A stretch of 33,335 bases of DNA, taken from positions 1 through 33,335 of the forward strand of contig JAIXUI010000144.1 of NCBI GenBank assembly GCA_027484125.1, written 5' to 3'. Below the pieces are notes generated by a model. The model was not told where the DNA came from. It did not search any database and saw only the letters and a program-made list of their open reading frames with translations. Below are positions 1 to 33,335 of the stretch, one piece after another. A program made the position numbers and the translations under genes. Position 1 is the stretch's first letter, and the number at the start of each line of letters is the position of its first letter. Source of the stretch: Bacteroidota bacterium (GTDB taxonomy: Bacteria > Bacteroidota > Bacteroidia > UBA7662 > JAIXUI01).

Positions 1-3000
1 AAATCAACCGTTCCGCTGATGTCGCTGTAAGGAGAAGCTACCGGAGCAGAGAACCCTCTCCAAGCGTTGTTGATGCCGCTCACATAACGCTGCGCAATCA
101 CATTACCGGATACAGAACCAGCACCGCTGAAGTCCACCATGCCTTGGTTGGTGGCATTAGAAACCATCGTCAGGTTTCCGGAAGCGTTGAAAGTACCGGA
201 AGCAGGAGTTAAAATTCCTCTCACTTGTATTGTTCCGGAAGGGATACTGGTATTGTTCGAAATAGTCAGGTTATTAAGGTTTACGTTACCGCTTAATGTC
301 TGGCTGGAGGCACCAATAAAATTTAAGGTATTTCCAGTGCTCTCCCAGGTAAAGCCGCTTCCAGTTTGAGTAAAATTACCCTTTACCTCTAAAGTACCGG
401 ACGGCAGGGCTACTTCTGAACCTCCTGAACGCACACCACTAATTAGAATATTCTGGTAATCTGCTCTTGAATTAATGATTTGTCGGCCAGAAGTTGCTGC
501 AAATTCTGCAGTCGAACTTCCTCCTAAAGTAACTATAGGGCTATTTAAATAAGAGATGAACGAGGTATCGCTGCCAGATATACCGCCTCTTGCTGCTACC
601 GTAATCGTTCCATTCACTATAACTTGTCCACCAATACCTTGAAAACTGATTTTACTGTTTGGATTAAGTTGGGTTAGCTTTCCCCCAACCGTAATTGACA
701 ATTGTCTGGAAGCTTGTAATTTGATGCTATCCGAAACTGCCGAGACTCTTACATTTGAACCCGTAACGTTTATGTTGGAATAAACAGGAGCAACTCGAAT
801 ATCGGTGGCAGCGCTACCTCCAAACTCTATGGTTGTATTGGGGCCAAGGGAGTAAGTGCCGGAGGGATCTGGTTTAGTTCCGCTGCCTGCAACCCGAAGA
901 ACTGCGTTGTCGGCCATGGTCAAGGTAGTTCCTGTTCCACCTGTTGTATTATTATCCACATTCAAGGTGGCATTATCTCGGATTTGCAAACTTTCTATCG
1001 TAGCGTTAGCCCCAGTGGTGGTTTTGGTTCCGGAACCTCTGATAATCAGATTTCTATATGCCAAAGAAGTAACGGTTTGATTGCCATTGCGGTAATAATC
1101 AACCGTAGAACCAGCATTGAAAGTCATACTAACTGATGGAACCGACGCATTGGTGCCTGTTAACCCATCTGCATCGGCAGTTCTGATGGTTCCACTAACT
1201 GAAATACTTGGAGATCCCCCCCCGCTTATGATCTGGTATTCGGCATTAGCAAGATCCAAAGTGCAATTAGCTGATACATTTAATGGGCCATGAAGGGTTA
1301 AATTTCCTCCTAAAAGCACACCAGCCGGACGATTTACATTCAAGTTGAACAGGGTGATGGCAGATGGAATGACCAATTGTCCCGCCGACCCATTCACAAT
1401 CAAATTGGCTGTTGAATTTCCTACAATCGTCCCTGTTCCGGATGTGTTAATGACACCTGAGCAAACAAGACTCGATAAAGTCCCCATCGTCAGTGTTACA
1501 CCATTGCCAATACTTAAGGTACTATCAACTAAAGTTCCTACAAAGCCATTAAGCGATTTAGAGCCACTTCCGGAAAGCATCAATCGGCGGTAACTCACCG
1601 CATTGGTAATCACTTGGGAACCGGAAGCGTTATAGACAATTTCACTGTTAGTCCCTATTGATAACGTTGCGTTGGTAGTGTTGAATGCTACAGCTCCCGA
1701 GGTAGCAGAAAGTCCTCCTGAATGTTGTAAACTAACGCTCCCATTGATGGTATAGGTAGCTGTCCCTGTAGACCCCCAAGTAGAAATGCTGTTATTGCCT
1801 AAAAGCACTTGACTACCCGCTGAAGTAAAGAATCCACCACTTCTTGATACCAAAACAGGGTTATTCAAAGTCACCAATCCTGAAGTATTAGTGACTTCAA
1901 AATTGACATGTTCTAACCCTAATGGAACACCAGCACTGGCATAACTTTGTGCTCCTGAGCCATTTAATTCAAGTATCGGATTACCACTTCCATCTCCAAA
2001 AACATCTGCTGTTCTATGGTATTGAAAGTTGCCACCAACTTGAATTCTGTTCGAATATATTCTTATAAAGTTGCTGATAGTTCCACCAGAATTTACTGTT
2101 AAGTTACCTTTAATTGTAACTGTGCCTGTTCCGGAAATTGGTTGAAAATCTAAGTTGGTTAGAGAAGAGCCTGTAAAATCTAGCGTGAGGTTGTTCAAAT
2201 CAGGAACTACCAATCCTTGGGCTGTATTGTTGTTCTGAATCCTTGGTGAACCGCCTTGAAGCCCCGTCATATTGAAGGTTCCGGTGAGGTTGTATGCAGC
2301 TTTAATACCGTCTAAACTCAAGTTATTGCCCACACTAATTACTTGGCCCCCATCGCTGAAACTATTAGCAGTTGCATGGGTGAAATTTCCGGTAAAAGTA
2401 TTAGCGGCTGTCAAAGTAAAGACTCCGGAGGTTGAAAACAGGCTTACATTTCCTGTTGACTTAGAAGTACTGCAATCAATATTTCGAAAGGTTAAACCAT
2501 TCGTGCTACTTCCGGTAATGGTTTGATTCCCGCTTCCATTCAGTGCAAGATTCAATAATGCATCACTAAAGGCACCACCACTTCTCTCCACATTTCCTCC
2601 CACATTCAATTGCCATTGATTGGTTCCGCTATGATCCCATGTTCCACCGCTGATATGAAAGTTTCCACTCACATTGATGATAGTACCTGAGCCGCCATTA
2701 TTCCCGAAATCAAATCTTCCTCCATCGATGATAAAGTTCCCGCCAATGTTTAAGGTCACATTGTTGTTATTCGATATCCTAAATTCATTGGAGCTTCCTC
2801 CGGTTGCACTGATCCTCAAATTTCCCTGAATGGTATAAGTAGCGCTTGCTGCTAAACTTGCATTAATAGAACCACTTAGCGTTGGAATATTGATTCTAAG
2901 ATTACCCCAACTTAAATTCGGGAAACTACTTCCTGTCCAATTGTTGATATTCTGATGGCTATTCGCATGAAACATCCGCGAAGTTCCAGGAACTGTTGAA

Positions 3001-3419
3001 ACAGCAACGTCATGATTATAAGCTCCGCCTGAACCCATATTGAAGTTTGTGATGGAATGGCTTCCGGTGGAGTTGTTGTTCCAAATTCCAGCTCCGTTGA
3101 TGGTTAATGTTCCTACCGTTAATACAGCAGAACCTGATAACCCAAGTGTCCCGCTATCCATAAGAGCATTGTTGGTTCCAAAACTTAAAGACGAACTTAT
3201 GCTGGCGTTTTGTCCTGGCTTAATCACATAAATTCTTCCTGTGCCAGAAGACAAGGAGGTTGCAGGATTAGTCCCTGTGCCGTCATAATTTGCTCCCCAA
3301 GACGAAACATTACTAATCGTTCCTCCATTCCAAAAGAATGTACTCTGGGAGAAAGAGGGCATAACTGCGAATAAAGCTGAAAGGGTAAGTATAATTTTTC
3401 CAATAACACGACTTCTCAT
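1..3419 (-). CDS. Giant secreted beta-solenoid/adhesin-like protein, T9SS cargo type (3' end outside window)
   Basis: Reading the minus strand from the ATG at 3419 gives one unbroken frame of 1139 codons that leaves the window at base 1 without a stop. Residues 1-25 (MRSRVIGKII...PSFSQ) form a signal peptide ending in the usual Bacteroidota A/S-Q site. The rest is rich in G, S, T and N, with short recurrent strands such as GNLTV, SGSGTKS and TLSIG, as in right-handed beta-helix or passenger-like proteins. The last visible residues (GSVSGNVIAQRYV..NNAWRGFSAPV) match the segment that in many T9SS cargo proteins precedes the C-terminal domains, so a sorting domain is expected off the edge. A TAGGTTTG promoter box lies 4 nt before the ATG. 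Short plus-strand frames here are antisense shadows. Function (adhesin or surface matrix) is inferred; no enzymatic motif was seen. Confidence 0.85.
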   Translation of the reverse strand, partial: MRSRVIGKIILTLSALFAVMPSFSQSTFFWNGGTISNVSSWGANYDGTGTNPATSLSSGTGRIYVIKPGQNASISSSLSFGTNNALMDSGTLGLSGSAVLTVGTLTINGAGIWNNNSTGSHSITNFNMGSGGAYNHDVAVSTVPGTSRMFHANSHQNINNWTGSSFPNLSWGNLRINIPTLSGSINASLAASATYTIQGNLRISATGGSSNEFRISNNNNVTLNIGGNFIIDGGRFDFGNNGGSGTIINVSGNFHISGGTWDHSGTNQWQLNVGGNVERSGGAFSDALLNLALNGSGNQTITGSSTNGLTFRNIDCSTSKSTGNVSLFSTSGVFTLTAANTFTGNFTHATANSFSDGGQVISVGNNLSLDGIKAAYNLTGTFNMTGLQGGSPRIQNNNTAQGLVVPDLNNLTLDFTGSSLTNLDFQPISGTGTVTIKGNLTVNSGGTISNFIRIYSNRIQVGGNFQYHRTADVFGDGSGNPILELNGSGAQSYASAGVPLGLEHVNFEVTNTSGLVTLNNPVLVSRSGGFFTSAGSQVLLGNNSISTWGSTGTATYTINGSVSLQHSGGLSATSGAVAFNTTNATLSIGTNSEIVYNASGSQVITNAVSYRRLMLSGSGSKSLNGFVGTLVDSTLSIGNGVTLTMGTLSSLVCSGVINTSGTGTIVGNSTANLIVNGSAGQLVIPSAITLFNLNVNRPAGVLLGGNLTLHGPLNVSANCTLDLANAEYQIISGGGSPSISVSGTIRTADADGLTGTNASVPSVSMTFNAGSTVDYYRNGNQTVTSLAYRNLIIRGSGTKTTTGANATIESLQIRDNATLNVDNNTTGGTGTTLTMADNAVLRVAGSGTKPDPSGTYSLGPNTTIEFGGSAATDIRVAPVYSNINVTGSNVRVSAVSDSIKLQASRQLSITVGGKLTQLNPNSKISFQGIGGQVIVNGTITVAARGGISGSDTSFISYLNSPIVTLGGSSTAEFAATSGRQIINSRADYQNILISGVRSGGSEVALPSGTLEVKGNFTQTGSGFTWESTGNTLNFIGASSQTLSGNVNLNNLTISNNTSIPSGTIQVRGILTPASGTFNASGNLTMVSNATNQGMVDFSGAGSVSGNVIAQRYVSGINNAWRGFSAPVASPYSDISGTVD

Positions 3420-3423
3420 ACCG

Positions 3424-3431
3424 CAAACCTA
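3424..3431 (-). promoter_or_regulatory. -7 promoter box TAGGTTTG for the giant secreted protein
   Basis: The minus strand reads TAGGTTTG, a perfect match to the Bacteroidota TAnnTTTG box, 4 nt before the ATG at 3419. No clear -33 TTTG is visible at the expected distance. The short gap implies a leaderless or nearly leaderless mRNA. Confidence 0.5.
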
Positions 3432-3583
3432 GCGGGTAATAAGTAACCTGATGTTATGAATTAATTACCAATGCGTTACCTTATTTTATCAACTTAAAAA
3501 TCTTCTTACAGAATCCCGCTTTTCCTATTTGTCGAAAAATTAAGTATAATTTTTTAAACATAATTTCTACTCACCACTCGCAT

Positions 3584-3611
3584 AAAAAAAGCCACCCGGT
3601 TGAGGATGGCT
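3584..3611 (-). terminator. Rho-independent terminator after glutamate dehydrogenase
   Basis: On the minus strand AGCCATCC and GGGTGGCT pair over 8 bp (one G-U) around a 6-nt loop, followed directly by a T run. It lies 35 nt beyond the stop of the dehydrogenase gene and separates it from the next minus-strand promoter. Confidence 0.85.
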
Positions 3612-3646
3612 CTTGAAATCGTGATGGTTTTAACTGAGACTCCGGC

Positions 3647-5071
3647 TTATGGGAAGATACCCATAGAGCCGTAAGAAACAGCAATCTTACGGATGGCTAC
3701 TATGAAAGCGGCAGTCCTCATGTTGATACCCGGAAATTCCATGTATGTATCACGCACTTCGGCATAGGCTTCAATCATGGTTTCCTCTAAGCCGGAATAA
3801 ACAAAGTCCACTTCATCAGCACCACGTGCTATAGACTTACGCTGACTTTCGGTAAATGGCTTACCTATTTGAGATTCGATAGCTGAGAGGATTTCGTTAT
3901 TCATCTTTTCCTCGAAGCGCTTTCCTAAGCGACCGAAGCGAACATGAGAAAGGTTTTTCAACCATTCAAAATAGGAAACCGTAACACCACCTGCATTGAG
4001 GTAGATGTCCGGGATAATCATGATACCTTTTTTATCGAGGATTTCTTCTGCTTCTGCCGTTACAGGACCGTTAGCAGCTTCTCCGATAATTTTCGCTTTA
4101 ATGCGGTCGGCATTCTCAGCATGAATTTGGTTTTCCAAAGCAGCAGGAATCAGGATGTCGCAATCCAATTCGAGTGCATCATTAGAACTTGCCAAGTTGG
4201 TTGCTCCCGGGAAGTTCAAGATGCTTCCGGTAGCCTTACGATGTTGGAATACAGCTTCGTAATCCAAGCCATCTTCGTTGTATATAGCTCCCTCATACTC
4301 AGCAAGTGCAATGATTTTCGCACCACCTTCATGGAAGAATTTTGCGGTGTGGTAGCCCACGTTGCCAAGACCTTGAATCACGCAGCGCTTACCTTTGAAA
4401 CCAGGAGTTAAACCAAGTTTCTGCATGTCTTCCGCATAGTTACAAGCCTCGCGAATACCGTAATAAACGCCGAGGCCAGTAGCTTCACGGCGACCGTTGA
4501 TACCACCATTGCTCACCGGTTTTCCGGTTACGCAACCCATCGCATCAATTTGGCCGTTAGCAAAGGTTGCATAAGTATCCATGATCCAGCTCATTTCACG
4601 CTCACCTGTTCCGTAGTCAGGAGCAGGAACATCGGTAGCTGGCCCAATGAAGTTTTTCTTAATCAACTCAGTCGTATAACGGCGGGTTATACGTTCAAGT
4701 TGATCTACATTATATTGCTTAGGATCGATTTTAATTCCTCCCTTAGCTCCACCAAATGGCACATTCACAATGGCACATTTGTAAGTCATGAGTGAGGCGA
4801 GTGCCATTACTTCGTCCTGATTCACCGACATGGCGTAACGAATTCCGCCTTTGGTTGGGAGCCGGTGATGACTGTGCTCCACACGATAAGCCTCGATTAC
4901 CTCGATACCTTCGCCGATTCGCACAGGAAATTTCATGGAATAAACGCTGTTACATTCTTTAATCTGGTTCTTGAGACCTTCCGGAAGATCCAGATGACGT
5001 GCAGCATTGTCGAAATATTTACAGACATCTGCGAAGAAGCTGTGAGTGGTTTCTGATGAATTTGATGCCAT
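3647..5071 (-). CDS. gdhA: Glutamate dehydrogenase (Glu/Leu/Phe/Val dehydrogenase family)
   Basis: Cytosolic enzyme interconverting glutamate and 2-oxoglutarate plus ammonia with NAD(P). With the start chosen here it is 474 aa. Visible motifs: LPTKGGIRY (K74), MTYKCA (K98, catalytic lysine region), PFGGAKGG (K110), [10 protein letters not shown] (catalytic Asp D148) and the Rossmann loop GLGNVG (about 234-239). An in-frame ATG at 5113 would add 14 residues ([14 protein letters not shown]). I prefer 5071 because family members begin close to the [14 protein letters not shown] segment. It follows ccmD on the same strand by 88 nt and ends in its own terminator. Coenzyme preference cannot be read with certainty. 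A leucine/phenylalanine dehydrogenase is less likely given length and motifs. Confidence 0.93.
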
Positions 5072-5159
5072 TATTGATTGCTTTGAGGGTTTTGCCAAGT
5101 TAATAAATAGCATTTAGCCTCATACGACTAAAGCCGATTTTTTAAGTGTTTTTACCGAT

Positions 5160-5351
5160 TCAGCGCTTTTTGTTAGCAGCCTTGCGATCGAGGTAAAGCA
5201 GATAACCCAAAATACCTGCCATTACGATAACAATTGTTGCCACCACAACATAGAATTTTCCGTTGTCGCGGAGCGCATCTGCCATTTGCGCTGATTGAGC
5301 TTGCGCAACAACAGGAAGCAATAGGAGCGTACTTAAAACTTTCTTAATCAT
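5160..5351 (-). CDS. ccmD: CcmD-like small membrane protein of the cytochrome c maturation operon
   Basis: A 63-aa protein with an N-terminal signal-like segment (MIKKVLSTLLLLPVVAQAQ), a short periplasmic stretch, one transmembrane helix (about 33-55, YVVVATIVIVMAGILGYLLY) and a basic tail (DRKAANKKR). The frame is open upstream to 5441, but the ATG at 5351 overlaps the ccmC stop by 8 nt (ATGATTAA), typical translational coupling, and gives a sensible signal peptide. CcmD proteins help release holo-CcmE from the CcmABC haem exporter complex. Bacteroidota versions are short and poorly conserved, so the name rests on size, topology and position after ccmC. Confidence 0.75.
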   Translation of the reverse strand: MIKKVLSTLLLLPVVAQAQSAQMADALRDNGKFYVVVATIVIVMAGILGYLLYLDRKAANKKR

Positions 5352-6000
5352 GCACTTCGGTATTTTGTCTAATGCGTACTTGGAGATTGGCCATCCACAC
5401 ACCGAGAAGTGTCCAACCGATAACAGCAGGATAAAATACAAGGCGCATGGTATTATCTAAATCGTATTTCCCAAAACCGGGATTGCCTCCGTTACCCGGA
5501 TGAAGCGAATCTGTCATTCGAGGGAGGATATAAAGCAATGGTATCAATGCGGCAAAAGCAAACAGGTTGTAAACTGCTGAAATCCTCGCCTTCTGCTGAT
5601 CTTCGTTGAAAGAACCGCGTAAAACGAAGTAAGCAAAGTACAATAGTAAGGCTATGGCCGAGGTGTTTTGTTTAGGATCTGCGCTCCACCAGTCGCCCCA
5701 TGTAAAATAGGCCCAAACCATTCCGGTTAACATGCCTAAGGTGCCGAAGAGCAATCCAACTTCAGCAAAAGCAGATGCTTTCCAATCGTAAATTGACTCT
5801 GAAGTACGCAGGTACTTCACACTGTACCAAGCAGAAACTGCCATCAGTATCATTAAACCAAACCACATAGGAACGTGGAAATACAGGTTTCTAATGGTTT
5901 CGTTTAATATCGCCAACGCAGGAACCGGGCTCAGAAAACCCGCCACAATGGTGTATAACACCAAAATTATGGTTGCAATTTTATAGGAGCGTGCCAGCAT
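5344..6000 (-). CDS. ccmC: Haem exporter protein CcmC (CcsA/ResC-type membrane protein)
   Basis: Multi-pass inner-membrane protein of 218 aa that presents haem to the periplasmic chaperone CcmE during c-type cytochrome maturation. The tryptophan-rich haem motif of the family is seen at about 96-110 (WAYFTWGDWWSADPK), flanked by periplasmic histidines at H42 (LYFHVPMW) and H167 (DSLHPGN), the expected haem ligands. Six hydrophobic segments fit the family. It starts 3 nt after the ccmB stop and overlaps ccmD by 8 nt, so the three are one operon. No ccmA ATPase, ccmE or ccmF gene is present in the window. Confidence 0.92.
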   Translation of the reverse strand: MLARSYKIATIILVLYTIVAGFLSPVPALAILNETIRNLYFHVPMWFGLMILMAVSAWYSVKYLRTSESIYDWKASAFAEVGLLFGTLGMLTGMVWAYFTWGDWWSADPKQNTSAIALLLYFAYFVLRGSFNEDQQKARISAVYNLFAFAALIPLLYILPRMTDSLHPGNGGNPGFGKYDLDNTMRLVFYPAVIGWTLLGVWMANLQVRIRQNTEVHD

Positions 6001-6003
6001 GCT

Positions 6004-6654
6004 TTAATCGCGCCAAAGGTAGGGAAATAAGAGACAGCTTACGGCCACGGAAATGCCATCAATTGCGGATAAAAGCAGAATTTCATCCTGACTGACGCTG
6101 CTATCTAACCCATCGACTGCGGCTTTTGAAATCTTGACTACCAGGGTAAGTACCGGAATGAGCACCGGAAAACCTAAGATGGCCATGAGGGTAAAAGGGT
6201 TGTTGGCCCTAGAACTGATAGCTGAAACTAAACTCAAACTAGACGCCATACCAAAAGTGCCTAATAATAAGGCTGCAAGAAAAACAGGGATGTTCTCAAT
6301 GGCCTGACCATGGAAAAGCGTCATCACTCCCCAACTGAGCAAGGCTAAAAACCAAAGCAAAAGAGTGTTCCAAGCGATTTTAGAGAGAAGAAATGGCAAG
6401 GCTCCGGTTAGCGTGTAATAATAAAGCATGCGGCCGCGACTGATAGAGATGAAACTTCTTGCCACTGCATTGACAGACGCAAACAACACGATTAACCAGA
6501 AAAGTGCCAGCCAAACAAGCCCGTCCATCCGTTTAAAAGCTAATTCTGAAAGGTAAACAGCGCTTAAGACATAAAGCACCAGCCCGCCTATGGCGTGCTT
6601 CTGCCGCAACTCTGTGCGCCACTCGTGAAGAAATAGCCTTAAAAAGGTGTTCAA
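6004..6654 (-). CDS. ccmB: Haem exporter protein CcmB (ABC permease subunit)
   Basis: Integral membrane subunit of the CcmABC transporter, 216 aa with about six hydrophobic helices. The N-terminal pattern (FLHEWRTELRQKHAIGG) resembles the E-x-R-K-x-A start of CcmB proteins. The start codon is TTG; no ATG gives a full-length protein, and residues right after the TTG align with the family N-terminus. A TAACTTTG promoter box (6662-6669, minus) lies 7 nt upstream, so the mRNA leader would be extremely short. First gene of the ccmB-ccmC-ccmD group, possibly continuing into gdhA. Confidence 0.88.
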   Translation of the reverse strand: MNTFLRLFLHEWRTELRQKHAIGGLVLYVLSAVYLSELAFKRMDGLVWLALFWLIVLFASVNAVARSFISISRGRMLYYYTLTGALPFLLSKIAWNTLLLWFLALLSWGVMTLFHGQAIENIPVFLAALLLGTFGMASSLSLVSAISSRANNPFTLMAILGFPVLIPVLTLVVKISKAAVDGLDSSVSQDEILLLSAIDGISVAVSCLLFPYLWRD

Positions 6655-6661
6655 AACGCTG

Positions 6662-6669
6662 CAAAGTTA
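6662..6669 (-). promoter_or_regulatory. -7 promoter box TAACTTTG for the ccm operon
   Basis: Perfect TAnnTTTG match on the minus strand, 7 nt before the TTG start of ccmB, in the 58-nt gap shared with the divergent accC gene. No convincing -33 element. Confidence 0.45.
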
Positions 6670-6694
6670 GCGTAATATTCCCCTGCCGTTGGCG

Positions 6695-6702
6695 TAAATT
6701 CG
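6695..6702 (+). promoter_or_regulatory. -7 promoter box TAAATTCG for biotin carboxylase
   Basis: TAAATTCG fits the TAnnTTCG variant seen before several genes in this window and sits 10 nt before the accC ATG. No -33 element is visible, so support is from position and motif only. Confidence 0.35.
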
Positions 6703-6712
6703 CACTTCCTTT

Positions 6713-8206
6713 ATGAAACAAATCCGGAAGCTGCTTGTAGCCAACAGAGGCGAAATCGCCCTTCGTGTAATGCGTACTGCCCGCGAAATGGGCATCCAAA
6801 CTGTAGCGGTGTATTCAGAGGCCGACCGCCTCTCGCCCCACGTCTTGTTTGCGGATGAAGCGGTCTTGCTGGGCCCACCACCCTCTAACCAAAGCTACCT
6901 GCTGGCCGATAAAATAATCGCCGCCTGTAAGCGACTAAACGTGGATGCTGTTCACCCAGGCTATGGCTTCCTCTCTGAAAATGCCACCTTTGCACGTGCA
7001 CTGGAAAAGGAAGGCATCTTGCTTATTGGTCCTACCGGCGACTCCATGGACAAAATGGGCAATAAACTGGCAGCTAAGCAAACTGTACTTCCTTTTGGCA
7101 TCCCTATGGTGCCAGGCTTGGAAACCGCCATTACCGATATAGAATTCGCCAAAAAACGTGCGCTCGAAATTGGGTTTCCAGTCCTTATAAAAGCTGCAGC
7201 CGGTGGCGGTGGAAAAGGCATGCGCGTGGTAGAAAATCCTGAAGAATTTGAATCTCAAATGCAGTTGGCCGTCTCAGAAGCAACCAACTCTTTTGGCGAT
7301 GGAGCAGTGTTTTTGGAAAAATACATCGGCTCTCCTCGCCACATCGAAATTCAGGTAATGGCCGATAAGCATGGCAACGCCGTGCATTTGTTTGAAAGAA
7401 ATTGCTCTATTCAACGTCGTCACCAAAAACTGGTGGAAGAAGCTCCTTCTAATATCTTAACTCCGGAAGTGCGGGAAGCTATGGGCCAAGCGGCTGTCAT
7501 GGTAGCCAAAGCCTGTAACTACCACGGTGCAGGAACTGTGGAGTTTTTGGTTGATGAAGACCTCAACTTCTACTTCCTAGAAATGAATACCCGTCTTCAG
7601 GTCGAGCATCCGGTAACCGAACAAATAACCGGAATTGACCTTGTCAAGGAGCAGATTCGAGTGGCTGAAGGTCATCCGCTTTCTTTCACCCAAGACGACC
7701 TTAAAATTCATGGTCACAGCATTGAACTTCGGGTTTGTGCCGAAGATCCCACCAACAACTTCCTTCCCGATTTAGGCAAGTTGGAAACCTACATTCGCCC
7801 ACAAGGTCTTGGCATCCGCGTTGACGACGGCTTTGAGCAAGGCATGACCATCCCCGTCAATTACGACTCCATGATTGCCAAGTTGATCGTAACCGGAAGA
7901 ACACGGGAAGAAGCCATTCAACGAATGATTCGCGCCATCGAAGACTACCGAATCACCGGGTTTGCCAATACTTTACAATTCGGAAAGTGGGTGATGCAAC
8001 ATCCAATGTTTCACAGTGGAGACTTCGATACCAAATTCATTGATCAGCATTTCAAACCGGAGTATTTGGAGGAAAAGAGAAGCCATGAAGCGGAAGCCGC
8101 TGCTTTTCTGGGTGCTTTGCTTCACCCCGAAACCAACACCGCTGTAGTCGAACAAGTTGCTGATTCAGCGCCGGTAAGCATGTGGAAAACCAGGAGACTG
8201 GGATAA
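6713..8206 (+). CDS. accC: Biotin carboxylase subunit of acyl-CoA carboxylase
   Basis: ATP-grasp enzyme that carboxylates biotin on its carrier protein with bicarbonate and ATP, the first half of acetyl-CoA (or propionyl-CoA) carboxylation. Seen: N-terminal LLVANRGEIALRVMRTA, the glycine-rich ATP loop KAAAGGGGKGMRVV, and the catalytic block EMNTRLQVEHPVTE with E290, N292, R294 and E298. At 497 aa it is longer than the 450-aa E. coli protein; the extra length is a C-terminal extension after about residue 450. No biotin carrier domain (AMKM) is fused, and no carboxyltransferase gene lies nearby. It could serve acetyl-, propionyl- or another acyl-CoA carboxylase; sequence alone does not decide. 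Divergent from ccmB. Confidence 0.92.
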   Translation: MKQIRKLLVANRGEIALRVMRTAREMGIQTVAVYSEADRLSPHVLFADEAVLLGPPPSNQSYLLADKIIAACKRLNVDAVHPGYGFLSENATFARALEKEGILLIGPTGDSMDKMGNKLAAKQTVLPFGIPMVPGLETAITDIEFAKKRALEIGFPVLIKAAAGGGGKGMRVVENPEEFESQMQLAVSEATNSFGDGAVFLEKYIGSPRHIEIQVMADKHGNAVHLFERNCSIQRRHQKLVEEAPSNILTPEVREAMGQAAVMVAKACNYHGAGTVEFLVDEDLNFYFLEMNTRLQVEHPVTEQITGIDLVKEQIRVAEGHPLSFTQDDLKIHGHSIELRVCAEDPTNNFLPDLGKLETYIRPQGLGIRVDDGFEQGMTIPVNYDSMIAKLIVTGRTREEAIQRMIRAIEDYRITGFANTLQFGKWVMQHPMFHSGDFDTKFIDQHFKPEYLEEKRSHEAEAAAFLGALLHPETNTAVVEQVADSAPVSMWKTRRLG

Positions 8207-8233
8207 AAAAATACTCATTTAATTTTCAATCGG

Positions 8234-8260
8234 CCTTTAATATTTGATAGTATTAAAAGG
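8234..8260 (+). terminator. A/T-rich hairpin between accC and dnaE (weak terminator or mRNA 3' end)
   Basis: CCTTTAATA and TATTAAAAGG pair with one bulge around an 8-nt loop. There is no T run afterwards, so it may be an RNA-stabilising hairpin rather than a true terminator. It lies before the dnaE promoter. Confidence 0.3.
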
Positions 8261-8272
8261 AATTTGAAAGGG

Positions 8273-8302
8273 TTGGGGATAAGTGGTCGGGCAGTAACTT
8301 CG
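8273..8302 (+). promoter_or_regulatory. Promoter of dnaE: TTG-N19-TAACTTCG
   Basis: A -33 TTG (8273-8275), exactly 19 nt of spacer and TAACTTCG (8295-8302), then 4 nt to the ATG. Matches the Bacteroidota promoter layout. Transcription starting 4-7 nt after the box would give a leaderless message. Confidence 0.6.
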
Positions 8303-8306
8303 CCCT

Positions 8307-11300
8307 ATGCCCTCGTTTTCCCATCTGCACGTTCATACCCAGTTTTCACTTCTTGATGGAGCCGCAGAAATAGGCGCACTGTTCAAAAAAGCAGCCGCCG
8401 ATAATATGCCGGGTCTCGCCATTACCGACCACGGCAATATGTTCGGAGCGTTCAAGTTCGTAGCCGAAGCTTGGAAGAAAACCAAAGTGGTGGGAAAAGA
8501 CGAACAGGGACGCGACATTGTGGAACCTATCACCAAACCAGTGGTGGGCTGCGAGTTTTACTTGGTAGATAACCGCCACAAAAGGCAGTTTACCAAAGAC
8601 GACCGCGATGTTCGATTTCATCAACTGCTGTTGGCTAAAAATGAAGTGGGCTACCAAAACCTGGTTAAACTTTGTTCCCTCGGTTTCATTGAAGGATTGT
8701 ATGGAAAATATCCCCGCATCGATAAGGAACTCATCCTGCAATATCACGAAGGATTAATTGCTACAACATGTTGCCTGGCGGCAGAAGTCCCTCGAACCAT
8801 TCTCCGTAAAGGTGAAGAAGAAGGCGAAAAGGTATTCAAATGGTGGCTCGATTTGTTCGGAGAAGATTACTTCATTGAGCTACAACGCCACGATATTCCC
8901 GAACAAAACCAAGTCAACGAAGTATTGCTCCGCTGGGCGAAAAAGTACCAGGTTCCGGTTATCGCTTCCAACGATAGCCATTATGTTGACCAAAAAGATG
9001 CCAACGCCCACGACATTTTGCTCTGTATCAATACAGGCGAAAAGCAATCGACCCCTACCAACAAAGATTTTAATGATGAAGACGGGCAAGCTCGTGGAAA
9101 ACGTTTCGCCTTTTATAACGACCAGTTTTATTTCAAAACCACCCAGGAAATGGGGCGACTTTTCGCTGATGTTCCTGAAGCTCTTGACAATACCAACCTA
9201 GTTTTAGACAAAATAAAACCTCTCAAGCTTAAGAAAGACATCCTGCTTCCGCATTATAAAGTGCCGGAAACTTTCAGCAGTCAGGATGCTTATTTAAGAG
9301 AAATCACCTACCAGGGGGCACGTGAGCGTTATGGAGAAATCACGCCTGATGTAGAAGAAAGGCTCAATTTTGAGCTCTTCACCATCGAATCGATGGGCTT
9401 TGCCGGCTACTTCCTCATCGTGGCCGACTTCATTAAAGCGGGCAGAGACTTAGGTGTTTTTGTGGGACCGGGCCGTGGTTCTGCTGCCGGGTCGGCCGTG
9501 GCTTACTGCATCGGCATCACCAACATCGACCCGATTAAATACAACTTGCTCTTCGAGCGTTTTCTCAACCCTGACCGTAAATCAATGCCCGATATTGATA
9601 CCGACTTCGACGATGAAGGCCGTCAAAAGGTAATTGATTATGTGGTAGAGAAATACGGCAAAAACCAAGTCGCCCAGATTGTAACCTATGGCACCATGGC
9701 CGCCAAAATGAGCATCAAAGACGTTGCTCGTGTGCTTGACTTGCCCCTTAGTGAAGCCAATGCCATTGCCAAGCTAGTTCCTGAGAAGCCTGGTATCGAA
9801 TTAAACAGAATCATTCTGGCGCCCTTGGAAGGTGAAAAAAGCCTGAAAGAAAAAGAAGGGCTCAACGGCGAGGACCTCGAAAATGTAAAAAAGCTACGAG
9901 GTCTTTATGAAGGGAATGAACCAGCATCAAAAGTGCTGAAAGAAGCGGTTATTCTGGAAGGTTCAGTAAGAGGAACAGGCATTCATGCCGCAGGCATCAT
10001 CATCGCACCGGAAGACTTAACCAACATCATCCCGGTATTTACCAGCAAGGAAACTGAATTGCTCATCACCCAGTTCGAAGGGAAAATCATCGAAGATGCC
10101 GGAGTAATTAAGATGGACTTTCTCGGTCTGAAAACCCTAACCATCATTCGCGATGCACTTCGCATGATAAAAGCGAATCATGGAATTACCATCGACATCG
10201 ACACCATCCCGCTGGACGATGAGCAAACCTTTCAACTGTACCAAAAAGGAGAAACCAACGGAACGTTTCAGTTCGAATCTGCGGGAATGCAAAAATACCT
10301 GAGGGAGCTGAAGCCGGACAAGTTTGACGACCTCATTGCCATGAACGCCCTGTACCGTCCTGGTCCCTTGGAGTACATCCCCAACTTCATCAACCGTAAG
10401 CACGGGCGGGAAGCCATCTCCTTCGACCTTCCCGAAATGGAAGAGTACCTCGCCGACACCTACGGAATCACCGTTTACCAGGAACAGGTGATGTTGCTTT
10501 CCCAAAAGCTAGCCGGATTCTCCAAAGGTGATGCAGACGTGCTCCGCAAAGCCATGGGAAAAAAAGACCGAGCAACCCTCGACAAAATGAAGTCGAAGTT
10601 CATGGAGGGGGCTGGAAGCAAAGGATTCGACGGGAAAACATTAGAGAAAATATGGACCGACTGGGAAGCCTTCGCTCAGTACGCCTTCAATAAATCGCAT
10701 TCAACCTGCTATGCTTTTGTAGCCTACCAAACTGCCTGGTTAAAAGCCCATTATCCGGCTGAATACATGGCTTCAGTACTTACGCACAACTTAAATCAGA
10801 TTGAAAAAATCACTTTTTTCATGGAAGAGTGCCGGCGTATGGGGCTGGTAGTGTTAGGACCAGACGTCAACGAATCGGATATTCAGTTTGCGGTGAACAA
10901 GAAAGGAGAAATTCGATTTGGGTTGGGTGCCATAAAAGGCGTTGGAGAAGCCGCTGTTGAAAGCTTGATTGCGGAACGAAATGCCAAAGGGGCCTTTAAA
11001 AGCATCTTCGACTTTACCAGCAGAATCAACCTTCGGGCAGCTAACCGAAAAACATTGGAAGCATTGGCACAAGCCGGAGGCTTCGACTGTTTCGAGCAAA
11101 ATCACCGTGCACAGTTGCTTTTACCCGGAAACGATGGGCAAACCGGTATCGAAAAGGCCATCAGACATGGACAAAACACCCAAAATGCGCAAGCTTCCGC
11201 TCAAGTATCCTTGTTTGGGTTCGTCACTGGAGACAATCAAAACGCACATGAACCGGAATTGCCCAAGGTAGAGCCCTTTTCCGACTTTGTAAGGCTACAA

Positions 11301-11921
11301 AAAGAGCGCGAAGTCATCGGATTTTACCTCAGTGGGCATCCGTTAGACGAATTCAGTATAGACATTCGCACTTTTACCAATAGCAACTGCACCAATCTCA
11401 TGCAAACACCCAATAGGGAACTCAAGTTTGCCTGTATTGTTACCGACAGCTCGCGGGGAACCAACCGCCAAGGTAAACCCTTCTGCGCCGCCACGGTCCA
11501 GGATTTCGATGGCGTAGCAGAATTGTTCCTCACTGACGAAGCCTACTTCAAATACCATGAGTTTTTCACCCCGGATAATCGGCTCTTTATAAGGGCCATG
11601 TTTCGCCCAAGAAACCCCAATTCTCCCTCTAAATTCGATCTAAAAATCACCGAAGTTCGGCTTCTCGATAAAATCAGAAATGAAATGACCAAAGGCCTTA
11701 ACCTTCGCCTAGGATTGGAGCACCTCAGTCCTGACTTGGTCCAATCATTAGGACGATTGGTAAGAGCATGTCCTGGTAGCGTTCCACTCAAAATAGAAAT
11801 TCAGCATCCACAGGAAAAACTCATTTTAGATACCAAAAGCCGCACTTTGAAAGTCGATCCAGGCAACGACTTGATTAATGGACTCAGAAGTTTGTCCATC
11901 GACTTTACTTTGGAAAGCTGA
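8307..11921 (+). CDS. dnaE: DNA polymerase III subunit alpha (replicative polymerase)
   Basis: Catalytic subunit of the chromosomal replicase, 1204 aa. Domains in order: PHP domain from residue 1 (HLHVHTQFSLLDGAA, AITDHGN); palm with the catalytic aspartates in MPDIDTDFDDEG (D431, D433) and IKMDFLGLKTL (D604); fingers (FQFESAGMQ, MNALYRPGPLEYIP, YGITVYQEQVM); helix-hairpin-helix region near IRFGLGAIKGVGE; an internal beta-clamp motif QVSLFGF (966-972); and a C-terminal OB fold (FACIVTDSSRGTNRQGKPF). No intein and no DnaQ-like exonuclease insertion is seen. The start is supported by the PHP motif at once after the ATG. Length is normal for DnaE1. The gene has its own promoter and is followed by trxA after 64 nt. 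Confidence 0.97.
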   Translation: MPSFSHLHVHTQFSLLDGAAEIGALFKKAAADNMPGLAITDHGNMFGAFKFVAEAWKKTKVVGKDEQGRDIVEPITKPVVGCEFYLVDNRHKRQFTKDDRDVRFHQLLLAKNEVGYQNLVKLCSLGFIEGLYGKYPRIDKELILQYHEGLIATTCCLAAEVPRTILRKGEEEGEKVFKWWLDLFGEDYFIELQRHDIPEQNQVNEVLLRWAKKYQVPVIASNDSHYVDQKDANAHDILLCINTGEKQSTPTNKDFNDEDGQARGKRFAFYNDQFYFKTTQEMGRLFADVPEALDNTNLVLDKIKPLKLKKDILLPHYKVPETFSSQDAYLREITYQGARERYGEITPDVEERLNFELFTIESMGFAGYFLIVADFIKAGRDLGVFVGPGRGSAAGSAVAYCIGITNIDPIKYNLLFERFLNPDRKSMPDIDTDFDDEGRQKVIDYVVEKYGKNQVAQIVTYGTMAAKMSIKDVARVLDLPLSEANAIAKLVPEKPGIELNRIILAPLEGEKSLKEKEGLNGEDLENVKKLRGLYEGNEPASKVLKEAVILEGSVRGTGIHAAGIIIAPEDLTNIIPVFTSKETELLITQFEGKIIEDAGVIKMDFLGLKTLTIIRDALRMIKANHGITIDIDTIPLDDEQTFQLYQKGETNGTFQFESAGMQKYLRELKPDKFDDLIAMNALYRPGPLEYIPNFINRKHGREAISFDLPEMEEYLADTYGITVYQEQVMLLSQKLAGFSKGDADVLRKAMGKKDRATLDKMKSKFMEGAGSKGFDGKTLEKIWTDWEAFAQYAFNKSHSTCYAFVAYQTAWLKAHYPAEYMASVLTHNLNQIEKITFFMEECRRMGLVVLGPDVNESDIQFAVNKKGEIRFGLGAIKGVGEAAVESLIAERNAKGAFKSIFDFTSRINLRAANRKTLEALAQAGGFDCFEQNHRAQLLLPGNDGQTGIEKAIRHGQNTQNAQASAQVSLFGFVTGDNQNAHEPELPKVEPFSDFVRLQKEREVIGFYLSGHPLDEFSIDIRTFTNSNCTNLMQTPNRELKFACIVTDSSRGTNRQGKPFCAATVQDFDGVAELFLTDEAYFKYHEFFTPDNRLFIRAMFRPRNPNSPSKFDLKITEVRLLDKIRNEMTKGLNLRLGLEHLSPDLVQSLGRLVRACPGSVPLKIEIQHPQEKLILDTKSRTLKVDPGNDLINGLRSLSIDFTLES

Positions 11922-11985
11922 ATCACTATCACGAATGAACCAAATGCCCTTCCTTTGCATTACTTAAACACTAACTTCATTAACA

Positions 11986-12309
11986 ATGGCAGTAGAATTT
12001 AAAGACGACAACTTTCAAAACCTGGTAATCGAATCTGATAAGCCGGTTCTCGTAGATTTTTGGGCTGAATGGTGTGGCCCTTGCCGCATGGTAGGGCCGA
12101 TTGTAGAAGAACTCGCTACAGAATACAACGGCAAAGCCGTAATTGGCAAACTCAATGTTGATGAAAATGCCAACGTTTCTGTTGAGTACGGCATCCGCAG
12201 CATTCCAACCTTATTGATTTTTAAGAATGGCAAAATCGCTGACAAAATCGTTGGCGCTGTACCTAAAGCCGTTTTGAAAGAAAAGCTCGAAGCGGTTCTT
12301 CAGGCTTAA
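11986..12309 (+). CDS. trxA: Thioredoxin
   Basis: Cytosolic 107-aa disulfide reductase. It has the canonical active site WCGPC (C30, C33) in FWAEWCGPCRM, the buried Asp in VLVDFW (D24) and the cis-proline in RSIPTLLIF (P74). There is no signal peptide, so it is the cytoplasmic thioredoxin fed by thioredoxin reductase (not in the window), supplying electrons to ribonucleotide reductase and others. A strong terminator begins 9 nt after the stop, so it ends the dnaE-trxA stretch. Confidence 0.96.
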   Translation: MAVEFKDDNFQNLVIESDKPVLVDFWAEWCGPCRMVGPIVEELATEYNGKAVIGKLNVDENANVSVEYGIRSIPTLLIFKNGKIADKIVGAVPKAVLKEKLEAVLQA

Positions 12310-12317
12310 TCCTAGTT

Positions 12318-12343
12318 AAAAAGCCTCCTCCGGGAGGCTTTTT
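12318..12343 (+). terminator. Rho-independent terminator after trxA
   Basis: GCCTCC and GGAGGC pair around a TCCG loop, flanked by five A on the left and five T on the right. It can act in both directions, but only the plus strand has genes upstream. Confidence 0.9.
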
Positions 12344-12367
12344 CATTTATATCCTTTTTAGTAGCCT

Positions 12368-12375
12368 TATCTTCG
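12368..12375 (+). promoter_or_regulatory. -7 promoter box TATCTTCG for lgt
   Basis: TATCTTCG fits TAnnTTCG and lies 4 nt before the lgt ATG, the same gap as in dnaE. A weak TTT (12346-12348) stands 19 nt upstream. It follows directly on the trxA terminator, where a new promoter is needed. Confidence 0.45.
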
Positions 12376-12379
12376 ACTT

Positions 12380-13192
12380 ATGTTGGCAAATGCAGCAATT
12401 TTAGCATCCATTCGATGGGATGTAGATCCTGAAATTTTCAATCTTGGCCCTCTCGCACTCCGATGGTACGGAGTGCTATTCATGCTGGGCTTCTATATCG
12501 GTTACAAAATCCTGGAAAAAGTATATCAGAAAGAAGGCTTTAAACTGGAAGAACTTGATAAACTTGGACTTTATGTAGGGATTGGAACAGTAGTTGGCGC
12601 TCGCCTTGGTCATTGTTTATTCTACCAACCTGATTATTATCTCGCTCATCCAATAGAAATTCTAATGATTCATCAAGGTGGGCTTGCAAGTCATGGTGCT
12701 GCTATAGGCATCATCCTTGGAATGTTGGTGTACGCTAGAAAATTTAACAAAACCTTCCTTTGGACAGCCGACCGAGTAGTAATTACTGTTGCTCTTGGAG
12801 CTTGTTTTATCCGCCTAGGCAACCTCATGAACTCGGAAATCGTGGGCACCCCCTCCACCCTTCCCTGGGCTTTTGAGTTCATTCGTTTGGGTGAACAGCC
12901 GCCTGTCCCTCGGCACCCTGCCCAACTTTACGAATCCTTGTATTACCTCCTCACCTTCTTGGTGATTTATCGTTTGTACTGGAAGACTCCTTCTGCTCAA
13001 AGCCCTGGCAAAATATTTGGCATCTTCCTGCTTATGGTGTTTGGTTTCCGTTTTATCATCGAATTCTTTAAAGAAAATCAAGTGGATTTCGAACAAGGAC
13101 TTAGCTTAAACATGGGTCAAATGCTGAGTCTGCCGCTCATTTTGGCAGGATTGTTATTGTTATTCAGACCCAAGCCTAACGCGATGTTATAA
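12380..13192 (+). CDS. lgt: Prolipoprotein diacylglyceryl transferase
   Basis: Inner-membrane enzyme that moves diacylglyceryl from phosphatidylglycerol to the lipobox cysteine of prolipoproteins, the first step of lipoprotein maturation. The 270-aa protein has seven hydrophobic segments and the family signatures: HQGGLASHGA (H98, H105), the Lgt signature FIRLGNLMNSEIVG (R145, G147, N148, E153) and RHPAQLYES (H179, Q182, Y184, E185). Length is normal. Its stop is followed 2 nt later by the ATG of the alpha/beta hydrolase, so the two are co-transcribed; whether the hydrolase acts on lipids or lipoproteins is not shown. Confidence 0.95.
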   Translation: MLANAAILASIRWDVDPEIFNLGPLALRWYGVLFMLGFYIGYKILEKVYQKEGFKLEELDKLGLYVGIGTVVGARLGHCLFYQPDYYLAHPIEILMIHQGGLASHGAAIGIILGMLVYARKFNKTFLWTADRVVITVALGACFIRLGNLMNSEIVGTPSTLPWAFEFIRLGEQPPVPRHPAQLYESLYYLLTFLVIYRLYWKTPSAQSPGKIFGIFLLMVFGFRFIIEFFKENQVDFEQGLSLNMGQMLSLPLILAGLLLLFRPKPNAML

Positions 13193-13194
13193 CA

Positions 13195-14208
13195 ATGAAA
13201 AAACCGAGAAGACGGCCACTTAATTATCTCAAAATCCTAAGGAATGTCGGCATTTTAACCGGCTTACTGGCTCTAGCTTATGTACTAGGACCAAAACCTG
13301 AATTCCCCTCCTTAAGCCTTGAGTTGCCTAAAGTTCCGGAAGCGCCTCAGTTAGTGGCTTATGTAGCACAAAAAGAGGCTTCTTTCCCAGTAAAACCAGG
13401 CAATGAAGCTCGCATCGTTTGGGCGGATACTCCGGGAAAGGTGACTGATTACGCATTTGTATATCTGCACGGCTTTACGGCTTCTGCAGAAGAAGGTGAA
13501 CCCCTGCACCGCGAAACAGCCGCTCGCTACAAAGCTAATTTGTACATCGCCAGACTGCCGGAACACGGGGTAAAAAGCGAAAACCCTATGGAAAATTATA
13601 CCATAGTAAACCAATGGGAGGGCGCCAGCGAGGCTTTAGCCATTGGATTAAAACTGGGTAAAAAAGTGATCCTGATGGGTACCTCTACCGGTGGAACCCT
13701 TGCACTTATGTTAGCAGAACACTATAAGTCGAAGGTTCACTCACTCTTGCTCTTCTCACCCAATATCAGGGTGAATGACCCCAATGCTCATTTACTAAAC
13801 GACCACTGGGGTAAACAACTGGCCACACTCGTGTTGGGCGGTAACCAATACCAAGTACCCAATCCTAATCAATCTGCTCAGGCATTTTGGCATACGCGAT
13901 ATAGCATTAATGCCTTGGTAGAATTGCAGGAAATGTTAGAAGAACAAATGACTCCAGCTCATTGGATCAAAATTGTTCAGCCAACTTTGATTCTCGCCTA
14001 TTATAAAAATGAACAAGAACAAGATCGTGTGGTAAGAGTGGATGCCATGACCGATGCTTTCCAAGGTTTAAGTACTCCCGATAAAGACAAGAAAATGGTA
14101 AAATTGGCTACTCCGGGTGATCATGTTATTGGTAGTAAACACAAATCCAAAGACTTAGATGCTGTTAGAAAAGCTACGTTTGAGTTCTTTGATGAGCGCT
14201 TGAACTGA
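13195..14208 (+). CDS. Membrane-anchored alpha/beta hydrolase
   Basis: A 337-aa protein with a basic N-terminus and a single hydrophobic segment at about 15-31 (LRNVGILTGLLALAYVLG) but no clear cleavage site, suggesting an anchored periplasmic hydrolase. From residue 84 on it is an alpha/beta-hydrolase fold: oxyanion strand FVYLHGFTAS (89-97), nucleophile elbow MGTSTGG with S164, likely acid D277 (NEQEQDRVV) and likely base H310 (TPGDHVIGS). The pattern resembles carboxylesterase/monoacylglycerol-lipase-like proteins, but the substrate is unknown. It sits between lgt (2 nt) and a methyltransferase (8 nt) in one operon. Confidence 0.8.
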   Translation: MKKPRRRPLNYLKILRNVGILTGLLALAYVLGPKPEFPSLSLELPKVPEAPQLVAYVAQKEASFPVKPGNEARIVWADTPGKVTDYAFVYLHGFTASAEEGEPLHRETAARYKANLYIARLPEHGVKSENPMENYTIVNQWEGASEALAIGLKLGKKVILMGTSTGGTLALMLAEHYKSKVHSLLLFSPNIRVNDPNAHLLNDHWGKQLATLVLGGNQYQVPNPNQSAQAFWHTRYSINALVELQEMLEEQMTPAHWIKIVQPTLILAYYKNEQEQDRVVRVDAMTDAFQGLSTPDKDKKMVKLATPGDHVIGSKHKSKDLDAVRKATFEFFDERLN

Positions 14209-14216
14209 ATTATTCC

Positions 14217-15128
14217 ATGAATTGGATAAAAATGCTGGCCAAGCCGGCATATCGGTTGGCACACGATGGATTGAATTTCGCTTACAGAAAAAGCTGGACG
14301 CATTATGGCGGTAAGCGTATTGGAAAAGGTCACATTTCTGACGAGCATCTTCAAAACCCAACCCTTGATGACGCTCTAGAAGCGGATCTCATCGCTTCAG
14401 GAATTCCAGTTAGTCATCACACCATCAACCTGGAGGGTTATTGGAAATACAGAAAAGCAGCGCCCTATCCGCCTGATTATTTCGGTGGAGGAAACGATCC
14501 CAAGCGCAATTTCACAGAGAAAACCCTGGAACATTATCTCAGCAGCGAGCTGAAAGATTTATCGGCGTGTAAGGTTTTGGTGGATGTGGCTGCCGCCACT
14601 TCTCCTTGGGCCGAAGTAGCTCAGCATTTTTGGCCACATCTTACCACTTGGAAACAAGACTTAGTTTATCCCAAAAATCAACATACGGAATCCAAACAGT
14701 TGGGTGGTTATGCGCATGAAATGAACCTCCCCAGCAATCATGTTGATTTAATCACCTTGCACTGTTCTTTAGAGCATTTTGAAGGCAACTCCGATAGCCT
14801 GTTTTTCGAAACAGCACAAAGAGTGCTCGCGCCAGGTGGTACGCTCATGATTCATCCTTTTTATATCGCCAGCGAATACACCATTCATATCGATCCAGCT
14901 TACAACCTCTTGCACCGGCATCGCCCCCAACTCGACCCCCAAGCTCGATTAAGGATTGCAAGTTGGTATCAGTATTTTTCCCGTCATTACGACGTAAGTA
15001 CCTTGAAGAGCAGGATTCTTCAACATTGTCCACAACTTCAGCCTCGCTTGGTTAGAATAGATAACTTTAGAGATGTCGCAGAAAACTGCTACTTACGCTG
15101 GGTTCTTCTATTAGAAAAGCCAGAATAA
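14217..15128 (+). CDS. Class I SAM-dependent methyltransferase
   Basis: A 303-aa soluble protein. The SAM-binding motif I is the VLVDVAAATSPWAEV stretch (120-133), unusual in having AAAT where most have GxGxG. The post-motif block VDLITLHCSLEHFEG (176-190) and RVLAPGGTLMIHPF (202-215) are typical of Methyltransf_11/23 proteins. The N-terminal 90 residues and the GGGNDPKRNFTEK segment resemble methyltransferases found beside glycan genes. It starts 8 nt after the hydrolase stop, so it is third in the lgt operon. The substrate is not recognisable; a lipid, sugar or protein acceptor are all possible. Confidence 0.78.
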   Translation: MNWIKMLAKPAYRLAHDGLNFAYRKSWTHYGGKRIGKGHISDEHLQNPTLDDALEADLIASGIPVSHHTINLEGYWKYRKAAPYPPDYFGGGNDPKRNFTEKTLEHYLSSELKDLSACKVLVDVAAATSPWAEVAQHFWPHLTTWKQDLVYPKNQHTESKQLGGYAHEMNLPSNHVDLITLHCSLEHFEGNSDSLFFETAQRVLAPGGTLMIHPFYIASEYTIHIDPAYNLLHRHRPQLDPQARLRIASWYQYFSRHYDVSTLKSRILQHCPQLQPRLVRIDNFRDVAENCYLRWVLLLEKPE

Positions 15129-15160
15129 TCAAGATATTTCTAATTTAATGCTGCTTATTC

Positions 15161-15191
15161 TTTCGATAACCTAAACAGAAACTTATATTCG
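15161..15191 (+). promoter_or_regulatory. Promoter of asnB: TTTC-N19-TATATTCG
   Basis: TTTC (15161-15164), 19 nt, TATATTCG (15184-15191), then 24 nt to the asnB ATG. Fits the TTTG-N19-TAnnTTTG/TTCG layout seen elsewhere in the window, with one mismatch in the -33 box. Confidence 0.5.
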
Positions 15192-15215
15192 TTTAGGCTA
15201 TTAAAAGAAATTATC

Positions 15216-16880
15216 ATGTGTGGCATTGCTGGCGTCTTCGGACTTAGAAATTCAACAACATCATTAAGACCTGAGATTCTGGAGATGTCCAGAAAAATTA
15301 GGCATAGAGGCCCGGATTGGTCAGGTTACTTCAGCCATCCAGCTGCCATTCTAGCGCACGAGCGACTCGCTATCGTAGACCCAAAATCCGGCAGGCAGCC
15401 TTTATTCAGCCCTGACGAGCAGATTGTACTTGCCGTTAATGGTGAAATCTATAATCACTTGGAGTTAAGAGCTGAGTTTCCGGAATATGAATTCCAAACA
15501 GCTTCTGATTGCGAAGTAATCATTCCTCTTTACCTCCGTTACGGGCCCGATTTTGTGGACAAACTCAATGGCATTTTCGCCTTTGCTGTGTTCGATTGCA
15601 GGGATGAAAGTTGGATGTTGGCGCGTGACCATATGGGAATCATTCCCTTGTATGAAGGCTTTGATCAGCAAGGTCAGCACTTCTTCGCTTCGGAATTAAA
15701 AGCTTTAGAAGGCAAATGCACCACTGTCCAAATTTTCCCTCCTGGTTTTGCGTCCTATTCAAAAAGAGACAATGGAATTCCTTTTCAATGGTACCAAAGA
15801 GCATGGAGTTCATACGAAGCAGTTGAAAATCAGGAGGCTTCGATTGCCCAACTCAGAGAAGCCCTGAAAGCAGCTGTTCACCGCCAGTTGATGTGCGATG
15901 TTCCCTATGGAGTGTTGCTCTCAGGCGGCCTAGACTCCAGCATTGTAAGTGCTTTGTCCATGCAGTTCTCCAGAAATCGAATTGAAAGTAAAGATCAAGA
16001 GGAGGCTTGGTATCCTAGGTTACACTCTTTTGCAGTCGGTTTGGTGGGCTCCCCGGATTTAAAGGCTGCTCGTCATGCAGCAGCACATATCGGCAGCATA
16101 CACCATGAAATCACCTTCACCATTCAGGAAGCGTTAGATGCGTTAAGTGACGTCATCTACCAATTAGAAACTTACGACGTTACCACTGTGAGGGCTTCTA
16201 CGCCTATGTACCTATTGGCAAGGGTAATTAAATCGATGGGAATAAAAATGGTTTTGTCGGGCGAAGGCGCTGACGAAATTTTTGGTGGCTATTTGTACTT
16301 CCATAAAGCCCCAAATGCACAAGCTTTTCATGAAGAAACGGTAAGAAAACTGAGCAAACTACACCTTTACGACTGTTTAAGGGTGAATAAGTCGCTAGCA
16401 GCTTGGGGTGTTGAAGGCCGAGTCCCATTTCTTGACAAGGAATTTATGGATGTGGCCATGTCTTTAAATCCACAAGCAAAAATGGCAGGGAATGGTAAAA
16501 TTGAAAAAGCCATTCTGAGAGAGGCCTTTCAGGATATTCTGCCGGAAAGCATTGTCTGGAGACAGAAAGAACAGTTCTCTGATGGTGTTGGGTATTCCTG
16601 GATTGACACTTTAAAGGCTATGGCAGATAAGGAAGTTAGCGATGCGCAAATGACAGAAGCCGCCTACCGATTCCCTATCAATACTCCGAAAACCAAAGAA
16701 GAATACTGGTACAGAAGCATGTTTCACCGTCATTTCCCTTCCGATGCTGCGGCCTCCACAGTACCTTCTGTAAAATCGGTGGCTTGCAGCACCCCGGAGG
16801 CATTAGCGTGGGACGCCTCTTTTGCCCAACTCAACGACCCATCCGGAAGAGCAGTAAAGGATGTGCATCAATCCAGTTAA
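15216..16880 (+). CDS. asnB: Asparagine synthetase B (glutamine-hydrolysing)
   Basis: Makes asparagine from aspartate, ATP and glutamine-derived ammonia in the cytosol. The initiator Met is followed by the glutaminase nucleophile C2 (MCGIAGVFG), with RHRGPD, NGEIYNH and the class II amidotransferase fold over about 1-190. The synthetase domain has the PP-loop LLSGGLDSS (S236-S242), SGEGADEIFGGY and GRVPFLDKEF. Length (554 aa) and the C-terminal tail match the E. coli AsnB type rather than the longer or truncated AsnB-like amidotransferases of polysaccharide loci. It has its own promoter and a terminator shared with the convergent oxidoreductase. Confidence 0.95.
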   Translation: MCGIAGVFGLRNSTTSLRPEILEMSRKIRHRGPDWSGYFSHPAAILAHERLAIVDPKSGRQPLFSPDEQIVLAVNGEIYNHLELRAEFPEYEFQTASDCEVIIPLYLRYGPDFVDKLNGIFAFAVFDCRDESWMLARDHMGIIPLYEGFDQQGQHFFASELKALEGKCTTVQIFPPGFASYSKRDNGIPFQWYQRAWSSYEAVENQEASIAQLREALKAAVHRQLMCDVPYGVLLSGGLDSSIVSALSMQFSRNRIESKDQEEAWYPRLHSFAVGLVGSPDLKAARHAAAHIGSIHHEITFTIQEALDALSDVIYQLETYDVTTVRASTPMYLLARVIKSMGIKMVLSGEGADEIFGGYLYFHKAPNAQAFHEETVRKLSKLHLYDCLRVNKSLAAWGVEGRVPFLDKEFMDVAMSLNPQAKMAGNGKIEKAILREAFQDILPESIVWRQKEQFSDGVGYSWIDTLKAMADKEVSDAQMTEAAYRFPINTPKTKEEYWYRSMFHRHFPSDAAASTVPSVKSVACSTPEALAWDASFAQLNDPSGRAVKDVHQSS

Positions 16881-16897
16881 ACACGTTTCAAATTAAA

Positions 16898-16930
16898 AAA
16901 GGGGGAATAACTAATCGGCATTCCCCCTTT
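16898..16930. terminator. Bidirectional terminator between asnB and the convergent oxidoreductase
   Basis: AAAGGGGGAAT and ATTCCCCCTTT form an 11-bp perfect stem around an 11-nt loop. On the minus strand the stem is followed by six T; on the plus strand by three T. It lies 17 nt after asnB and 12 nt after the minus-strand gene. Confidence 0.88.
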
Positions 16931-16942
16931 CATAAGATTTAA

Positions 16943-17923
16943 TTATTTTTTTGCGAAAAGCGTATTCATCACCTCCAGAACTCGAGCATGTTCTTCTAAA
17001 TTACAAGCCGGAAAGTCAATATCCTGGTCATGCCGGATGGCATGAATGAAGAAGTTCATTTGCTCCATAAGTCCTTCCTTAAATTTAGATGATTCCACTT
17101 TAGATTCCGGTTTTATACCTGGAAAAGGAAATTGTATTTGATACTTTTCAAGCGGCCCTATTTTCGATTGAAAATCTTTCCCATTGAGTTGCATGGACCA
17201 ACCATTCATGGTGCCGGAGCCCTCTGTATAAAGAAAGTTAGAAACCAAACCATTCATTCCGGTAAGCACAGCTTGAACGGTGACATTCCCATCCGAATCT
17301 TGCGTGTACCGATGATAATCGATTGATGCTATTCCCCTTGAAAAAAGAGAAATTAAGTCAAACGCATGGATAGTATTCATCACCGGCCATAAATCATAAA
17401 TTTCATCAGCAAAAGACCCTCGAAGTTTGTACATATTGGGGTGATCATTGGCTAACAGTGAAAGAGAGGTCAAACCTCCACCGTAAAAGAGGCTATCTAA
17501 ATAGGCTGTTTGAACCACTTGATAAAAGCGACGATTTAGCGCAACCATCACCTTGCATGATTTTTCTTTGGCCAAGGCAGAAAGCGATTGTACTTCTTCA
17601 AACTCAACAGCTACTGGCTTCTCAGCCAGCACATGCAAACCAAGTTGAAGACATTCTCTAACCACTTTAGGTGAAGCGAGATGGCTAACACAAACGATGC
17701 AGGCATGAGCTTGGGTAGCTGCGGCCATTTCTTGAAGGTTGGTCCCAAATGGAACGTGACCTAACTTCTCGGCTAAAGATTTGGCAGAATTCTCTGAGCG
17801 ACTGACAACACCAACCAATTCAGCACCTTTAGCATTTAGAAGTGCGGTACCATGAAACAACCCCATTTTTCCTGCACCTACGAGCAAAACTCGTACTGGT
17901 TCATGAAGTTCAAGCCAACTCAT
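16943..17923 (-). CDS. Gfo/Idh/MocA family oxidoreductase (second of a pair)
   Basis: NAD(P)-dependent sugar or inositol-type dehydrogenase, 326 aa. The N-terminal Rossmann fold begins at about residue 11 (RVLLVGAGKMG, GAGKMG at 16-21), and the family motif AEKP (E101, K102, P103) closes the nucleotide site. The C-terminal half is the alpha/beta substrate domain. The catalytic His is not certain; the candidate region is NDHPNMYKLRG. It overlaps the upstream oxidoreductase by 4 nt (ATGA) and is the last gene of the flippase operon. Likely role: oxidation or epimerisation of a nucleotide-linked or free sugar for a surface glycan, inferred from context. Confidence 0.85.
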   Translation of the reverse strand: MSWLELHEPVRVLLVGAGKMGLFHGTALLNAKGAELVGVVSRSENSAKSLAEKLGHVPFGTNLQEMAAATQAHACIVCVSHLASPKVVRECLQLGLHVLAEKPVAVEFEEVQSLSALAKEKSCKVMVALNRRFYQVVQTAYLDSLFYGGGLTSLSLLANDHPNMYKLRGSFADEIYDLWPVMNTIHAFDLISLFSRGIASIDYHRYTQDSDGNVTVQAVLTGMNGLVSNFLYTEGSGTMNGWSMQLNGKDFQSKIGPLEKYQIQFPFPGIKPESKVESSKFKEGLMEQMNFFIHAIRHDQDIDFPACNLEEHARVLEVMNTLFAKK

Positions 17924-19047
17924 GCAAAGCTAAATTTCTTGTTGACAATTTCTTCTGAGAGAGGAAGATGAACCATAACCCCATTGTGCTCCGCAGATTC
18001 CATCGCTGCGATGACAGCTTCTAGCGCCTGCAGTCCATCGTGAATGCTGCAAATAGGTGCTGCACCTTTGAGTAAATCAAAAATAATGTTGTTCAGTGCG
18101 TTCTTTCTGTCAATCTGGAAAGGGAAAGGTTTTTCATAAACCATGCCTGCTGATGTAACAATCCGCAATTGTTCGATTTCAAAATCAACCTCAATTCTGC
18201 CCTTTGAACCTACAATGTAAAGCAAATTGTGTCTTTTGGATAAAGCATTGGATAAATACAAATCCGCCACAACTCCATTGCTTAACAAGCATCGAAAATT
18301 CCCTGTAGGATCATAAAAACGTGCGCCTCGTTTGTTTTCTTTTTGTGTTTGATCAATGGATGAACTCACAGAAACAATTTCAGCATCCAAAATAAACCGA
18401 CACAAATCAAAAAGATGAGAGCCAATCATGGCTACTCCGCTTTCACCATAAGGCATAGTTAAGGATTCAGGTTTTCCGATAATGCCAGAAGCCAATAGCT
18501 TTCTTAGAGATTGAAAAGTAACCATCCAACGGCGTGTATGATCGACATACAAGTTTACTTGATTGTCTTTCACCAGCTTGATTAGAGCATGCCCTTCTGC
18601 AATTGAGGTAGTTAATGGCTTCTCAAGAAGAATTTTCTTAACTCCCATGTTGATAGCTGCTTCTGTTAAAGAGAAATGCGAGTCGGCTGTAGTTGCAATG
18701 ATTAAAACATCATTGGTAAGATTAAAACCAGCCTCTTTAAGGAGGTTCAAATCCTTTCCATATGGCACTTCCGGAAGCTTCATCTTGGCGATGAGATTCG
18801 GAATGTTATCCACATTGTAGTCAATTAAACCGCCAAGTCTTAATCCCTTAGAACTTTTGATGGCATTTAAAAACTGAATACCCATTCGTCCACAACCAAC
18901 TATCCAGATGGTGCCTAGGGGTGCTACTTCTTTTAACTCCATCTGACGCTGAAATTCCCTGAGCTTGCGGTAATCCTGCATTCGATCTACCCCGTAGCCA
19001 ATTTTCTCAGCTAGCAGCTTCAGTATTTTCTTGATTATATTTTTCAT
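17920..19047 (-). CDS. Gfo/Idh/MocA family oxidoreductase (first of a pair)
   Basis: A 375-aa protein with a 45-residue basic, coiled-looking N-terminal extension before the Rossmann motif IVGCGRMG (GCGRMG 51-56) and the family motif LLEKP (E142, K143, P144). The DHTRRWM segment near 160-170 is part of the substrate domain, and GSHLFDLCRF holds a plausible catalytic His. It overlaps both neighbours by ATGA (4 nt), so expression is coupled to the flippase. It is not a close copy of the next oxidoreductase, so the pair probably performs different steps. Substrate unknown; glycan sugar modification is inferred. Confidence 0.83.
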   Translation of the reverse strand: MKNIIKKILKLLAEKIGYGVDRMQDYRKLREFQRQMELKEVAPLGTIWIVGCGRMGIQFLNAIKSSKGLRLGGLIDYNVDNIPNLIAKMKLPEVPYGKDLNLLKEAGFNLTNDVLIIATTADSHFSLTEAAINMGVKKILLEKPLTTSIAEGHALIKLVKDNQVNLYVDHTRRWMVTFQSLRKLLASGIIGKPESLTMPYGESGVAMIGSHLFDLCRFILDAEIVSVSSSIDQTQKENKRGARFYDPTGNFRCLLSNGVVADLYLSNALSKRHNLLYIVGSKGRIEVDFEIEQLRIVTSAGMVYEKPFPFQIDRKNALNNIIFDLLKGAAPICSIHDGLQALEAVIAAMESAEHNGVMVHLPLSEEIVNKKFSFA

Positions 19048-20522
19048 GATTTTAAAAGTTTAAATCGCTTTAAAACAGGTACATATTTATTCAAAGCGAG
19101 CTCATCCAGTGAAAACTCCAAACTTTTGCTCTTAAACAGCCAACTGTTGACATACAAAGCTGCCAACATAACGATGATAAAAAGCAAAAAACTAAAGATG
19201 AAATGCAGATTCAATTCACTAATTCCCCAACTAGACAGAATCATTATTGCGAGATACGGATACTCTTTAAATCTACGCCCTACAAAACTGACAAAACTAC
19301 CTCCTTCAAGGTGTTTAAAAGCAACAATTCCCACAACCGTATCCTTTACGGTGTAAGTAAGCGCGTAAAATGTTGCATAAAGCCAAAGTGGAGAACCCAA
19401 ATAGGCCATTAGGAAAAATGAAATGATCATGAATACGCTAAATCCCCAGGAAATCTTAGCCTTTATCCCTGGTTTACCAATAGCGGTTAGTATATATCCG
19501 GATGGATAAGTGATAAACTGAATTATATAATAGAATAGAAAAATCTGGGTAATGTCAATAGAATCTACCCATTTGTCACTAAATACCAATACCACAAATT
19601 CACGTAAATGGAACATCAAAAACACAAAACCTGGTGTGATGAAATACATGATTAATAAACCTATGGCATCAAACTTCTTATTGAGCTGATCGGGTTGCTG
19701 TTTAAGCTTCGATATATAACTCAGGATAAAGGAAGCCAAGGGCGCCAAAATAATGTTAAATAATAAACTAGACTGCTTTCGAGCGAATTGGTAAAGTCCT
19801 AAATCGCGTTTAGGGTAAAAAGCAGCCAAAATTGCTGAATCAGCTTGGGAGGTAAGAAAGGCTCCCACGGTATTCATGAATACAGCCTGTCCAAATTTGA
19901 ATATTTCGCGCAAATCTTCCCCTTGCTTGACCACTTTAACCTCTAGGCTAATCGCTTTTTTCAGAATGTATATCCTCGGCAACACCCCTATGGTTTGCCC
20001 GATTACAAAGCTTAATGCTCCAAAACCTGCATAGGCAAATCCAATTTTGGCGACGCTTGAAACAGTGTCGCGTAAAAAATTGGAAAGCGCCACCTTGGTT
20101 AAATCTATCCGCTTGGTTAAATAAGTTTCTTCAGGCTTTCCAACAAGGTTCAGCAGGTGGTTAGTGGATAAAATCATCAGCATCCAACCCAAGGTTTGGT
20201 CTTTAAAAAAGTAAAGCCCTATACCAAGTCCAAGTTGCAAAACAAACAAAACGATAGACTGCCTGATTCTGAGAAAGAATACTTTCCCTAGTAATATCAT
20301 GTCATCCTCAGGACTCAAGTCTCTTTTTTGTACATAATAGGTCTCAAAACCTGTTATGGTAAATAAGTTGAAAAACCCATCAAAAAGCATGGCAACTGCC
20401 ATGTATCCATAATCTTCGGGAAAAAGTAATCGAGCTAAGACTATGGAGGAAAGCATGACCAATACCTTGGATATCATGCTCCATCCTAAAATAGCTACCC
20501 CTGACTTTCTTGTTTTACTCAT
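19044..20522 (-). CDS. Oligosaccharide flippase (Wzx-like, MOP superfamily)
   Basis: Integral inner-membrane protein, 492 aa, with about 12-14 hydrophobic helices. The N-terminal pattern SGVAILGWSMISKVLVMLSSIVLARLLFPEDYGYMAVAM (first helix then LxPxDYG) is characteristic of the polysaccharide biosynthesis/export family that flips lipid-linked oligosaccharides to the periplasmic face. It overlaps the upstream small ORF and the downstream oxidoreductase by ATGA. No glycosyltransferase or polymerase lies in the operon, so its lipid-linked substrate must be made by genes elsewhere. Confidence 0.88.
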   Translation of the reverse strand: MSKTRKSGVAILGWSMISKVLVMLSSIVLARLLFPEDYGYMAVAMLFDGFFNLFTITGFETYYVQKRDLSPEDDMILLGKVFFLRIRQSIVLFVLQLGLGIGLYFFKDQTLGWMLMILSTNHLLNLVGKPEETYLTKRIDLTKVALSNFLRDTVSSVAKIGFAYAGFGALSFVIGQTIGVLPRIYILKKAISLEVKVVKQGEDLREIFKFGQAVFMNTVGAFLTSQADSAILAAFYPKRDLGLYQFARKQSSLLFNIILAPLASFILSYISKLKQQPDQLNKKFDAIGLLIMYFITPGFVFLMFHLREFVVLVFSDKWVDSIDITQIFLFYYIIQFITYPSGYILTAIGKPGIKAKISWGFSVFMIISFFLMAYLGSPLWLYATFYALTYTVKDTVVGIVAFKHLEGGSFVSFVGRRFKEYPYLAIMILSSWGISELNLHFIFSFLLFIIVMLAALYVNSWLFKSKSLEFSLDELALNKYVPVLKRFKLLKS

Positions 20523-20797
20523 GAGAAGCTTGTTTGGTAAGGCGTTTCAGTAGATTCTTTATAGAAGAAATCACATGAAGGCGTTACTAATGTTTTTAGC
20601 AGCAACACCATAGCGCGTAGTGGTAATGAAAGTATCAAATTCAGTAAAATCCAGTGAAGTTGGCGCTCATTTCGCCTTTGGGGGCGTTTTAAAAAAAGTA
20701 CAACAAGATGGTCATTACCAGGTGTTGGCAACTCTTGTATTGTAGCGGCGCCCATTCGCCTTTTGCTTATCCCCATTCTGTTCAATCCTAAGTACAT
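20519..20797 (-). CDS. Small ORF of unknown function leading the flippase operon
   Basis: A 92-codon ORF with no recognised family. It is basic in its first third (RMGISKRRMG, KRPQRRNERQ) and has one hydrophobic stretch, LHWILLNLILSLPLRAMVLLLKTLV (about 47-72), that could be a membrane helix. Two points support it: its TGA overlaps the flippase ATG by 4 nt, as at the next two junctions of this operon, and a good promoter ends 36 nt before its ATG. Against it: no known homologue comes to mind, and it may be a remnant of a larger gene or simply leader sequence. Two near-identical 17-18-nt direct repeats (20747-20764 and 20662-20679) lie inside it. Confidence 0.4.
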   Translation of the reverse strand: MYLGLNRMGISKRRMGAATIQELPTPGNDHLVVLFLKRPQRRNERQLHWILLNLILSLPLRAMVLLLKTLVTPSCDFFYKESTETPYQTSFS

Positions 20798-20832
20798 GCC
20801 GATGTAACATCAACATTTCCTCTAATGAGACG

Positions 20833-20863
20833 CAAATATAGGCTTTGAGAATGGCCGAAAAAA
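20833..20863 (-). promoter_or_regulatory. Promoter of the flippase operon: T-rich -33, N19, TATATTTG
   Basis: The minus strand has a T run (20863-20858), 19 nt of spacer counted from TTTT, and TATATTTG (20840-20833), a perfect TAnnTTTG box. Transcription would begin about 20-30 nt before the ATG of the 92-codon ORF. Confidence 0.55.
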
Positions 20864-21039
20864 TTGAAGCTTGTTAAGCCAACATTGTATATCTACCAAT
20901 GAACCGATTTGCTTGGTACTTTTTGGAGCTAGAAGTTTCGAAAAACAAGTGTTTTACGCCTTATGAACAAGGTATTCATGCTTCTTCGGCCAAGAACCTG
21001 CTTGGTAATTGTTGACCCTGGTTTTCTTTCAACGCATGT

Positions 21040-21068
21040 AAAAACCTGTTATCTGGAAGTCAACAGGT
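21040..21068 (-). terminator. Rho-independent terminator after the beta-barrel gene
   Basis: On the minus strand ACCTGTT and AACAGGT form a 7-bp perfect stem with an 11-nt loop, followed by five T. It begins 37 nt past the stop at 21106. Confidence 0.8.
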
Positions 21069-21105
21069 AGATGCGGAAGAGAAGTCAGAAATAATTCTAT
21101 CAAGT

Positions 21106-22209
21106 TTAAGGACTTACCAAGTTGATGGTAAACTGCGCGTATGGGGTGTTTCCTAATTGATTGGTTTGAAGATAGAGTTGATCTCCGAAAAAGCCACGGT
21201 AAAACTCTCGGCCTTGATCGATGGCATCTACATTAAATCGATAATTGAGCCGGTAACCCACCTGCGCGGAAAACCAAATAAACTGCTTGATTTGACGCTC
21301 CCAAATCAAACGAAGCCTGATTTCTCCTCTTCTGAGATGTGCAGTAGTCCCGGAAGGCAAGTCATTAGGCAATGAACGCAATTGATAAGATTGTCCCTCA
21401 AGTTCAAATCCTGCCATGGCAAGTGATCGAGGCGAGAAGGTTCTTCTTATGTGTGCACGAGCGGGAAATAAAATCTCTGTTCCCCATTTCCTGTTGGGCA
21501 TCGTCCAGTTGTACATCACCACTGGAATGTAATTCATCTCTCCCACTCGGTAAGTTCTCGACAAACCTACCCCCCATTGAAGTCGATCGTGAGGGCGCTT
21601 TCCCCAAATTGCTACTGCTGAATAACGAAGTTGAGCGGGCTCAGGAATTTCATTCCAGGAAAAGTCGCCATTCAAATCTGCTGCAACTTGAAAGAGTAAA
21701 AACTGCTTCTCATTCAGTGGCTTGTATAAGGTGGTATGTAAACCGATTGACTTTAAGCCTTTACTCGCTAAAGTATTTCCCGTTTCTAGCCCTGCTAAAC
21801 CAATTCGCCCATCTTTAGCCTCTGCTTGATAATGGTGCTCCAAATAATTCACCCCACCTTGCCATACCACCGACGACTTGGAGACAATCGGGATGTTGGC
21901 GAAAAATCGAACGCCATGCGAATAGTTAAACCGTGTTGCTTCTTGAGGTTCAGGTAAAATAGCATTTCCTGCACCGGAGCGAAGAAGACCTTCAGTTAAG
22001 GTATAGGCCCCCTGAAAGTCATAGCCCAAGCTGATCAGCTTTTGTGGACTTAGGTCCAGAATTTTGGGGGAGGCATACCGCTTTAAACCAGCTTCTGCGA
22101 AGTCAAGCTGGTCGTATTGACTGAAATCTTCTGTGCTATCTGTTTGCGCTACCGCAAAAAACGTGGTGCTTATTAAAACAGCGAGAGTCCTTATGAAGAT
22201 GCGCCTCAT
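21106..22209 (-). CDS. Outer-membrane beta-barrel protein, probably DUF6268-type
   Basis: A 367-aa protein with a signal peptide (MRRIFIRTLAVLISTTFFAVAQ) and alternating hydrophobic/aromatic strands through to the end (for example LQWGVGLSRTYRVG, FIWFSAQVGYRLNYRFN). The layout (WGKRPHDRLQWGVGLSRTYRVGE, an NxxLPxG loop, terminal YAQFTINLV) fits the Bacteroidota DUF6268 outer-membrane barrel family as I remember it; this was not checked. It overlaps the DUF2147 gene by 4 nt (ATGA), so the two are coupled. Function unknown; a pore or structural role is possible. Confidence 0.65.
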   Translation of the reverse strand: MRRIFIRTLAVLISTTFFAVAQTDSTEDFSQYDQLDFAEAGLKRYASPKILDLSPQKLISLGYDFQGAYTLTEGLLRSGAGNAILPEPQEATRFNYSHGVRFFANIPIVSKSSVVWQGGVNYLEHHYQAEAKDGRIGLAGLETGNTLASKGLKSIGLHTTLYKPLNEKQFLLFQVAADLNGDFSWNEIPEPAQLRYSAVAIWGKRPHDRLQWGVGLSRTYRVGEMNYIPVVMYNWTMPNRKWGTEILFPARAHIRRTFSPRSLAMAGFELEGQSYQLRSLPNDLPSGTTAHLRRGEIRLRLIWERQIKQFIWFSAQVGYRLNYRFNVDAIDQGREFYRGFFGDQLYLQTNQLGNTPYAQFTINLVSP

Positions 22210-22667
22210 TTTTTAGGCATTTGCAACCTTTTCCAAACGTCAGTTCTTCCGAACGTAGGAATACCGATGTAACCACGAATGTTGAGGGCATTGGCATCTT
22301 TCATGGTCATGACGCATTTATAGGTTTTGCCATTTTCAGCGTCGTAGATGGTGCCATCTTCCCATTCAGCATCGGCCTCATCGTAAACGAAATCTTGAAG
22401 AATACGAAGTCCTTTGAGTGGACGAGCCCTCAAAGATTCTTCATCGTTATTTTTGTCCACTTTGGGAGTGCCTGTAGTTGGGTCGTTGGGTTCTCTCAAC
22501 CAAACTATTCTACCTACATATTTTTGGCCTTCTTTATCAATTTTAACGCGGGCTTTTCCATTTCCGGTTTCCCATACTCCTACCACCGCATCTGCTTTAT
22601 TCTGAGAAAAAGCGGTCAAGGATAACGAAATTCCTAAGACCAAAAGCAAAAGTGATTTCATGTTCAT
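22206..22667 (-). CDS. Secreted DUF2147 family protein
   Basis: A 153-aa protein with a signal peptide (MNMKSLLLLVLGISLSLTAFSQ), so periplasmic or exported. The mature part has the DUF2147 pattern: VGVWETGNGKARVKI near the start, GKYVGRIVWL-like strand (QKYVGRIVWLREP), PLKGLRIL, the WEDGTIYDAENGKTYKC block and LNIRGYIGIPTFGRTDVWKR at the end. The family is a small beta-barrel of unknown function, common in Bacteroidota and Proteobacteria. An ATG two codons in (MKSLLL) is an equally plausible start. It is coupled by overlap to the beta-barrel gene downstream. Confidence 0.85.
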   Translation of the reverse strand: MNMKSLLLLVLGISLSLTAFSQNKADAVVGVWETGNGKARVKIDKEGQKYVGRIVWLREPNDPTTGTPKVDKNNDEESLRARPLKGLRILQDFVYDEADAEWEDGTIYDAENGKTYKCVMTMKDANALNIRGYIGIPTFGRTDVWKRLQMPKK

Positions 22668-22714
22668 TTCGGTGAAACAATCAAGATTTTATAATGTTTG
22701 ATTAAAACTATTTT

Positions 22715-24205
22715 CTAGCGAATTAAAGCAAGAAAACCCCTGTATTGCAGTATTTCTCCCTTTCCATTCTCTACATCAGCTACCCAGGTATATTGACCAA
22801 ATTTCACTGCATCAGCGATGCCGATGGTATTTCCATCCCACCACTCAAAAGTGTCAGCATTGAAATTGGAGGCTTCTGCTTCATATTGCTTTCTGCCCCA
22901 TCGGTCAAAAACCCGCATTTTTAATGACTTTACTCCAATTAGCCGTCCTTTAAAGAAATCATTTTTTCCGTCACCGTTAGGAGTAAGTACATTAGGGAAT
23001 TCAACTGAAAAAGGACAAAACTCTATCACTTGGATAGTATCGTAGTTAGCACATCCGATGTCGTCACTCACTTTCACCCAATAAGTTCCGGGCTTGTTGA
23101 CCGTAATTTGGGAGCCATTACTACCATCTGACCACAAGTAATTGGGGTAAATACCTAAGGCCAAATCCAATTTCTCCCCCAATCCCGGACAAATTTTTGA
23201 AGAATCATTTAAGCCTGGGTTTTCAGGAATCGGATTGACAGTGACGGTAACTGTGTCATAGCCCGGACATGGTATGCCGGCAGTATCTACTTTAAGGATG
23301 AAAGTATAAGGAATCGGAGAGTTTGAAGTATTGACTGCTGTGAAGACTGGCGCAGAAACATTTGGTGCGCTTAACTGGGTAGAAGGTAGCCAGGCATAAG
23401 TTGTTGCAACGGTTGTAGGAACACCTAAATGCACCGTATCGCCCGGACAAACAACGCGATCAGGACCTGCTTGTGCACGTGGTTTATCCATTTTAATCAC
23501 CACATTACGAATTGAATGAATATCGGTTTGACTGCCTGTGGCCGCTGTAAAACCAAAATAGCCGGTAAAATTGAGGAAAGAATTACCCGTCAAACGAAGA
23601 ATCCCGTCCACAAAAACCCTGATTGCCCCCCCTTCGTATTCAATTCTTGCTTGCTGATAATTGTTATTTCTTAGGTAAGTCTGGTTGGTTAAAGTTGGTT
23701 GTGGGGGCGTGGGGCATTCTTGATAATTGCCGTTTCCGTTGCCTACACGTATCTGTATTTCCGGGTTATTGTTCTGGTTACAGTTATCAAACGTGTCGAA
23801 CACCACCATCAAACCTCTTGGATTGGATGGAATACCGATTCCTTGTCCATTCACAAATCCGGTAGGCGGATTAGTAAGGAAGCAAAAAGCCATTCCATCT
23901 GCGGAGTTGCCTCCAAACATTCGAAACTCAAAATCAACTGAGAACTTATTACATGCTGCAAGATTGAGTGGAGTGCCATAAAAAACAGCTCCTGAGGTGA
24001 AGGTTTGGCTTGGACAGACTATCAGTTCATTAAAATCAGCATCTGAATCGCCGGGAGTGTCCCCTGTACGAGCATTTCCGGTAAGATTCCAGCCAGTGGT
24101 CACTATCGGATTACCTGTTAAGGTTGCAAAAATTTGTGTTTGAGCTTTAATGGGCTGACTCAATAAAAAGACAGAAGCAAGAATCCCTACGTATTTCTTC
24201 AACAT
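22715..24205 (-). CDS. L-type lectin-like secreted protein with T9SS type B sorting domain
   Basis: A 496-aa T9SS cargo protein. Signal peptide 1-21 (..LLSQPIKAQ); a legume-lectin-like domain at about 40-240 (VDFEFRMFGGNSADGMAFCF, GIGIPSNPRGLMVVFDTFDN, VFVDGILRLTG); an Ig/PKD-like domain (AGPDRVVCPGDTVHLG..YAWLPS) at about 245-330; a second short Ig-like module (ICPGLGEKLDL..YLWSDGSNGSQITVNKPGTYWV); and the C-terminal gliding-associated sorting domain (FPNVLTPNGDGKNDFF..MRVFDRWGRKQYE..) from about 402. The sorting domain predicts export by T9SS, with release or surface attachment. Carbohydrate binding is inferred from the lectin-like fold; the ligand is unknown. It follows the TonB receptor by 50 nt. 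Confidence 0.88.
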   Translation of the reverse strand: MLKKYVGILASVFLLSQPIKAQTQIFATLTGNPIVTTGWNLTGNARTGDTPGDSDADFNELIVCPSQTFTSGAVFYGTPLNLAACNKFSVDFEFRMFGGNSADGMAFCFLTNPPTGFVNGQGIGIPSNPRGLMVVFDTFDNCNQNNNPEIQIRVGNGNGNYQECPTPPQPTLTNQTYLRNNNYQQARIEYEGGAIRVFVDGILRLTGNSFLNFTGYFGFTAATGSQTDIHSIRNVVIKMDKPRAQAGPDRVVCPGDTVHLGVPTTVATTYAWLPSTQLSAPNVSAPVFTAVNTSNSPIPYTFILKVDTAGIPCPGYDTVTVTVNPIPENPGLNDSSKICPGLGEKLDLALGIYPNYLWSDGSNGSQITVNKPGTYWVKVSDDIGCANYDTIQVIEFCPFSVEFPNVLTPNGDGKNDFFKGRLIGVKSLKMRVFDRWGRKQYEAEASNFNADTFEWWDGNTIGIADAVKFGQYTWVADVENGKGEILQYRGFLALIR

Positions 24206-24255
24206 TTCTCTAATCTAACGGTGAAAAATAACGAAATTCTAAGAAAAGCAACGCT

Positions 24256-26541
24256 TTAAATGCGAATATTGGCAGCAATTCCCAAGGTTCTAGGCGCACC
24301 CAAATAGCCAGGAACAATGAGGTACATTTGATTGAATGCATTCCTGGCAAATAAACTAAATTGATAGTGCTTCCACTTTTTAGAGAGCCGGATGTCGGAA
24401 ATCAAATCTCCTTGATTATGCCTCGTGCGAAAATCTGCGGTTCCTGAAACCAAGCCGTTGAACTGCTGATCGATGTTGGTCATGAAGCTATTAAACCGCA
24501 CGTTTGCCCCCAACGACCACCCTTTGCAACTTACTTCCAAGTCCATCCGCCAAAGGTGACGATAGCGATATTTCAAGAAATTTTCAGAACTGGAATAGTT
24601 CACACTGGTGTTGATTAAAGGATCGGGATTGTCAAAGTTGTCATCAGTGGCCTGAATCCAAGTGTACCCACCTTGTGCCGCTACTTTCCAAGGTCCATGT
24701 TCCCATTCGGCTCCTGCACTAACTTCAAAACCGTAGATGGTCACATTCGAGAGGTTTCGAGCCAATGCTTCCAATCTGCCATTATTGCCATTTACCCTAA
24801 ACCCAAATTCAATCATGTCGGTATATTGGGTATAGAAGCCTGCTAAGTCGGCGTAACCTTTTAGGAAGCTTTTCCATGCATACCCTTGGCGTAGTCCAAT
24901 TTCTGCTGTATAACCCCGCTCCGACTTCAAGCCGGGATTGGGTGCGACCCAAAAGGTTCCCGCATTGTTATTGACAAAACGCTCCGCCACAGAAGCAGGC
25001 CTGAATCCTTGCCCTACTGAAGCCCTCACGTGGATGGCTTCAGCCAAACGGTAGTTTAAACCCGCTCGAAACACCAAATAATTCTCTGGTGTTAAATCGC
25101 CAATGCTAAATTGCTCAGCCCGTGCCCCCAAGTTGAAACGCCATCGCTTCCAAGCTTGGTCGTATTGCATATAAGCCGCTAAGTTGTGACTTTGGTGATT
25201 GCCGTAAAGTGAATCACTGGACACTTGATTGCCTATATAAACCGCCCCAGCCGAAAGCACGCCTTCAAGAGACTCTCCTAGCAATTGGTTTCGCTGTTGA
25301 AATTGGTACTCAGCGTATCGCATCCACGCTTTTGAACTTCGTCCGGAGCCTTCGCTGCGGTTATCGGTGAAAAACACCCGCGTTCTTAAAGCATGACGGG
25401 TACGGCGGTTGGGAGTAAACACCAAAGAAGGATCCAGGTTGTAGCGAATCAACAATTGTGGATTAGAGGCGTTTTCCTCCGGAAACAAGGCCAGAGAATC
25501 GCTCTTCCAAAAAAGAAAGAACCTCGACGAATCCACCATAAAGGCTCCATTGAGGTTCAATTGCCATTTGGAGGAAAGACTTATTCGGTTGTTGACACTA
25601 AAACGAAGTCGTTTTATGGACTCCGATACGCGATAGCCTTCGTCGTACATGGCATTAAGTCCGGCACTAAAATCCCATCGACCTCCTAATCTTCGGGCAT
25701 GCATCATTTGGAGGTTGGTAGCAGTAGGTGGCGCTTGCCCTTCCCAAGGCCAAACATGCTCCGGGCGTGGTTTTCCATATACTTGATGACTCAAATTCAC
25801 CATGGTTTTAGGCTTTAACCCCGCTTGAATGGTTCTAAAATGAATGATACCACCCAATGCTGAAGCCCCATATTGAGCAGAAGCAGCACCTTTTATCACT
25901 TCTACTTGCTCCACCATTTCTATGGGGATATAGCTCCATTTAGCGTCGCCGGCATCGGCACTTAACAAGGGCATATCATCTACCAACATCAACACACGAG
26001 AGCCGGCACCTTGGGTAAATCCGGAGCCTCCACGAATATTGGCTTGTCCATTGACCATGTTAACTCCAGGCACCCTGTTTAAGCCATCTTCAGCCGTCAA
26101 ACTGTTGTTTTCTTGAAAAACCTTGGGCTTTAACACTTCCATCGAAACGGTAACTTCTTCCAGCTTCTGCTCAAAACGACCGGCTGAAACCACCACGTTG
26201 CCAAGCTGGCTAATACTTTTTTTCATATTAATTTGGCCGGGTATCGCTCCAATAAACTTGGCTTTTTCGTACCCTACCAAAGAAATTACAACCCAATAAT
26301 CGATTAAGTCCTTTTTTACTTCTATTGAAAACAAGCCCTTATCATTCGTTTGAGTGACTTGAATCGGGGCGTTTTGTCCTTTAGCAAATAAAGAAACCAA
26401 AGCCCCTACCAGCGGCTCTTCAGTTTGACCATCAACCACTACAGCAGTAAGCAGCTTGTTGCCTGACTGGGCAGAAACCAAAGGCCTACAAGCTAGGAGA
26501 AGCAGCGTGAAAAGGAGAAAGGAATGGGATAAGTGCTTCAT
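24256..26541 (-). CDS. TonB-dependent outer-membrane receptor with N-terminal carboxypeptidase-regulatory-like domain
   Basis: Outer-membrane importer, 761 aa, powered by TonB-ExbBD. Order: signal peptide (MKHLSHSFLLFTLLLLACRPLVSAQ); a CarboxypepD_reg-like beta-sandwich (about 25-105, VDGQTEEPLVGALVSLFA, FSIEVKK); plug domain (about 115-220: LNRVPGVNMVNGQANIRGG, VLMLVDDMPL, VEQVEVIKGAASAQYGASALGG); then a beta-barrel to the end (GFRPASVAERF, LFARNAFNQMYLIVPGYLGAPR). An upstream TTG gives six more residues, but the ATG at 26541 begins a proper signal peptide and is chosen. The LLLAC in the signal resembles a lipobox; SPI cleavage after SAQ is more likely for this class. The substrate (siderophore, cofactor or glycan) cannot be told. 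No SusD partner is present. Confidence 0.9.
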   Translation of the reverse strand: MKHLSHSFLLFTLLLLACRPLVSAQSGNKLLTAVVVDGQTEEPLVGALVSLFAKGQNAPIQVTQTNDKGLFSIEVKKDLIDYWVVISLVGYEKAKFIGAIPGQINMKKSISQLGNVVVSAGRFEQKLEEVTVSMEVLKPKVFQENNSLTAEDGLNRVPGVNMVNGQANIRGGSGFTQGAGSRVLMLVDDMPLLSADAGDAKWSYIPIEMVEQVEVIKGAASAQYGASALGGIIHFRTIQAGLKPKTMVNLSHQVYGKPRPEHVWPWEGQAPPTATNLQMMHARRLGGRWDFSAGLNAMYDEGYRVSESIKRLRFSVNNRISLSSKWQLNLNGAFMVDSSRFFLFWKSDSLALFPEENASNPQLLIRYNLDPSLVFTPNRRTRHALRTRVFFTDNRSEGSGRSSKAWMRYAEYQFQQRNQLLGESLEGVLSAGAVYIGNQVSSDSLYGNHQSHNLAAYMQYDQAWKRWRFNLGARAEQFSIGDLTPENYLVFRAGLNYRLAEAIHVRASVGQGFRPASVAERFVNNNAGTFWVAPNPGLKSERGYTAEIGLRQGYAWKSFLKGYADLAGFYTQYTDMIEFGFRVNGNNGRLEALARNLSNVTIYGFEVSAGAEWEHGPWKVAAQGGYTWIQATDDNFDNPDPLINTSVNYSSSENFLKYRYRHLWRMDLEVSCKGWSLGANVRFNSFMTNIDQQFNGLVSGTADFRTRHNQGDLISDIRLSKKWKHYQFSLFARNAFNQMYLIVPGYLGAPRTLGIAANIRI

Positions 26542-26560
26542 AGAAAGGTAAAAAAACAAA

Positions 26561-26588
26561 AAATCCCGTGCTGTTACGTACGGGATTT
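26561..26588 (-). terminator. Rho-independent terminator after ferredoxin
   Basis: AAATCCCGT and ACGGGATTT pair over 9 bp around a 10-nt loop. On the minus strand the stem runs into a long T-rich tract. It lies 20 nt beyond the ferredoxin stop and directly before the TonB receptor start. Confidence 0.85.
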
Positions 26589-26607
26589 CAAGAGAAACAG
26601 AATAGAG

Positions 26608-26958
26608 TTAATCGAGGTGAAGCGAAGCCTTACGAGCGAGGAGCACTTCCTTGCTTTCACGGCGTTCCGGATCATCTACGCAGCAATCTACCGGACAAAC
26701 GGCCGCGCATTGCGGTTCTTCGTGAAAACCTACACACTCGGTGCATTTGTCTGGGACAATGTAGTAAACATCATCGGCTACGGGAGCATGGCGTTCCTCT
26801 GCTGAAACTTCATTTCCGTCGATGGTAGTAAAAGTGCCGGAAACTTTGGTGCCGTCGTTAAACGCCCAGTCTATCCCGCCTTCGTAGATCGCGTTATTGG
26901 GACATTCCGGCTCGCATGCACCACAATTGATGCATTCGTCGGTGATCATGATGGCCAT
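26608..26958 (-). CDS. Dicluster 2[4Fe-4S] ferredoxin
   Basis: Cytosolic electron carrier, 116 aa. Cluster I: C9, C12, C15, C19 in [12 protein letters not shown]. Cluster II: C72, C75, C84, C88 in [18 protein letters not shown], with the six-residue extra loop between the second and third cysteines known from Allochromatium-type ferredoxins; C92 and C93 follow. About 50 residues, including the [11 protein letters not shown] stretch, lie between the clusters, as usual in Bacteroidota. The frame is open to 27042, but the ATG at 26958 begins at the normal ferredoxin N-terminus ([13 protein letters not shown]) and sits 26 nt after a good promoter box. Divergent from the acyl-CoA reductase gene. 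Confidence 0.93.
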
Positions 26959-26984
26959 AGTGAAAAGGTTTGAATTACTTTGTG

Positions 26985-27014
26985 CGAAAGTACCTGAAAA
27001 GGCTGAATTGTCAA
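26985..27014 (-). promoter_or_regulatory. Promoter of ferredoxin: TTG-N19-TACTTTCG
   Basis: The minus strand reads TTG (27014-27012), 19 nt of spacer, TACTTTCG (26992-26985), then 26 nt to the ATG at 26958. One of the best promoter matches in the window. It falls outside the longer upstream frame's start, which supports the shorter ferredoxin. Confidence 0.65.
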
Positions 27015-27033
27015 CCCTCCCGGAATAAGTTCC

Positions 27034-28068
27034 ATGCAACACCCTACCCTACTCGGCGCGCTCGCATTAGGTGACGCCATTCGCGATTTGCTTCAAAACC
27101 CAGAACGTGACGCGCTTTACAGCCGTATTGGCCATCAAAACGCTTGGTTTACTACTGAAAACTTGGAGCATGCCTTGTCTCATTGGGCTTCGCTCTTGCA
27201 GGAAGCGCCTTTAATTGCCTGGTGGGAAGCAGAAAGCATTGTTAAAACCCCAGTATTGAAGAAAATTGGAATCGTAATGGCCGGGAACATTCCCTTAGTT
27301 GGTCTGCATGACCTTTTAGCAGTATGGATTACGGGGCATCATGCCGTGGTGAAATGCGCAAGCAACGATGACATTCTGCTTCCCTATCTGGTAAAGAAAG
27401 CAACGGAAAAACAGCCAAGCTTGACAGAAAATATCACTTGGGCAGAAAAACTTACCGATGCTGATGCTGTTATTGCCACGGGTTCCGACAATACCGCCCG
27501 CTATTTCAAGCAGTATTTTGGCCACTTGCCCCATATCATTCGGAAGAATAGAAACAGCCTAGCCATTATATCCGGATTTGAATCAGACGAAGCCCTCGCT
27601 CCACTCAAAGAAGACCTCATCCGTTATTTTGGGCTTGGTTGCCGCTCGGTTTCTCATGTCCTGATTCCGGAAGATTTCGACCCAACCCGAATCATCAAAC
27701 TGCTCGACAACGAGCTTAGTTTGGTTCATCACCACAAGTACTTCAACAATTTCGAGTACCATTACGCCATACATCTATTAAACAGAACCCCTCATTACAC
27801 CAACAATGTGGTGCTGATGACCGAATCTGACAGCCTTGCCAGCCCTTTGGGGATGTTACACTACAGCAGGTATTCCACCAGAGCATCACTAGATGAAAAA
27901 ATCAAGGCTTGGGGCGACCAAATCCAAGTCACTGTTTCCGCCGATAGTTGGTTTCCAGGTAGCATCCCATTTGGCACCAGCCAGCAACCAGGACTTACTA
28001 CCTATGCAGATGGAGTAAATACCATTAGTTGGTTGTTGGGACTTCAGGATACCTCCCATCAATCCTAG
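27034..28068 (+). CDS. Acyl-CoA reductase, LuxC family
   Basis: A 344-aa protein of the LuxC/aldehyde-dehydrogenase-like superfamily, which reduces activated fatty acyl groups to aldehydes with NADPH. Seen: [19 protein letters not shown] (78-94, cofactor-binding region), [43 protein letters not shown] and the likely nucleophile C203 in [15 protein letters not shown]. It is shorter than luciferase-system LuxC (about 480 aa) but in the size range of Bacteroidota acyl-CoA reductases. No luxE, luxD or luciferase genes are nearby, so bioluminescence is not implied; aldehyde or wax-type lipid metabolism is more likely. Its start lies 75 nt from the divergent ferredoxin start. Confidence 0.85.
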
Positions 28069-28288
28069 TGCTTTACTTCAATTGGCTATTCAGCCCCTGT
28101 TAACTGGCTACATTTCGATGTTCAATAAATCTTCAACTTCAAATACGAACCTAGAGAGACCGACTTCGCACGTTGGGGAAAACAATAATCCTTCTATCCA
28201 TTAGGTATAATTTTACCGCTACAAAAAGCTATAAAAACAGCAGTGAGTAAACTGTTGCCCCTTTGGGGGAGTTAAAAATCGTATGTGA
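28069..28288. other. Non-coding stretch before the tandem array
   Basis: No gene is seen. Near its end (about 28247-28268) a diverged unit of the following array is visible, GTAAACT..CCCCTTTGGGG, which also makes a compact hairpin (CCCC-TTT-GGGG, flanked by AACT/AGTT, 28250-28273). No T run follows, so it is not a typical terminator for the acyl-CoA reductase gene. Confidence 0.5.
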
Positions 28289-28603
28289 GTAAGCTTTCAA
28301 CCTTTGAGGGTAAACTTTCAACCCTTGTGGGTAAACTTTCAACCTTTGAGGGTAAACTTTCAACCATTGTGGGTAAACTTTCAACCCTTGTGGGTAAGCT
28401 TTCAACCCTTGTGGGTAAGCTCTCAACCCTTGTGGGTAAGCTCTCAACCCTTGTGGGTAAGCTCTCAACCCTTGTGGGTAAGCTCTCAACCCCTGTGAAT
28501 AAGTTCTCAACCCTTGTGGGTAAGCTCTCAACCCCTGTGAGTAAGCTCTCAACCCTTGTGGGTAAGCTTTCAATCCCAGTGGGTAAACTTTTAACTCTTG
28601 TGA
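28289..28603. repeat. Tandem array of fifteen 21-bp units (minisatellite)
   Basis: Fifteen contiguous units of 21 bp with consensus GTAAGCTCTCAACCCTTGTGG and no spacers. Units at 28415, 28436 and 28457 are identical; the edges are more diverged, and a degenerate unit follows at 28604-28624. Most differences are single substitutions (AAA/AAG, CTT/CTC, CTT/TTT/ATT). Each typical unit carries ACCC-TTGT-GGGT, able to fold into a 4-bp hairpin; in the last unit both arms change together (ACTC-TTGT-GAGT). Because 21 is a multiple of 3, frames stay open on both strands and predict heptads such as KLSTLVG, LPTRVES and YPQGLRA. All such frames begin with GTG or TTG, so coding is doubtful. Confidence 0.95.
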
Positions 28604-28896
28604 GTAACGACAACTCTGCTGTGACTATATGCGATGCATGGGGAAGTAACTATTGAACTCAAAGCGAGGATCTTGAAGCCAAATTGCGTTTAGTTCTTAC
28701 TTCATGCCGACTGTGACCTAGGATATAAAAGACTTATAAACTTATAGCGAATACCAGATTATAAAATCACGTCAAGAATCTAGTAAGGAAAAAAAATGGG
28801 CATTCTAACTAAATAAATGATTCAGGCATTGTCTTCGTCAATTAGGCAAAATAGAAGAAACGCCCTATGAATTTGAAGAAAAAACTTAAAAAGATA
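28604..28896. other. A/T-rich non-coding stretch between tandem array and promoter
   Basis: Starts with a decayed array unit, then has short A/T-rich sequence with no frame worth calling. A 13-codon ATG frame (MNLKKKLKKIFGV, from 28867) overlaps the promoter and is not supported. Nothing else is seen. Confidence 0.5.
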
Positions 28897-28927
28897 TTTG
28901 GAGTTTAAGAACCGTTTATTAACTTCG
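28897..28927 (+). promoter_or_regulatory. Strong promoter: TTTG-N19-TAACTTCG
   Basis: TTTG (28897-28900), exactly 19 nt, TAACTTCG (28920-28927): the most complete match to the Bacteroidota consensus in the window, with the same box as dnaE. Four nt later comes the ATG of a 41-codon ORF, repeating the 4-nt gap of dnaE and lgt. No terminator is seen before the orphan gene at 29444, so it may drive that gene through a 0.5-kb leader. Confidence 0.65.
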
Positions 28928-28931
28928 AATC

Positions 28932-29057
28932 ATGAGAACAAGGAAAAATAACATGAAGCTCAGCAGTCCGGATTGCAGCAAAGCCGGCAGAGCTGATGTA
29001 TGCCTTGCTCATTGTATTCGAAAAACCATCAAACCGATTACCACCTTTCTCTCTTAA
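28932..29057 (+). CDS. Putative 41-aa cysteine-containing small protein or leader peptide
   Basis: An ATG 4 nt after the TAACTTCG box opens 41 codons ending in TAA (followed at once by TGA). The product begins MRTRKNNMKLSSPDCSKAGR, has three cysteines (15, 24, 28), is strongly basic and ends CIRKTIKPITTFLS. A second ATG at codon 8 is possible. No signal peptide, membrane helix or known family is recognised. The stop codon lies in the loop of one of two mutually exclusive hairpins, which suggests a leader peptide more than an independent protein. The call rests on promoter position and arrangement, not homology. Confidence 0.35.
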   Translation: MRTRKNNMKLSSPDCSKAGRADVCLAHCIRKTIKPITTFLS

Positions 29058-29088
29058 TGAGAGAGGACGTTAATCAACGCTCTCTCTC
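29047..29088 (+). promoter_or_regulatory. Mutually exclusive hairpins at the end of the 41-codon ORF (possible RNA switch)
   Basis: GAGAGAG (29059-29065) can pair upstream with TTCTCTC (29047-29053; loop TTAAT contains the ORF stop) or downstream with CTCTCTC (29082-29088; inner stem CGTT/AACG with loop AATC). Both pairings cannot exist together. Translation through the ORF would disturb the first. No known riboswitch family is recognised. Confidence 0.4.
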
Positions 29089-29092
29089 TAAT

Positions 29093-29184
29093 CCGGTTAA
29101 AGATAGGTTTACCTTACCGGTTAGGGTTATTTGGCTAGAGTTATTTCCGGCCAGTCCGGTGTTTATACCGGATTAGGGACGTCC
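29093..29184 (+). repeat. Cluster of CCGG-stem hairpins
   Basis: CCGGT (29093-29097) pairs with ACCGG (29116-29120). TCCGGT (29155-29160) pairs perfectly with ACCGGA (29167-29172) around GTTTAT. A GGACGTCC palindrome follows (29177-29184). Related CCGG words also occur inside the 41-codon ORF. The stretch is non-coding and structure-rich; role unknown. Confidence 0.5.
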
Positions 29185-29443
29185 TCTTCCGCAATTTTCA
29201 TGTTGTTAATATCAGATTCTACCGTTGCATCAATGTGCCAGGTAACGGCTGAATGGTGATGTAAGCAATATGCTCCTGTGATATAGTTCAGCGGATAAAG
29301 GGGCTTCATCACATATGTCAGGGAGAGCTGAAAAGCGTTGACTCAGCACTGACTCACCCAACCTTCATTAGCGCATCCTTATGCAGGCAACCTTTTTTCA
29401 GGCTTGATGCGAAGCCATTTCTTAATCTATTCCCTTTACTAAC
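29185..29443. other. Non-coding stretch before the orphan gene
   Basis: No gene, and no promoter box close to the orphan gene's ATG. A small hairpin GGCTT-GATGCG-AAGCC (29401-29416) lies 28 nt before that ATG, and GCTGA/TCAGC words flank 29327-29347. No T run follows either, so transcription from the promoter at 28897 could pass through. Confidence 0.4.
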
Positions 29444-30112
29444 ATGTCTAACCTTGTTTTCAGCCGTCAAATCGATCAATTCCACGCTCATTTAATGCTT
29501 GCCATTTCGTACGGCACAGCATGGTCACCCAAACAAAACCATCTCACCATTGCTCATCTTCAACAACGTTTAGATTATTGGAGAGCCATGCACTTAACCA
29601 TTTCAAAGCACAATACCGCCATTCAACAACTCAGAAACTCCAGAGTTTCTAAAATGAAAGAAGGCATCTTTAATGCAAAAAGAATTCGTTGGAACTTAGA
29701 GCTAGCACTCCATCAAGATGATCCGAGAAGAATGCAAATCATCACTCTTTTCAAAGAAATGCATAACAACAGGCCTGCAAAACCTGTAACTCCTATGGAA
29801 CCAAAGTCAAAACGTTCACTTTCAAAAAGGGCCTTCACCGATAGAATAGACCAATTTATCCGATTGAGTGCTATTCTTGATGGAACTCCTGAATACATTC
29901 CAGAAGAAGAAGAATTAAGTGCGGACAATTGGAAGCAGTTGGTGCTTGACTTGATAGAGTTAAGAGAAAGCTGCCAAAACGCAGATATTAAAGAGGAGCA
30001 ATACCGTATTCTTTTGGAAAATGGAAAAAAAGAGCTTTCCAAGTTCATCCACGAGATTAATCGTTATGCTATGATCAGGCAACTGAAACACAAAGTTCAA
30101 TTAGCCGGTTAA
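29444..30112 (+). CDS. Uncharacterised protein of two related helical halves
   Basis: A 222-aa soluble, helical, charged protein without signal peptide, membrane helix or known catalytic motif. It looks like an internal duplication: FSRQIDQF (6-13) and FTDRIDQF (131-138), each followed at similar distance by an aromatic-x-P segment (AWSPKQNHLTIAHLQQRLDYW, 26-46; EYIPEEEELSADNWKQLVLDL, 150-170) and a long helical tail. A basic, proline-rich linker (about 108-130, RPAKPVTPMEPKSKRS) joins them. The layout resembles, from memory, a large unnamed Bacteroidota family with YxPxxxxL motifs in both halves; this was not verified. It is the only gene in a 2.5-kb region, with a terminator 230 nt beyond. 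Confidence 0.75.
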   Translation: MSNLVFSRQIDQFHAHLMLAISYGTAWSPKQNHLTIAHLQQRLDYWRAMHLTISKHNTAIQQLRNSRVSKMKEGIFNAKRIRWNLELALHQDDPRRMQIITLFKEMHNNRPAKPVTPMEPKSKRSLSKRAFTDRIDQFIRLSAILDGTPEYIPEEEELSADNWKQLVLDLIELRESCQNADIKEEQYRILLENGKKELSKFIHEINRYAMIRQLKHKVQLAG

Positions 30113-30165
30113 TGAAAAATCACTTTTCAAACCAAGGATTATCATTAACCTAGTTTAAAACCAAC

Positions 30166-30195
30166 CTTGCAAATTGGATCAAGAGTTTAGCCTTG
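30166..30195 (+). promoter_or_regulatory. Possible promoter CTTG-N18-TAGCCTTG for a small RNA
   Basis: CTTG (30166-30169), 18 nt, TAGCCTTG (30188-30195; one mismatch to TAnnTTTG). With the terminator at 30343-30365 it would define an RNA of roughly 165 nt. Weak match, spacing one short. Confidence 0.25.
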
Positions 30196-30342
30196 CACGA
30201 AGTAATATGGAAAGGGTCAAACAGTTATGTGGTTGTTCAGCAATCCATTTTTAATTAATCAACTTACCTTAACTTTTAGCCATTGATTACTTAAGAGAAG
30301 GGCCATTATTTCTTTTCAACTTAACTTTTACTAGTACTCTCA

Positions 30343-30365
30343 AGCCGGATTCGTCCGGCTTTTTT
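30343..30365 (+). terminator. Rho-independent terminator with TTCG tetraloop
   Basis: AGCCGGA-TTCG-TCCGGCT, a 7-bp perfect stem with a stable TTCG loop, followed by a T run. It ends either the long 3' region of the orphan gene or a separate small RNA. Confidence 0.9.
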
Positions 30366-30602
30366 ATTGATGCACGAATAAACGCAAGCTGAATGATCAA
30401 ACTGTTCGGCTCTTCTTAGAGAAAATTCAAAGCTAAAAATGCTACACCTTGATCTTAACAATTGAAATGTTACACAAACTGAAAACTACCGTATTGTTGA
30501 TCGAGTGTTTCCCAACTTAAAAGGGTAAAAACTATCGGGTATAGATGGACAAAGTATATACTGAATAGAATAAGATTCTTAACTTTCGTTAGAATTAATT
30601 TT

Positions 30603-31946
30603 ATGAATATTCTATATCGAATTAGCTGCTTAACAGGTGTTGTTTTTTTCATTACTCTGGTTGCCTCAAGGGGTCAATCCAGCATCACCATCACTCAAGC
30701 GCCCAGCGCAAGTTGCGACAGTGGGCAGTATGTGATTGGAATAAACACAACCGGCAGCTTTGATTCTGGGAATCTTTTTTTACTTGAGCTTTCTGAATAT
30801 GGCGGAAGCTTTACCAACGCGATAGTCATAGACACCTTGGCCGCCACTGGGGGTGGGAACTTGTTTTTTCAAGGAACCTTCCCAGCACTCTTTACAGGGA
30901 ATTATCGGTTGAGGGTAAGATCGAGCAGTCCTATTGAGTTTAGTGCCCCTGTAACAATGGCGGCTACTCAACTTGAGCACCCTCAAATACATGGCAGTAA
31001 CTCTATTATGGTACTTGTGAATGCGGCTCCAAACCACGTTTATCAATGGTATCGCAGTGGCAGGCCGGTAGGGGCACCCAATTCATCGGTTATTAACTCA
31101 GGAATTTTTGGACGTTATTTCGTTCAAGCCAGCCTACCTGGATGCCCGGGACGTAGTGTCTTCTCTAATGTTTTTGCACTTAACCCTTCGATAGATTCCT
31201 TATTTCTTGAATCGGCTTGCGTTGGAGAAACTCGACAGTGGTATGTAGGCCTGTCAGGCGGAAGGTTCGAGCCAGGAAATGTAATTGAAGTAGAACTGAG
31301 TGACTCAAATGGTCTGTTTGGTACAACCAATACCGTCGTTGGAAGGTCAGTTGGTGTCACTTATCCTAGTCGGATAGCCCTCACTTTTCCAGATTCTTTA
31401 CTAGGTGGAACGGGGTATCGCTTGCGACTGAAAGCATCCAATCCTGCTTACCTTAGCCCACCAACGCCCGCCTTTACATTACGAGCTCGGCCCTCAAAAC
31501 CGATTGTTCAAAGATGGGGCGACACCCTTTTCACTTCTTCTGCTGTAAGCTACCAGTGGAAAAGCATAGCCAACAACTTTCTCCCTAATGCCAAAGATTC
31601 TTTTTTTCTCCCCCAAATAGAAGGGCATTATTTCGTTACTATTCAAGATAGTTTCTGCACTTCCCTTCCTTCCGATACAGTAGCCTTTTTCTTCACCAAC
31701 ACCCAAGAACCCCAGCTTGCATGGCAAATTGGCCCAAACCCGGCCAATGAAGCTCTAAGAATTATGGCTGATGCTACCATTGAAATAAATAACCTCCAAT
31801 TGCTGGAGGTGTCCGGTAAAAATCTAGCGATAGCCCCCAAACAGATTAACGCTAAGGTGTTGGAAATCTCAACTTCCTCCTTGCCCAACGGCATCTACTT
31901 CTTAAAAAGCGGAAACAAGACCTATAAATTCATGGTAAAACATTAA
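30603..31946 (+). CDS. Secreted protein with duplicated Ig-like modules and T9SS type A sorting domain
   Basis: A 447-aa T9SS cargo protein with signal peptide MNILYRISCLTGVVFFITLVASRGQ. The mature part is a tandem duplication of two modules. Module A: NLFLLELSEYGGSFTNA..GNYRLRVRSSSP and VIEVELSDSNGLFGTTN..GYRLRLKASNP. Module B: YQWYRSGRPVG..GRYFVQASLPGC and YQWKSIANNF..GHYFVTIQDSFC. The C-terminus (about 372-447) has WQIGPNPANEALRI, LQLLEVSGKNL and LPNGIYFLKSGNKTYKFMVKH, the type A sorting domain pattern. No enzymatic motif; probably a surface or matrix protein. A cargo gene follows 13 nt later, so the two are probably one operon. Confidence 0.87.
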   Translation: MNILYRISCLTGVVFFITLVASRGQSSITITQAPSASCDSGQYVIGINTTGSFDSGNLFLLELSEYGGSFTNAIVIDTLAATGGGNLFFQGTFPALFTGNYRLRVRSSSPIEFSAPVTMAATQLEHPQIHGSNSIMVLVNAAPNHVYQWYRSGRPVGAPNSSVINSGIFGRYFVQASLPGCPGRSVFSNVFALNPSIDSLFLESACVGETRQWYVGLSGGRFEPGNVIEVELSDSNGLFGTTNTVVGRSVGVTYPSRIALTFPDSLLGGTGYRLRLKASNPAYLSPPTPAFTLRARPSKPIVQRWGDTLFTSSAVSYQWKSIANNFLPNAKDSFFLPQIEGHYFVTIQDSFCTSLPSDTVAFFFTNTQEPQLAWQIGPNPANEALRIMADATIEINNLQLLEVSGKNLAIAPKQINAKVLEISTSSLPNGIYFLKSGNKTYKFMVKH

Positions 31947-31959
31947 CGCTATTCACTTT

Positions 31960-33335
31960 ATGAAATCAATTTACGTTTTCTTGATCTTACTTGTCGGGAT
32001 TGTTATCGGTCAGCACAAGCCAACTCAAGCGCAAAGTTTCCGGATATTGAGTCATCCGAATTACCCGGTGTTTCATAACTACAACATCACCTTTGAGTCA
32101 GGGAAGTATTACTTCTGTTCTTTAGCGCAAGACCTTTCGCAACCCAACTTCGTGATTTACCCTCAACCCTTTATCAGTCAGGTAAGTGAGAATGACACCA
32201 TGATGCGCTTAGTGCCATTGGAGTTTGGATTAGGCGTAACTGCTTGGAATGGGCGTCCCTATATTTATAAAAAAGGATTTTCTCCAAGTAGAAAGGGGAT
32301 GCGTATCACCTTAGCGCCTCTCGATAGCCAACTCAATTTAATGAGTGACTCCATCGTGCTAGACTCTATTCTTACAAATGGTTGGAATTTTAAAATGAAG
32401 TCAAGGGTAGCCAACAACCGATGGCTTTACAGCTATTCTTCCCATGATACTACGTATTCATGTCCGATCCCGGCCATGTTGGTGTATAATTTTCAGACCG
32501 GCTCCATGAAGCATCGCCTCTTCCAAGCAACCAAGTCAATCGATTATCCTAGCCGTGATTTTCATCAGGGCAACCCGGCAATTTTTCCGCACGATAGCGG
32601 GTATTATGTAGCGTTTGACACCAGTTTCTTAACCACTTCTAACTTCGATGACATCGCTACTGCAACATCATTCTTAGACCTTGATCCAAACTTAAATACC
32701 AGAAGTAATCGCCTGTTGAATTATCCCTTTGCAGGCCCTGGTTTGAACACTGGATTGAAATCGGTTCGAGATTTCTTTCCGCTTGGAAGCCAAAAACTAT
32801 TTGTTGGGATCGTAAATCGGTATTTCAACAATACCAATTATCAATCTTACACCAACGATGTTGGCATTATGCGTTATGATTCGAACTGGAACGTTATAGA
32901 TACACTTCGAATCGTTCGTCCAGGGGGAGTCTCATTAAATCCGAGCCTAGAAAATGCCGCTTGTTGGTGCAATGGAAGTTTATTTACCGTATCGAATCTA
33001 AGCTTGGATAGCAATTCGTCACAGTTTGGATCCAGTGCAAATATTACCGGACTCATGCTTGCAAAAATTGACACGCCGCTCCAGCGCCGGTGGACACGAA
33101 CCTTGTTTTTTCCTTCCAGCTTTCTCAATGCTGAAATGGTAAATTGTGTCAATGGGAAAATTCAAGTTGCGGGAAACTATTATAATAGCACAAGCTTCCA
33201 ATCAGGTTATTTTTTATTAGAAATGGACACCCACGGCAACTATCTGCCATTGGAAAGTTCAGACATTGCAAAGTCTGCAATAGGAGCACCCTATCCAAAC
33301 CCGTTTAATCAAGAAATTAACTTACCGGAAACTGA
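31960..33335 (+). CDS. Secreted protein, T9SS cargo type (3' end outside window)
   Basis: The frame runs open from the ATG at 31960 to the right edge (458 codons). Signal peptide: MKSIYVFLILLVGIVIGQHKPTQAQ. The body has repeated strand-turn segments with tryptophans and aspartates (for example NGRPYIYKKGFSPSRKG, LMLAKIDTPLQRRWTRTLFF, GKIQVAGNYYN), suggesting a beta-propeller-like fold, though no family is recognised. The last visible residues, IGAPYPNPFNQEINLPET, are the start of a T9SS type A sorting domain, so about 60-70 residues are probably missing. Thirteen nt after the previous cargo gene. Confidence 0.85.
   Translation, partial: MKSIYVFLILLVGIVIGQHKPTQAQSFRILSHPNYPVFHNYNITFESGKYYFCSLAQDLSQPNFVIYPQPFISQVSENDTMMRLVPLEFGLGVTAWNGRPYIYKKGFSPSRKGMRITLAPLDSQLNLMSDSIVLDSILTNGWNFKMKSRVANNRWLYSYSSHDTTYSCPIPAMLVYNFQTGSMKHRLFQATKSIDYPSRDFHQGNPAIFPHDSGYYVAFDTSFLTTSNFDDIATATSFLDLDPNLNTRSNRLLNYPFAGPGLNTGLKSVRDFFPLGSQKLFVGIVNRYFNNTNYQSYTNDVGIMRYDSNWNVIDTLRIVRPGGVSLNPSLENAACWCNGSLFTVSNLSLDSNSSQFGSSANITGLMLAKIDTPLQRRWTRTLFFPSSFLNAEMVNCVNGKIQVAGNYYNSTSFQSGYFLLEMDTHGNYLPLESSDIAKSAIGAPYPNPFNQEINLPET

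Follow-up and report, generated by a model that had tools for sequence, protein, structure and literature searches.

Promoter, leader ORF, and downstream gene in the window

The window (the whole stretch of 33,335 nt that was analyzed) contains, on its plus strand, a short open reading frame (ORF) with a promoter immediately upstream and a larger gene downstream. The −33 element of the promoter, TTTG (28897 to 28900), is separated by 19 nt from the −7 box TAACTTCG (28920 to 28927), a TAnnTTCG variant, in accordance with the Bacteroidota sigma-A consensus (PMC7366714). The box is followed by AATC and by the ATG at 28932, where an ORF of 41 codons starts (28932 to 29057, including the TAA stop codon at 29055 to 29057). 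Its product contains Cys residues at positions 15, 24, and 28 and a conserved core of 25 residues, CSKAGRADVCLAHCIRKTIKPITTF, encoded by codons 15 to 39 (28974 to 29048). The assignment of this ORF as a leader draws on its sequence, on the comparison of its paralogues, and on the selection acting on it. The promoter, its distance of 4 nt to the ATG, and the 41-codon ORF with three Cys had been described in an initial annotation, and every element was found exactly where it had been placed.

The downstream gene (29444 to 30112) begins 386 nt after the leader and encodes a protein of 222 amino acids (aa), predicted to be all-helical and with no named function. The absence of a terminator before 29444, also noted in the initial annotation, held in our scan: the region contains one weak 5-bp terminator-like hairpin (29401 to 29416), which is at chance level, given the 2 terminator-like sites found in the 2.5-kb region versus 1.7 in shuffles. 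The probable intrinsic terminator of the unit was located by the same kind of scan at 30342 to 30361, where AAGCCGGATTCGTCCGGCTT is followed by TTTTATT. No second TAnnTT[TC]G box was found between the leader stop codon and the gene in the five copies of this genome, which is compatible with a single transcript but is not proof of it.

A leader family in nine genomes

A DNA search and then a peptide-profile search revealed exactly five paralogues, the leader of the window being one of them, in the genome to which the window belongs (here, the window genome), each of 41 codons. Together with 11 copies in eight other genomes, the family amounts to 16 copies in nine genomes, all of them from uncultured Bacteroidota as far as the record titles show. 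The profile built from the five window-genome peptides, run against 395 genomes of the class, retrieved G227 (4e-7) and G037 (9e-7), and two of the weaker matches were real. A degenerate DNA pattern for CIRNTIFSIT, searched in 84,980 species genomes, matched seven contigs, five of them new beyond G227 and G037. Profile-profile comparison between the window-genome group and the rest of the family gave an E value of 6e-14.

The family is rare and patchy. Four carriers were present in a class sample of 394 genomes, a fifth weak match being due to chance; no copies were found in 20 other genomes of the same order, a mixed profile gave no further carriers in a phylum-wide sample, and a first contig scan across genomes with the window-type peptide profile produced no matches. 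Two queries against viral contigs yielded only chance matches, with the KxGR part missing, and a plasmid search with one leader peptide found no relative. The weak genome matches L018, L019, L021 to L024, L026, G126, and L060 were rejected as chance, either lacking KxGR plus CIR or lying inside other frames. The peptide family had no match in Pfam or NCBIfam, the leader RNA had none in Rfam at the gathering score (only tRNAs near L025), and a literature search for the motif returned nothing relevant. Leader peptides are known as a kind, although few, to our knowledge, in Bacteroidota; this peptide family is previously undescribed in uncultured Bacteroidota. Copies are clustered in some cases, one metagenome-assembled genome (MAG) carrying three leaders within 1.7 kb and another carrying two. 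The three belong to L030 (3637 to 5369), and two of them, separated by ∼230 nt, precede one gene.

Predicted leaderless start of the leader mRNA

Bacteroidota ribosomes are not reliant on Shine-Dalgarno pairing. In 12 of the 16 leader copies, a TAnnTT[T/C]G box precedes the start codon by exactly 4 to 5 nt: in the window genome it reads TAnnTTCG, at a distance of 4 nt from the ATG (4 of 5 copies), and elsewhere it reads TAnnTTTG, at a distance of 5 nt (8 of 11 copies). The copy C82 can be counted as a thirteenth, with TATATTCA at the same place. Since the −7 box of Flavobacterium psychrophilum spans positions −12 to −5 relative to the transcription start (PMC9723704), a spacing of 4 to 5 nt would set the 5' end of the mRNA 0 to 1 nt before the start codon. 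The leader mRNA is thus predicted, from this exact distance, to be leaderless. Such mRNAs are uncommon, accounting for 5.5% in F. psychrophilum (PMC9723704).

The same 4-nt spacing was observed at two other sites of the window, both of them likely leaderless: TAACTTCG-CCCT-ATG (8295 to 8309) before the DNA polymerase III alpha gene (ATG at 8307) and TATCTTCG-ACTT-ATG (12368 to 12382) before an ORF at 12380. The TAnnTTCG-N4-ATG arrangement thus appears to be used elsewhere in the window genome.

Evidence for selection on the peptide

The leaders share the C-terminal motif K-x-G-R-x7-C-I-R-[NK]-T-I-x-x-I-T-x-[YF], in which K, G, and R, and also C, T, and I, are invariant or nearly invariant and a single Cys is kept in every copy. 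The C-terminal half of the five 41-codon peptides is invariant (KAGRxDVxLxHCIRKTIKPITTF). Most copies end in YP plus 0 to 3 residues, and those of the window genome end in LS, LV, or IV.

In the core, the five window-genome copies showed a pS of 0.64 and a pN of 0.06 (pN/pS, 0.096), and the eleven copies elsewhere showed a pN/pS of 0.286 with a pS of 0.79, synonymous sites being near saturation in both comparisons. By region, codons 1 to 13 of the window-genome copies gave a pN/pS of 0.75, versus 0.154 for codons 14 to 41. The frame of the ORF contains no stops. The other forward frames rendered values above 1.2 and contain stops, and the value of 0.5 obtained for one antisense frame, which also carries stops, is a phase effect. 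Despite the N-terminal drift, the length of the leader is fixed, at 41 codons here and at 35 to 36 elsewhere, as counted where the box assigns the start. These substitution patterns indicate that selection acts at the peptide level. Conserved C-terminal residues are combined with a free N terminus, as in nascent-chain arrest, and the short peptide-conserved ORF lies upstream of a same-strand gene, as in leader peptides in general. The RAPP/RAGP (RQH) motif, R/Q/H-A/G/D-P/G/S-P/G near the C terminus, was absent from the leader alignments.

Strong selection on the peptide and a promoter of its own would also suit an independent small gene, whose product would act in trans as a regulator, a signal, or a small protein; the hairpins after the ORF would then be a 3' untranslated region or a terminator, and the neighboring gene would not be controlled. 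We consider this unlikely. The conservation is confined to the C-terminal part of the peptide, and the peptides as read contain no hydrophobic stretch and no secretion or toxin signature.

Alternative RNA pairings at the leader stop codon

Segments 1, 2, 3, 4, and D were named along the RNA (ALTERNATIVES) of the window genome, all of them on the plus strand. Segment 1 (CCTTTCTC, 29044 to 29051) forms the end of the ORF, and segment 2 (GAGAGAGGACG, 29059 to 29069), directly after the stop codon, is the arm common to three alternative pairings. Segment 3 (ACG-C-TCTCTCTC...TAATCCGG, 29077 to 29096) pairs through its 5' part with segment 2 and through its 3' part (29086 to 29096) with segment 4 (CCGGTTAGGG, 29117 to 29126), after which TTATTT is found and no proper U-tract. 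In segment D (AGGGACGTCCTC, 29175 to 29186), CGTCCTC is complementary to 29063 to 29069 and AGGGA to 29085 to 29089.

A GAGAGAG stretch had been proposed to pair either upstream or downstream, and both folds were recovered. In the upstream hairpin, GAGAGAGG (29059 to 29066) pairs with segment 1, so that the loop contains the stop codon (−10.3 kcal/mol), and in the downstream hairpin (29059 to 29088) it pairs with the CTCTCTC run (−15.2 kcal/mol). In folding, the 183-nt leader (28928 to 29110) outperformed all but 2 of 200 dinucleotide shuffles (z, −2.6). This result, and above all the recurrence of the ORF and the pairings in four further copies, indicates that the arrangement exceeds chance.

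Pairing 1:2 is complete (8/8 pairs) in three of the five copies and partial (6/8) in the other two. Pairing 2:3 occurs in every copy and contains six covarying pairs, the covariation in this analysis being that of five paralogues only, hence limited, and the folds being in silico; pairing 3:4 or a comparable hairpin occurs in four. A long-range pairing, 2:D, connects 29063 to 29069 with 29180 to 29186 and retains 7/7 pairs in 5/5 copies, with segment D ∼110 to 140 nt downstream; two of its pairs are compensated, both from the single copy C82, and the helix adjoining it contains three covarying pairs. The pairings 1:2, 2:3, and 2:D are mutually exclusive. Folding from the stop codon to D favors 2:D, and the whole stretch folds with −40 to −60 kcal/mol.

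The proposal of only two competing hairpins had missed a third pairing, the long-range one. The alternatives 1:2 and 2:3 on which it was based do exist, but they are not the best conserved set, since it is 2:3 and 2:D that are kept in all five copies. The conservation that the initial annotation had suggested looking for was found in the other copies, with the ORF intact and under protein-level selection and the pairings maintained through compensatory changes.

Segments 1, 2, 3, and 4 follow one another in a trp-like order, CIRKTIKPITTF is rich in Ile and Thr, and the window copy contains three Cys, all of which would fit a classical amino-acid attenuator, where a delay due to scarce Ile/Thr or Cys aminoacyl-tRNA would select among 1:2, 2:3, and 3:4 and so decide on the terminator. 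This explanation is very improbable, however, given that K, G, and R are also (nearly) invariant, that one Cys only is present in all copies, that segment 4 lacks a U-tract, and that the downstream genes are not of that kind (none of those seen belongs to amino-acid biosynthesis). Leader-peptide attenuation of the amino-acid transcription type is unsupported because no transcription terminator is visible; none of the alternative folds corresponds to an intrinsic terminator, the feature expected of a transcription attenuator. Intrinsic terminators were also considered as a common output of the family and found unconvincing, the hairpins being weak and pairing 3:4 being followed by no U-tract.

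Predicted pairing of the stop region with the next start region in other genomes

Outside the window genome, the gap between the leader and the next gene is mostly 45 to 180 nt and contains one or two hairpins, and the leader stop region tends to be complementary to the region where the next gene starts. For example, GGTTAAATTTTTT faces AAAAAGTTTAACC-ATG in L031, CATAACTGAG faces CTCAGTTATG in L020, GGTTGATTA faces TAATCAACC in L016, and TTGTTTTAAG faces CTTAAAACAA in L034. Over nine loci outside the window genome, the Fisher combined p value of this pairing was 9e-5, with four of the nine below 0.05 singly. When partners were swapped between loci, only 1 of 20,000 permutations matched the loci's own pairing. 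A weaker control, in which the target was slid 30 to 120 nt into the gene, gave sums of −80 to −62 kcal/mol versus −89 kcal/mol. In the window genome, no pairing of segment 2 or of any other kind that would hide the start of the 222-aa gene was found. Elsewhere, then, the same peptide precedes other genes with an RNA layout that differs from that of the window genome, opposing the stop region to the next start region.

The comparison among genomes also bears on whether the ORF might be incidental to a structured noncoding RNA or a repeat family. The structure does reach far past the ORF, it shows conservation within the window genome, and several dispersed copies exist. This is a disfavored reading with hardly any probability, as pN/pS is far below 1 in the ORF frame only, that frame is devoid of stops, conservation between families extends to the peptide but not to the RNA beyond the ORF, and no Rfam match was obtained.

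Genes downstream of the leaders

In every copy where it is visible, the gene downstream of the leader lies on the same strand. In the window genome, the leader-to-gene gap ranges from 381 to 404 nt, and four of the five copies precede, by 386 to 404 nt, a paralogue of the 222-aa gene (20 to 43% identity), the fifth, C73, preceding an unrelated 259-aa protein. The recurrence of the paralogue in four copies supports the suggestion made at the outset that the unit is linked to the orphan gene at 29444.

The 222-aa family is spread in the class, with members in 32 of 375 sampled genomes (31 of the 374 others, as distant relatives) and up to five copies in each. No leader of this kind was found before nine other family members examined. 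The protein had no match in Pfam, NCBIfam, PHROGs, or PADLOC and no relative in phages. Its predicted model, a confident one, is all-helical (pLDDT, 86.6), and no significant structural match to it was obtained, the best being the ligand-binding domain of McpS (E value, 0.03; TM score, ∼0.5). Members of the family often start with ETGHAKNVANF, and the arrangement of their predicted helices and repeated motifs points to a protein of two similar halves.

In the other genomes, the leader is followed by an FA_hydroxylase (PF04116) in four of them, by an Mpo1-like 2-hydroxy-fatty-acid dioxygenase (PF06127) in one, and by a homologous pair of 211- to 214-aa proteins (47% identity) in two; the remaining leader-linked genes have no assigned family. 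Two leader-linked FA_hydroxylases were the top matches of a third (52% and 45% identity) among 364 genomes, and no leader was found at the other FA_hydroxylases examined. The leader family being rare and patchy, it is absent from most relatives of the downstream genes. An envelope and hydroxy-lipid theme among the downstream genes is suggestive only. Homologous leader-linked proteins encoded in L030 (4025 to 4666) and L025 (768 to 1400, minus strand) contain a GGHxGIEY motif and then RCxAAAYD, which may resemble permuted NlpC/P60 (YiiX/LRAT-like) thiol hydrolases.

For a peptide acting in trans, one could cite the several copies per genome with different neighbors, the long gap (386 nt) before the next gene in the window genome, and the terminator-like hairpin after the stop codon in some copies, such as L025. 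However, the leader is always upstream of a same-strand gene, mostly close to it, the downstream families recur, and the stop region tends to pair with the start region that follows.

Proposed mechanism and comparison with known systems

Taken together, these data make it reasonably probable that the locus exerts control in cis by means of a leader peptide belonging to a new family, which would probably operate through nascent-chain pausing of the ribosome near the stop codon. Transcription would begin at the start codon or 1 nt before it, as the promoter spacing suggests, with the ribosome loading on the 5' end of the mRNA. The ribosome would then make a short peptide with a variable N terminus and the nascent-chain motif KxGRx7CIRxTIxxIT, the part under peptide-level selection, and the nascent chain would cause a pause or a slow release near or at the stop codon, depending on a signal. 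If it were held while its A site contained the stop codon, the ribosome would mask segment 2, so that neither 2:3 nor 2:D could form. Since segment 2 is, by folding and covariation, the shared arm of exclusive pairings, we infer that the residence of the ribosome decides which fold forms. The chosen fold would in turn set the expression of the next gene, presumably cotranscribed with the leader. Outside the window genome, the arm blocked by the ribosome would otherwise sequester the next start region, so that pausing would turn the gene on, i.e., translation attenuation. In the window genome, the arm would choose among the local hairpin 2:3, the distal stem 2:D, and 1:2, all upstream of the 222-aa gene, and the candidate routes to that gene are translation, Rho, or RNA stability.

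Leader-peptide-like small ORFs upstream of genes have been mentioned in transcriptome studies of Flavobacterium and Bacteroides (PMC9723704, PMC7366714), and, for other peptides, stalling on Bacteroidota leader ORFs is known to occur when the stop codon occupies the A site (PMC10987492). Those ORFs resemble the leaders studied here in that their C-terminal end, close to the stop codon, is conserved, but they lie upstream of secA/secDF and terminate in N-S-P or N-A-P, whereas the window family carries CIRxTIxxIT before unrelated genes, and stalling would be its presumed mode of action. With ErmCL/ErmBL, the cat leaders, and CutF of Rhodobacter (PMC9973294), it has in common a short ORF placed upstream, the translation of which would open a structure hiding the next initiation site; no sequence relation was seen, the window family is, as predicted, leaderless, and the signal sequence and Cu motif of CutF are absent. 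TnaC of the tryptophanase operon is likewise a short leader with conserved C-terminal residues, and the ribosome may be held at its stop codon; unlike TnaC, the window family lacks Trp, precedes unrelated genes, and conserves alternative RNA folds. As in the trp/thr-type transcription attenuators, ordered pairings 1:2, 2:3, and 3:4 follow a short ORF, but there is neither a run of a single regulatory amino acid nor a U-tract after 3:4, the identity of the peptide is conserved, and 2:D is additional. The family is therefore set apart from described systems by its leaderless fixed geometry, its several copies before different genes, and its switch at the stop codon.

More tentatively, the leaders might constitute a phylum-specific pausing peptide module, always leaderless and placed before unrelated genes, several of them related to hydroxylated fatty acids or the envelope, with an RNA switch adapted to each; this broader reading is possible but rather doubtful. 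A module always devoid of a 5' leader would have a fixed distance between the mRNA end and the pause site. If this were so, one cell would run several genes from one nascent-peptide sensor, as a small regulon under a single nascent-chain signal, with up to five copies per genome and an RNA switch at the stop codon. The core provides a concrete 25-residue sequence for pausing tests and a handle on the FA_hydroxylase, Mpo1-like, and 222-aa family genes.

Tandem repeats upstream of the leaders

Just upstream of the unit in the window, positions 28284 to 28607 consist of 15 tandem 21-bp repeats (TGTGGGTAAGCTCTCAACCCT). Arrays also precede C149 (63-bp, 10 copies) and C82 (74-bp), and no array was present upstream of the remaining two copies of the window genome in the DNA examined.
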